64,000 nt of DNA, taken from contig CP012158.1 of NCBI GenBank assembly GCA_001189275.1, positions 930,001-994,000 on the forward strand. Reading direction: 5' to 3'. Positions 1-64,000 of the stretch are shown piece by piece. The notes under the pieces were generated by a model, which saw only the letters and a program-made list of their open reading frames with translations, had not been told where the DNA came from and did no database searches. Both the position numbers and the translations under genes were made by a program. The first letter of the stretch is position 1. The number at the start of each line of letters is the position of its first letter. Source of the DNA: Pyrobaculum sp. WP30 (GTDB lineage: Archaea > Thermoproteota > Thermoprotei > Thermoproteales > Thermoproteaceae).

Positions 1-817
1 GGGCCACGCTGAGGTCAACGGCGCCGAAGGGGACCCCCAGCTCCTTTGCCACCTCCCTCCCCACCAGCTCGCCCAGCCTTGTGATCTTGAAGGCGGCGCG
101 CTTGATGGCGTCGTGGAGGGTCCTCACGTCTGCGTCTGGCAGATTCCTCACAACGGCCTCGATGACCCCGGGTCCGCTTACTGCGATGTTCACCACGGCG
201 TCTGGGAGGCCGAGGCCGTGGTATGCGCCGGGCATGAACGGGACGTCTTCTGGCAGGTTGGCGGTGACGGCGAAGCGCGCCGCCGCGTGGGGCCTCATGG
301 CGAGGATGATCTCGGCGGCCTTCTTGACTGCGTCTAGGTTGATGCCTGTCATGGTGGAGGCCGTGTTTAGGAAGCCTGCCACCCTGGCGGTGGTGTTTAG
401 CGCCTCGGGTAGCGCCTCCATGAGGGCCTTGTCGCCTCTGGAGGCGCCCATGTGTACAAAGGCAGAGAAGCCGCCCACCATGTCGACGCCGTATTTCTCG
501 GCGAGTTTGTCGAGGTGCCGCGCCACCTCAACCGCGGCGGCCCCGTCGCCTATGGGCTCGAGCAAGATGGAGACGGGAGACACGGCCAGCCTCACGGTCA
601 CGATCCTCACCCCCAGCCGCGACGCCACCCGCTCCACCGCCGGCCTAAGCCGCTTCAGATACGGCTCAAGCACCTCCTCAAGCGCCGGCAGCAGATCCCC
701 CGGCCTCGGCCTGGCGGCGGGGAGGGTGTTTACGCTCAGCGTGACGGCTCTGATGTCCAGCTCCCTAAAGAGAAGCATCTCCAGGACTTCGCCGATTTCT
801 CCGGGCTCAAACTTCAT
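1..817 (-). CDS. DUF711 / UPF0210 family protein (cut by window edge)
   Basis: Reads leftward from ATG at 815-817 and runs off the left edge, so the C-terminal part is missing; about 272 codons are visible. The reading begins MKFEPGEIGEVLQML and contains Gly/Ala-rich stretches typical of UPF0210, such as DMVGGFSAFVHMGASRGDK. The family has a pyruvate-formate-lyase-like fold but no settled function. Its start overlaps the stop of the upstream ACT-domain gene by ATGA, so the two are surely co-transcribed. The same gene pair is common in bacteria, which supports the family call. A different DUF711 subgroup is the only alternative I see. Confidence 0.85.
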   Translation of the reverse strand, partial: MKFEPGEIGEVLEMLLFRELDIRAVTLSVNTLPAARPRPGDLLPALEEVLEPYLKRLRPAVERVASRLGVRIVTVRLAVSPVSILLEPIGDGAAAVEVARHLDKLAEKYGVDMVGGFSAFVHMGASRGDKALMEALPEALNTTARVAGFLNTASTMTGINLDAVKKAAEIILAMRPHAAARFAVTANLPEDVPFMPGAYHGLGLPDAVVNIAVSGPGVIEAVVRNLPDADVRTLHDAIKRAAFKITRLGELVGREVAKELGVPFGAVDLSVA

Positions 818-1086
818 ATCCTCTGCATGTACCGAAACACGTCTATGTGGTAGACGCCTACCATAACTCCCAGCCTCCGGCCCTCCTCCTCCAGCTCCTT
901 CCTGAGCTGGGAGATGTCTACGTCGGCTTTTGAGATGTCTACGACCATGATCATGGAGAAGATATCCCGCACCACGGTCTGCGAGATGTCTACGATGTTG
1001 ACGTTGTGGCGGGCTAAAACGTTCGATATGCCGGCCACGATGCCCACTCTATCTGCCCCCAGCACGGCTACGACGGCCATCTCCAT
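814..1086 (-). CDS. ACT domain protein, UPF0237 family
   Basis: A 90-residue single-domain protein. MAVVAVLGADRVGIVAGIS is the first strand and ligand loop of an ACT domain, and IVDISQTVVRDIFSMIMVVD is the characteristic UPF0237 second half. ACT domains usually bind small ligands, often amino acids; the ligand here is unknown. I chose ATG at 1086 because a TATA box (TTTTATAAG on the minus strand, 1107-1115) lies about 20 nt upstream, which fits a leaderless mRNA; the longer frame would start upstream of that promoter. It overlaps the DUF711 gene by 4 nt, and the ACT protein may be its regulatory partner (inference). Confidence 0.9.
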   Translation of the reverse strand: MEMAVVAVLGADRVGIVAGISNVLARHNVNIVDISQTVVRDIFSMIMVVDISKADVDISQLRKELEEEGRRLGVMVGVYHIDVFRYMQRI

Positions 1087-1273
1087 AGGCGGAGGTCCAG
1101 ACTGGCTTATAAAACATGACCTAGACGGTGTACAGGTGGAGGAGCCGGCCTGAGCGCTGGAAGCGGCGCGGTGCCCGTCGTCGAGGGGCCCGGCCGTTTG
1201 GCCGTCGGCGGCGCCGCGGCACAATAATTATAATTATCAACAGCTTCATTGCTTTGATGGATGTTGTGCCGAT

Positions 1274-1288
1274 GTAATATATATATGG
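1274..1288 (+). promoter_or_regulatory. TATA promoter of citrate synthase
   Basis: An AT-only stretch TAATATATATAT sits about 20 nt before the ATG at 1308, the usual spacing for a leaderless archaeal transcript. Some 45 nt further upstream, at about 1221-1236, lies an AT-rich inverted repeat (ATAATTATAATTAT) that could be an operator, although AT-rich palindromes also occur by chance. Confidence 0.7.
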
Positions 1289-1307
1289 GGCGTTTAACAC
1301 TTCCGCA

Positions 1308-2435
1308 ATGTATTTCCCCGGTCTTGAGGGTGTTGTGGTGAAAGAAACCAAGATTTGTCACATAGATCTTGAAAACTCCAAGATCTACTACCGGGGGTAC
1401 GACCTGGAGGAGCTCGCCGAGAGGTCCACGTTTGAGGAGACGGCGTATCTCCTCTGGCACGGCAACCTGCCCCGGAGGTCGGAGCTTGAGGAGTTCAGGA
1501 GGAGCCTCGCCCAGCACCGCATCCCGCCGAGCCACGTCAAGGACCTCCTGCTGAGGGCGCCCCGCGCCGCGGAGCCCATAGACGTGTTGAGGACCGCGGT
1601 TTCGGCGATGGCGTTTGGGGAGGATCTGAGGGATAAGTCGCCGCAGGTAGAGCTGGCGAGGGGGCTGAAGATCACAGGTGCCATGCCCTACATAGTCGCC
1701 GCGTTTGACAGGTCTAGGAGGGGGCTGGGGCCGGCGGAGCCTGCGGAGGCCGGAAGCCACGCCGAGTTCTTCCTATGGGCGTTGAGGGGCGAGAGGCCCA
1801 GCCCGCGGGAGGCGAGGGCTCTCGACGTCATGTTGATAATATACGCGGAGCACTCCATGAACAACAGCGCCTTCACGGCCGTCACCGTGGCCTCCACACT
1901 GGCCGACATGTACGCCGCCGTCACGGCGGCGATAGCCAGCCTCAAGGGGCCGCTACACGGCGGAGCCAACGTAGACGCCTCGCTGATGCTGGAGGAGGTG
2001 GGAGACGCGAAAAACGTGGAGAGGTGGGTGGAGGAGCAGCTGGCCAAGGGGCGTAGGATTCCGGGCTTCGGCCACCGCCTGTATAAGAGGGGGCCGGATC
2101 CCCGTCTTAGGGTGTTGCGCCGCCTCGCCAGGGACCTCGCGGCGGAGCGCGGCGACTACAGGTGGGTGGAGTTGGCGGAGAGGCTGGAGGAGTACGTCAC
2201 TGCTAAGTTGTCCCAGAAGGGCATCTACCCAAACACTGATCTCTACGCGGCCGTTATCTTCCGCTACTTAGGCCTGCCTGTGGATGTGAACCTGCCGGTC
2301 TTTGCCATGTCTAGGGTGGCTGGGTGGGTGGCGCATGTGGTGGAGTATAGGCAGGCGAACCGGCTGATAAGGCCTACCGAGAGGTATACGGGGCCGGTGG
2401 GGCTGAGGTACGTTCCTGTTGAGGAGAGAGGTTAG
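1308..2435 (+). CDS. gltA: citrate synthase (or 2-methylcitrate synthase)
   Basis: A 375-residue protein of the short archaeal and Gram-positive citrate synthase type. It condenses oxaloacetate with acetyl-CoA. The expected active-site blocks are present: AEHSMNNS (His182), KGPLHGGAN (His217), [14 protein letters not shown] (His256 and Arg residues that bind oxaloacetate), and the catalytic Asp311 in YPNTDLYAA. Length and order match the family from end to end. Short citrate synthases often also accept propionyl-CoA, so 2-methylcitrate synthase cannot be excluded from sequence alone. It is monocistronic behind its own TATA box. Confidence 0.95.
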
Positions 2436-2439
2436 GCTT

Positions 2440-2690
2440 TTCCTTTTCTCTTCTTGGGATCTCCAGGAGGGGGGGCCTTCTATTTAGCACTGTCTGTAGA
2501 ATCCTTACAGCGTTGCGCCTGGAGAGCATCTTGTTGTTGCCGCAGTAGGGCGAGTAGACACGTTTGGGGCACCCATCCACGCAGTCGCACCCCTTCACGA
2601 TCTTCAGCGCGACCTCAGCCACCCGGCGGAAGTTGCCGTTGCCTCCGACGTGGGCCCCGCTCTGCAATTGCCGCGTAGGCTCTGTCTAGC
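2440..2690 (-). pseudogene. C-terminal remnant of a DUF1998-type DEAD/DEAH helicase
   Basis: The minus strand encodes [20 protein letters not shown] followed by [14 protein letters not shown]. This is the four-cysteine C-terminal zinc module (DUF1998) of MrfA-like superfamily 2 helicases. Immediately upstream, [12 protein letters not shown] continues the same protein in another frame, so there is a frameshift near 2645. No helicase motor domain is visible in the window. I read it as the tail of a deleted helicase gene. It lies in a decay zone between citrate synthase and the paREP genes. Confidence 0.6.
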
Positions 2691-3330
2691 TGGTTACGTA
2701 TTTCCTCGCCTCTGCCTTGAACGCCGGTAATCCCTTTAGTCTATCACTTGTCTCATCTTGGTATAGCTCAAATCTGGCGAACTTCAGCTCTAGCTTGGCC
2801 ACGGCGCCCGTCCCGCGCGTAGTAGGCTCTACGTCGCTGAAGATACCGAGAGCCGCCGGATACTGCCTCATGCCCTCAGCCGCCCTCACCGCGCCGCCCC
2901 GCGTGCAGTACGCCTTCAGCTGGTTAAGCGAGAGGCACACCTCCGACCCATCCACCGCCACGTACACCTCCAGTCGCCGTCATATCCACCTCCTTAGAGC
3001 TATTAAGACCTCCTCCATGGCCCTTTCTATTAGGTAGACGCCCCTCATGTGCCGCCTCGCGAGGCCTTCCTCCACTAGGCTCATCATTAGGCGGCGCACA
3101 GCCATCCCACACCGCTTATCCACGCCGCATACGTCGCGCGTCCTTACAGAAAATACAGCGCCTCTCTCACCTTACCCACGCCGTCGGAGATACCAAAGCA
3201 AAGCCGACAGATACTGCTTTATCTTCCCAACCCCCTTCATACCCTCATCTTGTTGGCGGCGTTTCTGACGCTCGCCGGAGTAGACCCAGCCGCCTCAGCC
3301 AGCCTAGCCAGAAGCCCCAGCTGTAGAACA
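2686..3330 (-). pseudogene. broken paREP-like gene with winged-helix remnants
   Basis: Reading leftward, three pieces in different frames make up one decayed gene. Near 3310-3250 is a helical segment (LARLAEAAGSTPASVRN). Around 3150-2991 is a winged-helix-like segment (VRTRDVCGVDKRCGMAVRRL). At 2967-2686 is an open 93-residue frame starting GTG with VAVDGSEVCLSLNQLKAYC. The last piece is clearly paralogous to the neighbouring gene at 3408-3800 (shared DGSEVCLSLN and a similar C-terminus ending in A-R-[KE]-Y-V). Several stops and frameshifts separate the pieces. Function unknown; the winged helix suggests DNA binding (inference). Confidence 0.55.
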
Positions 3331-3407
3331 GAAAATAGTTTAAGACGTCGGGGGAGGGGGTTGGCGGAAAGGTTGGTTTAGAGGCGGCGGTGTCTCGTCT
3401 GTCTCGC

Positions 3408-3800
3408 CTAGAGCACCCTCACGTACTCCCTCGCCACCGCGGCAAATGCCAGTAACCCCTTGGGTCTGTACACCTCTCTCATCTTGTCTTCGTATACCTC
3501 GTACCGACTGAAGACCAGCCCCTGCCGCATCTCTTTCACAGCTCCGTTTTGGGCGCAGTACACCTTCGGTGGGTTTAGAGAGAGGCAAACCTCAGACCCG
3601 TCCCTCGCCACGTAAATCTCTATCATGTACGGGTGGAGGATGCTCATCGGCCTCTGCCTCACCACATCAACCATCCACGGGAATCTGCGCATAACCTTGG
3701 CGATTTCAATTAACCTCTCCCTGGCGTGGGGAGCCCATGCCTTAACCCAATCAACGCCGAAGGCGTTTAGCTCAGGCCACTCCCTCAACAACTCCTCCAC
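3408..3800 (-). CDS. paREP-like hypothetical protein
   Basis: About 130 residues if started at GTG 3800, which lies about 25 nt downstream of a TTTAAAAAC box at 3827-3835. A longer frame with ATG at 3899 would overlap the paREP2b gene. The N-terminal half is helical and charged (KAWAPHARERLIEIAKVMRR). The C-terminal half repeats the YVARDGSEVCLSLN block of the broken neighbour at 2686-2967, so the two are duplicates. No known fold recognised. It lies head-to-head with paREP2b, an arrangement that suggests a repeat-family cassette. Confidence 0.5.
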   Translation of the reverse strand: MEELLREWPELNAFGVDWVKAWAPHARERLIEIAKVMRRFPWMVDVVRQRPMSILHPYMIEIYVARDGSEVCLSLNPPKVYCAQNGAVKEMRQGLVFSRYEVYEDKMREVYRPKGLLAFAAVAREYVRVL

Positions 3801-3841
3801 CTCAGTTTTTTCTTTGCGTATAGCTGTTTTTAAACTGGCGC

Positions 3842-6800
3842 ATGGAGATGTGGCGTAGACACGGAGAAGCCGCCTCAGCAAGTCTCTCGGCGGCGCCATA
3901 CTCCGCGCATCATAAGCTGTATTCAGAGGCCGTGGTTTCCTCCATCGCCTCGGCTGTTGCCCTCGCCGAGGCGGGGCAGTTCAAGGAAGCAGTGCAATAC
4001 GTGCAGAAGGCGGCTAAGGCGCTTTACGAGGCGGCTAAGGAGGTGTTTGAGCAGGTGAAGGTGACGGTTCAACGCCTTGTTGAGCTCTTCGTTGAGGCGG
4101 TCACGAGGGTGTTGGCTTGGGTCGACGAGCACAAAGCATACCTCTTCTTGATGACGACCGTCGCGGCTGGGGTAATCGCGCTGAGCGTCTCGTTGGATAT
4201 GTGGGGCTTGATTGAGCTTGATAAGCTGGCGCATGCGGCGTCTCTGACGCCGTTTATACCCGCCGGCGTAAAGGAGTACTCTAGGGAGGAGTTGTTTAAC
4301 ATCTTGAGGAAGGCCTCCGACCCCTATGAGAAGTTTAGGGAGGTGGCGAAAGCGGCTAACGCCGGGGGTGTGAGGCTGGCGGAGCCTTGGGAGTCGCTGA
4401 GGGTTTTGATACTGCCGAAGCCGTCTGAGGAGGAGAGACTTATGCGCGGCAAGGCGTATAGAGAACTTGATGAGAGGAAGAAGAAGGCCCTATTCTACGC
4501 GGCGCTGGCTTTGGAGGAGGCCTTCGGCGTCTACAAATCTGCATTGAAAGAGGTTGCGGAGGGGCTTAGGGAGGCGGTGCAGAAGAGGGAGGTGGGCGAG
4601 TGGCCGTTTAAGCGGGTTAGGTACGTGGCGGACCTCGGCCGTTTAGCAAAGCTGGCCGAGAAAGAGGAGGCGACCTTCGAAAAGGCTCTGGAGGTCCTCA
4701 GGAAGCGGCTAAACGAATATGCTGTCAGACACGGTCTGGGAGGCCTCTTAAACGTCGAGGAGGGCGCGGCGAGGAAGCTGGCGGAAGCGAAACAACCAGA
4801 GCTCTCTGAGTTCGGCGGCGTCAGCTTCGGCGTTAAGGCTTTGGCGGCTTTAATGGCGTATATGGAGTATGCGTTGGGGAGGAGGGGCGCCTTCGGCAAA
4901 GCGGCTAGGCACTGGCTTGAGGTGGGCGGGTCTGCCTGGCTCCTCTACTACACACCGAGGACGGCGTACAACAAGGCCATAAAGGCGAGCGCAGAGAAGC
5001 CCTCCGCTGTGGAGGAGATGGTGGCGGAGGGCCTCCGCCGCCTCTTCCTAAAACCAGGCGCCGACCACTATCGCGGTTTCGTCGAGGAGCTCGCAAAAGG
5101 CGGCAGACTGGCGCTGATGCTGGAGAAGGAGGCTGAGTCGTCTTACATGTTTAGGCTCTACAGGCTTGAGGAGGGCGGCGGGCTCAAGGAGCTGGGCATA
5201 AAGCTGAGGATCGAGAAGGTGGGAGAGGGGGTGGGTATAACCTACGTCTTGGAGCTCGACGCGAGGTGGCGGGAGCTCTTCAAGCAAGAGCTTGAGGCGG
5301 CGGTGAAGGCGGCGGAGGAGCTCAAGGAGCGCTGGCCTATCGAGGACCGCTCCCCCTACATGCTGAGCTGGGTTAACTCCGACGTGGGGATAAGCAGAAA
5401 GAAGGGCGCGAGGGTGTTGGAGATGGGCACCACTCATCTGTGGCAGTTGGCCGAGACTCATGCTCTGTTCGATTGGTCCTATTTCACAGTGCTTGGCGTG
5501 AGTTTGACTCTTGAGGGGCCGAAGTTGCAGTTTCGCGCACACACCTCTTTCGACAAGCTCGACGAGGCGATCAGGAGGAGCGCGGAGGGCGGGTGGCTTA
5601 AGATGCTGGGCGTCAAGGCGGAGAGCTGGGACGGCCTCAAGCAGTGGGTTGCTGGCAACTGGGACGAAGTGATAAGTGCGGTGGAGAGGCGACTCGAAGG
5701 CGTTAAGATTGGCCCCCGCTTCGACTTGGCCAAGGCGTTGGAGGAGTTGAAGGGCCTGAAGAGTAAGCTTGCCGACGATAAAATCGCAAGGGAGGTCGTG
5801 GCGCCCGCCCTTCTGCTTATCCAGGCGGAGAGGCTGGGCGTAAACGAGACAACGCTGAGATACTTCGGCGGGGCGGCCTCCGGGACCATAAGCGGCGACG
5901 GGTATGTGTCCGCGGCGATGGGAGTGGTCGGCTTAACCAGCGGCGAGCGCGCAGTTGCCCTGCTCTGGGGGGCCGCCTTAGCGGCATACGGCATAAAGGC
6001 TGAGGTGAGGAGGACCGGGAGTGCGTTCCAAGTGGTCGCGTCCGGCGGCGATGCCGTCAAGCTGGCTCGTCTCTACTTCCTCTATGGTCCTCCTCTGCTT
6101 GAGGGGGATGAAAAAGTTAAGAGCCACAAGCTGGCTGAAGCCATGAAGCTCGGGGCCGAGGGGCTTAACATCAGCTGGGAGGGGCTGAGGAGGACTAAGG
6201 GTGGCCACATCGCCGCCGATTTGACCATCTCGGAGGGAGACGTCGAGATCAAGTACAACGTATATCTGCGCGGGCACGACATCTTGCTCGAATTCCGCTC
6301 GACGAACCGGGGCCGCGCCGAGCTCGCGGCCCGCCTTTTGAGACTTGCTGGCGTCACTGCGGAGGTGAAAAAGGAGGGTGACAGAGACGTCTGGCGCGTC
6401 ACAGCCACTACCGACAGGCTTGCGGCTGGGCGCGAGGAACTTAGAGAGGCCCTCGCCGAGATCGTCAAGACGGCGCGCGGCAACGGCTGGGTAGATGAGA
6501 AGAAGGCTGAGGGCCGGCTGGAGAAGCTGGAGAAGGGGCGCACTGTGAGGGAGGGCTGGCCGAAGTACCTTGTGCGGCTGAAAAAAGGTGCGCTTGAGGT
6601 CAGATTCAGCTCACCTAACCCCGACAGCATAGAGCGGGAGACGCGGCGGCTTGGGGAGGTGGGGCTTAAGGAGGGCAGACACTTCACGGTGAAGATGCCA
6701 GAGGGCGGCAGGTTAGGCTACGTGAATATCCTCAGGAAGGGTTTAGTGCACGCCGCCTGGCTCTCCGTCCACGGCTCCGGCGAACAGCGGAGACTTGCAG

Positions 6801-7324
6801 AGGACTTCATAAGCTATATACTGGAGAGGGCGAAGGAGGAGGACGAAGATGTGCGCAGGAAGGTCGAGGAGATGGTGAAGGAGGGCAAGGCGAGGGGCTC
6901 CCTAACGCTAAGGAACTTCGAGAAGAAGGTCGAGGTGGATGGCAGAGAGCACGTGGTGAAGGTCATAGGCGGAGGCGCCGAGCTTAAGGAGGGCAGAGGC
7001 GGCAGGAAGTTGCTGAGACTCAAAATAACGGCGGAGGTGGACGGCGTATGGCGCGAATACGTGATTACATACGGCAGGCATGGAGCCGACAACGCGGCCG
7101 TGGGACGCGCCTACGCCAGCGTCGACGCGCCTGGCGGCAGGGAGGCGGACGCGGAAAGGTTTGCCGCTGTGATAAAGGCACTGACGGGGAGAGAGCCGAA
7201 GGTGTACCGCATGAAAGACGGCACTATAATTATAAAGTGCTACGGGGAGCACCTAGAAGGCTTCATGCGCTATACAGAACTCGCAGACGCCATAGTGAGG
7301 TGGCTGGAGGAGATGGGCCGGTGA
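3842..7324 (+). CDS. paREP2b family protein
   Basis: An 1160-residue protein of the large Pyrobaculum-specific paREP2b repeat family, recognised from the N-terminus WRRHGEAASASLSAAPYSAH and its overall charged, helical composition. Residues about 99-125 (FLMTTVAAGVIALSVSLDMW) form a likely membrane segment, preceded by an amphipathic helix region; the remaining 1000 residues are Lys/Glu/Arg/Leu-rich with no motif I can name. The family is multicopy and of unknown function. The start may be the ATG at 3842 or the one at 3848, since an upstream TTTTTAAAC box is unusually close. The reading frame is open throughout, so it is probably functional. Confidence 0.8.
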   Translation: MEMWRRHGEAASASLSAAPYSAHHKLYSEAVVSSIASAVALAEAGQFKEAVQYVQKAAKALYEAAKEVFEQVKVTVQRLVELFVEAVTRVLAWVDEHKAYLFLMTTVAAGVIALSVSLDMWGLIELDKLAHAASLTPFIPAGVKEYSREELFNILRKASDPYEKFREVAKAANAGGVRLAEPWESLRVLILPKPSEEERLMRGKAYRELDERKKKALFYAALALEEAFGVYKSALKEVAEGLREAVQKREVGEWPFKRVRYVADLGRLAKLAEKEEATFEKALEVLRKRLNEYAVRHGLGGLLNVEEGAARKLAEAKQPELSEFGGVSFGVKALAALMAYMEYALGRRGAFGKAARHWLEVGGSAWLLYYTPRTAYNKAIKASAEKPSAVEEMVAEGLRRLFLKPGADHYRGFVEELAKGGRLALMLEKEAESSYMFRLYRLEEGGGLKELGIKLRIEKVGEGVGITYVLELDARWRELFKQELEAAVKAAEELKERWPIEDRSPYMLSWVNSDVGISRKKGARVLEMGTTHLWQLAETHALFDWSYFTVLGVSLTLEGPKLQFRAHTSFDKLDEAIRRSAEGGWLKMLGVKAESWDGLKQWVAGNWDEVISAVERRLEGVKIGPRFDLAKALEELKGLKSKLADDKIAREVVAPALLLIQAERLGVNETTLRYFGGAASGTISGDGYVSAAMGVVGLTSGERAVALLWGAALAAYGIKAEVRRTGSAFQVVASGGDAVKLARLYFLYGPPLLEGDEKVKSHKLAEAMKLGAEGLNISWEGLRRTKGGHIAADLTISEGDVEIKYNVYLRGHDILLEFRSTNRGRAELAARLLRLAGVTAEVKKEGDRDVWRVTATTDRLAAGREELREALAEIVKTARGNGWVDEKKAEGRLEKLEKGRTVREGWPKYLVRLKKGALEVRFSSPNPDSIERETRRLGEVGLKEGRHFTVKMPEGGRLGYVNILRKGLVHAAWLSVHGSGEQRRLAEDFISYILERAKEEDEDVRRKVEEMVKEGKARGSLTLRNFEKKVEVDGREHVVKVIGGGAELKEGRGGRKLLRLKITAEVDGVWREYVITYGRHGADNAAVGRAYASVDAPGGREADAERFAAVIKALTGREPKVYRMKDGTIIIKCYGEHLEGFMRYTELADAIVRWLEEMGR

Positions 7325-7350
7325 CCATCCCCCCACACGTTCAAACAGCT

Positions 7351-7554
7351 TCAGCGTAGACGTTGCGCGGTAGCCTGATTTTCCGTAACGAAATAATACG
7401 TCACAGTGCCGTCGTTGCTCACCAGCGCCAACACGGCAGGCATTGAAATGGTCTCGCCTATGTTTATGACACTTAACAGAGTGTGAACCGTAACCTCCAC
7501 GCCCTCCACCATGACGTAGAAGAGATACCTGTCCTTATTCTCGGCCACAAACAT
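7351..7554 (-). CDS. small hypothetical protein
   Basis: A 67-residue frame beginning MFVAENKDRYLFYVMVEG. Alternating hydrophobic and polar residues suggest a small beta-rich fold. The same frame reads on upstream to ANCGILERLGDRM before meeting a stop at about 7591, with no alternative start codon. It could therefore be the tail of a decayed gene. It faces away from etfB across a strong TATA region. Function unknown, and weakly supported as a real gene. Confidence 0.35.
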   Translation of the reverse strand: MFVAENKDRYLFYVMVEGVEVTVHTLLSVINIGETISMPAVLALVSNDGTVTYYFVTENQATAQRLR

Positions 7555-7601
7555 CCTATCCCCAAGCCTCTCCAGGATGCCGCAATTCGCCTATTAGCTA
7601 C

Positions 7602-7617
7602 ATATATATTTATAAAT
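7602..7617 (+). promoter_or_regulatory. TATA promoter of etfBA
   Basis: The stretch ATATATATTTATAAAT ends about 19 nt before the ATG at 7636, the leaderless spacing seen across this window. It fixes the etfB start at 7636 rather than at an upstream in-frame codon near 7483. Confidence 0.7.
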
Positions 7618-7635
7618 AGAGATTATTGCAATGCC

Positions 7636-8406
7636 ATGAAAATCGCGGTGTTGATTAAGACGGCGCTCGACACGGGCCAGCTCCGGGTTAGAGATGCGGT
7701 GGTTGTGGAAGAGACCCCCCTCAAGATCAGCGACATAGATAGAAACGCCGTGGAGGAGGCGGTGAAGCTCAAGGGCCAGGACAAGGCGTACGGAGTCACA
7801 GTGCTTAAATGGGGGCCTCTTCAGAAAAAAGTACAGGAGGCTGAGAACGTCCTTAGGGAGGCCTTGGCCATGGGCCTCGACGAGGCGTACCTCGTGGCGG
7901 ATGAGAAGCTGTTAAACGCGAGCCACCTCGCCACGGCCAAGGCGATTGCGGCGGTGGTTAAGAAGGTGGGGGCGGACCTCGTGTTGGCTGGCGAGGCCAC
8001 TGTGGATAACTACACCGGCCAAATCCCGGCGCGGGTCGCCGCCGAGCTGGGCTGGCCCGTCATAACTTACGCAAGGGAGCTGAAGGTGGAGGGCGGGAGG
8101 GTCGTGGCGCGTAGGGATCTGGAGGACCACGTGGAGGTGGTGGAGGCCCCCCTCCCGGCGGTGGTGTCGGTGACTAGGGAGATCAACCAGCCGAGGATAC
8201 CCACTCTTCTCGCCATTAGGGCGGCTATGAAGAAGCCCATAAATAGGCTAACGCTGGCGGACCTAGGCATAGGCGTTGAGACCAAGATCTCCGCGGCCTA
8301 CAAGCCGTTGGTGATCCAGCGCAAGAAGGTGGTGATTAAAGACGGGACGCCGGAGGAGAAGGCGGAGAAGCTTATACAGCACCTACGCCAGGAGGGGGTC
8401 ATATGA
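7636..8406 (+). CDS. etfB: electron transfer flavoprotein, beta subunit
   Basis: A 256-residue protein beginning MKIAVLIKTALDTGQLRVRD, the standard EtfB/FixA N-terminus. VADEKLLNASHLATAKAIA and LVLAGEATVDNYTGQIPARVA are core family blocks of the nucleotide-binding alpha/beta fold. EtfB pairs with EtfA to carry electrons between flavin dehydrogenases and quinone or ferredoxin partners. Its stop overlaps the etfA start (ATGA). In P. aerophilum a bifurcating EtfABCX complex has been studied; the C and X subunits are not encoded next to this pair. Confidence 0.93.
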   Translation: MKIAVLIKTALDTGQLRVRDAVVVEETPLKISDIDRNAVEEAVKLKGQDKAYGVTVLKWGPLQKKVQEAENVLREALAMGLDEAYLVADEKLLNASHLATAKAIAAVVKKVGADLVLAGEATVDNYTGQIPARVAAELGWPVITYARELKVEGGRVVARRDLEDHVEVVEAPLPAVVSVTREINQPRIPTLLAIRAAMKKPINRLTLADLGIGVETKISAAYKPLVIQRKKVVIKDGTPEEKAEKLIQHLRQEGVI

Positions 8407-9302
8407 AGACGCTGGTGGTCTTCCCCAACATGGAGCTCCTATACGCCGCGTCTACGCTCGGCGGCGAGGTTGCCGCGCTGGTGTTCAGCCAGAAAGAGGC
8501 CGAGGCTGTGTCTGGGAAAGCCCACAAGATCCTCGTCGCGGAGGTGGACCCCAGGCTTCCAGACGCCGCGGCTGAGGCCGTGGCGAAGGCGGCGGCCGGC
8601 TACGACCTCGTGTTGATGCCGTCTACCAAAAACGCCAAGACGGTGGGCGGCTTGGCGGCGCAGAAGCTCGGCGTGGAGCTCCTGGTGGATGTGCTGTCGA
8701 TGAGGGCTGAAGGCGGCGTCCTCACCGCCGAGAGGTACGTGTTTGGCAACAAGGCAGTGGCCGCAGTGCAGGTCCCCTTGCCCGCAGTCGCCACGGTGGC
8801 GCCTGGGCGGTTTCAGGGGGAGCCCCCAGCCGTGCAGAGCGCCGTGGAGAAGCTGGCGCTGGCCCCGACGTCTAGGCTGAAGATAGCGGCTGTGGAGGAG
8901 AAGTCGAGAGGCGCTGTGAGGCTGGAGGAGGCCGAGATAATCGTGTCGGTGGGCAGAGGCTTCAAGAAGAAGGAGGATCTGCAGATGGCCTTCGAGCTGG
9001 CTAAGGTGCTGGGGGGGCAGGTGGGCTGTTCCCGCCCAATCGCGGCCGACTTGAAGTGGCTCCCGGAGGAGCACTGGGTGGGGCTGTCTGGGAAGAAGGT
9101 GAAGCCCAAGCTCTACCTGGCGGTAGGCATATCGGGCCAGCCGCAGCACATAGCCGGCATCCTCGACAGCAGAATAATCGCGGCTATAAACAACGACCCC
9201 TCGGCCCCCATATTCCAAAACGCGGACTACGGCGTGGTGGAGGACCTCTACAAGATAGTGCCCATATTGATAAACAAGATATCGAAACTAAAAGGAGGCT
9301 AA
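8403..9302 (+). CDS. etfA: electron transfer flavoprotein, alpha subunit
   Basis: A 299-residue EtfA. The C-terminal FAD-binding domain is unmistakable: VSVGRGFKKKEDLQMAFELA, then VGLSGKKVKPKLYLAVGISG, then IIAAINNDPSAPIFQNADYG. The N-terminal domain (MKTLVVFPNMELLYAA) is shorter than in many bacteria. It forms the FAD-carrying heterodimer with EtfB and overlaps its gene by 4 nt. It ends 4 nt inside the convergent gene at 9299-10099, so the operon holds only these two genes. Confidence 0.93.
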   Translation: MKTLVVFPNMELLYAASTLGGEVAALVFSQKEAEAVSGKAHKILVAEVDPRLPDAAAEAVAKAAAGYDLVLMPSTKNAKTVGGLAAQKLGVELLVDVLSMRAEGGVLTAERYVFGNKAVAAVQVPLPAVATVAPGRFQGEPPAVQSAVEKLALAPTSRLKIAAVEEKSRGAVRLEEAEIIVSVGRGFKKKEDLQMAFELAKVLGGQVGCSRPIAADLKWLPEEHWVGLSGKKVKPKLYLAVGISGQPQHIAGILDSRIIAAINNDPSAPIFQNADYGVVEDLYKIVPILINKISKLKGG

Positions 9303-10099
9303 GCCTCTTCTGGCCTCAAGTCGTCGCATTTTTTAATTTTTACCTCGTCGCCGGGCCTTAGGCCGTGTGTCGCGGCGGCGCTTCCCATGACCACCGCCAG
9401 CTCTAGAAACCCCTCGCTGTTTATCAACGCCACGGTGTCTCCGGGCGACGCTTTGCCGTAGGTCTCCACGTATTTGGCCTTGATCGGCCCGCGCGGGGTC
9501 TCTACGCACAGCACGTCGCCGAGGGAGGCCACGTCCCTCACCTCGTCTCTGGCGGAGGTGTAGACGTTGCCGAAGCGGTCCACGTAGACGACCCGGGCGT
9601 GGATAACGCCGACCTCCAGCCGCGCCCTCGGGAGGTCCAGCCGCCTCCAGCCCGTCGCAGGTACGCCGAGCATCCGCGGCTCTACGCCCAGGGAGAGGTA
9701 GGCGGCGGCTGGGGCGAAGACGTCGCGGCCGTGGAAGGTGTGCGACGTCTCTGGCAGCCGGGTAGTTATGTGGTAGACCTCCTCGACGCCGTCTTCCTCA
9801 GCCGCCGGCGACAGAAGGCCGTTGTCGGGGCCTACGAAGTAGAAGCGGCGTGTCTTCACGATCAGCGGAGCCCTCTCCGTCCCAACGCCGGGGTCTACCA
9901 CCGCGACGAAGACGGTGCGTGGGGGGAACCACCTATACGCCGCCTTCAACACAAAGGCGCCTGTCAAGACGTCTTGCGGCGGTATGTCGTGGGTTATGTC
10001 GACGATCTGCGCCCGGGGATTTATGCTCAGGATTACGCCCTTCATGACGCCGACGAAGTAGTCCCTGGTGCCGAAGTCGGTTAGGAGCGCGACCGCCAC
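9299..10099 (-). CDS. S-adenosyl-L-methionine hydroxide adenosyltransferase (DUF62 family)
   Basis: About 266 residues. VALLTDFGTRDYFVGVMKG and VDITHDIPPQDVLTGAF are the N-terminal domain signatures. VVDPGVGTERAPLIVKT, FVGPDNGLLSP and HGRDVFAPAAAYLSLG complete the SAM-binding site. The enzyme cleaves SAM with water to adenosine and methionine. Start taken at GTG 10097-10099, since the only earlier ATG-frame start (10162) lies beyond the TATA box at about 10110-10124. That box is shared with the divergent GTPase gene. Family assignment is secure; the in vivo role is unclear. Confidence 0.9.
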   Translation of the reverse strand: MAVALLTDFGTRDYFVGVMKGVILSINPRAQIVDITHDIPPQDVLTGAFVLKAAYRWFPPRTVFVAVVDPGVGTERAPLIVKTRRFYFVGPDNGLLSPAAEEDGVEEVYHITTRLPETSHTFHGRDVFAPAAAYLSLGVEPRMLGVPATGWRRLDLPRARLEVGVIHARVVYVDRFGNVYTSARDEVRDVASLGDVLCVETPRGPIKAKYVETYGKASPGDTVALINSEGFLELAVVMGSAAATHGLRPGDEVKIKKCDDLRPEEA

Positions 10100-10107
10100 G
10101 TTTTTTA

Positions 10108-10124
10108 CAAGACTTTTATATATG
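10108..10124. promoter_or_regulatory. shared divergent TATA region
   Basis: A single TTTTATATATG stretch lies about 20 nt before the GTG start of the plus-strand GTPase (10140) and 15-18 nt before the GTG start of the minus-strand SAM-cleaving enzyme (10099). No second AT-rich box exists in the 40-bp gap, so both genes appear to use the same nearly symmetric element. Confidence 0.6.
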
Positions 10125-10139
10125 TAGGCAGCGGCCGAC

Positions 10140-11177
10140 GTGGAGACCGTGGAGAAGTCCAAGCTCCCCTACGTCTACTCGGCAGATGAGCTGATCTCTA
10201 TGTTCCTCGCCGTCTACGAGAGAGAAGAGGCGAGGGGCTCCTCCGCCGAGCCCGCCTTCGTGAAGCAGAAGAGGCTTGAAATTAGGCGCATAGTGGCGTC
10301 GGGCAAGGCCCTGGCCTCCACCCTGAGGGAGACCGCCTTGAAGATGCCGTTTCTCGACAAGCTCCACCCCTTCTACCGCGACTTAATCGACGTCTCCTTC
10401 GGCGCCCAGACGTATAGACACGCCGTGGCTAAGGTGGGCAGGGCCCACCTGGCTGTCAAGGCCATCGCCAAGGAGGCCATCACCGCCGTCAAGTCGGCGC
10501 CTGACAAGGCGGCGTTGCTCAAGGCGAGGAAGATGTACAAGGCCAGGGTGGTGGACCTCCTAAACGACCTGGCGCCGGAGCTAGACAAGCTGAAAGAGGT
10601 GGTTCTGTTCCTCAGGAGGCTCCCCTCCGTAGACCCCTCCCTCTTCACGGTGGTGGTGGCGGGGGCGCCCAACGTGGGGAAGAGCAGCTTCGTCAGGTGC
10701 GTATCCACGGCGAAGCCCGAGGTGGCGGAGTACCCCTTCACCACGAAGCAGATCCACCTGGGCCACATAATCCTCAGGGGTGACAAGATACAGGTGGTAG
10801 ACACGCCGGGCCTCCTGGACCGGCCGCTGAGCGAGCGCAACGCCATTGAGCGGCAGGCCGTGCTCGCCCTCCGCCACCTGGCAGGCGTCATCCTCTTCCT
10901 AGTGGACCCCACCCCCCACGGCGGCTTTGGTCTGGAGATGCAGCACAACCTCTACAGGGAGATCACGACGAGCTTCCAGACGCCCGTCGTCGCCGCGGTG
11001 AACAAGATAGACATAGCGTCGCGGGAGGAGCTGGAGCGTGCCCGCCTCCTCTTCTCCCCGGCGGCTGAAATCTCGACGCTTAACTGCCAAGGCACAAAGG
11101 AGCTGATGGACTACGTATTGACCAAATACTACGTCCCGGCCGCCCTCGAGAAGCTCCGCGCCGCCCGGCTCCGCTAG
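10140..11177 (+). CDS. NOG1-like GTPase (OBG/NOG1 group)
   Basis: A 345-residue P-loop GTPase. A helical N-terminal domain of about 165 residues (NOG1_N type) is followed by G1 [12 protein letters not shown], switch region [14 protein letters not shown]3 [17 protein letters not shown] and G4 [10 protein letters not shown]. This order is that of NOG1, which acts in large ribosomal subunit assembly in eukaryotes; the archaeal members are thought to do likewise. GTG start set by the shared TATA box. The 3' end overlaps rtcA convergently by 4 nt. Confidence 0.9.
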
Positions 11178-12220
11178 CGGCTGAAGCCGACCCCCTCCAC
11201 CTCTATGACGTGCCTCGCCCCGGCCCTCTCCAGTCTGAACTTGACGGGGAGGAACTGCTCCACGATGTATATGTTGGTCTGGAGGTGGGTGGTGACCTCC
11301 GACGTCGAGAGCCTGCTTCTGCCCTCCGCCAGCGCCATGTACACCACCGCCATGTCCGCCATGTGGGGGTCTAGCGACGCGCCTGTCTTCAACACGGCGG
11401 CCAGCTTCTCGGCGGCCTCGCGGCCCACCGCCTCCGCCGGCTTCCCCCGCTCCCCCAGCGCGTCTCCCCCCACCACGTTGCCCAGGTCTGAGACGGCCCA
11501 CAGCACCACGCCGCTCCCAGGCCCCAGCCCGTCGCTCCGCGTCTCCACGGCCACGTCGGCGGAGTAGCCCAAGGCCGCCAAGACCTCACGCGCCGCCTTA
11601 GCCTGCCTCTCCGCCACGTGGCTCGGGAGGTTCACAGCGTGGGATATGCCGGCTATCTTCACCACGCGGCCGAACTCCGGCGAGTCCACCGCAACCAGCC
11701 TCTTCACGGGCTCCACCTTCACTACTACCTTCCCCCCGCCCTTGGGGTAGTGGCCCCGCCTAATGAGCTCTATCTCGACGCGGCCCCCGAAGCGGGCGAT
11801 GACAGGGGCGAAGACGTGCCGCATGTAGTCCACGGGGGGCGCCCACGCCACGTCGGTCCCGCCAGTGATGACCAGTTGCGTGGGACATGGCGCGAAGAGG
11901 AGCATGGGGGCCAGGGTCTGGATGACAAGCGACACGCTGCCGGCGGTCCCGATGTCGATGTCGAACGTGCCGCACCTCGGCGACTTCGGCTTGAAGAAAA
12001 GCCTAGTGGAGCCCTTCGCCGCCCCCTCCACCTCTGCATCTGTCAACTGCGCCGCCGCCAAGACGCCGGTGAGGTGCTGAGGCTGGAGGCCTGGGTTTGC
12101 TCTCTTCGCCCTGATGTTGACGATCTCCACAGGCCTCCCCAGGAGGGCCGACAGAGCGATAGAAGTGCGGAGGATCTGCCCGCCCCCCTCGCCGTAGGAC
12201 CCGTCGATGCGCACGGCCAT
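11174..12220 (-). CDS. rtcA: RNA 3'-terminal phosphate cyclase
   Basis: A 348-residue Rtc[21 protein letters not shown] is the diagnostic N-terminus, [11 protein letters not shown] and [13 protein letters not shown] are core blocks, and [15 protein letters not shown] holds the catalytic His that is adenylylated. The enzyme converts 3'-phosphate RNA ends to 2',3'-cyclic phosphates using ATP. The start is the ATG of MAVRIDG at 12220, because the minus-strand TATA (TTTTTAAAC, about 12240-12248) is placed for it; an ATG six codons upstream would precede the transcript. No tRNA-ligase or archease gene lies beside it. Confidence 0.95.
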
Positions 12221-12442
12221 AGGCGGAGGTATCCACATGTTTAAAAACAGCCCCGTAGCCGAGCAACGCGAGGAACAGGTGGAGAGGCGCCCCCGCGCGC
12301 CGTTGCCTTATACGCGGCTTAGAGGACATCGGCATCGTCGATCGGCGTGTCGGCAATAACGAGGGGCGTTCGACATCTCGTTTTTTGCTGGTAGGTATTA
12401 AAGCTCGCCGAATGTGCAAGGTCGCCCGTGCGGCTGTAGGAC

Positions 12443-12451
12443 ATTTATAAA
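12443..12451 (+). promoter_or_regulatory. TATA promoter of psmB
   Basis: ATTTATAAA about 20 nt before the ATG at 12471. This excludes the in-frame start near 12414, which would place the promoter inside the gene. Confidence 0.65.
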
Positions 12452-12470
12452 CCCGAGTTATGTCTGGGCC

Positions 12471-13082
12471 ATGGGTGAGGAGGTTCAGATAGGCGCAACT
12501 GCCGTGGGGGTAAAAGTGAACGAGGGCGTTGTGCTGGCGGCTGAGAAGAGAGTGTCATACGGCTTCTACACGTTGAGCAAAACCGGCAAGAAGGTGTTTA
12601 TCATAGACGACCGGCTGGCGATAGCCTCCGCCGGCATAATAGCCGACATGCAGACCCTCGCCAAGATTCTTAAGCTCAACGCCCGGGCCTACGAGCTAGA
12701 CATGAAGAGGAAGCCGACTGTAAAAGCCATGGCTAAGCTTCTCTCCGTAGTTATGTTCAGCAGGCGTTTCATGCCCTTCTTCGCCGAGGTGTTGGTAGGG
12801 GGCGTAGACGAAGAGGGGGCTCATCTAATCGTGATGGACCCGCTGGGGAGCTTGATAGAGGACAACTACGCCGCGCTGGGCACCGGCGCCAAGGTGGCCA
12901 TCGGCATACTCGACGCCGCCTACCGCCCCGACATGACGCTTCAAGAAGCCAAGAAGCTCGCGGTACAGGCCATAAAGGCCGCCATCGAGAGAGACCCCGT
13001 CTCCGGCGGCGGAATAGACGTCGCAGTCCTCGACAAAAACGGCGCAGGAGAGGAGGAGATAAAACTCCAGCTAACGCTCTAA
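12471..13082 (+). CDS. psmB: proteasome beta subunit, probably catalytically silent
   Basis: A 203-residue 20S proteasome beta subunit. Against the Thermoplasma mature start TTTVG, this protein reads G-A-T-A-V-G at residues 8-13. The position of the catalytic Thr1 is therefore Ala9, with a Thr one residue later. The acidic residue at 17 (AAEKR) and Lys33 (KTGKK) align intact, as does the C-terminal [11 protein letters not shown]. Crenarchaea carry two beta subunits, and this resembles the second one. It may contribute structure while the other subunit cleaves peptides. Monocistronic with its own TATA box. Confidence 0.92.
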
Positions 13083-13263
13083 GAGACTACGTTGCGGCGC
13101 CTCCTTATAAACGATTGACGGGGACAACCCGACTTCACGTAAGCCGGAGCTACTAATGTGCGAAAAGGAGGATCTGCTTAATATCATTAACCCAATTCTC
13201 TCATGCCATTACTAATATCTAATAGTTGAATTATATAAATGTAAAGAGAAGAAGTGGGGTGTT

Positions 13264-13740
13264 TTACAGACCGACTACTGCAATAAGGCCAAACGCCAGG
13301 GCCATGAAAAGCATTACCAAAGTTATCACGACGACGCACGCCTTTGCCGCGCGCTCCATTACATTTGCCGCCGCAAGGGCTACGACAACGGCCACTACGT
13401 TTTTTGTGAAGTTTAAGATGGCCACTGTGCCATCCGTCACGTTGCTATCAATCATCTTCGTACCGGTAATCACTACTAACATCGTCACAACCCATACAAA
13501 GATATACACTAGAGGCCCAAAAACCTTCACGGCTCTGGGTATGCGGTCGCATATCGGCTTCTCATCCAACTCCCACTCCACCGCTTGAAGGCCTATAATA
13601 ACGATTAACATGTTTGTTGCGAAGTTTAAGACAGCTTTCGTGTAGTCTGTACTGGTAGCAACACTTACACCGGTATATATCAGCAGGCCCAACACAAATG
13701 CTGTATATATTACACTCCTTCGCATATACATCAAAATCAA
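13264..13740 (-). CDS. four-helix membrane protein, hypothetical
   Basis: Up to 158 residues with four clear transmembrane segments: IYTAFVLGLLIYTGVSVA, AVLNFATNMLIVIIGLQAV, LVYIFVWVVTMLVVITG and VVVITLVMLFMALAFGLIAV. The second and third intervals repeat the pattern A-[IV]-L-N-F-x-x-N, which suggests an internal duplication of a two-helix unit. A minus-strand CTTATATATG box at about 13744-13752 precedes it; leaderless spacing favours the start MRRSVIY near 13725. AT-richer than its neighbours. No family recognised. Confidence 0.65.
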   Translation of the reverse strand: MILMYMRRSVIYTAFVLGLLIYTGVSVATSTDYTKAVLNFATNMLIVIIGLQAVEWELDEKPICDRIPRAVKVFGPLVYIFVWVVTMLVVITGTKMIDSNVTDGTVAILNFTKNVVAVVVALAAANVMERAAKACVVVITLVMLFMALAFGLIAVVGL

Positions 13741-14250
13741 CTTACATATATAAGCCTGTTTTGGCTATACAAGCGGTATCAGTAAAGCCAGCACCACCCC
13801 GATCAGCCAGAAGAGGCGCTTATCTAAAGTGAATTTCAACAACACCACGACGATATTAAACAAGTGGACCTGACCAGCGGCGACCCCACGACATTACGAC
13901 GTAGTTGCGGCGACCAAAACTGCATTTACCAGAGTGCTCGCCGCCGTGTCGATCCAAGTAGTGACGTATCTGCCACTCGTCGAAGCCCAGTTGAGGCCGC
14001 GTAAGAATCTCGTCAACGTGACGCTCAATTACAGAGGAGAATTAGCCTCCACCTGTCGTCTGTGGTGTAGACAGCGCCACGAGACTCATGGCAACTCGGA
14101 ATTTACTTCACCATGTTAAGGAGTAGCCCCATGACAAGAAACGAAATTCATGTTGAGAGGCCACTGGGTACGTGGAGCTTTCATTGAGGCCCTGGCGGGC
14201 CGCTCCAGTCCGTCTCTACTTGTGTGTTGTTAATAAAGCTTTTGGAGAGA
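13741..14250. other. AT-rich gap with short decayed frames
   Basis: No gene I can defend. The minus strand holds a 30-residue hydrophobic tail (LFWLIGVVLALLIPLV, ending at about 13768), in frame with an earlier piece (RYVTTWIDTAASTLVN) but separated from it by a stop at about 13898. The plus strand has one 61-codon frame at 13934-14119 without a promoter. This could be a dead copy of the adjacent small membrane protein. Confidence 0.35.
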
Positions 14251-14253
14251 AAA

Positions 14254-14263
14254 ATTTATAAAC
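14254..14263 (+). promoter_or_regulatory. TATA box of the 5S rRNA gene
   Basis: TTTATAAACT about 20 nt before the 5' end of the 5S rRNA, inside an A-rich run (AAAAATTTATA). Position and strength fit a stable-RNA promoter. Confidence 0.7.
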
Positions 14264-14282
14264 TAAAGATTCCGGAGTTTTT

Positions 14283-14412
14283 GCCCCTAACCCGGCCATA
14301 GGCGCCGGTGCTACGCCCGGTCTCTTCAGAACCCGGAAGCTAAGGCCGGCGCCGCGGACGGGAGTACTGGGGTCCGCGAGGCCCCGGGAAACCGCCGTGC
14401 TGGGAGGGGGCT
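14283..14412 (+). rRNA. rrf: 5S ribosomal RNA
   Basis: About 129 nt. The ends GCCCC and GGGGGC pair as helix I. ACCCGGAAGCTAAG is the conserved 5S loop, and GGGAGTACTGGGGTCCGCGAGG matches the loop E / helix IV region. The gene stands alone, with neither 16S nor 23S nearby, as is normal for crenarchaea. It ends about 4 nt before the stop of a convergent protein gene. Confidence 0.93.
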
Positions 14413-14415
14413 TCT

Positions 14416-15039
14416 CTACGGCGTGTTGCTCACCTTCACAGCGGTTATGTAGTCAACTGTGACTTCAAAATTCCACGCGGTAGAGGGCGCGCCGCGCTGT
14501 ATGGAGAACTTGGCGGAGGCTACTAGGTAGCCGTCGCAGAATACGTCTACGTTATAATCAGTGGCGGGGGCTTGGAAGAGGGAGACTGACCCGTCTGAGG
14601 CTGTGTATGTAAAAAGCTGGAGCCACCTACCCCCCGTCATGGCGTCTACTACGCGGACGTAGCAACCGGCGAGAGGTTTGCCGTCTTTCTCTCTTATGGT
14701 GATTGTAATTGGGTATACCCACGTTCTTATCTTCCCGCTTGTGGGGGCCCCCAGCTCAACGACGTCGCGGGACACGGCGCTGTCGTACACCCAGATCACC
14801 CGGCCCGAGGCCGCCTCCTCAAGCGACGCAACGCCCCAGGCCACCCGCAGGGTGAAGCCGCCCTTCCAGGGCACGCCGTAAACCAGATCGCCTCTAACCA
14901 CGTAGCTGAGAGCCACGAGGCGGCCCTCCTCGTCGTAGACAGCCACGGTGCCGTACCCCAGCGGCCTGTCGTTCCAGTCCCTCACCTCAAGGGCCGCCGC
15001 CACCGCCGCGAGGAGGAAAACCGCCAGGAGAAGCCTCAC
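14416..15039 (-). CDS. secreted protein with carboxypeptidase-regulatory-like folds
   Basis: 207 residues. The N-terminus MRLLLAVFLLAAVAAA is a signal peptide. The mature part has an Ig-like character: repeated G-x-P-L-[AG]-x-[GC] turns (DRPLGYGTVAVYD, GKPLAGCYVRVVD) followed by T-x-x-D-G, typical of carboxypeptidase-regulatory or CarboxypepD_reg-like beta sandwiches. Two such units seem present. No membrane anchor at the C-terminus. Probably exported; function unknown. Confidence 0.75.
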   Translation of the reverse strand: MRLLLAVFLLAAVAAALEVRDWNDRPLGYGTVAVYDEEGRLVALSYVVRGDLVYGVPWKGGFTLRVAWGVASLEEAASGRVIWVYDSAVSRDVVELGAPTSGKIRTWVYPITITIREKDGKPLAGCYVRVVDAMTGGRWLQLFTYTASDGSVSLFQAPATDYNVDVFCDGYLVASAKFSIQRGAPSTAWNFEVTVDYITAVKVSNTP

Positions 15040-15083
15040 GGAAGTACGTGGGAACCGTTAAAAATTCTTTTCGCCGGCTCTCC

Positions 15084-16001
15084 GTGAAGATCCTCCTGTT
15101 CGGCGGGCTCGGGTTCATAGGGGTAAACCTGGCCGAGGCCCTCTCGGGCCACGAGCTCTACGTTGCGCACAGGCCCGGCGCCAGGGAGAAGAAACGCGAC
15201 CTCGCCGACTTCGCGTCCCGGTACGCGTCGTTGCTGGAGTACAGAGAGCCTGGGGAGGCGCTGAAGGCCGCGAGGCCTGACGTCTTGATCAACTTGGTGG
15301 GGGAGTACTTCGGCGACCCCCAGACGCTTTGGGAGGCAAACGCCGAGTTCCCCCGGCGCCTCTGCGAGGCGGCGAGGGGTCTCGGGTGGCGGGGCAAGGT
15401 GATCCACTTCTCCGCCGCGACTGTCCGCGGGCCGGTGGGCGACGTCATCACGGAGGAGCCCCGGCACCTCGAGGGCATCCAGCCCGCCTCAGACTTCGAC
15501 AGGTCTAAGGCCGCCGGCGAGGAGACCGTGGCGAGTTGTTTCGACGACTGGGTGATCATAAGGCCCACGCTGGTCTACGGCAGGTTCAACAACCACCCGG
15601 AGTGGGTCGCCTTGACGAAGATGGTGACCCGCGGCTTTGCCCCCATGGTGGGTGCGGGGGTATCTGCCATATCTGTAAAGGAGCTGGGGAGGGCCGTCAG
15701 CGCCGCCTTGCCGCTGTCTCGGGAGTACTTCTTCGCAACGGAGTGCCAGCCGAGGCCGCTGTCTGACTTCGTCAAGGCCATCGCCAAGGCGCTGGGGGCC
15801 CGGGCGGTCCCGGTGCCGGTCCCCAAGGCCCTCCTCAAGGCGGCGGCGCCCAAGGACCTCAAGAAGCACATGCCGTTTCTAGACAAGGCCTTCAGTTGCG
15901 AGAAGATGAGGAGGCTCCTCGGCTTTGCGCCGGAGCCGCGCTTCGAGGAGGAGGTGGCGGAAATGGCGCTCTACATAGCATCTACATTTAAAAAGAAGTA
16001 G
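15084..16001 (+). CDS. NAD(P)-dependent epimerase/dehydratase, NDUFA9-like atypical SDR
   Basis: About 305 residues. MKILLFGGLGFIGVNLAEAL gives the Rossmann GGxGFIG loop. VIHFSAATVRG, the SDFDRSKAAGEE segment (Lys of the SDR centre) and IIRPTLVYGRFNN are typical of the NDUFA9/YbjT-like branch, in which the classic Tyr is often displaced. The likely start is GTG 15084, about 20 nt after a TTAAAAATTC box; a longer frame opens at 15048. Substrate unknown. Followed closely by two small genes that have their own TATA boxes. Confidence 0.8.
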   Translation: MKILLFGGLGFIGVNLAEALSGHELYVAHRPGAREKKRDLADFASRYASLLEYREPGEALKAARPDVLINLVGEYFGDPQTLWEANAEFPRRLCEAARGLGWRGKVIHFSAATVRGPVGDVITEEPRHLEGIQPASDFDRSKAAGEETVASCFDDWVIIRPTLVYGRFNNHPEWVALTKMVTRGFAPMVGAGVSAISVKELGRAVSAALPLSREYFFATECQPRPLSDFVKAIAKALGARAVPVPVPKALLKAAAPKDLKKHMPFLDKAFSCEKMRRLLGFAPEPRFEEEVAEMALYIASTFKKK

Positions 16002-16014
16002 GTTTGCGTATTTT

Positions 16015-16296
16015 ATGTCTCCTCCCGTGGTCTTCATCTTCAGGGACTGCCCCCCTCCCCACCTCATGGCCCTCGCCGAGTGGGGCTTCTCGGTGGCTTC
16101 GCTCTCTAGGTGCCCCGGCGTGGAGCACGTGGCAGACGTAAGGAGCTACATTAAGGGGAAGTTCGTCATCATAGTCGGCGACAGGAAGCTGGCGGAGGAG
16201 CTGAGGGTCGGCCACGCCACAGTCGCCGAGGTGGAGAAATTCCTCCGATGGCTCTCCAAGGGGGTGCCTGCGGTGTATAAGCCCTATATGCAGTAA
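16015..16296 (+). CDS. small protein of a three-member family (member A)
   Basis: 93 residues, no named domain. The C-terminal half, KFVIIVGDRKLAEELRVGHA then VEKFLRWL, is clearly shared with the small genes at 42386-42625 and 46769-46975. The pattern is F-V-hydrophobic, about six residues, L-A-[EQ]-x-L-x-x-G, then E-[VL]-E-x-F-x-R-[WY]. The N-terminal half looks like a beta-alpha-beta unit (VVFIFRDCPPPHLMALAEWG). The family reads as a compact alpha/beta domain of unknown role. A TTTAAAAA box at about 15986-15996 sets the ATG start. Confidence 0.7.
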   Translation: MSPPVVFIFRDCPPPHLMALAEWGFSVASLSRCPGVEHVADVRSYIKGKFVIIVGDRKLAEELRVGHATVAEVEKFLRWLSKGVPAVYKPYMQ

Positions 16297-16325
16297 TCTT
16301 TAAATACGGAGGGGGCCTATGAGGC

Positions 16326-16910
16326 ATGAGTTTTGAGAAGAACCTCCTCGAGAGGATCGCCTCCTACATCCCCGGATACGCGGGGTACAAGGAGAAGGAA
16401 GTGCGGAGGGAGACAGACGCCCTCCTCAGGAGGCACATCGCCTCCATCTTGTCCTCGGCGGCCGCCCAGCTGGTGCTCAGCCCCACAGACGCGAGGGCCG
16501 TCGCGGCGAACCCCGACGCGAGGTTTCTCTGGGACTCAGTGAAGGCGGCGCTGGACAAGGTGACGCAGAAGATAGACAAGGCGCCGCACGGCTACTCCGG
16601 CTTCTTCGACCTGGTGAAGGTGGACGATGCGGCGCTGGAGCAAGTGTACAGACACGACCTGGCTCTGGTGGAGGCGGCCAAGAAGGCGGCGGACGCGGTG
16701 GCCTCCCTCAAGGCGCTCAGGCCGGGCACGGCGGAGTGGGCCGACGCCCTTAGGCAGATCCTCGCGGCGCTCCAGAGCCTTGACGCGGCTGTAGACGAGA
16801 GGAACAAGATCCTGAAAGGCATAGCAGAGGTGCCTCCGCCCGTGTGGGAGAAGCCGGCTGGCGGGGAGAAGAAGAAAGGCCTCCTGGACCGCCTCTTCAA
16901 GAGGGGCTAA
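16326..16910 (+). CDS. conserved helical hypothetical protein
   Basis: 194 residues, almost wholly helical: EKNLLERIASYIPGYAGYKE, then Ala-rich helices, ending in a basic tail (GEKKKGLLDRLFKRG). The opening phrase with ERI-x-x-YIPGYxGY resembles the start of small proteins linked to SPFH or zinc-ribbon operons in archaea, and an SPFH operon does follow 800 bp downstream. I do not assign a function. TTTAAATAC at about 16295-16303 is its TATA box. It ends 14 nt inside the convergent ZIP transporter gene. Confidence 0.65.
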   Translation: MSFEKNLLERIASYIPGYAGYKEKEVRRETDALLRRHIASILSSAAAQLVLSPTDARAVAANPDARFLWDSVKAALDKVTQKIDKAPHGYSGFFDLVKVDDAALEQVYRHDLALVEAAKKAADAVASLKALRPGTAEWADALRQILAALQSLDAAVDERNKILKGIAEVPPPVWEKPAGGEKKKGLLDRLFKRG

Positions 16911-17646
16911 ACGCCGTGTCTAGGTACAACATGAGGAGGACCCCCGTTATGAAGCCGAAAGTGGGATAAGCCTTCCTCCTCCCCTCGGCGTAGATGTCTG
17001 GGTACAGCTCCGCCACGGTCACGTAGAGCATCGCGCCGCCGGCGACCCCCATGGCGAGCCCCAACACGGAGGGCAGACCAGCCGCCGCGACGCCGGAGGC
17101 GACGGCGGCCCCGCCCTCAACCAACGCGCTGAGGAGCCCCACCGCCACGGCGGTTCTCACCAGCCGGTACCGGAGCAACGGCATCACCACGGCGGCGCCC
17201 TCAGGCACGTCTTGTATCGCTATGGCCAGCGCCGTGACGAAGCCCAGCTCCACGTGGTAGGCCGTGGAGACCCCACGGCGAGGCCCTCTGGGATGTTGTG
17301 GATGGTTATGGCAAGCGCCACCAGCCAACTCCTCTTCACCTTATTCGCCAGCTCTGGAGGCCCCTCGTACCCGCGCATGAGGTGTTCATGCGGCGTAAAG
17401 AGGTCGAGCAACCGGATAAGCGCAACTCCGCCCAGGATGCCCAACCCCACCTGCCAGAACCCCCACCCCTCCACGCCGGGGTATCAAGCTGGTGAAGCTT
17501 GCCACCAACATGACGCCGCCTGTGAGGCCGAGGCCGAGGTCTAGAAGCCTCTCTTCGTCCCTCCTCAACAACGTCAGCAACGCCAGGGGCACCCCCAGAA
17601 GAGTCCCCACAGTGACGATGAGGGCGTTCTGTAGAAACGGCTCCAC
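16897..17646 (-). pseudogene. ZIP-family metal transporter with two compensating frameshifts
   Basis: Three frames make one ZIP protein. Residues from ATG 17646 give MEPFLQNALIVTVGTLLGVP. An extra C in the run at 17478-17481 (plus-strand G's) shifts to the frame with VALAITIHNIPEGLAVG, the TM4 metal motif. A missing G in the run at 17271-17274 shifts to VELGFVTALAIAIQDVPEG and the remaining helices. Restoring both gives a continuous polytopic protein of about 250 residues. The middle frame keeps its motifs, so decay is recent, or these are sequencing errors in 4-nt homopolymers. TM5 has QDVPEG in place of the commoner HE[IL]P. Confidence 0.75.
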
Positions 17647-17699
17647 GGAAACAGGAGGGTTCGGAGCTTAAATATTTAAACCGACACACCGGGCGGACA

Positions 17700-18710
17700 A
17701 TGCCACAGGTAATTCAGTGGGTGAACCCCAAGGAGGGGGAGATCATATGGCGCTACCCCGTCGACAGGATCGAATGGGGCGCCCAACTCATCGTGGAGGA
17801 GTGGCAGGCCGCCGTCTTTATGAGAGACGGCAAGGTCTACGACGTCTTCCGGGCGGGCCGCCACACCTTAACCACGGCGAACCTCCCCCTCCTAACCCAG
17901 GCCCTGTCCAGGGTGGCCGGCTTCGAGAAGTCGCCTTTCACTGCCGTGGTGATCTTCGTCTCGCTGAAGCAGCACCAGCTTCCCTTCGGCGGCAGGGGGC
18001 AGACTGTGGAGCTTGCGCCGATACAGTTCTACGGCACGGCGTGGTTCCGCGTCGCCGACCCGGCGCTCTTCGTCACCCAGGTGGTGGGGGGACAGAACAT
18101 ATACACCACAGAAGACCTGCAGAAGTTCCTACGGGGCTACTTCAACGAGCTCCTCATGGCCGAGCTCTCCAGGCAGTCCATCTTCACCATATACGGCAAC
18201 CTCGACCAGGTGAGCTTCATCGCCAAAAACGTGCTGGACCCCAACATGAGGCGCATCGGGCTTGAGCTGATAGACCTCAAATTCGAGGGGCTCGACGTGA
18301 CGGACCCCGTCTGGAGAGACCGCCTCTTCTACATAAGAGCCACCGGCGTCAACCCCGCCGAGTACCTCCGCATGGAGACCGTACAGAAGGCCGCGGCGGA
18401 GCTCGGCAAAAGCCCCGGCGCCGCCGCCGGCACCGGCATAGTGCTGATACCGCCCCTGCTTTGGCCCCAGCAGACCCAACAACAGCCCGCCCCCCAGCCG
18501 CAACAGCAACAACAACCCGCCACAATGGGCGCCGCAGTCGCCGCGGCGCAGCAAGGCGTGCGGTGCCCCCAGTGCGGCTACGTGAACCCGCCGGGGGCTA
18601 AGTTCTGCATCAACTGCGGCTACATGCTTGGGAAGAAGTGTCCTCAGTGCGGCCACATAAACCCGCCTGAGGCGAAGTTCTGCATGAACTGCGGGGCTAA
18701 GCTGGAATGA
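17700..18710 (+). CDS. SPFH/band-7 protein with C-terminal double zinc ribbon
   Basis: 336 residues. The N-terminal 230 are an SPFH (stomatin/prohibitin-like) domain of the kind annotated as virion-core-protein-like: EEWQAAVFMRDGKVYDVFRAG, TLTTANLPLLTQ, FYIRATGVNPAEYLRMETVQ. A Gln/Pro linker (about 260-285) leads to two zinc ribbons, CPQCGYVNPPGAKFCINCG and CPQCGHINPPEAKFCMNCG. Such proteins may form membrane-associated or cytosolic oligomers; the role is unknown. First gene of an operon with the next two (ATGA overlaps). TATATTTAAA-like box at 17671-17680. Confidence 0.85.
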   Translation: MPQVIQWVNPKEGEIIWRYPVDRIEWGAQLIVEEWQAAVFMRDGKVYDVFRAGRHTLTTANLPLLTQALSRVAGFEKSPFTAVVIFVSLKQHQLPFGGRGQTVELAPIQFYGTAWFRVADPALFVTQVVGGQNIYTTEDLQKFLRGYFNELLMAELSRQSIFTIYGNLDQVSFIAKNVLDPNMRRIGLELIDLKFEGLDVTDPVWRDRLFYIRATGVNPAEYLRMETVQKAAAELGKSPGAAAGTGIVLIPPLLWPQQTQQQPAPQPQQQQQPATMGAAVAAAQQGVRCPQCGYVNPPGAKFCINCGYMLGKKCPQCGHINPPEAKFCMNCGAKLE

Positions 18711-19003
18711 CGCCGGGCGAGACCGCCGCGGCCATTGCGGCGCTGGCGGTGGGGATATACTTAATAGCCGCCTCCCTAGGCGCAGTCCAGCTCGCCGTGA
18801 ACCAGCTGGTGGGCCTTGCCGTCGGCGTCTTCGGAGCGGCCTACATACTCGCCGGGCGCACCAGGGAGTCGGCCTTCTGGGGCGGCGTCTTGGCCATACT
18901 AGGCGTCGCCGTGGCCGCAGGCGGAGGGGCACCGCCGTTGTTCCTCCTCGGCGTCATCCTCGTGTTTGTATCCCTCTTCGCCCTAGTCGCCGGCAGGAGA
19001 TGA
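18707..19003 (+). CDS. small membrane protein of the SPFH operon
   Basis: 98 residues with three or four transmembrane helices (AAIAALAVGIYLIAASLGAV, LVGLAVGVFGAAYILAG, WGGVLAILGVAVAAGG, PLFLLGVILVFVSLFALVAG). It overlaps the SPFH gene by ATGA and is itself overlapped by the DUF1152 gene, so tight coupling is likely. It could be the membrane partner of the SPFH protein (inference from context only). Confidence 0.75.
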   Translation: MTPGETAAAIAALAVGIYLIAASLGAVQLAVNQLVGLAVGVFGAAYILAGRTRESAFWGGVLAILGVAVAAGGGAPPLFLLGVILVFVSLFALVAGRR

Positions 19004-19920
19004 CTCTCTACCTCGCCATAGGCGGAGGAGGAGACGTGGTGATGGCCGCCGCCCTCGCCGGCGACGAGGCGGTGGGCCAGATCCCCTGGGAGAGATATGT
19101 GGTAGACCCCACGCCGGGCCCGGTGCCGCCAGACGCGCTGAGGGAGGTGGCGAAGGCCGGGGAGGGCCTCTACCTCGCGACCCCACGGAGCTACGTGGAG
19201 CGGGGCGGCCGGCGGTTCAAAACCCAGGGCATGTGCGTCGCCGAGGTGCTGAACAAGTCCGTATATCTGGTGGACCCCTACAGGCGGCCCAGCGAGCTGG
19301 CCAAAACCCTCGCCAGCTTCGGCAGGATAATCGGCGTAGACGTGGGAGGAGACGTCTTAGGCGTCGGTTGCGAGGAGTCTCTGGGTAGCCCGCTGGCGGA
19401 CGCCTACGGCTTAGCCGTCTTGGCGAGACTCGCCGAGATGGGCGCGGAGACTGAGCTGTGGGTCATGTCGCCTGGCGCCGACGGGGAGCTGGATAGGGAG
19501 TACGTCCTCCAGAGGGCGGCAACGGCGGCGCGGGCCGGGGGGCTGATAGGCCTCGTGGGGCTCGCCAGGGGGGAGGTTGAGGTTCTTTCCCGCCTCGTGG
19601 AGACCTGCGTCACCGAGGCCTCGGCGGTGGCGGTGCGCGCGTTTAGGGGGGAACACGGCGTGTCGACGCTGAGGGGAGGCCTCAGGAGAGTTAAGGTGGA
19701 TCTCTGCGCCGCCGCCGGCCTCCGGCTTGACCCCAAGACAATCCTCGGGATGAATAAGGCGGCCCGGTTGATATACGAAAAGGACGCCCCCATAGACGCA
19801 GCCGCCGACCTCCTCCTGGCCGAGGGCATACCCACGGAGCTCCACCTGGAGAAGCTACTGGCGCAGGGCCTTGACCCCCGCGCCGCCGTGGAGGAGCTGA
19901 GGAAAAAGAAACATTGCTAA
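19000..19920 (+). CDS. DUF1152 family protein
   Basis: 306 residues. LAIGGGGDVVMAAALAG is a glycine-rich nucleotide-binding-like loop that opens DUF1152 proteins. FGRIIGVDVGGDVLG and WVMSPGADGELDREYV are further family blocks. Function unknown; the family is common in archaea and sporadic in bacteria. It ends GLDPRAAVEELRKKKHC. A decayed copy of this same C-terminus lies at 31446-31594. Last gene of the SPFH operon; convergent 4-nt overlap with the next gene. Confidence 0.85.
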   Translation: MTLYLAIGGGGDVVMAAALAGDEAVGQIPWERYVVDPTPGPVPPDALREVAKAGEGLYLATPRSYVERGGRRFKTQGMCVAEVLNKSVYLVDPYRRPSELAKTLASFGRIIGVDVGGDVLGVGCEESLGSPLADAYGLAVLARLAEMGAETELWVMSPGADGELDREYVLQRAATAARAGGLIGLVGLARGEVEVLSRLVETCVTEASAVAVRAFRGEHGVSTLRGGLRRVKVDLCAAAGLRLDPKTILGMNKAARLIYEKDAPIDAAADLLLAEGIPTELHLEKLLAQGLDPRAAVEELRKKKHC

Positions 19921-20768
19921 GCCTTCGCCGCCTGGGCCGACTTAGCCTCCTGTAGCAGTTGCCTATACCTCCCACCGTCGAAAGGCCCCACCTTGGCGGC
20001 GACGCTTTCGATATTTACCTTTATTGTCAAGGCCTGGCCGTGCACCGTCACGTTGAGGAAGACGGTGCCGCCCACCGTGAGCTGAACGCCGGCGAACTCG
20101 CAGACGTTAGCCACGTAGGTGCCCGCGCCACTTCCCCGCAGGTCGCCCAGAATCTGGGCGAAGACCTCGGGCCCCAGATACCCCCTCTCTTCGTATAGGG
20201 TGCCGGCGTATCCGAGGTGCGTGCACCGGCCCTTCTCCGCCCTAGTCACGTTGACCCCGCGGAGGAGGTACAACATGGCGCTGTCGGCCGCCGCGGTCTC
20301 CGCTTGGCACTGCCCCGCGGCGCAGCTCACTACATACGTCAAGTTGCCCTCCGTCGCCGACTTAAACGTGATCTTGACCGGCCCCCGAGGCGGCAGATTC
20401 ATCACAAACTCGCCAAAGCTGTAGTTACCCGCCGGCCCCACCCCCACCACGTTCCAGCCGCTCATCTTCACTGAAATATCACCAACATAAACCGTCACAG
20501 TCACCGTGTAGTTAACCTCGTAATTCCTAGCCCCAAACGGTGGCTGCGCGGCGGCGGGCGTGGACGTCGTTGATGCGGCAGGAGGAGTCGCGGTCTGCGG
20601 AGTCGACGCCGTCGACCTGGCGCTCTCCGGCGCCGTCGCAGATGTCTGCGGCGTCTGAGTGGTCGTGGGCGTCGGGGTCCCCGCCGCGCCTTTCTGGGCT
20701 GTGTATAGGAAGTAGAGCGCGGCACCCGCCACGAGGATCAGCACCAGAACCACCCCAACTTTGTTCAT
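19917..20768 (-). CDS. membrane-anchored extracytoplasmic protein with Thr/Pro-rich stalk
   Basis: 283 residues. One N-terminal hydrophobic helix (VGVVLVLILVAGAALYFLYT) serves as uncleaved anchor or signal. A Thr/Ser/Pro/Ala stalk of about 50 residues follows, then a beta-rich domain with four cysteines (VVSCAAGQCQ, GRCTHLGYAG, ANVCEFAG) and several N-x-[ST] sequons. Probably a glycosylated surface protein. TTTTTAAC at about 20790-20797 is placed for the ATG at 20768. It does not carry the five-copy promoter element of the neighbouring genes. Confidence 0.75.
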   Translation of the reverse strand: MNKVGVVLVLILVAGAALYFLYTAQKGAAGTPTPTTTQTPQTSATAPESARSTASTPQTATPPAASTTSTPAAAQPPFGARNYEVNYTVTVTVYVGDISVKMSGWNVVGVGPAGNYSFGEFVMNLPPRGPVKITFKSATEGNLTYVVSCAAGQCQAETAAADSAMLYLLRGVNVTRAEKGRCTHLGYAGTLYEERGYLGPEVFAQILGDLRGSGAGTYVANVCEFAGVQLTVGGTVFLNVTVHGQALTIKVNIESVAAKVGPFDGGRYRQLLQEAKSAQAAKA

Positions 20769-20813
20769 AGAGACGGCGAGAGGCGTTGTTAAAAAGGTTT
20801 CGTCTCTACATGG

Positions 20814-21095
20814 CTACTTCCGCCGCTTTTCGAAGGGGTCCTCCCGGCCCAGCACTTCGCTTAACAGCCTCTCCAGCTCGGCCGCCACCTCAGCGCCTTT
20901 AGGCGTCAGGTAGACGACCTCGCCGTCTGTCACGTAGCCGCGCTCCACGAGAAACTGGAGGTACTCCTGAAACCTGCGGTAGTTAACCCTAGCCACAGCC
21001 GCCAGCCGCGACCTAGGCATGGGCCCGCCCATAAGCGCATGCAGAATCCTCGCCACCACGTAGACGTCAGGTAAGAAGCCTCCGCGCCCGCTCAT
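20814..21095 (-). CDS. winged-helix DNA-binding protein (HTH_45-like)
   Basis: 93 residues, almost all one winged helix: VYVVARILHALMGGPMPRSR, LAAVARVNYRRFQEYLQFLV (recognition helix), then the wing GYVTDGEVVYLTPKGAEV. The shape matches archaeal HTH_45 single-domain regulators, and it resembles the gene at 46510-46767. It overlaps the upstream membrane-protein gene by 29 nt, so both are read from the promoter with shared element (a) at 21837-21864. That places it in the shared-promoter group, and it could be the regulator that binds the element (inference). Confidence 0.8.
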   Translation of the reverse strand: MSGRGGFLPDVYVVARILHALMGGPMPRSRLAAVARVNYRRFQEYLQFLVERGYVTDGEVVYLTPKGAEVAAELERLLSEVLGREDPFEKRRK

Positions 21096-21711
21096 AAAAC
21101 TCTAAAGCCCTACGCACCCCCTCCGCCGAGCTCCCCAAAGCCCGCCAAAACGCCACGAGCGACGCGACGGCTGCGGTGTACCCCACCGCCAAGGCCAGAA
21201 AAGCCGCGGTTTCCCACAGAAACGGCATGTACACCTTCCCATCCACCATAAACACGACGACGCTCTCTCCAGGCGGCCCGCCGCCGGGCACGGCCCTCAC
21301 CACCCTAGTCGTGTAGAACGTCAAGTTCCCCACGGCCGAGCTCCCCTGGACCTCCACATAGAGCAGATGCGGCGGGTGGAGAAACACAGCCACAGAGAGG
21401 GCGGCCAGAGCCGCCATCGCCGCCGCAGCCAGCGCCTTGAGCGGGGCCGCGGCCACGCAGACGCGCCTCCACCTGTAGAGATACTCCAACGCCTCAAGCC
21501 CCTCCATACGCCTCCCACCCGGCACGAAGAGTGCCGCCAAAGCCGCCGCCGCGGCCGCCAAGTAGCCCCACGGCCCCACAACCCCGCCGAGGTACAACAC
21601 GTGGACGTACACCCCACCCCACACAGCCACAAGACTGGGGACGAGAACCCTCACCGCCGCCTCGCAACGACCAGCCAAAACAGGCAGAGAGGAGCCTACG
21701 TCAAGCGACAT
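21067..21711 (-). CDS. membrane protein of the regulator operon
   Basis: About 214 residues from the ATG at 21711, which has GAGG 5 nt upstream. Predicted helices: VLVPSLVAVWGGVYVHVLYL, YLAAAAAALAALFVP, a stretch PLKALAAAAMAALAALSVAV, an extracytoplasmic part with an N-x-T site, and AAFLALAVGYTAAVASLVAF. The frame stays open up to a GTG at 21819, but that codon lies only about 10 nt from the TATA box and so upstream of the expected transcript start. No family recognised. Co-transcribed with the downstream winged-helix gene. Confidence 0.6.
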   Translation of the reverse strand: MSLDVGSSLPVLAGRCEAAVRVLVPSLVAVWGGVYVHVLYLGGVVGPWGYLAAAAAALAALFVPGGRRMEGLEALEYLYRWRRVCVAAAPLKALAAAAMAALAALSVAVFLHPPHLLYVEVQGSSAVGNLTFYTTRVVRAVPGGGPPGESVVVFMVDGKVYMPFLWETAAFLALAVGYTAAVASLVAFWRALGSSAEGVRRALEFYERARRLLT

Positions 21712-21805
21712 ACGCCTCAAAGCCCAGGTCCGACGCAGTGCTCCGCGAAGCCCCGCCGTAGATGCGACCACATCCGCAAAACCAGATGCAGAAGGCCCCC
21801 GGCAT
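21701..21805 (-). CDS. short leaderless upstream ORF, 34 codons
   Basis: The ATG at 21805 is exactly 20 nt after the TTTATAA box of promoter copy (a), the same spacing as the starts of the other four genes with this promoter. It opens MPGAFCIWFCGCGRIYGG, rich in Cys, and ends at TGA 21701, overlapping the ATG of the membrane-protein gene in another frame by 11 nt. It could be a translated leader peptide that couples translation to the downstream gene, or a frameshifted N-terminus. Speculative. Confidence 0.3.
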   Translation of the reverse strand: MPGAFCIWFCGCGRIYGGASRSTASDLGFEAYVA

Positions 21806-21836
21806 ATGCCGGCGTGCACTCCGGGTTATAAACTTG

Positions 21837-21864
21837 ATGTACTCCAGGTATGAAAAATTTAAAA
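21837..21864 (-). promoter_or_regulatory. shared promoter element, copy (a)
   Basis: One of five copies. On the plus strand it reads TGTACTCCAGGTATGAAAAA preceded by A and followed by TTTAAAA. A TTATAA TATA box lies 5 nt to its left (downstream on the transcribed minus strand). This copy serves the operon with the membrane protein and the winged-helix gene. Confidence 0.85.
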
Positions 21865-21874
21865 AGTGGAGGGG

Positions 21875-22657
21875 TTACTGGTAGTACAGCGTCAAGGTGC
21901 CGCTGTATGTAACCGCGGCGGTGCCTTGGTTAATCACCACAGCATACACGGTCTGCGACGGGTCCACGGGGAACTGCGTCGAGATCCTTGTGCCCAATGT
22001 ACACGCCAGCTGGCCGATCCTCGCGTACGCATCTACATAGCCCACACATACGTTAGACGCAGGACTCCAGCTTACGTCAAACTGCATAGCCAAGACGCCG
22101 GAGTATGGGCCATAAGAACCGGCAGAAGAGGGCGCCAGCGTGCCGGAGATGGGCACCACCACGCGGACAATCGCAGGCTCCGGACCCCTCTCCACCATTA
22201 CGCCCGGAGGCACCACCTCCACTATCTTACTCACAAAAGTCTCATTTGTAACTTCGTCGATGACCAGAAGCTGGTCCCCCACCAACTTGGCCTTGTAGTA
22301 CTTGACGCCAGCCGGCGCAGGCGCCTCAGGCACGCGGTCCACCCTATCCACACGCACAGACTCCACAAAACGCACCTTCACCCGAGCCACCTCGCCACCA
22401 CTCCCAGGATCCACCAACACAAGAATGTCGTTTTCCAGCCTCGCCACAAACAACTTCACGCTTGAATTCGCAAAAGGCGCCGCCACCCGGGCCACCTCCT
22501 TGCCAGTCCGGGGATCAATAAACTTAACAACATCGCCCTCCACCCCGGAAATATAATACTCCCGCCCGCCGTGACCACTCCCAAGCTGAGTAGCCGCCGC
22601 CAACGCCGCCGCAACCACAGCCAACGCCACAATCCCCAAGACCCAAACCTTCGCCAT
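21875..22657 (-). CDS. secreted or anchored beta-rich protein
   Basis: 260 residues. MAKVWVLGIVALAVVAAALAA is a signal peptide or anchor. The mature part begins with two similar units, DVVKFIDPRTGKEVARV and DILVLVDPGSGGEVARV, so it contains a short tandem repeat with the pattern D-[IV]-[VL]-x-[FL]-[IV]-D-P-x-[TS]-G-x-E-V-A-R-V. A third weaker unit (QLLVIDEVTNETFVSK) follows. The C-terminal domain is beta-rich with two Cys. Start ATG 22657 is 20 nt downstream of the TATA of promoter copy (b). No family recognised. Confidence 0.7.
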   Translation of the reverse strand: MAKVWVLGIVALAVVAAALAAATQLGSGHGGREYYISGVEGDVVKFIDPRTGKEVARVAAPFANSSVKLFVARLENDILVLVDPGSGGEVARVKVRFVESVRVDRVDRVPEAPAPAGVKYYKAKLVGDQLLVIDEVTNETFVSKIVEVVPPGVMVERGPEPAIVRVVVPISGTLAPSSAGSYGPYSGVLAMQFDVSWSPASNVCVGYVDAYARIGQLACTLGTRISTQFPVDPSQTVYAVVINQGTAAVTYSGTLTLYYQ

Positions 22658-22689
22658 CTCTCCGCTTTGTGAAAGGCGTTATAAGCCTT

Positions 22690-22717
22690 ATGTACTCCAG
22701 GTATGAAAAATTTAAAA
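22690..22717 (-). promoter_or_regulatory. shared promoter element, copy (b)
   Basis: Same 28-nt core as copy (a) and same 5-nt spacing to TTATAA. Here the TATA flank reads GCGTTATAAGCC, and the start codon is in a different frame relative to the element than in copies (c)-(e). This shows that the conservation is at the DNA level rather than coding. Confidence 0.85.
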
Positions 22718-22985
22718 ATGGATATATCACAAGTAATTGGGGTTTGAGCCGCTGTCTTCTGAGGATATGCGCCGCCGATGCGGCCGCCGTGAGCGTTTGC
22801 AGAGCTTTGACCTATCCACCCCGCGTTTAGACCAATGCCTAATGCATCAGACCCTCCGGCCTACGCGCAACGCCCCGCGCAGGCGGATGAACAAAGACAG
22901 ACGGGCCCGCCTTACATGTCAAACACGGGTTAAAACCGAAACGCTAGCCCCCGGCAAAGGGGGCCGGGGAGAGAGGAAAAAGGGT
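22718..22985. other. intergenic region without recognisable gene
   Basis: Between the shared promoter element (b) and the stop of the gene at 22986-24197. It contains a strong GC hairpin near 22952-22970 (GCCCCCGGCAAAGGGGGC) close to the 3' end of that gene, which might act as an RNA stability or termination structure. A plus-strand frame at 22737 has no promoter or family resemblance. Confidence 0.4.
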
Positions 22986-24197
22986 TTAGGAGTTTTCTAT
23001 CTCTCTTTCCATCCGCTCCACGGCTCTTTTACTATTTTCAACAATGGTCTTGAAGAAGTTAATTACTCTCTCCTCTTCTATGCCCCACAGCTGGGCCATG
23101 GCCTTGACGCGCTCCGGGTCGTTTAGTAACCTGAGGTATTTGTAGAGGTCGAAGTTGTAGATCATGTGCCGGGCCAATTTCTCCGGCGCGTAGACAAACG
23201 CCGCCGTCTTAATAGGCGGAACGTCTATAAAAGAGTCGGCGAAACACCGCCCCACAACGCCCACAGCCCCGACGACTTCGATGTCTAGGTAGTACAGATT
23301 CACCCATGCCTTCACATCATAATACGACACAATCGCGTTAGGACCCTGTGGGCCGCCAATCCACACCACAGGATACACCATCTCTGCAGAAGGCCTCCCC
23401 TGCAACATGGAGTTCGGAGATTTATGTCCCACACCCAACACCAAGTTGTTACCGCATGGGTCCAGCTCCACGCCTAGGTGCCTCCGGGTGAATTGTCTAA
23501 AGTCTTGGTCATCCATAACCATTAGGCGGACCGAGGAGCCGATGCCCATGGTTTCATTTTTATATGCCACCAATATGACGTAGCCGAGGTTGGATAGGAG
23601 GTAGAACTCCGAGATCTGGCGGTAGTTGGTGGATAGCCACCTGACGAACTCCTCCGGCGGCACCGTCTCGGGGTACGTCGCCGTGAGTCTAACTGCCTCC
23701 TCGAAGCTCTGGAACAGCAAGCTCCGGACAGACTCCCGCCACGCGGTGAAATTACCGCCAGCGTAAGTGGCAACCACAGTGTCGTTACGTTTAGGCTTCA
23801 GATAATACCTCTGCTCCGCAACCCGTAACATAACACCAGCGTCTATAAAGTCGTAAGGCGCCAGCTCCAGCTCTACAAACACAGGCGGCCCAAGATCCTT
23901 CGGCCGCGTCCTCGTCGTCGCGGCGGACTGCTCAGCAACCGCTGACTGCGGCGTAGTAGCGGCGGTGGCCGGCGTAGTAGAAGCCGGCGGGGCCTGCACG
24001 GTAGTAGTTGTCGAAGTCTGCTCGGCGGTGGTTGATACTGCGGCCGCCGGGGCGGCTGGTAGCGGCGTGGCAGGCTGGCGGTCTCCCGGCGGGGCGTAGG
24101 CGGGGGCGGGCGGCTGGCTGTTTACAGCCGCCACTAGCCCCAGCACCACCAGCAGAGCCACAGCCACCGGGATCAAAACGTACGTCCAGAGCCTCAT
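22986..24197 (-). CDS. membrane-anchored extracytoplasmic protein with long Thr/Ala/Pro stalk
   Basis: About 403 residues from the ATG at 24197 (ATGA overlap with the upstream gene). N-terminal anchor YVLIPVAVALLVVLGLVAAV, then a low-complexity stalk of about 90 residues (PATPLPAAPAAAVSTTAEQ and similar), then a globular domain of about 290 residues with N-x-T sites and two conserved-looking Cys. The C-terminus is helical (EERVINFFKTIVENSKRAVE). Resembles the architecture of the 19917-20768 protein. Second gene of the operon behind promoter copy (c). No family recognised. Confidence 0.7.
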   Translation of the reverse strand: MRLWTYVLIPVAVALLVVLGLVAAVNSQPPAPAYAPPGDRQPATPLPAAPAAAVSTTAEQTSTTTTVQAPPASTTPATAATTPQSAVAEQSAATTRTRPKDLGPPVFVELELAPYDFIDAGVMLRVAEQRYYLKPKRNDTVVATYAGGNFTAWRESVRSLLFQSFEEAVRLTATYPETVPPEEFVRWLSTNYRQISEFYLLSNLGYVILVAYKNETMGIGSSVRLMVMDDQDFRQFTRRHLGVELDPCGNNLVLGVGHKSPNSMLQGRPSAEMVYPVVWIGGPQGPNAIVSYYDVKAWVNLYYLDIEVVGAVGVVGRCFADSFIDVPPIKTAAFVYAPEKLARHMIYNFDLYKYLRLLNDPERVKAMAQLWGIEEERVINFFKTIVENSKRAVERMEREIENS

Positions 24198-24658
24198 GGC
24201 CACCACACCAGTGCCGTTATGGAGTAACTATAGACCACATTATTGCTTTGGCAGTATCCTAGGTATTGGTAGTTGCCCCAGGCGTCGTATTTCGCTAAGA
24301 AGGGGCCGAAAGATCCACTTCTTATCATAAGCCACGGATCTGTTGTGCTGCGTGCGTTAAGTATCGTTGCTTTGTTTACCGGTATACAAACCCAATTCAC
24401 CATTCTGCCGGCGTAGTTATCTGCGTAGAACCACGCCCAGCCGTCAGATATCTGGGAGCCTTGGCACCCGAAGTTGGAATATTCCCCTAGGGCGGTGATG
24501 TTGCCTCCTATCCAGGCGACATCATAACTGGGACCGGCGCCTACGGCGATTGCATAGTCGGCGCAGGAGGTACTTACCCAAGCGCTACCTGCATGTAGTA
24601 GGGCCGCGGCTATCAACGTCGCCAGCGCCACTATTTTTAGGAGCTGGGGTTTGGACAT
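24194..24658 (-). CDS. small secreted Cys-containing protein with shared leader
   Basis: 154 residues from the ATG at 24658. MSKPQLLKIVALATLIAAAL is a signal peptide whose first nine residues are shared with the genes starting at 27617 and 31330. Mature protein about 130 residues, rich in Trp/Tyr/Ser/Asn with four Cys (SCADYA, NFGCQG, WVCIPV, YCQSNN), suggesting a disulfide-stabilised exported domain. It has YSYSITALVWWP at the end. Its unusual composition for a cytosolic protein supports export. First gene of an operon with the anchored protein 22986-24197. Confidence 0.7.
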   Translation of the reverse strand: MSKPQLLKIVALATLIAAALLHAGSAWVSTSCADYAIAVGAGPSYDVAWIGGNITALGEYSNFGCQGSQISDGWAWFYADNYAGRMVNWVCIPVNKATILNARSTTDPWLMIRSGSFGPFLAKYDAWGNYQYLGYCQSNNVVYSYSITALVWWP

Positions 24659-24689
24659 GCCTCGCCGTGTGGGAGGGGTTATAAACCTC

Positions 24690-24717
24690 ATGTACTCCAG
24701 GTATGAAAAATTTAAAA
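24690..24717 (-). promoter_or_regulatory. shared promoter element, copy (c)
   Basis: Same core as the other copies, with GGTTATAAACC as TATA and 20 nt to the ATG at 24658. Together with copy (d) it is nearly identical over about 110 bp, reaching from the element through the first codons of the signal peptide. Confidence 0.85.
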
Positions 24718-24742
24718 GATGGATATGGGGAAGCCGAGCGTC

Positions 24743-25291
24743 TTAGCCCGTTTTGAGGTGGCGTCTGCCCACTAGGCGTGTTAGGTGGAGCGTGGCTAAT
24801 GTGGTGGCGTAGGTGATGAAGAACCTGGCCCAGTTGAGGTAGGTGGTCTCTGGGTTGTCGCCGATGGCGTAGAGCGCCCAGTCGGGCAACAAGTTGGCGA
24901 AGCGCAGAGGCGGCGCCGGCATGAGAGACAGCGCCAGTTGCGCCAGAAACACAACGACGACGCCTAAGAGGCCTCCCAGCCTCCACCCAGCCCAGAGAAG
25001 CCCAAGCCAGCCCCACACCAACACATAGATCTGAGACGCAAAGAGAAGAACGACGCCCCATAAATCCCGCTGTGCGAAGAAGGAAAGAGCCGCAACCGGC
25101 AGACCTACCGCCGCCGCCGAGAGGGCGAAACGCCGGCACTCCACAAAAACACAGACAGCGGAAACAACGGCCAAGACATACCCCACGTTAGCCCTAACCA
25201 GCTGCTGAACACCCCACCAAGGAGGCATGGCAGACGACAAAAAGACAAAAAACCCCAACAAAAAAAGAAGAATCGGCTTCCAGACCGACAT
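24743..25291 (-). CDS. polytopic membrane protein downstream of the 774-residue secreted protein
   Basis: 182 residues with about five transmembrane helices (WKPILLFLLGFFVFLSSAMP, ANVGYVLAVVSAVCVFV, LWGVVLLFASQIYVLVWGW, LLGVVVVFLAQLALSLM, FFITYATTLATLHLT). Its start lies one base beyond the stop of the upstream gene, so both are co-transcribed from promoter copy (d). Function unknown; it could help membrane attachment or export of the partner. Confidence 0.7.
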   Translation of the reverse strand: MSVWKPILLFLLGFFVFLSSAMPPWWGVQQLVRANVGYVLAVVSAVCVFVECRRFALSAAAVGLPVAALSFFAQRDLWGVVLLFASQIYVLVWGWLGLLWAGWRLGGLLGVVVVFLAQLALSLMPAPPLRFANLLPDWALYAIGDNPETTYLNWARFFITYATTLATLHLTRLVGRRHLKTG

Positions 25292-25292
25292 C

Positions 25293-27617
25293 TCAACTAA
25301 TGGGGATGTAGTACCTCACCCACCCAATGCCCCCATAAGGCTCTGCCGGCCCGCTGAAGTAGCTGGACGAACTAAACCCGACATATGTAAAGAAGTTAAC
25401 GAGGATGCCATCTCCAGGGTAGATTGATAAGGTACTTGCGTAGGAGTCACGTACATACAGCGATATGTACTGTTTATAATCTCCGGAGACGACCGGTGCT
25501 TGTCCTATGCTTACACCTAATGACGCACTAAGTATCCAGTCGTAGGAAGCGGCGCTGTAATACTTGCCAAGGTAGCCAGAAGGCCCGCACGACCCTTGGC
25601 CACTAGGTATCATCTGTATGAAGAGTCCCAGTCCCCACGTGATGTACCCCGCGGCGGTCAAGGCGCCGGTGTAGGGCAGACCAAATACCGTTGATACCAA
25701 AGTAGCGGCCGTTATAACGTTACCAAACGTGTTGATAATAGCGCCGCCTATAGACACAGCAGTGTCAAGGATAGGGTTTGCGTTGCCCCGAGCAACAAAC
25801 AACTCAACATATTCTGGAAGGCCGAGGGCTCCGGTTTCCGTGGCAAGACAAATAGACTTAAGCTGAGTATAGGTATAGCCGTCAGTAGGTATATAGGCAT
25901 AAGAGATATACGGACGCAAGGGGGCGTGCGGTGTCAATACGGCGCCTGCCTGGGTGGTTATCGTCACGTACGCCACGGCGCGTATATACGGCGCCGTGTC
26001 GTTGTAGGGGCGGTACGACTCAGGCCATACGCTATATGCCCAGTAGTCCCTAGCAACTATGGCGGATGACAGACCTGTGTAGGCGTATGTCCTAGATGAA
26101 GTAGGCAACCAGTTTTGGCTGGTGTGGCTCCAGATGTCGGGCCATCTCTGGCCGTAGATGTACATGGAGTCGAAGGCTACGTAGACCTTCTCCGGGTACG
26201 AGGCGCTTAGGGGCGGGTTGAACTCCAGCACCAGCCAGATGGCTGTGGAGTTCCCGGCCAAGAAGGGCGCCGCCGCCGACTCGGGCAGGGTGCCTGTAAT
26301 TCTGGGGAAGTAGTACCAGCCGCAGAGGTTTGATACGTATTTGTAGCCGGTGGCCGTCACGGCGCTGTTGGGGTCTGCCAGGGAGTAGATCCTCACCGAG
26401 ACGCTGGAGCTGGAGCTACAGGTGTAAACTCTCAGGTTCTCAACCACGAGGTTTATGGGCATCTGGGCCCCCTGCGGCACGCCTATCCTGAAGAGGAGGC
26501 GGGAAACCCTTGTCCAGCCGTAGTCGCCTATGAACTTGTAGCCGGGTTGCCCCACCGCCGACAGCCAGTTTGCTGTGAGGAGGGAATACACCGAGGTGTC
26601 TGCCGGCGAGGGTCTGCGGTAGACCGCCGCTATGCTGGCGTTGACGAGGCGGTTGTAGGGGTTGGAGATCTCTGCGGAGAACCAGACGTATCTATTCGCC
26701 TCGTAGTCTGTGGTGGAGATCCTCAGCAGATACGCCCTCCCGAAGGGGGGAGCCTGCGTGGAGATGTATCTATACGACGTGGGAGGAGTTGTGGTGGGGA
26801 CGTCTGAGACGTAGATATAGGCGTAGACCCAAGGATCTCCCGTGTCGGTGAAGAACAGGTATATGTCGGCGACGCCCTTCCCCAGGTAGGCGTAGTTGGT
26901 GCGGCCTACCACGAAGTCTTTGGCGTTGGCGTCGTAGCCTGTGGCGACGAAGTAGGTCACCTTGGCTCTGGGGTAGCCCGCCACTTTGGCGGGCCCTGCC
27001 ACTCCGAAGATGTAGCGGGCCCAGCTGTACACGGTGGTTCCTTGCTTGCTTGTGTCTGTGTATGAAAGAGGCGCCGCGTCTCCAACGCCCTCCGCCCCGG
27101 CGGCTCTGTTGTTTCTAGGCTTCCTCACGTCTAGCGGCTTCCCTCTGTAGAGGTATCTCCCGCCGCGCTCCTCGGCGTCGAGGAAGACGTACACTGCGGA
27201 GGCGTTTGGAAGCTCGGTGGCGTTTCTGGCGAGTGCCAGCCTAACAACGCCGAGACCCTCCACCTCTAGATCCACGACCTTAGCCTTAATCCCCCTCGGG
27301 ACGGCCGGGGGTTTTTTGCTGAAGTAGGTGCGGGGTATGGCCAAGTAGATGCCCTGCGGGACGTACATGGTGGTGTTTATCCCCAAGTCGGCGACGATCA
27401 CCTCCCTCTCCACCGACAGCAACACCACCGGCGCGTGAACCAGAGTGGAGTTGAGAACCACATAGGGCATATAAGACCCCGGGTCGAACTCTACAAAAAC
27501 GTAATCAGCCACGTCATCAGGCAACGAACCGCCGCCGACCCCTCCAGCCGCCAACAGCACCACAGACATAAACAACACCGCCAGCGCCGCTATTTTTAGG
27601 AGCTGGGGTTTGGGCAT
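25293..27617 (-). CDS. large secreted protein (774 aa) with shared leader
   Basis: Begins MPKPQLLKIAALAVLFMSVV, the leader shared with two neighbours, followed by a cleavable-looking AAGGVGGG stretch. The mature protein of about 745 residues is rich in Tyr, Ser, Thr and N-x-[ST] sites, beta-rich throughout. Near the C-terminus is a hydrophobic patch (INTFGNVITAATLVSTVFGL and ITWGLGLFIQMIP) and CGPSGYLGKYYSA. I do not recognise a family; no protease triad is evident. Start ATG 27617 is 20 nt after the TATA of copy (d); the frame is open further upstream to 27971, but that would read through the promoter. Likely a surface or exported protein. Confidence 0.7.
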   Translation of the reverse strand: MPKPQLLKIAALAVLFMSVVLLAAGGVGGGSLPDDVADYVFVEFDPGSYMPYVVLNSTLVHAPVVLLSVEREVIVADLGINTTMYVPQGIYLAIPRTYFSKKPPAVPRGIKAKVVDLEVEGLGVVRLALARNATELPNASAVYVFLDAEERGGRYLYRGKPLDVRKPRNNRAAGAEGVGDAAPLSYTDTSKQGTTVYSWARYIFGVAGPAKVAGYPRAKVTYFVATGYDANAKDFVVGRTNYAYLGKGVADIYLFFTDTGDPWVYAYIYVSDVPTTTPPTSYRYISTQAPPFGRAYLLRISTTDYEANRYVWFSAEISNPYNRLVNASIAAVYRRPSPADTSVYSLLTANWLSAVGQPGYKFIGDYGWTRVSRLLFRIGVPQGAQMPINLVVENLRVYTCSSSSSVSVRIYSLADPNSAVTATGYKYVSNLCGWYYFPRITGTLPESAAAPFLAGNSTAIWLVLEFNPPLSASYPEKVYVAFDSMYIYGQRWPDIWSHTSQNWLPTSSRTYAYTGLSSAIVARDYWAYSVWPESYRPYNDTAPYIRAVAYVTITTQAGAVLTPHAPLRPYISYAYIPTDGYTYTQLKSICLATETGALGLPEYVELFVARGNANPILDTAVSIGGAIINTFGNVITAATLVSTVFGLPYTGALTAAGYITWGLGLFIQMIPSGQGSCGPSGYLGKYYSAASYDWILSASLGVSIGQAPVVSGDYKQYISLYVRDSYASTLSIYPGDGILVNFFTYVGFSSSSYFSGPAEPYGGIGWVRYYIPIS

Positions 27618-27648
27618 GTCTCGCCTTGTGGGAGGGGTTATAAACCTT

Positions 27649-27676
27649 ATGTACTCCAGGTATGAAAAATTTAAAA
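27649..27676 (-). promoter_or_regulatory. shared promoter element, copy (d)
   Basis: Same core and spacing. Similarity with copy (e) extends further upstream (a GAGCTGGCCTGCGGGC-like stretch at about 27691-27706 versus 31411-31426), so copies (d) and (e) share a longer duplicated upstream segment. Confidence 0.85.
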
Positions 27677-27851
27677 GATGGATGTAGTTGGGCTGGCCTG
27701 CGGGCGGGCTGGTCCGCAACGGCGCTGGGCGGGGCCGGGTGGTTGCGGCGTGTGGGCGTGGCGGGGTGTAGAGATGCGTTTGGCGTGTTTGGCGGGGGGT
27801 CTGGAGCGTGGGGCTTCGTCGTAGCTTATATATCTGTGTGGTGTGTTTACT

Positions 27852-29006
27852 GTGAGGCGGTTGGTTGTGGAGAACGTGGGTCCTGTTAGGTTTGCCGAGC
27901 TTGAGTTGCCCCGTGTTTCTGTTGTTGTCGGCGGCAATGGCTCCGGCAAGACGACACTTGCGACGATTCACTACTTGACCTTGTTTCAGGAGGCGCCGGA
28001 GGTGGCTGAGGAGGATGTGGTTACGTTGGAGGTGGGGGAGGGCTACGTCGAGGTGGATCTAAGGGAGCACTTGGATGTGGTGTGCGGCTACGTGAAGGGG
28101 CTGATTAGGCGTCTTTTCCAGACGGAGCCTGGCCGTTTGATCTCGCAGGGGGAGGCCTCGGCGGCGGTGAGGGTTGAGGCCGGAGGGGTCCGGCTGGAGG
28201 TGGCGCTGGAGAGAGGAGGCTCTGTGGCGTGCGATTTGGCGGGCGCGGCGGCGAGGAGGTTTGAGGTGAAGGTGGTGGAGACGGGCCCCGGGCCTCTTGT
28301 AGTGTGGAGGAGGGACAGGGTTGAGGTGGTTGGGAAGGTGGGGGGCCGCGTGGATGTGCCTGGCGTCGTCTATGCGGTGTTGAGGCAGATCTTTGGGGAG
28401 GGGTGGGTCCCCGCCGCGTTTCTACCTACGGAGCGGCTGGCCGTGGTTGCCCTTATGCCTCTGCTTCAGCGCGAGATCTGGGCCTTCCCGCCTGCGCCTT
28501 ATAAGCCGTTGATTTTTGACTTCCTCCGCTGGGCGCCGCCGGGTGAGTACGAGGAGCCGCTTCTAGGCCTTAGGTTCAGGGTGGAGCGCCCCGGCAGAAT
28601 CGTGGGCGTGGTTCATAAGGGGGAGGAGATCCCGCCGTCGCTGGTGGCCTCGGGCTCGGCTCAGTTCGCCGCGGTGGCGATGGCGGCGTCGAGCCCCGGC
28701 GTTGCGAGCCTCATAATAGAGGAGCCGGAGCTCAACCTCCACGTAGACGCCCAGCTGAAAGCCGCCGAGTACCTGGCGTCGCTCAGCCACAGGCTCTTCA
28801 TCACGACGCACAGCGATCTATTCGCCATAGCTCTCGTACACCACCTCAAGAGGCGGGGCAGACTGGGCGAGGTGAAGATCTACGAACTCGTGAGGGGCGA
28901 GGCGTCGGAGGTCCCCATCGACGAGAGGGGCGCAGTCGGCGAGTTCAAAACGATAACGCCCATAGAGCTGAAGGCAGTTGAGCAGTTCCTTGAAGACTTA
29001 GCGTGA
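27852..29006 (+). CDS. AAA ATPase of the OLD/RecF-like (AAA_21) class
   Basis: About 384 residues. VVVGGNGSGKTTLATIHYL is the Walker A loop; SLIIEEPELNLHVDAQLKAA holds Walker B with catalytic Glu and the D-loop; RLFITTHSDLFAIALVHHL is the H-switch. A short arm replaces the long coiled coil of SMC/Rad50. Such ATPases are common partners of nucleases in anti-phage or DNA-repair modules. The likely start is GTG 27852, about 20 nt after CTTATATAT at 27824-27832. It is followed by a small Cys-cluster gene with a GTGA overlap, so the two proteins probably act together. Confidence 0.85.
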   Translation: MRRLVVENVGPVRFAELELPRVSVVVGGNGSGKTTLATIHYLTLFQEAPEVAEEDVVTLEVGEGYVEVDLREHLDVVCGYVKGLIRRLFQTEPGRLISQGEASAAVRVEAGGVRLEVALERGGSVACDLAGAAARRFEVKVVETGPGPLVVWRRDRVEVVGKVGGRVDVPGVVYAVLRQIFGEGWVPAAFLPTERLAVVALMPLLQREIWAFPPAPYKPLIFDFLRWAPPGEYEEPLLGLRFRVERPGRIVGVVHKGEEIPPSLVASGSAQFAAVAMAASSPGVASLIIEEPELNLHVDAQLKAAEYLASLSHRLFITTHSDLFAIALVHHLKRRGRLGEVKIYELVRGEASEVPIDERGAVGEFKTITPIELKAVEQFLEDLA

Positions 29007-29395
29007 TCTTTGCCTGCAACAGATGTGTAGCTTGCGTAAAATTTGACAAGCTGTTTGGCAAGGGCGTCGACGCGTTATGCGAGGCGCGGTGCCGCTTAGA
29101 GCGTCCAGACTACGGCGTCTATCTAGACGCCGGCGAGATCTTCCTCGTGGAGGTCGAGTCCACGCTCGAAAACGCGGCAAGGAATATACATACCACGTTG
29201 GGTACCGGCGTAATAAGCAGGCTTAAGGTACGCAAAATCTTTGTCCTATACAGGCGGATGAACGCTAGGCTATCTGCGCAGTACAGCCGCGCCAAAGCCG
29301 TAGCGGAAAAGAGCTACAGAATAAAGATAATTGAGTTGCCTAGCAACATTGCGGAGACAGACCCAGCCCTGGCTGTGGCGTTTAAGCTTGGGTAG
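29003..29395 (+). CDS. Cys-cluster protein, possible nuclease partner of the AAA ATPase
   Basis: 130 residues, GTG start overlapping the ATPase stop. The N-terminus has five cysteines (CNRCVAC, then CEARC), a likely metal site. GVYLDAGEIFLVEVESTLEN has an acidic D-x(6)-E-x-E pattern reminiscent of PD-(D/E)xK nucleases, though no following Lys in the canonical place. The C-terminal half (KVRKIFVLYRRMNARL, RIKIIELPS) looks like an alpha/beta core. The nuclease reading is inference; it has no family I can name. Confidence 0.6.
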   Translation: MIFACNRCVACVKFDKLFGKGVDALCEARCRLERPDYGVYLDAGEIFLVEVESTLENAARNIHTTLGTGVISRLKVRKIFVLYRRMNARLSAQYSRAKAVAEKSYRIKIIELPSNIAETDPALAVAFKLG

Positions 29396-29483
29396 CCGCT
29401 CAAGCTGGGGACCTTCTCCCTCCGAATCAGCATAGTAGTATCTGCAGACAACTCAATGAAAAATAGCGGAAGGAAAAAGTAGG

Positions 29484-30539
29484 TTAGTTTGCGGGCCGTC
29501 TCTTGAGTATGAGTACGGCCGCCGTGGCTACGGCGGCGATGCCAGCCGCTACGGCGAGGATCAACGGGGTGTAGCCGCGGCGTTCCGCGGCCCATTCATA
29601 GCCGGTTTTGGGCCAGAACTCGACTACCATGGGGCTTCTGCACACCCCCGCCAGCTCAATAAACCTCCTTACCACCTTCTCCGCAGTAACCCTATCCGGC
29701 GGAGCCGACCCATTAGGATAGGGGAACACCAGGAGGTAGGGGCCGACGTGGCCATAGTGTAGTACGTGTATAGTGCCCTCCACGCCGTTGGGAAGCTTCT
29801 TAACTGTGCCCAGCTCCCGCTCCAGCGCCTCGGCTACTCTCACTAATTTTCTGCCCTCCTCGTCGTCGGTCCAGTACGGCACTATGTAGATGTACGCCGG
29901 CGGGGTTCTGCCACCCGCCGCCTCACTTATGCGTGAGAGAATCTCAAAGGTCTTCTCCCACCGCGTCGCCTCAATTACCAGCTTCCTCACCTGGAAGAAC
30001 TTACTTCCGTTGCCGCCACTTAGGAAAAACAGGAAGACCTGAGCGTCTTTCATCTCTATTGCTAGGGAGCTAGGGTACGCTGTCGGCCTCTGCGTCTTAA
30101 TGACGGCGCTAGACGCCTCTATGTAGTTTCTGGCTAGGTCGCCTCCCAACGCCTCTTCAATCGCCCTCCGTAGTTCTGTGGAGCTATGGACGCTAATCTC
30201 CACTGCGCGGCGTTCGGAACCGCCTTTGGGCTTAATAATAGTTACATATGCCTTGAAGCGGGGTCCCAGTGCCTTGATGAAGGCGTCTAGGATCTCTTCG
30301 CTCTCCATAGGCGACGCGGGCATCCTCACCTCCGGCACGTCGGTGTGGAGGAGAGGCGTCTTCGCCGTCTCGAAATCCCTAACCACGTAGACGTACACGG
30401 AACAGCCGTCTACATCCATCACAAAATCCGGCCTAGCCACGTCCACTAATGCCGTGAAGTTCAACACCACGACGCTTTGCGCATATGCCGCAACAGACAA
30501 CGCCACCAGTAAGAGGAGAGTCGCTTTAGCCATAGTCAT
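29484..30539 (-). CDS. secreted protein with C-terminal membrane anchor, partner of the serine protease
   Basis: 351 residues. Signal peptide MAKATLLLLVALSVAAYAQS, an extracytoplasmic domain of about 290 residues, then a single helix PLILAVAAGIAAVATAAVLI followed by KRRPAN: a type I membrane protein with a short basic cytoplasmic tail. The middle has alpha/beta character (VEEVLD, KLVRVAEALERELG-type helices). Its start overlaps the protease stop (ATGA), so the pair is co-expressed from promoter copy (e). It may tether or be processed by the protease (inference). Confidence 0.7.
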   Translation of the reverse strand: MTMAKATLLLLVALSVAAYAQSVVVLNFTALVDVARPDFVMDVDGCSVYVYVVRDFETAKTPLLHTDVPEVRMPASPMESEEILDAFIKALGPRFKAYVTIIKPKGGSERRAVEISVHSSTELRRAIEEALGGDLARNYIEASSAVIKTQRPTAYPSSLAIEMKDAQVFLFFLSGGNGSKFFQVRKLVIEATRWEKTFEILSRISEAAGGRTPPAYIYIVPYWTDDEEGRKLVRVAEALERELGTVKKLPNGVEGTIHVLHYGHVGPYLLVFPYPNGSAPPDRVTAEKVVRRFIELAGVCRSPMVVEFWPKTGYEWAAERRGYTPLILAVAAGIAAVATAAVLILKRRPAN

Positions 30540-31330
30540 GGCCCTTTATAAAGTTCTACACCGTAGTAGTCCATGGCATAACGTGCGTTTTGGATCAACA
30601 CATACTGCCAGTTCCCTTGCGGATACCCACCTATTATTATTCCAACTGCCTGAATACCGCAGATAGTAGTTCCGCAAGGTGTAATGCTAAACACGATCCC
30701 ACCACTGTCGGTCTGTTCCGCACGTAAACTACTTATCGGCGCGGCGTATACGCTGCCAGAATACCTATCGTCGTATATAAGTCTTACCTCAGACCATGTA
30801 CCTGTACAGTATGTAGCTCGACCTATTTTAAAGATTGAAGGTAGTATTAAGTCACTTTTTGGATCGTCAACCGCGCCTGTTAGTGGGTGATCAACTAACC
30901 CGCAGTATCTGAGGGGGACTTTTCCGCTTACGCCTCTGTTGGCTACTACCCATACCGCGGCGTCTGGCTTACTTCTATCTGGCTCGTAATAGGGGTTGTC
31001 AGTGCCGCGGTCAATCGAGAACCCGGCCCAGTTGTTATCTCCTCCCCAGCTAAAGTTTGGCTGATATACGTTATTTCCAGCCCCCGAGGGGTCTGTGCAG
31101 TGGCTGGCGGTGATGAAGCCAAGAGAGCCGCCTGACGTTGGGTATACCGGTATCCCGGCGGAGCAGATCACGCCGGTTGATTTTGAGTAGATCTGCACGC
31201 CTGGATATACGGGATTCTCTCTATCTCTCAGCCCTGCGAACACCAACACTACGGTTAACGCCAGCAACAACACTGCTTTCCACATCTTAACCCTTCTAGC
31301 TACTGACTTTAGGAGTTGGGGTTTAGGCAT
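30536..31330 (-). CDS. secreted chymotrypsin-like (S1) serine protease with shared leader
   Basis: 264 residues from the ATG at 31330. The catalytic triad is visible: His77 in GFITASHCTD, Asp123 in KPDAAVWVV, Ser209 in QTDSGGIVF (T-D-S-G-G in place of G-D-S-G-G). Several Cys around them could form disulfides (CSAG/SHC, YCTG/TPCG). The N-terminus carries the shared MPKPQLLK block, then a second, own-looking signal core (MWKAVLLLALTVVLVFAG). This looks as if the shared leader had been added in front of an existing signal peptide. First gene of the operon behind copy (e). Confidence 0.82.
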   Translation of the reverse strand: MPKPQLLKSVARRVKMWKAVLLLALTVVLVFAGLRDRENPVYPGVQIYSKSTGVICSAGIPVYPTSGGSLGFITASHCTDPSGAGNNVYQPNFSWGGDNNWAGFSIDRGTDNPYYEPDRSKPDAAVWVVANRGVSGKVPLRYCGLVDHPLTGAVDDPKSDLILPSIFKIGRATYCTGTWSEVRLIYDDRYSGSVYAAPISSLRAEQTDSGGIVFSITPCGTTICGIQAVGIIIGGYPQGNWQYVLIQNARYAMDYYGVELYKGP

Positions 31331-31361
31331 ATCTCGCCGTGTGGGAGGCGTTATAAACCTC

Positions 31362-31389
31362 ATGTACTCCAGGTATGAAAAATTTAAAA
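31362..31389 (-). promoter_or_regulatory. shared promoter element, copy (e)
   Basis: Fifth copy, same core, 5 nt from TTATAA and about 20 nt from TATA to the protease ATG at 31330. Confidence 0.85.
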
Positions 31390-31445
31390 AGTGGATAACG
31401 TAACCGCCGTTGAGCTGGCCTGCGGGCAAGTCCGGCGTTGTGTTA

Positions 31446-31594
31446 AACAAGGCGGCTCGAATAATCCACAAAAACGACTTCCCCATAGGCGCCGCCGCGG
31501 CGCAAGGCGTCCCTACGGGGCTCAGGAGCTAATAGCCCAGGGGTTGGACCCCCGCTAGGCCGTGGAGGAGCTGAGAAGGAGGAAGCGTTGTTAA
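31446..31594 (+). pseudogene. relic of a DUF1152 gene (C-terminal end only)
   Basis: NKAARIIHKNDFPIGAAAAQ and, after a frameshift, IAQGLDPR-stop-AVEELRRRKRC. These match the C-terminus of the intact DUF1152 protein at 19000-19920 (NKAARLIYEKDAPIDAAADL ... LAQGLDPRAAVEELRKKKHC). At least one frameshift and one in-frame stop are present, and nothing of the N-terminal 85% remains. It starts right next to promoter copy (e), so a duplication or rearrangement joined these sequences. Confidence 0.7.
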
Positions 31595-31885
31595 GCCTCG
31601 GCGCGTCGAGCCTCCTCGGCCCCCCGGAGGATTTGTCCACAGTGGAGGAGTTGCAGGGCCGACTCCGCCGCCTCCCACTCCACCCAACCACTACAGTCAG
31701 CGTCTGGCCCTGTGCGGTAGCGGTTTGTGCCGTCTACAGAGGGGGACCCCTTCAGACCCGCAGACCTCAGCCACATAGCTCTCACACCCGTTGCCGCCTG
31801 AGATTTTTTGATTTTCCAACATTAACGAAAAGCGTCTCTAAATTGACGGGTCTATCTCAGGGAGTTATTTTCCCTAGGGAAAAAT
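31595..31885. other. intergenic region without a defensible gene
   Basis: About 290 bp between the DUF1152 relic and the stop of the gene at 31886-32839. Open frames on both strands lack starts with TATA boxes. A short palindromic TTCCCTAGGGAAA occurs at about 31870-31882, directly downstream of the convergent gene end. Nothing else recognised. Confidence 0.4.
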
Positions 31886-32839
31886 CTACTTTCCTTTTCC
31901 CTTTTCGCCTCCGCCGCTTGCAGAACCGCCACCGCTTGCGTAGCCTCCTCGACCGCCCCCGGCGTTGCCCGCCCCTCCGCCGCTACCGCCGTGTTTTTTG
32001 GCTTCCTGCGCCTCTCTTATCGCTTCTATTATGGACTTTTTGCCTTTGACGAAGTCTTTGATTATGCTGTTCCTAAGCGATGGGTCTACCCCAATTAGTT
32101 CTCTCAAGAGGGCGGCGGTGTTGTTTAGCCATTTAATCCGGTCCTCGGCCCACTGCCGAGGTATGCCGGCAATCTTCATTTTTTCAAAGTGGTCTAGCAA
32201 CTGGCGTATTTGATCTCTTATTTTTTCTACTTCGTCCAGGGTTTTCTGGATGTCTGCATCAGACATGTTTTCGACGCGGCTCCTGATCTGCGCCTCCGCC
32301 CGTATCAACTGCCTAGTCGTGTTGAGCCACCTAATGTTGTTCTCAATACTCCATATGGCTCTGCTGGAGGCGTTTACAGAGGTCAATAGATTTCTAACCC
32401 TCATCAACGTCTGGAGTCCACGTTCCGTGTTGTTGGCTACCTCCTCTATGCTCTTCGACGCGTTTAGTTGCCTGTACACAACGTCGACGGTTTTGTTTAG
32501 ATGTTTACCCAACTCCTTCACTGCGGCGAGGCGGATTTGTCTTATCTCTTCAAAAACGGCCCTTGGGTTTGATACGTTTAACATCTTTAACTCCCCCACG
32601 CCGATCATAGGCAACGGCGCCGCGCCGCCGCGGCCCACGATAAACGTCTTGTTGAGCTGGGCCATGAGGTCTTTGCATTGAGGCAACGTGAAGTTGGCGC
32701 CGGTCGTGTTTACATACAGCTCAATAGCCTTACACTTAAGCCACAGGTGGAAGTCTCCGCTCGCGTTGGCCGACGCGGCTTGAGCCGCGGCCGCCAGGAG
32801 GAGCGCCGCCACCATGCCTATTCTTACTTTGGAGTCCAT
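31886..32839 (-). CDS. secreted coiled-coil protein with Gly-rich basic tail
   Basis: 317 residues from the ATG at 32839 (MDSKVRIGM), which lies 19-20 nt after a TCTATTTATC box at 32859-32868. A signal peptide (MVAALLLAAAAQAASA) is followed by about 240 residues of long helices with coiled-coil character and at least eight N-x-[ST] sites (VNTTG, LNKTF, LNASK, NNTER, LNTTR, ENMSD). The last 40 residues are Gly/Ser/Lys-rich (GGSGGGAGNAGGGRGGYASG). Probably a glycosylated exported protein. It does not carry the shared promoter element. Confidence 0.7.
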   Translation of the reverse strand: MDSKVRIGMVAALLLAAAAQAASANASGDFHLWLKCKAIELYVNTTGANFTLPQCKDLMAQLNKTFIVGRGGAAPLPMIGVGELKMLNVSNPRAVFEEIRQIRLAAVKELGKHLNKTVDVVYRQLNASKSIEEVANNTERGLQTLMRVRNLLTSVNASSRAIWSIENNIRWLNTTRQLIRAEAQIRSRVENMSDADIQKTLDEVEKIRDQIRQLLDHFEKMKIAGIPRQWAEDRIKWLNNTAALLRELIGVDPSLRNSIIKDFVKGKKSIIEAIREAQEAKKHGGSGGGAGNAGGGRGGYASGGGSASGGGEKGKGK

Positions 32840-33017
32840 AGGCCCATCTACGTGGGGGGATAAATAGAGCATCCTAGAAACGACGTGAGGAACAGAAGGC
32901 GCACATACGCGGAACAACGGCGTCTACCCGATCCTCCTGAGCTGAAACGCCTGAGGTTCCTTCGGGGTGTCGAGGTGTTGTGTATGTATATATCCCCGCC
33001 GCCGAGGTCGGGCGGGT

Positions 33018-33860
33018 CTATAGTTTTGCCTCTGCTTTATACCGTCCTCTTCTTGCGGCGGCGAAGGCGGCTAGCCTCAAGGCGGCTCCTGTGCTGGCTA
33101 TTAAGCCTCCCAGCGTCCCCAGCTCCGGCCGTAGGCCGGCCCAGAGGGCCGTTAAGGCGCCTAGTGCCGCCGAGCCCAACGCGGCGGCGGCGGCGAAGGC
33201 GGCGGTCTGCGCCCTGCCGCGTCTAGAGAGGGGGTACTCCATCTGGATGACGGAGCCGTCTGTGGCGTCGACGGCGGCGGCGTACCTCCTCCCTCCGTAT
33301 TGATACTCAAGAGCCCAGACGGGGAAGTAGGCTATGCCCTCGAACCGCCAGGACACAGTCACCTTGGTCTTAAACACGGCGGCGTAGGCCTCCGCCTCTT
33401 CTACAACCTCGCCGAGGGTGTAGAAGGCGGATTCGGGGTCTAGGTCCGGCTGGTGGAAGACGCCGATCTTCTCCAGCGAAGGCTTGAAGGGCGTCTTCCA
33501 GCGGGTGGGGAAGCGGTAGCCGCTCGGTAGCTCCACAGGCGGCTTAGACACGGCGAGGGCGGCGGCGTCGGCCTCCAGCTCGGGCAGGGGCTGGAAAGAT
33601 ACGTGGTAGAGGTAGAGGGGGAGGAAGTGGAGCTCAGCAGCCGTGGGGGTGGCCTGGGGCAGGTCGTCCGGCGAACCCGTCGGCTTTAAGTTAAGCGCCG
33701 CCCGAAACGCCGCCGTCTTGTCCGCCCGGGGCTGGAAGATGTAGACGGACTCGTATGTTTTGCCTTCGCTCACCACCGTGCCGCAGTAGGGACAGACGTA
33801 GAACCTGCGGCCCGGCGGCGCCTCGTACTTCGCCCCGCAGAAGGGGCACTGGATTATCAT
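33018..33860 (-). CDS. zinc-ribbon membrane protein (second of a tandem pair)
   Basis: 280 residues from the ATG at 33860. The N-terminal zinc ribbon CPFCGAKYEAPPGRRFYVC-PYCG is followed by a beta-rich soluble part and a C-terminal hydrophobic region with two likely helices (TAAFAAAAALGSAALGALTA, LGGLIASTGAALRLAAFAA). Both genes of the pair share the pattern zinc ribbon, LHFLPLYLYHVSF-like strand, W-x-Y-P-x-W-x-[LM]-x-Y-x-Y-x-[GN] and the terminal helices, so they arose by duplication. Overlaps its partner by ATGA. Confidence 0.75.
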   Translation of the reverse strand: MIIQCPFCGAKYEAPPGRRFYVCPYCGTVVSEGKTYESVYIFQPRADKTAAFRAALNLKPTGSPDDLPQATPTAAELHFLPLYLYHVSFQPLPELEADAAALAVSKPPVELPSGYRFPTRWKTPFKPSLEKIGVFHQPDLDPESAFYTLGEVVEEAEAYAAVFKTKVTVSWRFEGIAYFPVWALEYQYGGRRYAAAVDATDGSVIQMEYPLSRRGRAQTAAFAAAAALGSAALGALTALWAGLRPELGTLGGLIASTGAALRLAAFAAARRGRYKAEAKL

Positions 33861-34861
33861 TTCTCCACTCTTCTGCTCCTCAGCAGGCCCCCCGCGGCTA
33901 CGTAGGACAAGACGGCCCCGGCGGTCAGCGCTACGGTGCTTGTGAAGAAGTCTGCATGGTAGAGGGCAAAGCCCAGGCCCCCTAGGACGCCTCCGGCCGC
34001 CACTGCGCCCAGGAGGCTGGCGGCTCTGTGTTCGGCAAAGGCAGGCTCCTCGGCCACCACCACCTTGCCGTCCCACCCCGCCACGTAGTAGCGGTAGTGG
34101 GAGCCGTTGTAGAGGTACGTCATGACCCACAGCGGGAGGTAGGTCAGCCTAGACGCCTCGAGCCGAGCCACTTCGTAGTCCACGGTCTTGTCTTGCACAG
34201 AGGCTGTGGCGGTTAAAACCCCCACCGCCTCTCTGGCCCTCGCCGCGGCGTCCTCCTCCACGCGCGCCAGCAGGCGGGGGATGAGGCTCCTCACGGCCTT
34301 GGCCTTGGCCCTCTCCGGCGTGATCTCGGCGGCGAGGAACGTGCCCGTGCCCTGCGCGGCCACGTCTGTCAGCGGCTTGGGCTCCGGCGCCGTGTCGAAG
34401 AAGTGCTTGGCCAACGCGTCGGCGGAGAGGCCCCAGGTGGCTCGGCGCGCCAATACCGCCACCACGTCGGAAAGCGAAACCCGGCCGGCCACCTTCACTG
34501 TCTTGGTCACGATCTCGGACCTGGGCTGGCCTCTTACGTAGACTGTCTTTGTGTAGGTCACGACGACGGTGGCTTTGTAGTCGGCGTTTAGCCTTACGTC
34601 AACGAAGTAGAAGGGCAGGTAGTACAAGTCGGGGCTTGTGAAGTTTATGGCCGACATCCTCCACCGGAGGTTTAAATCCTTCTTAGTCCTCTCCACCGCC
34701 TTCTTCACCACGTCGGAGCTGGGGAGGCTGGGCACCGCCAAAACCTCCGCTGGGTTGCCCAGGAGGAAGTTGGGCCTGCCGCAGTATCTGCAGACAGCCA
34801 CCACGGAGTCTGGGGTGACCTCCAGCGGAGCGCCGCAGTAGCTACACCTAGGAGACTCCAC
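33857..34861 (-). CDS. zinc-ribbon membrane protein (first of a tandem pair)
   Basis: 334 residues, GTG start at 34861, placed 18 nt downstream of the shared TATTTAAA element. The N-terminal zinc ribbon has CSYCGAPLEVTPDSVVAVC-RYCG. LYYLPFYFVDVRLNADYKA and LTYLPLWVMTYLYNGSHYRY match the partner gene. Two C-terminal hydrophobic segments (LLGAVAAGGVLGGLGFALYH, VALTAGAVLSYVAAGGLL) anchor it to the membrane. The role is unknown. Confidence 0.75.
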   Translation of the reverse strand: MESPRCSYCGAPLEVTPDSVVAVCRYCGRPNFLLGNPAEVLAVPSLPSSDVVKKAVERTKKDLNLRWRMSAINFTSPDLYYLPFYFVDVRLNADYKATVVVTYTKTVYVRGQPRSEIVTKTVKVAGRVSLSDVVAVLARRATWGLSADALAKHFFDTAPEPKPLTDVAAQGTGTFLAAEITPERAKAKAVRSLIPRLLARVEEDAAARAREAVGVLTATASVQDKTVDYEVARLEASRLTYLPLWVMTYLYNGSHYRYYVAGWDGKVVVAEEPAFAEHRAASLLGAVAAGGVLGGLGFALYHADFFTSTVALTAGAVLSYVAAGGLLRSRRVEK

Positions 34862-34879
34862 GGCCCGGCCGCGGCAAAG

Positions 34880-34887
34880 TATTTAAA
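34880..34887. promoter_or_regulatory. symmetric TATA box shared by two divergent leaderless genes
   Basis: TATTTAAA, with CTTTAAATAC on the other strand. It lies 19 nt before the GTG at 34907 (plus) and 18 nt before the GTG at 34861 (minus). The starts are only 46 bp apart, so one symmetric box must serve both directions or two pre-initiation complexes exclude each other. Confidence 0.65.
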
Positions 34888-34906
34888 GTTGTACAGCAAC
34901 CCCGCG

Positions 34907-35854
34907 GTGGAGACTTTTGCGTGGATTAGGGGGAGGAGGGCCCTCTACGATCTGGCCAACAGCGGGGTGGCGAAGCTGGAGGTCCCGGCCGCCGCAGAGG
35001 CCCCTCCTCTGGAGGACGTCGTGGCTTCGCTCTACGACGTGTCGAGGAGCGAAGTGGCGCTGACCGCGGGGGCCCAGGAGGGCAACTTCCTGGCCTTCGC
35101 GGCGGTGAAGCCTGAGGTGGTGGTTACTGTGCGGCCGGAGTATGAGCCGATTTACAGACTGCCGGAGGTCTTAGGCGTCGGGCACGTGGAGGTGGGGAGC
35201 GTCTGGGAGGCGGAGCTGAGGCCGGGGGTCCTCTTGGTTTTTTCAAACCCCAACAACCCCACCGGCGCGTTTCTGACGAAGAAGGAGCTGTGGCAGCTGG
35301 CCGACGACGCCAGGAGGAAAGGCGCGCATCTCCTAGTCGACGTCATATTTTCAGACTTCGTCACAGACGACCTCAGGGGGTGGCCTCTGGAGAACGTGGC
35401 GTACAGCCACAGCACCGACAAGTTCTACACAGCCGACCTACGGGTGGGGTGGCTCTTCGGCGACAGGCGGGTAGTCGAGAGGGCGCGCTTTCTCAAGGAC
35501 CTGGTCAACCCAGGGCCTAGGGAGCCCGAGAGGCGGGCCGGGGCGTACCTCCTGTCTAGGAGGGAGGATGTGAAGAAGAGGAACTTGGCGCTGATTAGGC
35601 CCAACGCAGAGGCCCTGCTGTCGGCGTTTCCCCAGGCGCGGTACGTCCCCCACATGCCCATCGCCCTCGTGGAGGCGGGTTGCGACGACGTGGAGCTGGC
35701 GGAGAGGCTACTGGCGAGGGGCGTCAAGACGGTGCCGGGGAGGTTCTTCAAGGCGCCACACGCCGTTAGGGTGGGGCTCGGCGTGGAGGAGCCGGGCCGC
35801 TTCGCCGAGGCTCTGAAGATAGCCAAAGAGGAGTGGTGCCGAGGCGGCAGGTAA
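34907..35854 (+). CDS. PLP-dependent aminotransferase, class I/II fold
   Basis: About 315 residues. VFSNPNNPTGAFLTKKELWQ is the classic Asn motif contacting PLP; LLVDVIFSDFV contains the PLP-ring Asp; SHSTDKFYTADLRVGW contains the Schiff-base Lys with the following R-x-G-W. It lacks the usual N-terminal arm, making it short for the family (about 380-400). Substrate not predictable. Start taken as GTG 34907 from the TATA spacing; the TTG at 34889 would be too close to the box. Followed 4 nt later by kptA. Confidence 0.82.
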   Translation: METFAWIRGRRALYDLANSGVAKLEVPAAAEAPPLEDVVASLYDVSRSEVALTAGAQEGNFLAFAAVKPEVVVTVRPEYEPIYRLPEVLGVGHVEVGSVWEAELRPGVLLVFSNPNNPTGAFLTKKELWQLADDARRKGAHLLVDVIFSDFVTDDLRGWPLENVAYSHSTDKFYTADLRVGWLFGDRRVVERARFLKDLVNPGPREPERRAGAYLLSRREDVKKRNLALIRPNAEALLSAFPQARYVPHMPIALVEAGCDDVELAERLLARGVKTVPGRFFKAPHAVRVGLGVEEPGRFAEALKIAKEEWCRGGR

Positions 35855-35858
35855 GCGC

Positions 35859-36491
35859 ATGCGCGGCGTCTACCTCTGCCCTGTGTGTGGGCGCTACGTG
35901 GATGAGGAAAGCCACTGCGGCCGCCCGGCGGCTGCCGTGCTGGACGGCGCGACGAGGCTGAGGATCTCCAAGCTCCTCTCCCTGGCCCTCCGCCACGACC
36001 CGACTGCGCTGGGGGTTACGGTAGACAGGGAGGGGTGGGCCGACGTAGATGCCGTGTTGAAGGGGCTGGAGAAGGCCGGGCTTAGGACAGACGCCGCGGT
36101 CCTAAGGGCGCTTGTGGAGCTGGACGACAAGGGGAGGTTTGAGCTCCAAAACGGCAGAATCAGGGCGCGCTACGGCCACAGCATAGACGTGTCCATCAGC
36201 TATCCGGAGGACGCGACGTCGGCGACGCTTTACCACGGCACCTCGCTGGACTACCTCCCGGCGATACTGAGGGAGGGGATACTGCCCATGAAGAGGAGGT
36301 ACGTCCACCTCGCGGTGGACGTGGAGACTGCCTGCATAAACGCCGCCCGGAGGCCCCGCCCCGTGGTGCTGGTGGTAGACACCCAGTGCCTAAGGAGGCG
36401 GGGGTACAGGGTGTACATCGCCTCCCACAAGATAAGGCTGGTCCAGTACGTCCCGCCGGAGTGCGTAGAAAAGAAAGTTACAAATAATTGA
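35859..36491 (+). CDS. kptA: RNA 2'-phosphotransferase Tpt1/KptA
   Basis: 210 residues. An N-terminal zinc ribbon (CPVCGRYVDEESHCG) as in many archaeal members precedes ISKLLSLALRHDPTALGV, the KptA N-domain signature; ATLYHGTSLDYLPAILREG and YVHLAVDVETA give the NAD-binding H-x-x-R/Y-H-G-T core. It transfers a 2'-phosphate from RNA splice junctions to NAD+. The final T-N-N and TGA stop come from an IS200/IS605 left end inserted after TTAC at 36478-36481, so the original C-terminus has been replaced. Whether activity remains is unknown, but all core motifs precede the junction. Confidence 0.9.
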   Translation: MRGVYLCPVCGRYVDEESHCGRPAAAVLDGATRLRISKLLSLALRHDPTALGVTVDREGWADVDAVLKGLEKAGLRTDAAVLRALVELDDKGRFELQNGRIRARYGHSIDVSISYPEDATSATLYHGTSLDYLPAILREGILPMKRRYVHLAVDVETACINAARRPRPVVLVVDTQCLRRRGYRVYIASHKIRLVQYVPPECVEKKVTNN

Positions 36492-36550
36492 AAGCCTCGC
36501 CCTTTAGGGCGGGGTGCCGGTTCGTTAAAGTTTTTAGGGGAGGTGGGGAC

Positions 36551-36961
36551 ATGGAGAGCGTGAGGAGGGCGGTGGCCGTGGAGCTTGAGCGCCCGCCGCC
36601 TGAGCTTTCCGCCGTGGAGGAACAATACCGCCGCATCGTGGAGGAGGTAGCCGCCTACATCACCGGAGGGGGGGGGGGGGGTACGCTGGAGAAGAAGAAG
36701 TACCAAAAGCTGTACCGCCGTTTCAGAAAGCTGTACCCTCTGCCCGCCCAGCTAATCCAGCATGCCATAAACCAAGGCGTAGAAATCGGCAAATCGTTTC
36801 TCGTATTAAAGAGAGACGACCAGACCCGCAAGCCCCGTCCAGAGGTGGGGTGGGTCTCCATCCGCTTCGCCAAAGACAGCTGGAGCTACCGAAAGACGGC
36901 AGTCTCAGCTGCCCTAGTCAAAATTGCCGTATCGTTCCACGACGGGAGGAGAGAGGCCTAG
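36551..36961 (+). pseudogene. tnpB: tnpB, N-terminal fragment
   Basis: About 136 residues, very similar to residues 1-131 of the intact TnpB at 40670-42160 (RRAVAVELERPPPELSA, GKSFL-LKR, IRFAKDSWSY). It stops before the RuvC domain, so it cannot be active. It contains a 14-G homopolymer at 36668-36681, encoding poly-Gly where the intact copy has AERG-R. That insertion is a likely slippage product. Confidence 0.85.
36668..36681 (+). repeat. poly-G tract of 14
   Basis: Uninterrupted run of 14 G's inside the tnpB fragment. Long G runs in P. aerophilum were reported to vary in length between clones, attributed to missing mismatch repair. The current length keeps the fragment in frame. Confidence 0.95.
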
Positions 36962-37016
36962 ATAAAACCGCATATGTTCGAGATATAACTGAAAGATTTA
37001 GAACCCAAAAAAGATG

Positions 37017-38216
37017 TCAACCAATGGGCGTTATGGCTATTGGCTTGATGTCTACACTAACAGTAGCTCCTTCAGTTGGTAGTAGACTTATGTAGTAGTA
37101 GTAACCAGGTGCGAGGGTTCGTACGGCCTGATAGCTTTGCACGTTGGTAGCAAGTGATTGCGGATAGTTCGTAGTTCCATTGTAGGATACTTGAATGAGA
37201 GAAATATCTTGTATAGGCCTATTTGAGGTTATTTTTATTGAGAGAGTTACATTATAACCATATGGTACTATAATCGGTATCGAATCCCATGGCAAATTCC
37301 ATGGTTTACCAGTAACTGTCCTCGTAAACACGTAGGTATTTTCGCGCTCAACGATGTCGAGGTAGTTAGTTATGTTCCTCAGAATTACCGTGCGTACAGT
37401 TAAACTTATGTTATTATTATTGGCTTGGGACACAAGCCACAACTGGTATGCACCAGGGGGTAATACGAACATTGATGTGGTAGGCCTAGTGATGTCCACC
37501 GGACTCGGCCAGAGAACCGGTGCAATCCATCTACCTCCGCCCCACATATAAACGTTCATAGTTTTTGTCGATGACATGTTCAGTGTAACCAAGGCGTTGT
37601 AGCCATACGGCACAAATATGTGAGTAGGAATTGCTTCACCAGATTCTACCCTCCCCAGAACTGTTATATTGTCGAATGGTGCAAGTCCGTTCATTAGTTG
37701 CTTGTAATTGTTTCTGGTTGTTTCAAATAATGTCTTTAGGTTGGTGTAGTTTGTTTCGAGCTGTTGATAACGAGCTTGTAGCACGTTGTATTGGTCCTGC
37801 AGGGTTGAGTATTGGCTCCTCAGTAATTGGTATTCGTTATATGTTTTATTATATTGATTCTGTAGCTTCGTGTAGTTTGTCTTTAAAACATCGTATTGTG
37901 ACTGTAATGAGCTGTGGTGAGCTTGAAGGTTTAAGTAGGTGCTTTGGAGGTTCGTGTAGTTTACTTCTAAAATATTGTGCTTAGTTTGGAGATTTGTATA
38001 GTTTATCTTTAGGGCATTATACAGAGATTGTAATGAATTAAAGTGGGTCTGCAGATTTGTATAGTTTGTCTGCAGATTTGCATATTTTGCCTTAAGAGTC
38101 TCGTATTCGCTTGATAGACCGGCTAACTTTGCGTTATTCATGGCATAGAGTGCGCCTAGAGCCGCAACGGCAATTGCCAAGATGACAAGGCCTATTAGAT
38201 AGTTTTTGGCTACCAT
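37017..38216 (-). CDS. membrane-anchored tyrosine/leucine heptad coiled-coil surface protein
   Basis: 399 residues. N-terminal anchor LIGLVILAIAVAALGALYAM, then 20 uninterrupted heptads (residues about 38-177) of the form Y-x-x-L-x-x-x: aromatic residue at one core position, Leu at the other. Many heptads join as N-Y-T, an N-glycosylation sequon. The C-terminal 220 residues are beta-rich with more sequons. Base composition is markedly AT-rich against its neighbours, suggesting acquisition. TTTTAAACC about 20 nt upstream sets the ATG at 38216. Probably a stalk-like cell-surface protein. Confidence 0.8.
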   Translation of the reverse strand: MVAKNYLIGLVILAIAVAALGALYAMNNAKLAGLSSEYETLKAKYANLQTNYTNLQTHFNSLQSLYNALKINYTNLQTKHNILEVNYTNLQSTYLNLQAHHSSLQSQYDVLKTNYTKLQNQYNKTYNEYQLLRSQYSTLQDQYNVLQARYQQLETNYTNLKTLFETTRNNYKQLMNGLAPFDNITVLGRVESGEAIPTHIFVPYGYNALVTLNMSSTKTMNVYMWGGGRWIAPVLWPSPVDITRPTTSMFVLPPGAYQLWLVSQANNNNISLTVRTVILRNITNYLDIVERENTYVFTRTVTGKPWNLPWDSIPIIVPYGYNVTLSIKITSNRPIQDISLIQVSYNGTTNYPQSLATNVQSYQAVRTLAPGYYYYISLLPTEGATVSVDIKPIAITPIG

Positions 38217-38373
38217 AACTGTTGAACAAAAGTGGTTTAAAAGCGTTGATTACTATTGCTGGGATGTTTTCCCAGCCTATGGGTCTTTCCGTGTGGGCCT
38301 ATTTATAGATCGGGGTAGGAATGACGCGGGGAACCGAGAGAAACCTATTTATCGCTGTGTGGATCTGCCTGTC

Positions 38374-39240
38374 GTGTTGATTCTCTTGAATTTGACGGCG
38401 CCGCCTCTGCTTATGTTGGTCTTACCGGCGGCGATGCTGGGCAACTACACCCTGCCGGCCCCGCCTGCGTCTGACGTGGCGGCCTTCGGCCCCGGCGGGG
38501 AGCCGCTTCCCACCTGGGTGCTCAACGGCACTTTGTATATACTGCAGGGCGGGGACACCGCCGTCGCTATATACATCCCCCGCTTCGAGAACGTCAGCGG
38601 GGTCTACAGAGTGGCGCTGAGCTACGGCGACATCGTCATACAGGCGCCGCCCGGCGTCATGGTGGAGAACGTCAGCCCAACGCCGCGGGACGTGAAGATA
38701 AACAAAACCGGCCTCTACCTCTACACCACGGGCCCCGCCGCCGTCACTTACTACTTCTTCACAGTTACGGTTAAGCCCACCACGACCCCCACCCCAACTC
38801 GCACAACCCCGCCGCCCCCCACGCCGACGCCAACCGCGACGACGCCAACGACACAGACCACCACCCCCACCACTCAGCCGACCCCGCCCACCACCTCCGC
38901 CCCAACCACCCAGCAGCCGTCCGCCGCGCCAGCTCTGCCGTCTGAGGCGTTGGTAGCGGCGGCGGTTGCGGCGGTGGGCGCCGGCGCCGCGGTTTACCTC
39001 TTGAGGCGGGGGCGGGGAAGCGGGGGCGGTTGCGGAGATCTAAACGAGACTGACCTGGCGATACTCGCAGAGCTGGAGAGGCGGGGCGGGTCTTTGGAGA
39101 GGGCGGCGTTGCAGGCGGCGCTTAACCTGCCCAAGACCACGTTGCACAGGCACCTCCACAAGCTGGCGCGTTACGGCTTTGTGCGGCTCGTCCAGGCGGG
39201 CGGCGGACAGCGGGTGGAGCTTCTGAGACGTTGTAAATGA
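38374..39240 (+). CDS. membrane-anchored winged-helix regulator with extracytoplasmic domain
   Basis: About 288 residues. Signal peptide MLILLNLTAPPLLMLVLPAA, extracytoplasmic beta domain to about residue 135, a Thr/Pro stalk (PTTTPTPTRTTPPPPTPTP), one transmembrane helix (LVAAAVAAVGAGAAVYLL) followed by basic RRGRG, and a cytoplasmic winged helix: LNETDLAILAELERRGG, LQAALNLPKTTLHRHLHKLA, YGFVRLVQAGG. Thus a sensor outside and a DNA-binding domain inside in one chain. Start GTG 38374 is about 20 nt after CCTATTTATC; the frame opens earlier at 38206. Overlaps the next gene by ATGA. Confidence 0.8.
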   Translation: MLILLNLTAPPLLMLVLPAAMLGNYTLPAPPASDVAAFGPGGEPLPTWVLNGTLYILQGGDTAVAIYIPRFENVSGVYRVALSYGDIVIQAPPGVMVENVSPTPRDVKINKTGLYLYTTGPAAVTYYFFTVTVKPTTTPTPTRTTPPPPTPTPTATTPTTQTTTPTTQPTPPTTSAPTTQQPSAAPALPSEALVAAAVAAVGAGAAVYLLRRGRGSGGGCGDLNETDLAILAELERRGGSLERAALQAALNLPKTTLHRHLHKLARYGFVRLVQAGGGQRVELLRRCK

Positions 39241-39722
39241 GCGGTTTGAGGGCCGGCGTTGCGGGAAGCGTAGTCGCGGCGGTTGTTATCCTCATCCTCC
39301 TACCCCTCATCGCCACGTTGGGCGTTTCGCACCCCCTTAACCTTTACCTGATGGCTTTTCTGGTGGCGCTGGCTGTGTACGTCTATCTCTCGTTTAGCCG
39401 GCCGCTGGGGGAGCCCTGGTTCGTCAGGCTGGGGCCTCCAGTGATTGGGGCGTCTGCGGCAGGTGTCGCCTTGCTGTGGGCTGGCCAGCAGGTGGGCGCC
39501 GCGTTGATTGCTGTTGCGTATTGGGGCGAGCCCGTCATGGGGTACTTCATATACAAGAGGTTGAGGGAGGTGAGCCGTCTCTGGGCGGCCCTCTTCCTCG
39601 GCTCCGCCGCGGCGTATGCCTACACCCTCCCGGTGGTTCTGCTGGGGCTGTGGCAGGTGCCGGCCGCCGCAGATGCGGCGAAGCTCGCGGCGCTGGTGTA
39701 CTTCCTGAGGAGGTTGAGGTGA
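39237..39722 (+). CDS. five-helix membrane protein, hypothetical
   Basis: 161 residues, polytopic: AGVAGSVVAAVVILILLPLI, LYLMAFLVALAVYVYLSF, LGPPVIGASAAGVALLW, AALIAVAYWGEPVMGYFI, WAALFLGSAAAYAYTLPVVL. Start overlaps the regulator's stop (ATGA) and its stop overlaps the next start (TGATG). Its position behind a membrane-bound regulator suggests a shared function, but nothing in the sequence names it. Confidence 0.7.
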   Translation: MSGLRAGVAGSVVAAVVILILLPLIATLGVSHPLNLYLMAFLVALAVYVYLSFSRPLGEPWFVRLGPPVIGASAAGVALLWAGQQVGAALIAVAYWGEPVMGYFIYKRLREVSRLWAALFLGSAAAYAYTLPVVLLGLWQVPAAADAAKLAALVYFLRRLR

Positions 39723-40636
39723 TGGAGGTGGTCCCCGTCGGCGAGGAGTCGCTGGGGGTGAGGTCCATGTGTCTCTATGTGGAGACCCGCGACGTGAGGG
39801 TTCTCTTCGACGCGGGGGTCTCCCTGGCGCCCCGCCGCTTCGGCCTGCCGCCGCACCCACGGGAGCTGGAGAGGGCCAGAGAGGTGCGGGCCGCAATTCT
39901 GCGGCTCGCCGAGGCGGCCGACGTGGTGACGGTGAGCCACTACCACAGAGACCACTTCACGCCGTGGTACCCCAGCGTCTATATGGCGACTGACGGAGAG
40001 GCGTATGAAAGGGTGTACGGCGGGAAGAGAGTTCTGTTGAAGAACCCCGCCGATTTGAACTGGTCGCAGAGGAGGCGGCACTACGGCCTCTCGAAGGCGT
40101 TGCGGGAGGCCGGCGCCGAGGCAGTATACGCAGACGGGGATGAGTGGCAGTTCGGCGGGACGCAGATAGTCGCATCTCCCTCGCTGTGGCACGGCCCCGC
40201 CGGCTCCAAGACTGGGCGCGTGGTGGCGTTCGCCGTGAGGGACGGAGAGGAGACCCTCGCCTTTGTGCCAGACGTGGAGGGCCCAGTGGAGCCGGAGCCC
40301 GTGGCGTTCCTGCGGCGGGTCAGGCCCACCATTGCGGTGGTGGGGGGCCCGCCCACCTACTTGAACTGGGAGCTGGACAAGGCGCTTAAACACCTCGCCG
40401 AAATCATCGCCCTTAAGCCCCACACCCTCGTGCTTGCTCACCACCTCCTAAGAGACGCCCAGTGGCGGGAGAAGATGAGCTCGGTCTTCGAGCTTGCAGA
40501 GAGACACGGCGTCGCGGTCACGACGTATGCAGGTCTGGCGGGGCGCCCCGAGGAGTTGCTGGAGGCCCGGCGGAGGGAGCTCTACGAAAAGGAGCCAGCG
40601 GAGCCCGAGCCGCAGGGGGAAGAAGAGGAAGATTAA
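39722..40636 (+). CDS. UPF0282 metallo-beta-lactamase-fold protein
   Basis: 304 residues. VTVSHYHRDHFTPWYPSVYM supplies the H-x-H-x-D-H metal motif; ASPSLWHGPAGSKTGRVVAF a second metal His; LAFVPDVEGPVEPEP the bridging Asp; TLVLAHHLLRDAQWREK a later His. This is the UPF0282 subgroup, archaeal and of unknown substrate. It ends in an acidic tail (EPAEPEPQGEEEED), which is unusual for the fold. Third gene of the operon 38374-40636. The transposon right end lies about 18 bp downstream. Confidence 0.85.
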   Translation: MEVVPVGEESLGVRSMCLYVETRDVRVLFDAGVSLAPRRFGLPPHPRELERAREVRAAILRLAEAADVVTVSHYHRDHFTPWYPSVYMATDGEAYERVYGGKRVLLKNPADLNWSQRRRHYGLSKALREAGAEAVYADGDEWQFGGTQIVASPSLWHGPAGSKTGRVVAFAVRDGEETLAFVPDVEGPVEPEPVAFLRRVRPTIAVVGGPPTYLNWELDKALKHLAEIIALKPHTLVLAHHLLRDAQWREKMSSVFELAERHGVAVTTYAGLAGRPEELLEARRRELYEKEPAEPEPQGEEEED

Positions 40637-40653
40637 AAAGCCGTGCCGTGAAA

Positions 40654-40771
40654 TGACCTCCTCCCCGCCTTAAAGGGCGGGGGTTTCCGCCCCGTGGGGA
40701 GGCGCCCTCGTCCCGCCTTCATCGGCGCCTTGGGCGGGGGTCATGGGGGCGGCCCGGGCCAGCACCGCGGG
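40654..40771 (-). ncRNA. putative omega/re-RNA scaffold of the TnpB element
   Basis: The 118 nt up to the right end (starting CCCGCGGTGCTGGCCCGGG on the minus strand) are conserved with 54501-54615 of the TnpB-less element. One stem changes from CCCGCC/GGCGGG to TCGGCC/GGCCGG, a compensated C-G to G-C pair plus a C-G to U-G pair. This supports a selected RNA fold rather than mere protein coding. A guide would follow the right end, starting at about 40653. Confidence 0.6.
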
Positions 40772-42160
40772 CCACTGGGAGCTGGCCTTCAGCGCCTTGA
40801 GCGAGGCCCACGCGGCGTGTACAATAGGCCGTGGAATGATGGGATTCGCCTTCCTCACAGCTTCCCTCGGCACGATCTCCTTCTTCAACCTCTTCCCTAT
40901 CTCCTTCACGTCCAACCACACGCCCTTCACGACGCCCTCTGGCGTGATTTTCCACAACATGTTTAACACCGCCGTTGCGTCTCTATCCACGACGTGGCCG
41001 TGGGGGCAGTGCAAAGTGTGCCAACCGTTGCCGTTTTTCAGCAAGACGAAGTGGATGGGGCATACTTTGCTGTTTCTAAAGCTGGAGACGTAGAAGACCG
41101 CGGAGCCGACCTCCGCCGCCTTATCCTCCACAGCCCTCAAAATCCTTCTAAACGGCGTCTGCTTGACGCGGTGTCTCAGCTCTCTTTTCTTTACCCTTTT
41201 CTCCTCAACGCCGATCATTTCCTCTTGTGGATTTTTGCCCAGCTCCTCCGTTATAATCAAGGCGGGGCTTTTCGCCACCTCGCGGGCGACCTGCCTCACG
41301 CGCGCCTCCTTCCGCCTCCTCTCTCTAAGTCTCCTCACAAACTTTCTAAACTCCCTAGTGTCTGCCACGTTCTGCCTCCGCTCCTCTTCGTCTCTCCCCG
41401 CGAAGGGGTACTTATGCTTCAGCTCCTCCAGCTTTGCATTTCTAACAGCCTTGTATCTCTTCGCAAGCCTGCCGAAGTCTGTCCTTATCAAGTACACGGC
41501 AGGGTCTACGTATTGCCTATTCCACTGCGCCACGGCGTCTACCGTCGAGAGCAGACTCACGCGGGCAACAGCCACCGAGTTTTCGTTTACGTCGAAGGCA
41601 ACAACCTCCGCCGGAGACTCCCTCTTGGGCGCCACGTCGAATACAAATACCGCGTACCACTTATTTCGCCTCCGCTTCAGAATCAGCGTGGAGGCAAGCT
41701 CGGCCTCTTTGCGAAGAGCTTTCCACCAATACAGCCAGAACCTCTTGTGGAGCTTGATCCAAACCTTTCTCCTCCCGCCGGGGAGAGACAGCGCCAGTTT
41801 AACGGGAGCCGTGGAGCCGACGGTCTTCTTGTAGCTCCAGCTGTCTTTGGCGAATCTTATCGAGACCCGCCGAACCTCTGGACGGGGTTTGTGGACTCGG
41901 CCGTTTCTCTTCAGTTCCAGAAACGACTTGCCGATCTTTATGCCTTGGTTTATAGCCTGCTGGATCAGCTGGGAGGGTAGGGGGTACAGCTCTCTGAAGC
42001 GGCGGTACAGTTCTTTGTACTTCTCCTTTTCCAGCCTCCCCCTCTCTGCGACATATGCCGCGACTTCCTCCACGATCTTCCGATATGGCTCCTCTATGGC
42101 GGAAAGCTCAGGCGGTGGGCGCTCAAGCTCTACGGCAACAGCTCTCCTCACGTACTCCAT
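40670..42160 (-). CDS. tnpB: TnpB (RNA-guided nuclease family), apparently intact
   Basis: 496 residues. RuvC residues: Asp190 in VVAFDVNENSVAV, Glu305/306 in LIITEELGKN, Asp392/394 in HVVDRDATAVLNML. The zinc site between the last two is non-standard, C367-P-I-H and H-C385-P-H-G-H, in place of two C-x-x-C. Residues from about 455 on overlap the putative omega (re) RNA at the right end, as is normal for TnpB genes. It cleaves DNA guided by RNA from its own right end and promotes element persistence (known for the family). Likely able to act if the RNA is made, but no TnpA partner is present. Confidence 0.93.
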   Translation of the reverse strand: MEYVRRAVAVELERPPPELSAIEEPYRKIVEEVAAYVAERGRLEKEKYKELYRRFRELYPLPSQLIQQAINQGIKIGKSFLELKRNGRVHKPRPEVRRVSIRFAKDSWSYKKTVGSTAPVKLALSLPGGRRKVWIKLHKRFWLYWWKALRKEAELASTLILKRRRNKWYAVFVFDVAPKRESPAEVVAFDVNENSVAVARVSLLSTVDAVAQWNRQYVDPAVYLIRTDFGRLAKRYKAVRNAKLEELKHKYPFAGRDEEERRQNVADTREFRKFVRRLRERRRKEARVRQVAREVAKSPALIITEELGKNPQEEMIGVEEKRVKKRELRHRVKQTPFRRILRAVEDKAAEVGSAVFYVSSFRNSKVCPIHFVLLKNGNGWHTLHCPHGHVVDRDATAVLNMLWKITPEGVVKGVWLDVKEIGKRLKKEIVPREAVRKANPIIPRPIVHAAWASLKALKASSQWPAVLARAAPMTPAQGADEGGTRAPPHGAETPAL

Positions 42161-42385
42161 GTCCCCACCTCCCCTAAAAATTTTGACGAACCGCCCTAAA
42201 GGGCGAGGCTTTCAACTATTTGTAAATCGGCACGTATAACAATACGCAGTAAAATATTTTTAGCGGGGGGTGGGTTTAGAGGAGGCGTGGCTGGCGTGCT
42301 CGGCCGGTGGGGACGCCGGGCCGGCGAGAGCATTGATGTCTATGTCTTCGTCGTAAAGCTTATAAACGGTATCTTTGGGCCAGCC

Positions 42386-42625
42386 ATGTCGCTGTTGATG
42401 CTCTTTAGGGGAGAGGTGCCGAGGCACTGGCGGGAGCTCAAGGCAGAGGGCTTGGAGGTGAGGTCTCTAGCCGAGGGCCTGCCGGAGATAGGGGGCAAAT
42501 TCGTCGTGGTTGTAGGCGACAGGTGGCTGGCTGAGAGGTTGCGCGTTGGCTACATGTCTGAGGAGGAGGTGGAGGAGTTTTTCCGCTACCTAAAGGAGGC
42601 TCTCAGCCGCGTCTCCTCCGCCTAA
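42386..42625 (+). CDS. small protein of a three-member family (member B)
   Basis: 79 residues from the ATG at 42386, about 20 nt after GCTTATAAACG. GKFVVVVGDRWLAERLRVGY then EEVEEFFRYLKEA matches the genes at 16015 and 46769 (KFVIIVGDRKLAEELRVG; ELAQRLGFG and EELEEFLRYV). N-terminal strand MSLLMLFRGEVPRHWRELKA. No named domain. Its last 23 nt overlap the convergent gene at 42603-44705. Confidence 0.7.
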   Translation: MSLLMLFRGEVPRHWRELKAEGLEVRSLAEGLPEIGGKFVVVVGDRWLAERLRVGYMSEEEVEEFFRYLKEALSRVSSA

Positions 42626-44705
42626 CGTAGAGGAAGCCCCCGACGGCGGCTACAACGGCCGCGGCGGCGCCTCCGACGTATAGCCAGCTAGGCGTGGGTT
42701 CTTGGGCCGCGGGTGGCCTGGGGGTTGCGCCCGGCCGAGGGTGTCCGAAGCGCGTGGTGTTGGATACTGTGACGGTGACGGTGTAGGGGATTGTGTAGAG
42801 GTTGCCGTAGTTGTCGGTGTAGGTGACCACCAGCTCTATGTTGTACTGCCCCGGCGTGGTGGCGTTGAAGCTGAGGGGTATGGTGGCTGTCTGTTGCGGG
42901 TCCAGCTGGCCTGCGAAGTATATGGGCGACGTGATGGGCCTGATGCCGCGCGGCGGCTTCGCCTCGACTTGTAGGTTCGTAACCGAAGTGAAGCCCTTGT
43001 TTACGATGGTTATAGACACGTAGAAGGTCCCGCGGGGCTGGGGCGCTGCGGGGACCACTGAGACGCTTGTGATGTTGATGGCCGGGGTCTGGAGGGCCTG
43101 TAGGTAGAAGGTGCCTTGGGCCGTGCCCACGGTGCCTAGCTCTGTGGTGTATACAATGTTGTACGTGAAGGCAAGCGTGCCGCTGTAGGTGGTAGGCACT
43201 ATGAACGATATGGGGAGCTGGGCGCTGTCGAGAGGCGCCAGCCTGCCGAGCTGGAAGGTGTATGTGGGGGCTAGGAGGCTGGCAGATGCAGGTGAGACGG
43301 TCACTACGGCCTTCTGCACCGCCACGTCTCCGCTGTTTATCACGGTGACCACCACGGTGCGGTTGCCGCCGGACTTGACGAGGGAGGGGGTTGGGAGGAC
43401 TGTGAATATGCTGGAGGAGGAGACGGGGAGGTTCACCGTGTATTGGTCGGTGCCCGCGGCGTGGTACACCGTCAGCGTGATGGACACGGGCTGGCTAGAC
43501 AGCGGGGTCACCACGAGGCTCGCCGCGGCCCGTTCGGAGCCTCCGAAGAAGTAGGGCAGGGGCTTGTCCACCGCCGCGTTGGACACTGCCACGGACGCGT
43601 TGAATTTGCCCGGCGCCGAGACGAGGAGCGTGACGTTGTTGGCGACCCCGGCGATGAGGCGCGGCGGTTTCACCTCCACCCGGGAGGCGCCGCCCGCGGC
43701 TTGCTGAACCGCCGCCGTGGTGGATATCTGCTCGGTCCGCGACACGCCGGCTACCTGGTACGTGACCTGCGCCGTGAAGGTCACCACGTTGGACACTGGG
43801 TATGCCTCGATGATCGCCGAGCCTCGGCCTGCCCTAATGGGCACAACTACGCTGGACTGAGACATGGCGGCGCCTGCGGCCGAGACCACCGCCGCCCCGT
43901 CTGCGGGCACCGGTAGCAAGATGGTGAGGTTCACGGCGTTTTGCCTGTTGGCGTAAAGAGTCGTGGGGCTTAGATACAGCACCGAGGGCGACGGAGGCGC
44001 CACGGCCACAGGTACTGCGTAGCTCAGCGAGACTGGGTTCCCCAGCCAGTCCTTAGTCTGGATGTTTACTGTAAGAACTGCGCCGTAGCTGTCGGCGATT
44101 AGGGTGACGGGCACAGTTGAAACAGCCCCAGCCACGTAGACGGACCCCGCGGGAGACAGAACCCTCGCGCCTTGGGCCTGGAGGGTGAGCACCCCGACGA
44201 GGGAGTAGGGGGCAGACACCGTGAGGTTTATGGTGCGGGGCAACCCCAGGTAGGCGACCCCGCCGGCCGTCACATTGGCGGCGGGATACGGCGGGATGTA
44301 GACATCGGCGTACTCCACCTTCTCCATACCATCAACGAGAGAGGAGCCGGACGCCTTGTATGCGGCCTTTATGGCAACTGTGGCGGGGCACGTGACGTTG
44401 AGTGCTGAGGCGGACACCTTTAGCGTGACGGAGACAACGCCGGGCCCAGCCGAGGGCAACCTAGCGGTCTCCAGAGGGGTCAAGTAGGGACATTTAGGCG
44501 TTAGAGACACGGACACGTCGATGTATTGGGAAGAGACGTAGAAGGAGAGGGAGAGGACGCCTACGTCGCCTGGGAACTTGGGGAGTTGCGCCCACTTGAC
44601 GCCGAGCCACAGATAGTCGACGGCTGGCGCCAGCCCGACAGTGGCCTGGGAATAGGCAAGTAGAGCCAGGGCGATTACAAACGCCAGGGGTTTTGTGAAT
44701 CGCAT
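42603..44705 (-). CDS. S-layer-like / CARDB-type surface protein with C-terminal anchor
   Basis: 700 residues. Signal peptide MRFTKPLAFVIALALLAYSQ; then about 630 residues of tandem beta-sandwich domains. At least one CARDB-like unit is plain near the end (VVTVINSGDVAVQKAVVTV and YVSITIVNKGFTSVTNLQVE). There are several N-x-[ST] sites. The C-terminus has a Pro-rich linker, helix WLYVGGAAAAVVAAVGGFLYV and RRRRRG. Archaeal members often lie by ABC permeases, and an FtsX-like permease gene diverges here. Probably a surface component, possibly the partner of that permease (inference). Confidence 0.8.
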   Translation of the reverse strand: MRFTKPLAFVIALALLAYSQATVGLAPAVDYLWLGVKWAQLPKFPGDVGVLSLSFYVSSQYIDVSVSLTPKCPYLTPLETARLPSAGPGVVSVTLKVSASALNVTCPATVAIKAAYKASGSSLVDGMEKVEYADVYIPPYPAANVTAGGVAYLGLPRTINLTVSAPYSLVGVLTLQAQGARVLSPAGSVYVAGAVSTVPVTLIADSYGAVLTVNIQTKDWLGNPVSLSYAVPVAVAPPSPSVLYLSPTTLYANRQNAVNLTILLPVPADGAAVVSAAGAAMSQSSVVVPIRAGRGSAIIEAYPVSNVVTFTAQVTYQVAGVSRTEQISTTAAVQQAAGGASRVEVKPPRLIAGVANNVTLLVSAPGKFNASVAVSNAAVDKPLPYFFGGSERAAASLVVTPLSSQPVSITLTVYHAAGTDQYTVNLPVSSSSIFTVLPTPSLVKSGGNRTVVVTVINSGDVAVQKAVVTVSPASASLLAPTYTFQLGRLAPLDSAQLPISFIVPTTYSGTLAFTYNIVYTTELGTVGTAQGTFYLQALQTPAINITSVSVVPAAPQPRGTFYVSITIVNKGFTSVTNLQVEAKPPRGIRPITSPIYFAGQLDPQQTATIPLSFNATTPGQYNIELVVTYTDNYGNLYTIPYTVTVTVSNTTRFGHPRPGATPRPPAAQEPTPSWLYVGGAAAAVVAAVGGFLYVRRRRRG

Positions 44706-44784
44706 TGCACCGCTTGTGGAGGTGTTTAAATACGCAACTCACCTCAAGTGAATCAAGGTTTTTAACCACCGCCGAGAGGAGGCT

Positions 44785-45990
44785 ATGTTTCTGGAGATGC
44801 TGAGGCTTTCGTGGAAGGCGCTGTGGGAGAGGAAGGGCCGGACAATCGGCGCCGTGGTGGGGGTCATGATAGCCTTCACGGCGCTCAGCTACGCCCTCCT
44901 CCTCGGCCAGACCTTCAAAGACTACACTAACCAGTTCTTCACCTCCAACTTCCAGACCAACGTCATATACGTAACTGGGACCCAGTTTACAGACGCCGAC
45001 GTGGGGTCTCTCTCCACAATCAGCGGCGTCGTCTCGGCGGTTCCCATCGCCGCGGCCCGCGGCGTCGTGAGGATCCCCGGCTCTGCAGACCGCCTGCCCG
45101 TCACCGTCTACGGCGTAGACCCCGCCCTCCTTCCGCAACTCCTCCCACCCACCGCGCTCTACGATGGGCAGATGGTGGTCGGCAGCGGCACGGCCCTCGT
45201 TGGGTACTACGTGGCCTTCGACAGATCCACCGGCCAGCAGAAGATCGCGGTGGGGACGCCTCTTTCGCTCACCGTGGGCCGCAAGTCGGCCACAGTGGTG
45301 GCGTCTGGGATACTGGCCACCGGCGCGCTGGGCTTCGTAGACACGGCCAGGGGCTTCGTGACGGACCTGGCGTCGTTTAGGCAACTCACCGGGATCACCA
45401 CGTACAACACGGTGGTGTTGACTCTGGAGGACTCCTCAAAGATAGACTCCGTGGCCAACGAAATCAGGGCCAGCTTCCCAAACGTAGACGTGATCTCCCC
45501 CCAAGCGATACTGCAGACCATAAACAGCTTCCTCACCTCGTTCCAGCTGTTCCTCGGCTTGATCGCGGGGGTCAGCACGCTCATAACCGCCCTCTGGCTC
45601 TACGACACCATGTCCATCAACGTGGTCCAGCGGACTAAGGAAATCGGCGTGTTGAGATCCCTGGGCTTCAAGAAGAGGCACATAATGGCCATGTTCCTAG
45701 GCGAGGCCCTGATGATCGCCATCATAGGCGTAGTCATAGGCGCGGTACTGCTGATCCCGCTGACGCAGATGGGCCTCCCGTTTATGAACAGCGCGCAGAC
45801 CCAGCAGACGAGGGGGCCCGGCCCGGGCGGATTCGGCCACGGCTTCTTTAACATAAACTCGCTCGTGTTAGATCCTGTGCTGGTGGCGGGGGCGGCGGCG
45901 CTGGTGGTGGGGATAAACCTGCTGGGGGCCTTCCTGCCTGCCTACAGGGGGAGCAGGATAAACATAGTGGAGGCCCTCAGGTACGAGTAA
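44785..45990 (+). CDS. FtsX/MacB-type ABC transporter permease
   Basis: 401 residues. N-terminal helix in ALWERKGRTIGAVVGVMIAF, then an extracytoplasmic MacB_PCD-like domain (residues about 40-265), then the FtsX core: TALWLYDTMSINVVQRTKEI, GVLRSLGFKKRHIMAMFLGE, ALMIAIIGVVIGAVLLIP and a last helix ending in NIVEALRYE. KEIGVLRSLGFKKR is the diagnostic cytoplasmic loop. No ATPase gene is adjacent, so it must use one encoded elsewhere. Followed by TAATG coupling to the next gene. Confidence 0.85.
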   Translation: MFLEMLRLSWKALWERKGRTIGAVVGVMIAFTALSYALLLGQTFKDYTNQFFTSNFQTNVIYVTGTQFTDADVGSLSTISGVVSAVPIAAARGVVRIPGSADRLPVTVYGVDPALLPQLLPPTALYDGQMVVGSGTALVGYYVAFDRSTGQQKIAVGTPLSLTVGRKSATVVASGILATGALGFVDTARGFVTDLASFRQLTGITTYNTVVLTLEDSSKIDSVANEIRASFPNVDVISPQAILQTINSFLTSFQLFLGLIAGVSTLITALWLYDTMSINVVQRTKEIGVLRSLGFKKRHIMAMFLGEALMIAIIGVVIGAVLLIPLTQMGLPFMNSAQTQQTRGPGPGGFGHGFFNINSLVLDPVLVAGAAALVVGINLLGAFLPAYRGSRINIVEALRYE

Positions 45991-46532
45991 TGCTGTTTAT
46001 CCTTGACGTAATAATCGCGGCGCTGGCGTCTTACGTGGCGTATAAGACCTTCCAGGCCTGGAGGGGACTCTCCGAGGCCCGCCTCTCCCTCTACTCCATA
46101 GGCATGGTTCTCCTAGCCGCCTCGCTCGTGCTGGAGGCCGTGGTGGACATCTACCTCAACTGGCTGACGGGCACGGAGCCCACGAGGTTTATAAGGCGCC
46201 AGGTAGCCCTCTTCAGGCTGGTCATTCAGCTCTTGACCACGGCGGCGCTGGTGCCCATCGCAATCGCTGTCACGCCCTCTCTCTTCTACGCCGTGGTTCC
46301 GCCGCTGTTTATCCTCACGCCAATAAACGCGTTGCTGGCGCTTTACATTGCATCAGTGACGCTGGTGAAGACGCTGGAGAGGGGGACCCCGCCCTTCATC
46401 CCACTCGCCTTTGTGTTCCTGGCGGCGTCGCTCATGTTCCCGTTGCTCTCCCCCGTGGACGTCCTCCTCAGGCTCTTCACGGCCGTGTTTCTCGCCGTAG
46501 GCGTGTTGTATGCCGCGGAAAAGACGAAGTAG
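45990..46532 (+). CDS. polytopic membrane protein of the permease operon
   Basis: 180 residues with about six helices (FILDVIIAALASYVAYKTF, LYSIGMVLLAASLVLEAVVD, LVIQLLTTAALVPIAIAV, LFILTPINALLALYIASV, FIPLAFVFLAASLMFPLL, LLRLFTAVFLAVGVLYAAEK). Start codon overlaps the permease stop (TAATG) and its end overlaps the next gene by 23 nt. Unknown role; the pattern suggests a small integral partner. Confidence 0.75.
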   Translation: MLFILDVIIAALASYVAYKTFQAWRGLSEARLSLYSIGMVLLAASLVLEAVVDIYLNWLTGTEPTRFIRRQVALFRLVIQLLTTAALVPIAIAVTPSLFYAVVPPLFILTPINALLALYIASVTLVKTLERGTPPFIPLAFVFLAASLMFPLLSPVDVLLRLFTAVFLAVGVLYAAEKTK

Positions 46533-46767
46533 GCTCGAGATTGTGGCCGACATACTCCAAACGCTCTCGGCCGGCTGCAAGCCGCCTACACGCGTCGCCA
46601 CGGAGGCCAACTTGGCCTACGACCGCATGGCTAAGATCGTGGAGACCCTCATGGAGAGGGGCGTTGTCAAGGAAGACGGCGGCCTGCTCTGCATAACCCC
46701 CGAGGGGCTCAAGATCCTCAACGCCTACAGACAGTGGCGGGGGTTCCTAGACGCCTTGGGGCTTTGA
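46510..46767 (+). CDS. winged-helix DNA-binding protein (HTH_45-like)
   Basis: 85 residues. LEIVADILQTLSAGCKPPTR, VATEANLAYDRMAKIVETLM (recognition helix) and the wing GVVKEDGGLLCITPEGLKIL match the archaeal single-domain HTH_45 family and the gene at 20814-21095. It is last in the permease operon and may regulate it (inference). Basic N-terminus MPRKRRSR. Overlaps the previous gene by 23 nt. Confidence 0.8.
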   Translation: MPRKRRSRLEIVADILQTLSAGCKPPTRVATEANLAYDRMAKIVETLMERGVVKEDGGLLCITPEGLKILNAYRQWRGFLDALGL

Positions 46768-46768
46768 A

Positions 46769-46975
46769 CTAGTTGGCCTGGACGTAGCGGAGGAACTCCT
46801 CAAGCTCCTCCCTTGTAAAGCAACCGAACCCCAACCTCTGGGCCAGTTCGCAGTTTTCAAGGAACATAACAAAGGCGTCTCCCCCCCTGGGTACTTCTCG
46901 CGAGATCTCAAACCCAAGCCTTCTAAGAACCTCGGAGTATTGCTCAGGGACATCACCCACGAGTACAAACCTCAC
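46769..46975 (-). CDS. small protein of a three-member family (member C)
   Basis: 68 residues from GTG 46975, about 20 nt after TTTATAAAAC on the minus strand (a TTG at 46981 is the alternative). MRFVLVGDVPEQYSEVLRRL then DAFVMFLENCELAQRLGFG and REELEEFLRYVQ align with members A and B. Most diverged of the three. Convergent with the winged-helix gene, 1 nt between their stops. Confidence 0.65.
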   Translation of the reverse strand: MRFVLVGDVPEQYSEVLRRLGFEISREVPRGGDAFVMFLENCELAQRLGFGCFTREELEEFLRYVQAN

Positions 46976-47023
46976 GCCCAAAATATGACACAGTTTTATA
47001 AATTTGGTGTTTCTTTCAAGAAA

Positions 47024-48463
47024 TTAGTTCCTCTTTTTAAATATAAAGAGCGTTGCGAGAACCGCCAAAAGGACCACCGCCGCGAGGGCTAGGTACATGC
47101 CTGTGTCGGCCGCGGCGCTGGGGGCTGTCGTGGTGGCGCTCGTCGCCGTCTGTTGGGCGTTCTGCTGGATGTACTGATTCAGGAGGGCCTCCGCCTGCTG
47201 GTACCTGGCCCTGGCCGCCTCGCGCCAGGCCTGGTACAGCTTGTCTCGGTAGGTGGGGTCAGACGCCACCTTGCTGTTTATCGCCACGGCGTCTTGGTAG
47301 GTGAAGGTCTTAACCTGCCCCGTGGCTGGGTCGGTGTAGTTAACCGGGGCGCCCAGCCTCCTCCACAGCTCTTCAAACTGTCTCTGGGTGATCTTCCCGG
47401 AGTAATACGCATCCACCACCCTGCCCCAGAGGGAGGTCAGCTGGTCCTGGAGATCCACAAGGGTGGCCTCGTAGTAGTAGATGAAGCTGTAGTAATACGA
47501 CGCGCTTTTCTCAGGAGGAACCGCCAGAACCTTCGCGTTTATGAGCCTGGAGAGGTGTTGCTTCAAGACGGCGGCTTTCGTCTGGTTCACGTCAGGCGAG
47601 TCGAGCAGGGCGGGGTTTCCAGGCAGGATGTACCTATCCACCACGCTCTTTTCAATCTCCGTGAGGAAGACCCTGGTGAGGGTAGTTGCGGCTGTCATGT
47701 TGGCGCCTCTGGGCACCGCTATGGGGTCGAAAAGAATGTCTGTGCCGTCTGTAGGTATGCAGTACTGGAGGCCGGCTATGAAGACGTAGTAGTCCACCAT
47801 GGGGCCGAACACCGCCTCGCCCCTCTTCACGGCGTCCCGCACGGCGCCGCTTGAGTCGACAAAGCGGGCCACCGCCGCCATGGAGGCGAGGTACCTCCAC
47901 CCCTCCTCCCACCCATATATCTCGGTGACTAGCTGCATCATAGCTGCGGTTGAGGTAGACTTGGTGGGCCTGGCAATCGCCACGGGCTTGCTACCTGTCT
48001 TGAGGTAGTACCGGGCCAGCTCCGGCGAGGCTAGGTCCCGCCAGCTACACGCCGGCTGGAGACCCGCCTTTGCCGCGGCATCCTGGCTGTAACCGATGAC
48101 GTAGCCCAGCAGGCCGTACACCACGTAGTAAACGCTCCCGTTTACAACGCGCTTAAGCGGGATGTTGCCCACTCTCTCCGGCAGTTGCCTCAGCTCGGCC
48201 ACGTCGGGCATAGGCGCCAGGTAGCCCTCCCTGAGCAACGACTCGTAGAGCACCGGGGCGCCTGCCCAGAGGAAGTCCACGCCGCCTCTGTCAATGAGGG
48301 CGCGCCACTGAGTGGGGTCAGCCGGGATGATCTTTATATCAGGTATGTGCCTCTGCAAGACGGGCAGGGCCACGTCGATAGAGGCTTGGTCCGCCCTGGT
48401 GAGTATGGTGGCGGGGAAAACAGCCCCCGCCAAGAGGAGTAGAGCCAGTAGAACCGTGCGCAT
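47024..48463 (-). CDS. ABC-type solute-binding protein with C-terminal membrane anchor
   Basis: 479 residues. Signal peptide MRTVLLALLLLAGAVFPATI. The N-terminal 300 residues are a type 2 periplasmic-binding fold like iron(III)/thiamine binders (ILTRADQASIDVALPVLQRH, DFLWAGAPVLYESLLREGYL, GYVIGYSQDAAAKAG, IARPTKSTSTAAMMQLVTEI). Then a helical region, Ala/Thr stalk and anchor YLALAAVVLLAVLATLFIF plus KKRN. No permease or ATPase gene is adjacent, so its transporter lies elsewhere. TTTTAAATT about 20 nt before the ATG. Confidence 0.8.
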   Translation of the reverse strand: MRTVLLALLLLAGAVFPATILTRADQASIDVALPVLQRHIPDIKIIPADPTQWRALIDRGGVDFLWAGAPVLYESLLREGYLAPMPDVAELRQLPERVGNIPLKRVVNGSVYYVVYGLLGYVIGYSQDAAAKAGLQPACSWRDLASPELARYYLKTGSKPVAIARPTKSTSTAAMMQLVTEIYGWEEGWRYLASMAAVARFVDSSGAVRDAVKRGEAVFGPMVDYYVFIAGLQYCIPTDGTDILFDPIAVPRGANMTAATTLTRVFLTEIEKSVVDRYILPGNPALLDSPDVNQTKAAVLKQHLSRLINAKVLAVPPEKSASYYYSFIYYYEATLVDLQDQLTSLWGRVVDAYYSGKITQRQFEELWRRLGAPVNYTDPATGQVKTFTYQDAVAINSKVASDPTYRDKLYQAWREAARARYQQAEALLNQYIQQNAQQTATSATTTAPSAAADTGMYLALAAVVLLAVLATLFIFKKRN

Positions 48464-48507
48464 GGGGGATCAAAAGATTATGAATTTAAAATTATTTCAT
48501 TTTTAGT

Positions 48508-49716
48508 TTATACCCGCTCGAGCACCACGGCGGCGCCTTGCCCGCCGCCGACGCAGAGGGTAGCCACGCCGTAGTCCACGCCGTCTATCTGCATCTGCCG
48601 GGCCAATGTGCCGATTATTCTGGCGCCCGTGGCGCCGAGCGGATGCCCGATGGCTATCGCGCCGCCTCTGGTGTTTACGGCGTCTGGGTCCAGCCCCAGC
48701 TCTTTTATCGCGTAGAGCGTAACAACGGCAAAGGCCTCGTTGATCTCCCATCTGCCGATCTGCTTAGCTGTTAAGCCAGCCTTCTCCAGGGCCTTTTTGG
48801 AAGCGGGGACGGGGCCCATGCCCATCACCTCCGGCGGCACCCCGGCAAAGGCCACCGCCCTCACCTTGGCGAGGGGTTGCAGGCCGTATTTCTTAACCGC
48901 CTCGCCCGACGCCAACATGACGTAGGCAGCGCCGGAGTTGAGAGGCGACGAGTTGCCGGCGGTGATGACGCCGTCTGGCTTAAACGCCGGCGGGAGCTTA
49001 GCCAGCGCCTCCAGCGTCGTGTCCGGCCTCACGGACTGATCCCGGTCCACCACCTTCCTCTGCCCCTCTTTCTCCACCGTGAGGGGCACGATCTCGTCTC
49101 TGAAGTAGCCCTTCTCCTGCGCCTCCGCCGCCTTCTTGTGGCTTCTGAGGGACCAAGCGTCCATCTCCTCCCGCTTTATGCCGGAGATCTCCGCCAGCCT
49201 CTCGGCGGTGAGCCCCATGACGTATCCTATGGGGAGGTTGTACAGCTTGACGTATTCCTCGTCGGTAAGGAACCTGGGGTTTATCTCGATGTGCGGGTTT
49301 TCGTACATGGGGGTCTTGGACATCTTCTCGACGCCGCCTGCCACAACGACATCGGCCGTGCCGGTTGCGACCTCCATCGCGCCGAAGCCCACCGTTGTGA
49401 TGGAGGAGGCGCACTGCCTATCGATGTGAGCCGCCGGGATGGTGTAGGGGAGCTTCGCCGCGAAGACCACGTGCCTCCCGCCGTAGAGCCACTGCTCGCC
49501 GACGGGAAGCGCCGTGCCCGTTAGCAAATCCTCCACGGCCTCCGGCTTGATGCCCGTCTTCTCCAACACAGCCCTCACAGCCGCCGCCGCGATGTCCTCG
49601 GGGCGTAGGTCCCAGAAGTCGTCTCTCTGGGGCTCCTTCCTAGAGAACCTGGTGAAAGCCGTCCTGGCAAACGCGACGAGGTAGACGTTGTCCAGCCTCC
49701 TCGCAACTGTTGTCAT
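48508..49716 (-). CDS. acetyl-CoA C-acetyltransferase (thiolase)
   Basis: About 402 residues. Nucleophile Cys in IDRQCASSITTVGFG, catalytic His in GGAIAIGHPLGATGAR, second Cys in ATLCVGGGQGAAVVLERV; NEAFAVVTLYAIKELG is the usual N-E-A-F block. This is a bacterial-type degradative/biosynthetic thiolase rather than the archaeal HMG-CoA-pathway partner type. In autotrophic Thermoproteales a thiolase closes the dicarboxylate/4-hydroxybutyrate cycle; that role here is inference. Start ATG 49716 preferred over 49725 from the TATA spacing. Confidence 0.92.
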   Translation of the reverse strand: MTTVARRLDNVYLVAFARTAFTRFSRKEPQRDDFWDLRPEDIAAAAVRAVLEKTGIKPEAVEDLLTGTALPVGEQWLYGGRHVVFAAKLPYTIPAAHIDRQCASSITTVGFGAMEVATGTADVVVAGGVEKMSKTPMYENPHIEINPRFLTDEEYVKLYNLPIGYVMGLTAERLAEISGIKREEMDAWSLRSHKKAAEAQEKGYFRDEIVPLTVEKEGQRKVVDRDQSVRPDTTLEALAKLPPAFKPDGVITAGNSSPLNSGAAYVMLASGEAVKKYGLQPLAKVRAVAFAGVPPEVMGMGPVPASKKALEKAGLTAKQIGRWEINEAFAVVTLYAIKELGLDPDAVNTRGGAIAIGHPLGATGARIIGTLARQMQIDGVDYGVATLCVGGGQGAAVVLERV

Positions 49717-49797
49717 AGCGCCCATCGTTTATGAGTTAATATGTGTTGGGTCCGACGGGGGCCGAAAAATTTTATAGAGCCCCCAAAACTCTTCGCA

Positions 49798-50952
49798 ATG
49801 TCTCTCCCAAGGGCGTTCATAACGTCTGTGGTGGGCTCGTGGCCGAGGCCCACGTGGCTCATAGAGGCGTTTGAGAAATACGAAAAGGGACAGCTGGACC
49901 AGCAGACCTTTTCCCATTATCTAGACGACGCTGTGAAGCTCGCGATTAAAGACCAGGAGGAGGCCGGCCTCGACGTCATTACAGACGGCGAACAGAGGAG
50001 GACCTCCTTCGTGGCCTTCGTGGGGCAGAAGATTAAGGGGTTCAAAATCGTGAGGGTGGAGGAGCTACATCCCAACGCCAAGGAGATCATGAAGAAGTAC
50101 AAGGCGCCGCTGACGCTGTGGCGCCCCGTGATAGCTGGCTACATAGAAGACAGCGTATTGGCCGTGGACGAGGTGCAGTACGCCAAGAAGGTGACTCAGA
50201 AGCCTCTCAAGGTCACCCTCCCCTCGCCTTACCTAATCATGTGGGAGGCGTGGCACGCCAAGATATCGGCGCCGTACTACCCCAGGCCCGAGGACGCCGC
50301 CGAGGCCTACGTCAAGGTGCTGAGGAACGAGATCGCCAGGCTTATAGACGCCGGCGTCGCCTTCATCCAGCTGGACGAGCCCATGCTCGGCGACTTGATA
50401 GAGGCGGAGCAGGGCAAGCCGGACCGCTACAAGCAGGTGGCCTCTGAGCTCTACGGCCAGAGGTACCGCGGCCTTAGAGACGAGATCCAGCTCGCTGTCG
50501 ACCTCGTCAACGAGACGGTGAAGGGCTACACCTCCTCTGTCCGCATCGGGATGCACCTAGACCGGTGGCCCACCGAGGATTCGCCTGTGGTGGGCTACGA
50601 GCGCCTCGCGCCGCAGGTCTTCGACATAAAGGTGAAGCAGTACGTGGTGGAGTACAAGCATCCGCGGATGGGCAACCCGGAGGAGTTCGCCAAGATACTC
50701 CCCAGCGACAAGGAGATCGGGCTCGGCTCAATAGACGTAAGAGACCACAGGCAGGTGGAGACCGTGGAGGAGGTGGTGGCACACGTGGAGAAGATCGTGA
50801 AGTATGTAGACCCCACCAAGATCTGGCTCAACCCAGACTGCGGCTTCGCGCCTGGCATGTACCGCGCCTTCCCACGCGCCGTCGCGCTGGAGAAGCTGAA
50901 GATTATGACAAAAGCCGCCGAGGTCCTCCGACGACGCTACTGGTGGGCTTAA
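49798..50952 (+). CDS. MetE-like methionine synthase family protein
   Basis: 384 residues of the short cobalamin-independent methionine synthase family (C-terminal MetE barrel). TSVVGSWPRPTWLIEA and LDVITDGEQRRTSFVAFV open it, FIQLDEPMLGD is a core strand, LGSIDVRDHRQVETVEEV and WLNPDCGFAP close it. Of the usual zinc ligands (His and Cys of H-x-C, Glu, Cys) the His (GMHLDRW), a Glu and the last Cys (PDCG) are present, but the Cys of H-x-C is Asp. It may be a folate-independent methionine synthase variant or a related methyltransferase. TTTTATAG 20 nt upstream sets the start. Confidence 0.8.
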   Translation: MSLPRAFITSVVGSWPRPTWLIEAFEKYEKGQLDQQTFSHYLDDAVKLAIKDQEEAGLDVITDGEQRRTSFVAFVGQKIKGFKIVRVEELHPNAKEIMKKYKAPLTLWRPVIAGYIEDSVLAVDEVQYAKKVTQKPLKVTLPSPYLIMWEAWHAKISAPYYPRPEDAAEAYVKVLRNEIARLIDAGVAFIQLDEPMLGDLIEAEQGKPDRYKQVASELYGQRYRGLRDEIQLAVDLVNETVKGYTSSVRIGMHLDRWPTEDSPVVGYERLAPQVFDIKVKQYVVEYKHPRMGNPEEFAKILPSDKEIGLGSIDVRDHRQVETVEEVVAHVEKIVKYVDPTKIWLNPDCGFAPGMYRAFPRAVALEKLKIMTKAAEVLRRRYWWA

Positions 50953-51210
50953 CGCCTCCGCCACCCTCCGTAGCTCTCCCAGTTTTTCAGATACACGCTC
51001 TACGGCCCTTTTCCCGAGGCGCCTTCAGTATACGGCTCCACTGCGTGCCGCGACCCCCATTCGCGGTTGGCGGGGGAGTCCCAACGCGTATGCGTAAAAG
51101 CTAACCGCCCACGTTTGCCCGCTCCGCATGGCTTCGCTATGTCTTCTCTTCACTCGGCCGTGGGAAGCCTCTGGACAGCCGCGTTTTGTTCCGCGAAGGG
51201 CTTTATATAT
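50953..51210. other. intergenic region, no gene seen
   Basis: About 260 bp between the MetE-like gene and trm10. At 51201-51210 it ends in CTTTATATAT, the TATA box for the GTG at 51227. The rest shows no tRNA, box C/D pair or conserved frame that I can support. Confidence 0.4.
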
Positions 51211-51226
51211 GTACGGTCTTCTGGCC

Positions 51227-52207
51227 GTGGCTCGGGTTCAGCCTCTCTGGGTTTCGTTTTTCCGCGCTCTGGCGGAGGCTGGGGTAGACGTCTTGTGTCT
51301 TCCCCCACGTCTTAAGTGCAAGTGGGAGTTGCCGCAGTGCGTGGCGCTTTGGGTCTTGTTGGGGAGGTACCAGATCTGCAGGGGGGAGGGCCGGGGCCGC
51401 GTGGCGGGGGTTTGGGGAGGCGTTGCGGCCCTCGCTGGGCGGGGCGAGGAGAGGTGCGGCTGGGTTATGGCGCGCCGGTGTGAAGAGCCTCTGAGGCTCG
51501 GCTTCCAGCCCCCCGAGAGGCCGCGGGTCGTGGTGGATCTCTCTCTTTGGCATGAACACACGCCGGGGGAGAAGCACGAGCTGGTGGAGCAGATGTTGGC
51601 GGCTCTAAACGTGGTGAGGGGCGTGTTGTGGGACGGCGTGTTGTGGGTGACGAACGCTCCTGCCGAGTTTCTCCAGTTGCTGGACCTACACGCCCGCGGC
51701 CTTGTCCACGGGATGAAGATCGTGGGGGGTCTGCCTCCGCTCTCCTCTCCGGTGGTCCTCGACCCGGAGGGGGACTGCCTCTTTACGGAGGAGGTGGCGT
51801 ACAGCCACGACGAGTTTATAATAGGCGGCATCGTGGACAAGGAGAGGACCGCCAAGTCCGGCACCAAGAGGCTTGCCCAGCTGATAGGTGTGGAGAAGCG
51901 GTGCCGTATCGAGCTGAGGGGGTCGCGGGTCGGCGTGCCGGACCGCATAAACAAAATCGTAGAGATCTTGCTAAAGACTCTGTCGGGTGTTCCGTTGGAG
52001 GAGGCGATACTTGCGGCTCAGGCCAAGAGAGACAGGGTGTACCGGCTCATGTGGGAGATTCAGAAGAGGGCCGTGAGGGGGCCTGACGGCAAGCTGTGGT
52101 TAACGCCGGAGTCCTTGGCCGAGGCAAACTGGTTCAGGGCCCCGCCGGAGGAGGTTGAGCTGGCTCTGAGGAAGGCCCACGCCGTGTTAATCCAAGGCCT
52201 CTCTTAG
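51227..52207 (+). CDS. trm10: archaeal Trm10: tRNA position-9 N1-methyltransferase
   Basis: About 326 residues. VVVDLSLWHEHTPGEKHELV and IIGGIVDKERTAKSGTKRLA, then CRIELRGSRVGVPDRINKIV match the SPOUT core of Sulfolobus Trm10, which makes m1A9 (and in Thermococcus m1A9/m1G9). The C-terminal helical domain (EEAILAAQAKRDRVYRLM) also fits. Start GTG 51227 (MARVQPLWVSFFRALAEAG) lies about 17 nt after CTTTATATAT; a longer open frame begins at 51128. Its 3' end overlaps the convergent dipeptidase gene by 21 nt. Confidence 0.88.
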   Translation: MARVQPLWVSFFRALAEAGVDVLCLPPRLKCKWELPQCVALWVLLGRYQICRGEGRGRVAGVWGGVAALAGRGEERCGWVMARRCEEPLRLGFQPPERPRVVVDLSLWHEHTPGEKHELVEQMLAALNVVRGVLWDGVLWVTNAPAEFLQLLDLHARGLVHGMKIVGGLPPLSSPVVLDPEGDCLFTEEVAYSHDEFIIGGIVDKERTAKSGTKRLAQLIGVEKRCRIELRGSRVGVPDRINKIVEILLKTLSGVPLEEAILAAQAKRDRVYRLMWEIQKRAVRGPDGKLWLTPESLAEANWFRAPPEEVELALRKAHAVLIQGLS

Positions 52208-53110
52208 GACTCTGTGGGCGTTGCGCCACGCCACTGCCTCCACCTCCTCGCCGCTGAAGCCGGCATCTGTCAACGCCTTGAAGAACGTCTCTATCTTGTC
52301 CACAGACTCGAGGCCGGGCGGCGTCGTCGAGATGCCGAGGTAGTCTGTCCCCACGGCCAGCGCCTCCACGCCGTACTTCTCCTTGACGTATTTGGCATGC
52401 TTAACCAACGCCCCCACCGTGGGGCTGTCCGAGATGGTGCGGGGGATGAAGGTGAGCCCCAGCACGCCTCCGTTGTCCACAAGCCGTTTTATCACCTCGC
52501 CGTCGACGTTGCGCGGATGCCTATACACGTCGTTTACGTTGGCGTGGCTTATCACCACCGGCCTCCTCGCCGCCTCTAGCGCGTCTAGCGCCGTTTTCCT
52601 CCCGGCGTGTGCCAGGTCTACCACCATGCCGAGTCTCTGCGCCGCCTCCACCAAGGCATATCCCTCCTCGGTCAACCCGCCGCCCCCCATGGCGTAGCAG
52701 GAATGGCCCCACCTATTGTTTAAATTCCACGTCACGCCGACGCCCCGCACCCCCAGCCTATACATGAGCCGAAGGTCGTCGACGGAGTTGAGGACGTCGG
52801 CTCCCTCCAACACCAGCAGAAACTTAAGACCTGGGTAGGCCAGATCCCCCCGCCTCTCCACCAGCCTCACCCCGTGGCGTTGGGAGAGGGAGTAGTACAC
52901 CTTGACGGCCTCTAACGCCAGCTGGTGGCTGGGCGACCACCCGCCGTAGGCGTTGACGAAGGGGAAGACGGCGGCGAAGACTAGGTCTGCGCCCGCCCTC
53001 GTGAGCTTAGGCAAGTCGCTCTGCCTCCCCTCGGCGTCTACGTCGAAGGGAGGCGGGCTCAACGACGTCAAAAAGTAGTAGGCCACATCTTGATGCAGAT
53101 CGACAAGCAT
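52187..53110 (-). CDS. membrane dipeptidase family protein (peptidase M19)
   Basis: 307 residues. Metal ligands in the expected order: MLVDLHQDVAY (H-x-D; the family more often has H-N-D), FLLVLEGADVL (Glu), VVDLAHAG and VVISHANVNDV (His residues), VGTDYLG (Asp). VTWNLNNRWGHSCYAMGGGG is the family hallmark. Hydrolyses dipeptides; cytosolic here since no signal peptide. Start ATG 53110 overlaps the stop of the small upstream gene as TGATG, with GGAGG 3-4 nt before. Confidence 0.88.
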   Translation of the reverse strand: MLVDLHQDVAYYFLTSLSPPPFDVDAEGRQSDLPKLTRAGADLVFAAVFPFVNAYGGWSPSHQLALEAVKVYYSLSQRHGVRLVERRGDLAYPGLKFLLVLEGADVLNSVDDLRLMYRLGVRGVGVTWNLNNRWGHSCYAMGGGGLTEEGYALVEAAQRLGMVVDLAHAGRKTALDALEAARRPVVISHANVNDVYRHPRNVDGEVIKRLVDNGGVLGLTFIPRTISDSPTVGALVKHAKYVKEKYGVEALAVGTDYLGISTTPPGLESVDKIETFFKALTDAGFSGEEVEAVAWRNAHRVLREALD

Positions 53111-53244
53111 CACTCCTCCAGCTCACCGACTATGCTCCGGAGTTCGTCTAACGCCTCCTCCACAAGCCCCCAGTCCTTCTCCTCCACCGCAGACTCCAGC
53201 AGATCCACCACGTCCCTCAGCCGCCTTGCAACTTTCTCAGCCAT
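53110..53244 (-). CDS. small helical protein upstream of the dipeptidase
   Basis: 44 residues, MAEKVARRLRDVVDLLESAV and a second helix, likely a helical hairpin or coiled-coil dimer. ATG 53244 lies 19-20 nt after GTTAAAAAC (about 53264-53272), and the stop overlaps the dipeptidase start. These features make it a real first gene of the operon in spite of its size. Function unknown. Confidence 0.6.
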   Translation of the reverse strand: MAEKVARRLRDVVDLLESAVEEKDWGLVEEALDELRSIVGELEE

Positions 53245-53405
53245 GTCCAGTGGAGCGCAGGAGTTTTTAACTACCCCCTCCGACCCTCCGCGGTCATTAG
53301 CCTTTCCCGACCCCCACCTAAAACCCCACGCCAGATACAACCACCGTCAAAACACCTCGCGCCTAAACAGTCTAACTCAGGAGGAGGCGGTGGGTATAGA
53401 GTCGA

Positions 53406-54056
53406 CTACCTCTCCCGCTCATTGTCCCAGGCCACTATGTGGAGCCGGGGCGTCACCCTGAGGCCGAGCTTCACGGCGGCGTCCCATATCCTGCGGAGAA
53501 CCTCTGCGTGTTCCTCTGCGTTTTGCGACATGGGCATGAGGAAGACCCGGTCCCGCGGGATGCCGAAGGCCTCCACGTAGCGGGCCGCCTCTTCCACGTC
53601 GCCTACGTCGCTCACCACGAACTTGAACCAGGCCTTGGGGCTTGACACGTAGAACTTGTCCAGCGGCGCCTTGACGCCTGCGTTGCTGAGCTTCGGCGAC
53701 ACGTCGTAGAAATCGACGCAGGCGTCAAGCCGAGGCGTCGACTTATACACGCCGCTGGTCTCCACCTCAACCGCCCCCAGCCCCTTAAGCCCGCACACGA
53801 GCTCCTCAAGACCGCGGCCCTGCCATATGAGCGGCTCCCCGCCGGTCACCACCACGTGCCCCCTCACCCCCAGCGCCGCCGCCTTTGCCACCACCTCGTC
53901 GACGCTCATCTCTACGCCGCCTCCGAAATCCCAGGAGTATTTCGTGTCGCAGTATACGCAACGGAGGGGACACCCGGCTAGCCTGATAAACACCGCCGGC
54001 TTGCCCAGATTCACCCCCTCCCCCTGTAGAGAGGCGAAGACTCCAAGCACCCGCAC
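53406..54056 (-). CDS. queE: 7-carboxy-7-deazaguanine synthase (QueE)
   Basis: About 216 residues. FASLQGEGVNLGKPAVFIRL and AGCPLRCVYCDTKYSWDF give the radical-SAM cluster as C-x3-C-x2-C; VVTGGEPLIWQGRGLEELV is the GGEP motif; KFVVSDVGDVEE and FLMPMSQNAEEHAEVLRRI are QueE-specific. Converts carboxytetrahydropterin to CDG for archaeosine in tRNA. Start GTG 54056 fits the TATA box TTTTTATAG at about 54077-54085; an in-frame GTG at 54065 is the alternative. Other pathway genes are not adjacent. Confidence 0.92.
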   Translation of the reverse strand: MRVLGVFASLQGEGVNLGKPAVFIRLAGCPLRCVYCDTKYSWDFGGGVEMSVDEVVAKAAALGVRGHVVVTGGEPLIWQGRGLEELVCGLKGLGAVEVETSGVYKSTPRLDACVDFYDVSPKLSNAGVKAPLDKFYVSSPKAWFKFVVSDVGDVEEAARYVEAFGIPRDRVFLMPMSQNAEEHAEVLRRIWDAAVKLGLRVTPRLHIVAWDNERER

Positions 54057-54409
54057 AGCCCTCACACACCCCTGCTATAAAAACCCTCAAAGCGGGGCGT
54101 AAGTAATGTTGGGGAATTTCCTAAGCAACTCTCCGTCCAGCGTGAGCAGGCGTGCGTCTAGCCTCTTCGCCAGTACGACGTACGCCGCGTCGTACACCGT
54201 GATGCCGGCATCCACGGCGAGTCTAAAAGCTTCCGCCGCCACTTCTCTATATGAAAAAACTTCAAAGGTCTCCAAAAGCGATAGAAGCGTAGAAACCACG
54301 ACGTTGCCCTCCTCCATGGAGAGCTCCCCCCGGCGCACCCGCCGCCACACCGCGTTGCCCACCTCATATGCCGCCAGATCCAGCGCGGAGACCTCTCAGC
54401 CTCTTTTAC

Positions 54410-54615
54410 AAATAATGGAAAGCTCCGCCCTTTTAGGGCGGGGATGGATGCTTAAAAAGGGAGATGTTTCTAAATGCAGACCCCGTAGGGGGTTGCGTGA
54501 CCCGCGGTGCTGACCCGGGTAGCCCCATGACCTCGGCCCGAGGGGCCGTTGAAGGCCGGGCGAGGGTGCCAGTGAGCCGCCCAAAGGGGAACCCTTTAGG
54601 GCGGGGAGGAGGTCA
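54410..54615 (+). mobile_element. TnpB-less IS200/IS605 derivative (MITE-like) inside vapC
   Basis: Left end after TTAC: AAATAATGGAAAGCTCCGCC and a CGCCCTTTTAGGGCG hairpin; right end CCCTTTAGGGCGGGGAGGAGGTCA-like, matching the right end at 40654. About 206 bp, with no tnpB coding. The internal 54501-54615 part aligns with the RNA-scaffold end of the full element. Confidence 0.82.
54501..54615 (+). ncRNA. putative omega-RNA scaffold without tnpB
   Basis: Begins CCCGCGGTGCTGACCCGGG, as in the full element, followed by CCCCATGACC and a stem TCGGCC/GGCCGG that keeps pairing through compensating changes relative to 40654-40771. If transcribed, the guide would begin at about 54616 and match vapC itself. 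Transcription is not demonstrated by sequence. Confidence 0.5.
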
Positions 54616-54677
54616 GGGCTTTCTCCACCTCCTCGCCGCCGTCCTCCGGCATCAACAAAGCCGCCAACGCCGACGCG

Positions 54678-54911
54678 TCAATGACCAGCATCTCTGTCCT
54701 CTCTAATCAACTCGGCGGAGGGGGACAACGTGCCGACTCTACTTCTCAACTTCTCCCTCACCTCCTGCGCCTTTTCAAGAGCCAGCTGCCTCCTCTCACG
54801 CGCCACCAGCTCCTCGAGAAATCTCCGCACAGCCTCGGCGTAGTCTATGCCGAGCCTCTCCAACTCCTCCTTAAGCTCCTTCCTAACTCTTACAGAGATC
54901 ACTGCACTCAC
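54678..54911 (-). CDS. vapB: VapB-type antitoxin
   Basis: 77 residues. An N-terminal strand and helices (VISVRVRKELKEELERLGID, YAEAVRRFLEELVARERRQ) form a ribbon-helix-helix-like DNA-binding domain, followed by a helical tail that would wrap a PIN toxin. Start GTG 54911 fits CTTTTTATG at about 54931-54940. It overlaps the vapC start by 14 nt. It remains intact while vapC is broken, so it is now an orphan antitoxin. Confidence 0.82.
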   Translation of the reverse strand: MSAVISVRVRKELKEELERLGIDYAEAVRRFLEELVARERRQLALEKAQEVREKLRSRVGTLSPSAELIREDRDAGH

Positions 54912-54963
54912 GTGTATACGTTTTGGTAGACATAAAAAGTTTACAGACGACAACGCGACGTCT

Positions 54964-55398
54964 TCACCCAGTGGGCTTCTTAAGCCTAAGCCGCATCGCG
55001 GCGAGGCGTCTAAGCACGGCGTCTATATACGCCTCGGCCCTCTCCCTCTCGATGCCTCTCTCTGCGTATATATGCCGGAGCACCTCCTCGTATCGCCTGT
55101 ACTGCTCGTTAAGCCGCCTCCAGGGGACACCCCTCAGCTTCTCTCCAAGTTCGGCGTCTGTCGGTAGCTTCCCCTCAGCCATTAGACAGGCCAAGATGGG
55201 GTAGCCCACGTACCCTCTGTACAAGGTGCCGTTGTCGTTGCTGTAGACAAACCCTCCCTCAACTACGACGTTATACACCCGGTCTCCCTCTGAAGACACC
55301 ACCTCGCACCGCCCCTCGCCCACTAGCCGCACCCGGCCGTCCACGACGGCGCCGAGGGCCTCTAGCACCTTAATCCTCGGGGGTAGTCTAAGACTCAC
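54964..55398 (-). CDS. conserved hypothetical archaeal protein
   Basis: 144 residues from GTG 55398, about 20 nt after TTTTATATC at 55418-55426. The N-terminal half is beta-rich (PRIKVLEALGAVVDGRVRLV, CEVVSSEGDRVYNVVVEGGF), the middle has YVGYPILACLMAEGKLP, and the C-terminal half is two helices rich in Arg/Glu (LNEQYRRYEEVLRHIYAERG). No family I can name. Encoded upstream of vapB with its own promoter. Confidence 0.65.
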   Translation of the reverse strand: MSLRLPPRIKVLEALGAVVDGRVRLVGEGRCEVVSSEGDRVYNVVVEGGFVYSNDNGTLYRGYVGYPILACLMAEGKLPTDAELGEKLRGVPWRRLNEQYRRYEEVLRHIYAERGIERERAEAYIDAVLRRLAAMRLRLKKPTG

Positions 55399-55502
55399 GT
55401 CGCTACCTCGCCCCAGATATAAAACATTACGCCTACGTTGCCGCTATGTATTGATGCTGGGGTTACAGCGCTTTCTCTACCACTAGTTTTTCTATTTGTT
55501 CT

Positions 55503-55643
55503 AAATATCGCCTTGCTTGTTCCGGCAGGTAGGAGGTTCTGGTTCTACTGGTGGAAAGTACTTAGCAAAGAGGCTGAGCTTGCCTCCATGCCGCCTTCGA
55601 CATAAACAAAAACTCGGTGGCAGTCGCCAAGTTGAGTCTCTAA
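55503..55643 (+). pseudogene. decayed tnpB relic
   Basis: LNIALLVPAGRRFWFYWWKV and LSKEAELASM correspond to residues 122-157 of the intact TnpB with a short deletion (KLALSLPGGRR ... RFWLYWWKALRKEAELAST). After a frameshift and further deletion, FDINKNSVAVAKLSL matches VAFDVNENSVAVARVSLL. Only these two islands survive, so this is the oldest of the tnpB remains in the window. The surrounding 55399-55739 holds nothing else I can support. Confidence 0.72.
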
Positions 55644-55739
55644 AACATAACTTGCTGTGAGCTCTAGTCACCTAGCGAATAGCTTTAAAATCTCGTCTCC
55701 ACACACGTTTAAAGTGGCAAAGGCTTGGTTAAGATTAGG

Positions 55740-56672
55740 TCACGTTGCCTGTGACTGGTTCAAAGGCGTCTCAGTTGTCTTACGTCGCCTCCTCACAACA
55801 ATAAACATGGCTATCACTGTTATTATTGTTGCGAGAACAACTAATATGAGACCGATCATAGTAATACTCATACCTGAGGGTGCGATTAAAGCTTTGAGTT
55901 CCGGAATAGATGTGTCAATCAGTTCTATCCTAGTAAGGGTTAAACCTGTTCCCGTAGTGTCTCGTCTCTCCTCACGATATGTTAGAATACCTTTGTAATA
56001 TCTATATGTAGTCGTATCAATTTTGTATTCTCCCGTATACGCTGGATTTATAAAGAACTTCCACGATCCAGGTCTCTCTTGTGAAATGTCAGAGGTCAAA
56101 GGTACAGCAATACGGACAGGTACAGGGAGCTCGTACCCGCATATTGGTTCATCCCCTTTCTCTTTTTTCTCAAATGAAAACGTATATAACACCATAGTTC
56201 CTTTGATACTTTTTACAGTTACTTGATACAGATATATGCACTCAACCCCAACATAATCAAATGTAAACCTATATAGCAACCAATCGCCAGGCTTGTAAAT
56301 GATCTCAGCATTGGTCGTCGATGAAACGCCAAGTAGTAACATTGCTGTGGTAATTAATAAAAGCAAGGGGAGAATTGTGGATCTAGGGACAACCTGCGGC
56401 CTGAGCATTCCCAATCTCCTACGTGTATACAGCGATTGTGTCAAGTTAACGGCTATGTTTTTTATTCTAGCAACTCGATACCCAATAATCAATTCTAGCC
56501 CCAACCCGAGTAGGGGGGAGACAGAGCTTGGGAATGACTTCCAGAAGTCCCATGTAAACACCTCTACGGCCCTAGTGACCTCGGCGCCGTTCTTAGGCCG
56601 GTCCGACAGAAGCCACAAAACCACCTCCCGCAAGCCCCGCCTGCCTATGAACGCCCAGGTAGGCGGACCCAT
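55740..56672 (-). CDS. PadR-type winged helix fused to a membrane/extracytoplasmic module
   Basis: 310 residues in one open frame. Residues 1-60 read as the start of a PadR regulator (GRRGLREVVLWLLSDRPKNG, a helix, then P-S-S-V-x-P-L-L), with the wing blurred (ELIIGYRVARIKNIAVNLTQ). Then a helix PRSTILPLLLLITTAMLLLG, a beta-rich domain of about 160 residues, and a C-terminal helix GMSITMIGLILVVLATIITV followed by RRRRK. The first part has GC-rich codons, the rest is AT-rich. CTTTATAAAC about 20 nt before ATG 56672 supports transcription from the PadR start. A recombined or degraded PadR gene in front of a separate membrane-protein gene is the alternative. Confidence 0.6.
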   Translation of the reverse strand: MGPPTWAFIGRRGLREVVLWLLSDRPKNGAEVTRAVEVFTWDFWKSFPSSVSPLLGLGLELIIGYRVARIKNIAVNLTQSLYTRRRLGMLRPQVVPRSTILPLLLLITTAMLLLGVSSTTNAEIIYKPGDWLLYRFTFDYVGVECIYLYQVTVKSIKGTMVLYTFSFEKKEKGDEPICGYELPVPVRIAVPLTSDISQERPGSWKFFINPAYTGEYKIDTTTYRYYKGILTYREERRDTTGTGLTLTRIELIDTSIPELKALIAPSGMSITMIGLILVVLATIITVIAMFIVVRRRRKTTETPLNQSQAT

Positions 56673-56805
56673 ATCTATAATCGCTTGCCTGTTTATAAAG
56701 TTTTCGAAAACTGTATCGGAAAAATAACCCTCCCAACGCGGCGGTTGGGGGTGTCCGAGACCGGAGGTACCAGCATTACTTATATAGACGTGGGGTGTGG
56801 AGGCT

Positions 56806-57708
56806 ATGAAGCTGTTGACGTTCGCAAGAGACGGGGTGAGGAAGGTGGGGCTTTTCAAAGACGGGAAGATCCTTGACCTGCCCGAGGCGTATAAGGGGGT
56901 CCACGGCACGTTGGAAGCGCCAGACTTCCTATACGACATGAGGAAGCTCATCGCCCTGGGGGACCCTGCGCTGGAGGTGGCGAGGAGGCTCGGCGAGGCG
57001 GCCAAGGGGCCCCTCTACCGGCCAGGAGAGGTCACGTGGGAGCCGCCGGTGCCCAACCCGGAGAAGATTTTCGGCGTCGCCGTAAACTACAAGGCGCACG
57101 GCAAGGAGACGGGAATGGAGCCGCCCGAGAGGCCCTACTTTTTCCCCAAGTTCCCCAACGCCCTGGTGGGGCACGAGGGGCGCGTCATAAAGCACAAGGT
57201 GGTGCAGAAGCTGGACTGGGAGGTGGAGCTAGTGGTGGTGATGGGCCGCCCCGGCAAGTACATACAGCCGGAGAAGGCCCTTGACCACGTCTTCGGCTAC
57301 GCGGTGGGGCTGGACATGTCTATGAGGGACTGGCAGAATCCAGACGAGAAGACCGCCAGGCAATACGGCAAGCAGTGGATCTGGGGGAAGTCTATGGACA
57401 CGGCGGCGCCGGTGGGGCCTTACGTCGTGACTAGAGACGAGGTGCTGGATCCCAACAGGCTGGGGCTTAGGCTGTGGGTAAACGGGCAGCTGGAGCAGGA
57501 GGGCAATACTTCGGAGCTCATCTTCAACGTACAGCAACTAATCCACTGGGCGTCGCAAGGCATAACCCTAAAGCCAGGCGACCTCATATTCACCGGCACC
57601 CCACCCGGCGTGGGATGGGCCAAGGGCAAGTTCCTGAGGGGAGGCGACGTGGTGGAGGCGGAGGTGGAGCAGGTGGGGCTTCTGCGGGTGTACGTGGTGG
57701 AGGAGTAG
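56806..57708 (+). CDS. fumarylacetoacetate hydrolase (FAH) family protein
   Basis: 300 residues from the ATG at 56806, about 20 nt after CTTATATAG. FGVAVNYKAHGKETGMEPPE, GHEGRVIKH, then DWEVELVVVMGRPGKYI (metal-binding E-x-E region), YAVGLDMSMRDWQ, KSMDTAAPVGPYVVTRDEV and GDLIFTGTPPGVGWAKGKFL are the family's core in order. Members act on 2-oxo-diacids or their enols (hydrolase, isomerase or decarboxylase). The substrate cannot be told. Convergent with the next gene, adjacent stops. Confidence 0.9.
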   Translation: MKLLTFARDGVRKVGLFKDGKILDLPEAYKGVHGTLEAPDFLYDMRKLIALGDPALEVARRLGEAAKGPLYRPGEVTWEPPVPNPEKIFGVAVNYKAHGKETGMEPPERPYFFPKFPNALVGHEGRVIKHKVVQKLDWEVELVVVMGRPGKYIQPEKALDHVFGYAVGLDMSMRDWQNPDEKTARQYGKQWIWGKSMDTAAPVGPYVVTRDEVLDPNRLGLRLWVNGQLEQEGNTSELIFNVQQLIHWASQGITLKPGDLIFTGTPPGVGWAKGKFLRGGDVVEAEVEQVGLLRVYVVEE

Positions 57709-58443
57709 CTACAAGACAACGATCTTCTTCAGCAGGTCCGGCCTGTCTACCCTCACGCCGCCGAACTTCGAGGCGAGGAGGAAGAGCCTCCCCCCGACCT
57801 CCACCCCGGATAGGTCGAGCCTGTCACCAGCCGACTCCACAATGTATATATCCCCCTCGGCGGAGGCCCCCGCGAGGCTGATTACGCCGTTTACCCCCGC
57901 CAGCTCCAGGGAGTACGCCTTGACGCCGAGAGACACATCGCCCCGGAACCTATCCACCAGCACCTCCCCCACGGCTGAGGCGCCTGCCGCGTCTAAGAAG
58001 CCGGAGGAGCCCACCACGTGGAGCCTCCCCCTCACCTCTGCCCCCCTTGCCCTGACCCCGCCGTCTACCGCCACGGCCACGAAGCTGTCGGCTCTCCCCC
58101 TTGAGAAATCCACCACGCCCAGCACTCTGTCTATGTAGACATGGCGGAACCTAGCCCCCACGAGCCTCACGTCGCCCCGCACGCTGTAGATGTAGAGATC
58201 CACGCCGCGGGCCCCCTCCAGATCCACGCCGCCGGTGACGGTCTCGACTATCAGCGGCCCGTGGATCCTTGCCTCCCGCAACCTCGGCGGGGCCCCCGAC
58301 ACCTCGCCCCCCGGCAAGTGGCACCTCTCGCAATCCGGCGTGAAAGACAGAAGCCGGCGGCAAGACGGGTCCTTGACGCACTGGGGGTCGTGATATATGC
58401 AAAACCCGCTACTCCTCGCAGGCCTCCCACAGAAACACGACAC
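57709..58443 (-). CDS. Cys-rich zinc-finger protein with beta-solenoid-like repeats
   Basis: 244 residues from GTG 58443, about 20 nt after GTTAAAAAC. The N-terminus has a Cys/His cluster (SCFCGRPARSSGFCIYHDPQ with further C-x4-C and C-x2-C), a likely zinc site. From residue 60 on come about nine imperfect repeats with an aliphatic-G-[AV]-R/hydrophobic rhythm (DLEGARGVDLYIYSVRGDVR, LVGARFRHVYIDRVLGVVDF), which could form a pentapeptide- or bactofilin-like solenoid. No known family. The frame opens earlier at 58572 but that lies upstream of the promoter. Confidence 0.65.
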   Translation of the reverse strand: MSCFCGRPARSSGFCIYHDPQCVKDPSCRRLLSFTPDCERCHLPGGEVSGAPPRLREARIHGPLIVETVTGGVDLEGARGVDLYIYSVRGDVRLVGARFRHVYIDRVLGVVDFSRGRADSFVAVAVDGGVRARGAEVRGRLHVVGSSGFLDAAGASAVGEVLVDRFRGDVSLGVKAYSLELAGVNGVISLAGASAEGDIYIVESAGDRLDLSGVEVGGRLFLLASKFGGVRVDRPDLLKKIVVL

Positions 58444-58586
58444 GGCAGAAAAAACAGCTCGGTTTTTAACGCTACGCCCCGCCGCGCCGCAGAGGAAAAA
58501 CCCGCCGAGCAACGAGGCGCCCCTCCCGGCGTTAAAAGCCGCCGCGTCCCTCCGCTCAGCATAAATATACAAGCTGTCTAGAGGCC

Positions 58587-59015
58587 GTGAGGTACTACCT
58601 TATGTCTATCAAGCCGAAGTTCGGCGAGGGGATCCTGGCGGGGGCGAAGAAGTACGAGCTGAGGAGGCTGGCGGGCCCCATGGTGGAGCCGGGGGACCAG
58701 GTCTTCCTCTACTTCACGAAGCCCGCGGCCGCCGTGGCGGGGCACTTCACAAGCGGCGTGGTGTTCATAGTGCCGCCCAGAAACCTGCCCCGGTTGCTGG
58801 CGGAGCTGGGAGACGTCGGCGTGGGGGAGGAGGACGTGAAATACGTAGAGGGGGCCAGATACGCCATGTTGATACAAGTCAAGGCGCCGACGCGGTGCGC
58901 CAAGCCGGTGAAGCCGGCGGAGGCCGGCTTGAGGCCGCCGCCGAGCTACAGACGCATAGACAAGCGAGCCGCAGACCAGCTCCTCGCCCTGTGTAACAGT
59001 AATATACAGATCTAA
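58587..59015 (+). CDS. ASCH-like (PUA-fold) domain protein
   Basis: 142 residues. MRYYLMSIKPKFGEGILAGA and KKYELRR...VEPGDQVFLYFTKP, AAAVAGHFTSG show the ASCH pattern: I-K-x-x-F at the start, G-x-K-x-x-E-x-R, a G-D-x-[IV] strand and a later G. Such domains bind RNA or act with translation factors. The C-terminal 40 residues are basic. GTG start about 18 nt after ATAAATATAC. Ends 8 nt before hemB. Confidence 0.65.
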   Translation: MRYYLMSIKPKFGEGILAGAKKYELRRLAGPMVEPGDQVFLYFTKPAAAVAGHFTSGVVFIVPPRNLPRLLAELGDVGVGEEDVKYVEGARYAMLIQVKAPTRCAKPVKPAEAGLRPPPSYRRIDKRAADQLLALCNSNIQI

Positions 59016-59023
59016 TACCTAAC

Positions 59024-60034
59024 ATGCGGTTCCCCACAGTGAGGCCCAGGCGGTTGCGGGCCAGCAAACTCATCAGAGACGCCGTGGCTGAGACCTCGGT
59101 GGAACCCTCCGACTTCATATACCCCATCTTCGTCAAGCCCAGCGGCGACGCTGAGCCCATCCCCTCCATGCCAGGACAACGCCGCTGGCCCGTGGGGGAG
59201 CCCCTCGTCAAACACGTGGAGGAGGCGGTGGCGTTGGGGGTAAACAAGTTCATCCTATTCGGCGTCTTGCCCGACGAGATGAAGAACCCCCTCGGCTCCG
59301 GCGGCTACGACCCAGAAGGCGTCGTGCCCAGGGCCCTACGCCTCCTCAAAGACGCCTTCGGCGACAAGATCCTCCTCTTCGCCGACGTCTGCCTCTGCGA
59401 ATACACAGACCACGGCCACTGCGGCGTGGTGAAGGAGAGACGCGGCATGCGGTACGTGGACAACGACGAGACCATCAAGCTCTACGCCAAGGAGGCGGTG
59501 GTCTACGCAGACGCAGGTGCCGACTTCGTGGCACCGAGCGGCATGATGGACGGCCAGGTGGCCGAGATCAGAAAGGCGCTAGACACCCACGGCTTCTACG
59601 ACGTAGGCATCATGGCCTACAGCGCCAAATACGCCTCAGCCTTCTACGGCCCCTTCAGAGTCGCCGCCGCATCGGCGCCTAAGTTCGGCGACAGGCGGAC
59701 CTACCAGATGGACCCGAGAAACGCCTACGAGGCTCTGAAGGAGGTCCAGCTGGATCTGGAAGAGGGCGCCGACATCGTGATGGTCAAGCCCGCCCTGGCC
59801 TACCTAGACGTGATAAGACTCGTCAAGAGCCACTTCCCCTGGGCCCCCCTCGCCGCCTACAACGTCTCCGGCGAGTACTCCCTCGTGAAGGCCGCCGCCG
59901 CGGCTGGGTACGTGGACGAGAAGACCATAACGCTGGAGATACTCTTCGCCATAAAACGCGCCGGGGCGGACCTAATCCTCACATACCACGCCATAGACGC
60001 CGCCCAGTGGCTCGAGGAGGGGACGCCGTTTTAA
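59024..60034 (+). CDS. hemB: porphobilinogen synthase
   Basis: 336 residues. Zinc-site cysteines in LLFADVCLCEYTDHGHCGVV, first active-site Lys in MAYSAKYASAFYGPFRVAAA, second in ADIVMVKPALAYLDVIRLVK, and YNVSGEYSLVKAAAAAGYVD near the end. Joins two 5-aminolevulinate molecules in tetrapyrrole synthesis. Close behind the ASCH-like gene and directly ahead of the fused siroheme decarboxylase, consistent with an archaeal siroheme-dependent heme (or d1 heme) route. Confidence 0.96.
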   Translation: MRFPTVRPRRLRASKLIRDAVAETSVEPSDFIYPIFVKPSGDAEPIPSMPGQRRWPVGEPLVKHVEEAVALGVNKFILFGVLPDEMKNPLGSGGYDPEGVVPRALRLLKDAFGDKILLFADVCLCEYTDHGHCGVVKERRGMRYVDNDETIKLYAKEAVVYADAGADFVAPSGMMDGQVAEIRKALDTHGFYDVGIMAYSAKYASAFYGPFRVAAASAPKFGDRRTYQMDPRNAYEALKEVQLDLEEGADIVMVKPALAYLDVIRLVKSHFPWAPLAAYNVSGEYSLVKAAAAAGYVDEKTITLEILFAIKRAGADLILTYHAIDAAQWLEEGTPF

Positions 60035-60082
60035 ACGGCTACCTTTTTAGTTAGGTTTTTTAATGGAAATTCGTAGTGGGTC

Positions 60083-61051
60083 ATGGATTCTCGGGAGGTG
60101 GATCTTTTGATGGAGGCTCAGCACAATTTCCCACTTGTGGAGCGCCCCTATAAGGCGCTTGGGGAGAGGCTGGGCGTAGACGAGGGGTGGGTTATCGAGA
60201 GGCTTAGGGGGCTGGTTAAGGCGGGGGTTTTGAAGAGGATTGGGGCTATTTTGAACTACCGGTCTCGGGGTCTCGAGGCGGCTTTGGTGGGTATGGCGGT
60301 GCCGGAGGACATCATAGAGGAGGTCGCCGCCGAGGTGAACAAAGACCCCTACGTGAGCCACAACTTCCAGCGGGACTACAAGCCCTACAACTTGTGGTTC
60401 GTCACCAAGGCGAACAGCAGGGAGGAGCTGGAGGCCAAGGTGGCCTCTGTTGCGCAGAGGTATGGGCTGGACTATGTGGTTTTGTACTCGCTCCGTAGCT
60501 ACAAGGTGGATGTCCGCTTCGACTTGCGCCGCGGCGTCTCGTGGACAAAGGGGGAGCTTCTGCCGGAGAACCCGCCGCCGCTCTCCTCCCTAGGCGTCCC
60601 CATGGCCTTCTTCTCTAAGGTGAAGTCCCTCCCCCTGGCGCCGGAGCCTTTTAAGGAGGCAGCCGAGGCCCTCGGCGTGTCGGTGGAGGAGGCCCTGGGC
60701 AAGATAGGAGAGTTCATAAAACTCGGCGTCCTCAGAGACCTCCACGCCACTGTCGACGGCGAGGCGGTTGGGTTTAGAGAAAACGCCATGGTGGTCCTGC
60801 GGGAGCCCGTATGCGAGGCGGCGGCTAGGCTGAACATAACGACGCACGTGGTGCTTAGAAACACGGTGCCGGGCAAGTGGGAGTACCCATGCTACTTCAT
60901 GGTCCACGGCGTCTCGCGGCAGATCCTCGAGGATTACGTAAAAGACGCAGTTAGGCGGCTGGGGGCTTCTGACTACCGCATGTTGTACAGCGTACGCGAC
61001 TTCCTCGGCGGCCGCGAAATGGGGAGACGCGTAGAGAAGGTGGCCGAGTAG
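60083..61051 (+). CDS. siroheme decarboxylase, AhbA and AhbB fused in one chain
   Basis: 322 residues: two AsnC/Lrp-like halves, each a winged helix plus a ferredoxin-like (RAM) fold. First half: FPLVERPYKALGERLGVDEG and VSHNFQRDYKPYNLWFVTKA; second half: PLAPEPFKEAAEALGVSVEE and WEYPCYFMVHGVSRQILEDY. These are AhbA/AhbB (NirD/G/H/L family) features. AhbA and AhbB are commonly separate proteins of about 150-160 residues that decarboxylate siroheme to didecarboxysiroheme. TTTTTTAAT at 60055-60064 gives its own promoter after hemB. Convergent with the next gene, stops adjacent. Confidence 0.82.
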   Translation: MDSREVDLLMEAQHNFPLVERPYKALGERLGVDEGWVIERLRGLVKAGVLKRIGAILNYRSRGLEAALVGMAVPEDIIEEVAAEVNKDPYVSHNFQRDYKPYNLWFVTKANSREELEAKVASVAQRYGLDYVVLYSLRSYKVDVRFDLRRGVSWTKGELLPENPPPLSSLGVPMAFFSKVKSLPLAPEPFKEAAEALGVSVEEALGKIGEFIKLGVLRDLHATVDGEAVGFRENAMVVLREPVCEAAARLNITTHVVLRNTVPGKWEYPCYFMVHGVSRQILEDYVKDAVRRLGASDYRMLYSVRDFLGGREMGRRVEKVAE

Positions 61052-61951
61052 CTAACGCCCTCGGCAGATTATCTCAGCCATGTTTTTCTTAGCCGCGTAG
61101 CCGGGCCCCAGCCTAAGGCTCTTGACGAACTCCACCGTCTTTCTACACGCCTCTGGTCTACAGACGAAGTCGAACTCCTCGTCGGCCAGCTTTATAAAGT
61201 GCAAGCCGTACTTCTCGGCGGCGTATCTACAAGTCACAGTGTAGTCCCCCTCCCCGGCGGCCACCTTCGCCGCGGCCTCCTCATGGGTCCGGGCCACGTT
61301 GAAGTAGCCCGGGGCCTCGCCAGGCGGCACCCCCAGCTCCTCCAGCAGTCTGTCTATGCGGACCCGCGTGCCGGCCCCCGGAGACCTGTTCACGAGACGC
61401 ATCTCTGCCAAATCCCTCAGCCGACCCACGGGCCTCCGGGCGGCCACCCCTATCTCTCTGTAGAAGCCCCCCACTAGGCAGAGGTGGGGGCCGTAGGCCG
61501 CGGTGAAGCTGAGGTTGTCGCCGAGGTGCACTCCGCCGAAGTGGGCGAGGCCGGCGGCGACGAGGAGGAAGCCTTGCATAGAGCCGACGAAGTAGGCCTC
61601 GTGCCCCCTCAACGCCTCCTCCACCACGGGGTCGTGGCTACCCGCGTATATGAAGTCCGTGAGGCCCAGGATTATGCCCCTCCCCGCCGCCTCCGCCATG
61701 TAGGCCCTAAGAACCTCCCTTCCCCGGTCGGTCAGCCGCGTCCCGCCGCGTCTCGACGCCTCTACGAGCCTGACGCCGAAGGCCCGCTCCGCCCTAGCCA
61801 CGAGATTCCACAAAGTGGCGTAGGGCACACCTGCAAGCGCCGCCGCCCTCTTAAAAGACCCCGACACCTCTATGGCGAGAAGAGCCTTGAACACCGCCGC
61901 GCCTAACTCCACGCCGCCTGCCACCACCTTGAGCTCTGGGATAAACTCCAT
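61052..61951 (-). CDS. ModE/LysR-like regulator with periplasmic-binding-like domain, probable tungstate regulator
   Basis: 299 residues. N-terminal ModE/LysR-type helix-turn-helix (LLAIEVSGSFKRAAALAGVP, YATLWNLVARAERAFGVRLV, then RRGGTRLTDRGREVL). The remaining 200 residues are a PBP-like effector domain as seen in molybdate-pathway proteins (LVNRSPGAGTRVRIDRLLEE, TVTCRYAAEKYGLHFIKLAD). It diverges from the tup transporter genes, so oxyanion-dependent control of tungstate uptake is the natural reading (inference). ATG 61951 fits the box at 61973-61980. Confidence 0.8.
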   Translation of the reverse strand: MEFIPELKVVAGGVELGAAVFKALLAIEVSGSFKRAAALAGVPYATLWNLVARAERAFGVRLVEASRRGGTRLTDRGREVLRAYMAEAAGRGIILGLTDFIYAGSHDPVVEEALRGHEAYFVGSMQGFLLVAAGLAHFGGVHLGDNLSFTAAYGPHLCLVGGFYREIGVAARRPVGRLRDLAEMRLVNRSPGAGTRVRIDRLLEELGVPPGEAPGYFNVARTHEEAAAKVAAGEGDYTVTCRYAAEKYGLHFIKLADEEFDFVCRPEACRKTVEFVKSLRLGPGYAAKKNMAEIICRGR

Positions 61952-61953
61952 TA

Positions 61954-61980
61954 GTATTTAAATACCAGATTTCTAAATAT
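61954..61980. promoter_or_regulatory. interleaved divergent promoters of regulator and tupA
   Basis: A perfect palindrome GTATTTAAATAC at 61954-61965 is about 21 nt before the tupA ATG (61985). A second box, CTAAATAT at 61973-61980 (minus: ATATTTAG), is about 21 nt before the regulator ATG (61951). Each box sits beside the other gene's start, so the two initiation complexes would compete. Confidence 0.6.
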
Positions 61981-61984
61981 CTCT

Positions 61985-62950
61985 ATGTCCAAGATCGGAT
62001 ATCTAATAATAGCTATAGTGGCTGTGGCGGCGGCCGTGCTCTACGTGGCGAGCTCCGGCGCCCCGCCCTCCCCGACGACCGCCACCCAAGCAACTCCCCC
62101 AGCCCAGCAGACGACGGCAACAGCCTCCCCAAAGACCGCGGCTACCCCGCCGGCTACGCTATATATGGCCACCACCACCAGCGTAAAAGACACCGGCCTC
62201 CTCGACGTGTTGATACCAGACTTCGAGAGGTGGGCCGCCGCGAGGGGCTACAACGTGGAGGTGAGGTACACTGCGGTGGGCACCGGCCAGGCTCTGCTCA
62301 TGGCGTCTAGAGGCGACGTGGACGTGGTAGTGGTCCACGCCCCCTCGCTGGAGAAGCAGTATCTGGAGAACGGCACCCTCAAGTGCAGAGACGTCATCGC
62401 CTACAACTTCTTCATAGTGGTAGGCCCCAAGGACGACCCCGCAGGCGTGAGGGGGCTCACGGCAGTGGAGGCCTTTAGGAAGATCGCCCAGGCCAAGGCG
62501 CCGTTCGTTTCCCGCGGCGACAAGTCGGGCACCCACGTGATGGAGCTTTCGCTGTGGCGGAAGGCAATAGGGAGAGAGCCAGACCCCAAGACGGATCAGT
62601 GGTACATCTCGGCGGGCGCCGGCATGGGCCAGACACTCCTCCTGGCTAACGAGAAGAGGGCATATACCCTCTCCGACACCGGGACTTGGCTTAGGTACAG
62701 AGACAAGCTCCCCGAGCTGGACGTGGTGATCTCGGCGTCGCCCGACCTCATCAACATCTACAGCTTCTCCATTGTCAAGCCGTCGGAGGCGGCGAAGCTC
62801 ATGGCGCAGTACATGCTGACCAGGGGACAGGCCGTGATGGCCAACTTAACCATCGCCGGCTCGCCGCTGTTCACGCCGATAACCAAGGCAGACCCTAAGG
62901 CGATGGAGTGGATAAAACCGGCTATATTCGGCCCCAGCTGTGTCGGGTGA
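61985..62950 (+). CDS. tupA: tungstate ABC transporter, substrate-binding protein
   Basis: 321 residues. Anchor/signal helix YLIIAIVAVAAAVLYVASSG, a Thr/Pro/Ala linker, then LYMATTTSVKDTGLLDVLIP, RYTAVGTGQALLMASRGDVD and FVSRGDKSGTHVMELSLW. T-T-T-S-x-x-D-[ST]-G-L, V-G-T-G-[KQ]-A and S-R-G-D-x-S-G-T are the oxyanion-binding loops of TupA (distinct from ModA and WtpA). Thermoproteales depend on tungsten for aldehyde ferredoxin oxidoreductases, which explains the gene. Overlaps tupB by 11 nt. Confidence 0.92.
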   Translation: MSKIGYLIIAIVAVAAAVLYVASSGAPPSPTTATQATPPAQQTTATASPKTAATPPATLYMATTTSVKDTGLLDVLIPDFERWAAARGYNVEVRYTAVGTGQALLMASRGDVDVVVVHAPSLEKQYLENGTLKCRDVIAYNFFIVVGPKDDPAGVRGLTAVEAFRKIAQAKAPFVSRGDKSGTHVMELSLWRKAIGREPDPKTDQWYISAGAGMGQTLLLANEKRAYTLSDTGTWLRYRDKLPELDVVISASPDLINIYSFSIVKPSEAAKLMAQYMLTRGQAVMANLTIAGSPLFTPITKADPKAMEWIKPAIFGPSCVG

Positions 62951-63587
62951 GGAGCTGGTAGGCATAGTGCTCAACACCCTCTACGTCTCCACAATCCCCA
63001 CCCTTTTTTCAGCCGCCGTGGGGACCCCCCTCGCCGTCTATCTACACGTAAGGGGCGGCCGAGCCGCCGCGGCGGCCGAGGCCGTCTTCAACGGCCTCGT
63101 GGGCATGCCCACCGTGTTGCTGGGCCTCCTGCTCTACCTCCTCCTATCCCGGTCGGGCCCCCTCGGCTCTCTACAACTCCTCTACACTCTCAACGCCGTG
63201 GTGATCGGCCACGCAGTTTTGATACTGCCGCTGTATCTCTCCTTCGCATTGACTGCGCTTAAGGGGGTGGAGCCCAAGGTGAGAGAGGTGGTGGAGATGT
63301 TTAGACTAGGCCATTTGGGGGCCTTTAGGCTGTATGTGAAAGAGGCGGCTTGGGGTCTCGCCGCGGCCGCCGTGGCGGCCTACGGCCGGGCGCTGGGGGA
63401 GTTGGGCATCGCCCTTATGCTAGGCGGCGACATTAGGTACAAGACGAGGGTCTTGACGACGGCGGTGGCCCACGAGACTATGCTCGGCAACTGGGACGCC
63501 GCGCTTCAGCTAGGCGCTGTCTTGCTGGCGCTGGCCCTGGCCGTGAGCGCCGTCGTGAACGCCCTGGGGTTTAGATACAGGGGATGA
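62940..63587 (+). CDS. tupB: tungstate ABC transporter, permease
   Basis: 215 residues, about five to six helices (TIPTLFSAAVGTPLAVYLHV, FNGLVGMPTVLLGLLLYLLL, LNAVVIGHAVLILPLYLSFA, WGLAAAAVAAYGRALGELGI). GRALGELGIALMLGGDIRYK is the EAA-type loop that docks the ATPase. GTG start overlapping tupA; stop overlaps tupC start (ATGA). Confidence 0.9.
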   Translation: MSGEELVGIVLNTLYVSTIPTLFSAAVGTPLAVYLHVRGGRAAAAAEAVFNGLVGMPTVLLGLLLYLLLSRSGPLGSLQLLYTLNAVVIGHAVLILPLYLSFALTALKGVEPKVREVVEMFRLGHLGAFRLYVKEAAWGLAAAAVAAYGRALGELGIALMLGGDIRYKTRVLTTAVAHETMLGNWDAALQLGAVLLALALAVSAVVNALGFRYRG

Positions 63588-64000
63588 TATCCGCCGCAGG
63601 TCTCGGCAAGAGGTTCGGCGACGGCTGGGTGTTCCGCGGAGTCACTTTCCAACTGCCGGAGAGGGGGCTCGTGGTGGTGCTGGGTCCCAACGGCTCCGGC
63701 AAGACCACCCTGCTGAAGATACTCGCCACCCTTCTTGAGCCCACTGAAGGCGAGGTGGAGATACTGGGGCTCAGCTGGGGCGAGGCCAGGAGGAGGCTGA
63801 GGAGAGAGGTGCTCTACGCCCACCAAGAGCCGGTGGTTCTGTCGGGGACTGTGGAGGACAACCTCTTCTGCCGCGACTACGACGTGGAGGACGCCCTCGG
63901 CCTAAGGCCCGTGTTGAGGAAGAAGGCCAAGTCGCTGTCGGGAGGCTACAGAAAGCTGGTGACGCTGGCGAGAGTGCTGGCCTGCAGGCCCAAGGTCGCC
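63584..64000 (+). CDS. tupC: tungstate ABC transporter, ATPase (cut by window edge)
   Basis: 139 codons visible of probably about 220. Walker A in VVVLGPNGSGKTTLLKILAT, Q-loop in YAHQEPVVLSGTVEDNL, signature KSLSGGYRKLVTLARVLACR. The sequence leaves the window before Walker B. Completes the tupABC operon. Confidence 0.92.
   Translation, partial: MISAAGLGKRFGDGWVFRGVTFQLPERGLVVVLGPNGSGKTTLLKILATLLEPTEGEVEILGLSWGEARRRLRREVLYAHQEPVVLSGTVEDNLFCRDYDVEDALGLRPVLRKKAKSLSGGYRKLVTLARVLACRPKVA

Follow-up and report, generated by a model that had tools for sequence, protein, structure and literature searches.

Five promoter elements of a Pyrobaculum secretome island are probably operators, most likely read by a linked Sso10a-like winged-helix protein

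Little is known, to our knowledge, on how Pyrobaculum and its relatives control secretion, and a 10-kb gene island of Pyrobaculum sp. WP30 raises this question in a precise form: why do five of its promoters carry the same long element, and which protein reads it? The island lies within the 64,000 nucleotides of contig CP012158.1 that we analysed (positions 930,001 to 994,000; hereafter the window, to which all coordinates refer). We propose that the five elements are probably operators embedded in leaderless promoters, and that the island's own Sso10a-like winged-helix protein would be their most likely reader.

The sequence TGTACTCCAGGTATGAAAAA occurs at 21838, 22691, 24691, 27650 and 31363, with no sixth site in the window at up to three mismatches and no match in shuffled controls. 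The 28-mer common to all copies, ATGTACTCCAGGTATGAAAAATTTAAAA (starts in Table 1), reads TTTTAAATTTTTCATACCTGGAGTACAT on the minus strand, which is the strand of its genes. These coordinates match exactly the five same-strand copies described in the initial annotation, and the promoter spacing given there also holds, TTATAA standing exactly 5 nt past every copy of the element and the ATG 20 nt past TTATAA (21 nt at copy 2). The further claim that each copy heads a transcription unit is correct in general; at copy 1, the in-register ATG is that of a 34-codon ORF and not that of the membrane-protein gene. The stop codon of this ORF and the start of the membrane-protein gene overlap, and a leader peptide is a possible product. 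Throughout the genome (1,993,257 bases, about 1.99 Mb) there are five copies and no others at up to three mismatches in the 20-nt core. Every copy lies in a minus-strand promoter of the single island, so that a search for the many copies before unrelated genes or outside promoters that would characterise a dispersed or mobile repeat was negative genome-wide, and we reject such a repeat. The exact core gave chance-level matches in 44 further genomes from the same order, with no excess over a reversed-pattern control, and a scan of viral contigs for the element found none.

The five units encode nine proteins, one being the winged-helix protein and the other eight having signal or membrane segments, as had been counted before us (Table 1). 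Almost none of the island proteins receives a name from Pfam or NCBIfam. The trypsin-like protease was assigned from its motifs (Table 1), which are invariant among its homologues. The secreted protein adjoining the winged-helix gene, which has no dyad of its own, is a conserved neighbour in other islands.

Table 1. Elements and genes of the island (window coordinates).
Feature	Position	Strand	Remarks
Secreted protein adjoining winged-helix gene	19917-20768	-	Own TATA box, no dyad
Winged-helix protein, 93 aa, candidate regulator	20814-21095	-	Pfam HTH_45; Sso10a/AspA/MarR-like fold
Membrane protein, several hydrophobic segments	21067-21711	-	3' end overlaps winged-helix start
34-codon ORF	21701-21805	-	ATG in register with copy 1; read directly from sequence
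Element copy 1	21837-21864	-	17-nt dyad 21837-21853; TTATAA 21826-21831; heads 34-codon ORF, membrane protein, winged-helix gene
SGT protein	21875-22657	-	Signal peptide; conserved C-terminal domain (YGPYSG...SGTLTLYY); no known family
Element copy 2	22690-22717	-	TTATAA 22679-22684; heads SGT protein gene
406-aa protein, N-terminal membrane segment	22986-24206	-	
154-aa secreted protein	24194-24658	-	Signal-peptide DNA common with copy 4
Element copy 3	24690-24717	-	TTATAA 24679-24684; heads 154-aa and 406-aa genes
182-aa multi-pass membrane protein	24743-25291	-	Travels with 774-aa protein
774-aa secreted protein	25293-27617	-	
Element copy 4	27649-27676	-	TTATAA 27638-27643; heads 774-aa secreted protein and 182-aa membrane protein
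351-aa secreted protein, C-terminal membrane segment	29484-30539	-	Paired with protease
Trypsin-like serine protease, secreted	30536-31330	-	ASHC/AGHC, DA, DSGG motifs
Element copy 5	31362-31389	-	TTATAA 31351-31356; heads trypsin-like protease and 351-aa protein

The 28-nt block, first taken as the functional unit in its full length, appears to contain a narrower functional core, which is an imperfect copy of a palindrome. The consensus of 20 promoters is ATGTACT-N3-AGTACAT, then 4 nt, then TTTATAA; it was anchored on the inner TAC/GTA, and only its outer bases therefore count as independent evidence. The island version, TCATACC-TGG-AGTACAT, has a degenerate left arm (CATACC where the consensus has ATGTACT), starts 45 nt from the start codon and lies 4 nt upstream of TTTATAA. 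The inner core TAC-N5-GTA is present or approximated in all island dyads (here TAC-CTGGA-GTA).

The pattern TAC-N5-GTACAT-N4-TTTATAA (at most two mismatches) is found at 13 sites in this genome versus none for the reversed pattern, and at 14 versus 1 and 13 versus 1 sites in two related genomes (G029 and G035, respectively); outside the family Thermoproteaceae it shows no clear excess over the reversed pattern. The geometry of the dyad recurs at unlinked and non-homologous promoters across Thermoproteaceae. When the palindrome alone was searched, with no TATA box required and hence no spacing built in, an AT-rich box stood exactly at +4 in 25 of 28 palindromes (background 7% per strand) and a start codon was in register in 25 of 28 (background 19% per strand); these 28 are unique places with readable context, scored on the better of the two strands, and some of the contexts were taken from loci that had been retrieved by the spaced pattern, nearly all palindrome-only places being covered. 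A literature search found no published description of this motif.

A hydrophobic N-terminus is predicted for 21 of 23 dyad-headed genes versus 52 of 230 control leaderless genes (Fisher p=7e-11), as judged by a simple hydrophobicity cut-off in selected stretches, part of the loci having been picked for their nearness to such genes. Among the targets are serpins (protease inhibitors), long secreted proteins of different types and a number of anchored proteins of unknown kind. The early suggestion of a regulon of extracellular proteins gains support from this recurrence of the same geometry before secreted-protein genes, in the genome and in the family.

Other islands carry dyads with their own spelling: AATACGATTCGTATT occurs four times in each of two homologous islands (G029 and G035); ATGTACTTTTAGTACAT then GAGGTTTATAA stand at two promoters in Thermoproteus sp. 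CP80 (G038); AGACTTGGAGTATGC-type elements are found at promoters in G031, G030, G035, G029 and G041; and in G032, dyads of the TTAC/GTAA type (CTTAC-N5-GTAAG) occur at a protease promoter and upstream of a winged-helix gene. The spelling differs between homologous islands and is repeated inside each. These repeated private dyads, together with the linkage to winged-helix homologues, support the initial reading of the element as an activator or repressor site. Two proteins with RAL in their recognition helix lie near TTAC/GTAA dyads (G032 and G027); any tie of the recognition-helix residues to the outer bases of the operator is no more than suggestive, two RAL proteins being too few to test it.

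A second module of the same genome, at 1899-1901 kb, consists in that order of an operator, a membrane protein, a winged helix, an operator and a serpin. The membrane proteins of the island and of the serpin locus are not supported as homologues (hhalign probability 0.9%), and their likeness is limited to the gene arrangement.

Which protein might read the dyad? The winged-helix protein passes the gathering cut-off of Pfam HTH_45 (PF14947; 39.6 bits, cut-off 25.5), stays below that of the NCBIfam Sso10a_fam (39.1 bits, cut-off 60), and is similar to Sso10a and AspA both in sequence and in fold. Its monomer model (pLDDT 85) predicts a winged helix followed by an 18-residue C-terminal helix, and compares to 1r7j with a TM score of 0.68-0.70. 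The Pfam scan gave no match of the TrmB domain (PF01978) to this protein, and none is listed at the locus. A winged-helix homologue is found no more than 12 kb from 8 of the 9 exact dyad sites (about 0.4 expected) and from 9 of the 25 one-mismatch sites (about 1.1 expected), a linkage for which the independent support falls short of the raw counts because 5 of the 8 linked exact sites belong to the island and the serpin locus of this genome, and orthologous sites are not independent. This linkage strengthens the candidacy of the protein as regulator, which the initial annotation had raised. The dyads at 164.9, 841.8 and 1794.5 kb of the same genome are far from any winged-helix homologue, and must consequently be read in trans or by a different regulator.

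As to the binder, its binding as a dimer, the role of the membrane protein, the sign of the regulation and the signal, we infer the following from sequence. Each element would be an operator fused to a leaderless promoter, the downstream arm of the dyad, separated from the TATA box by 4 nt, lying on the position recognised by TFB (the BRE). A dimer of the winged-helix protein would most likely bind the dyad, and thereby switch in a coordinated manner the secreted proteins, among them the protease with its partner and the SGT protein, as well as the regulator's own operon (copy 1). The membrane protein, the gene of which overlaps that of the winged helix in a pair conserved in at least eight genomes, would likely serve as the input partner, as a sensor or a tether, a role suggested by this conserved overlap.

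Concerning the sign of the regulation, we slightly favour activation through the recruitment of TFB, which we regard as a little better than an even bet, on account of the near-fixed spacing to the TATA box and the start codon and of a BRE that looks weak: AA is found between positions -7 and -3 relative to the TATA box in 6 of the 22 dyad promoters, as against 100 of the 175 controls. A precedent is TFB-RF1 (PF1088) of Pyrococcus furiosus, which activates from the palindrome TCTG-N5-CAGA located beside a weak BRE at a fixed distance (PMC5937170). The two systems, likened here by promoter and operon architecture, have in common a palindrome just upstream of a weak BRE, a conserved spacing relative to the TATA box and a regulator gene that stands second in its operon, an operon that is autoregulated in the case of TFB-RF1 (PMC5937170). 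They differ in their half-sites, in the position of the dyad (here touching the BRE position, and closer to the TATA box than in P. furiosus), in the first gene of the operon (here a membrane protein), in the secreted nature of the targets and in the existence of several private operator spellings.

Repression is a serious contender, to which we give somewhat less than an even chance; it is a variant of the same explanation with the opposite sign, in which the winged helix would occupy the BRE and block TFB until a signal arrives. It would agree with the overlap between the downstream arm of the dyad and the BRE position, and with the element in front of the regulator operon, as expected for autorepression. 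It also has a precedent in TrmB of P. furiosus, whose binding to TACT-N3-AGTA, a palindrome that overlaps the BRE/TATA of malE, brings about repression (PMC4158304). However, the near-invariant TATA spacing at unlinked promoters exceeds what steric blocking needs, and the weak-looking BRE is reminiscent of the promoters activated by TFB-RF1 (PMC5937170).

The TrmB precedent also raises the question of whether the same operators and regulon could have a different reader, for instance a protein of the TrmB family, which we consider improbable. The TACT-N3-AGTA core that TrmB of Pyrococcus and Thermococcus recognises at the BRE/TATA (PMC4158304) is present in the 20-promoter consensus; this genome has 14 TrmB-domain matches; and some dyads have no Sso10a-like gene anywhere near them. 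Yet there is no TrmB match inside the island, a match within 12 kb is listed for only 1 of 7 exact sites (this genome and G030), and Sso10a-like genes are strongly linked to the sites, a linkage seen again where the dyads have another spelling. TrmB is a regulator of sugar transport with a sugar-binding domain, unlike the 93-aa, HTH_45-like protein studied here.

Could the five copies be identical merely for being recent? Copies 3 to 5 share a leader (90% identical) and signal-peptide DNA, with coding starts that are 50-73% identical, and they probably arose via duplication of a cassette comprising the promoter and the signal peptide; comparable cassette copying is seen in Thermoproteus sp. 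CP80 and in G035. These facts would suit a non-regulatory origin, i.e. promoter and signal-peptide cassettes not yet diverged, or a mobile repeat carrying a promoter. We hold this origin to be very unlikely, since the block is 93-97% identical at copies 1 and 2 even though their flanks are unrelated (about chance similarity on both sides), which indicates that the block is constrained. In addition, the dyad stands with fixed spacing at non-homologous promoters, and no copy lies outside promoters in this genome, contrary to what a mobile repeat would predict. The 28-nt identity is probably due to operator constraint (copies 1 and 2) plus recent cassette copying (copies 3 to 5). Least probable of all is an alternative core promoter for a specialised TFB paralogue, which would account for the fixed TATA-box spacing but neither for the two-fold symmetry of the dyad nor for a spelling that varies by island together with the linked winged-helix gene.

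The reading of the elements as operators of the winged-helix protein can be compared with two other archaeal systems. Like Sso10a of Sulfolobus (PMC4941522; PDB 1r7j), the protein has a small winged-helix fold, a resemblance at the profile level; unlike Sso10a, studied as a chromatin protein, its relatives are tied to promoter palindromes and paired with membrane proteins. These palindromes would offer specific DNA targets for Sso10a-like proteins, which may act as chromatin proteins or as specific regulators. Similarly, ArnR and ArnR1 of Sulfolobus acidocaldarius act on surface-structure genes from inverted repeats (TCGAC-N5-GTCGA) that precede the promoter (PMC6396743), and thus also represent a membrane-linked HTH control through inverted repeats. 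ArnR combines the HTH and the membrane segments in one chain, whereas two overlapping genes are found here, with a dyad that adjoins the TATA box.

A broader proposal, which we put at even chances, is that Thermoproteaceae possess a family of modules, each made of a membrane-protein gene and an overlapping gene for an Sso10a-like winged helix with a private palindrome, which would sense the outside and set separate secretome regulons (such as the protease island and the serpin), with genes being added by cassette copying. A secreted protease island and a serpin would then be linked to the same kind of switch within one genome, and the defined operator, the linked small regulator and the membrane partner are directly testable parts.

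Some minor observations concern the element and its neighbours. The left arm of the island dyad reads TACC, not the TACT of the TrmB core. Upstream of the dyad, a stretch of 11 to 14 nt (TTTTAAATTTT..., A/T-rich) is as conserved as the dyad itself, which speaks somewhat against the operator model. Relatives of the 774-aa protein in other genomes lie outside such islands, without a dyad. As for the SGT protein, its predicted structure is poor (pLDDT 44), and a profile search of the genome contigs with its alignment matched a single genome, that of Thermoproteus sp. CP80.

The serpin regulon of the WP30 chromosome follows the same plan as the island, and several genomes carry loci that resemble it. 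As regards the content of the island itself, the 774-aa protein (25293-27617) and its 182-aa neighbour are also found together in other genomes (homologues at loci L049, L053 and L054), where they occur without the dyad, so that their genes are probably later additions to the island regulon. The ATPase gene and its 130-aa companion possibly represent an inserted defence-like pair; the PADLOC matches of this region, to AriA, PD-T4-4 and Gabija-type ATPases, were all weak. The short open reading frame at copy 1 of the promoter element may be a leader peptide or a decayed signal-peptide cassette.

Features in and outside the island (window coordinates unless a locus is given)
Feature	Position	Strand	Remarks
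AAA_15/OLD-like ATPase gene and 130-aa gene	27843-29395	+	Inside island; strand opposite to island genes
34-codon ORF	21701-21805	-	In register with copy 1; stop overlaps membrane-protein start
Second winged-helix homologue, distant	46501-46764	+	Elsewhere in window, outside island
Serpin regulon	L109 5946-8224 (near 1,899-1,901 kb of the WP30 chromosome)		Order: operator, membrane protein, winged helix, operator, serpin

A TACACGCCGTACATCCAGTTTAAAA-like site is present in seven genomes (G000:1559894, G029:1244446, G035:875267, G027:347925, G028:120115, G030:1673882 and G031:1714285), with no obvious secreted gene in register at those sites that were checked. In the promoters of three loci of the island lineage (L107, L116 and L121), an 8-bp inverted repeat (CCGCCGCT ... 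AGCGGCGG) lies on both sides of the operator and TATA box. In genome G032, the dyad that lies upstream of the winged-helix gene is directly followed by twelve consecutive G (L126, about 7345-7360), which possibly disrupt the frame of the gene lying between the dyad and the winged-helix gene.
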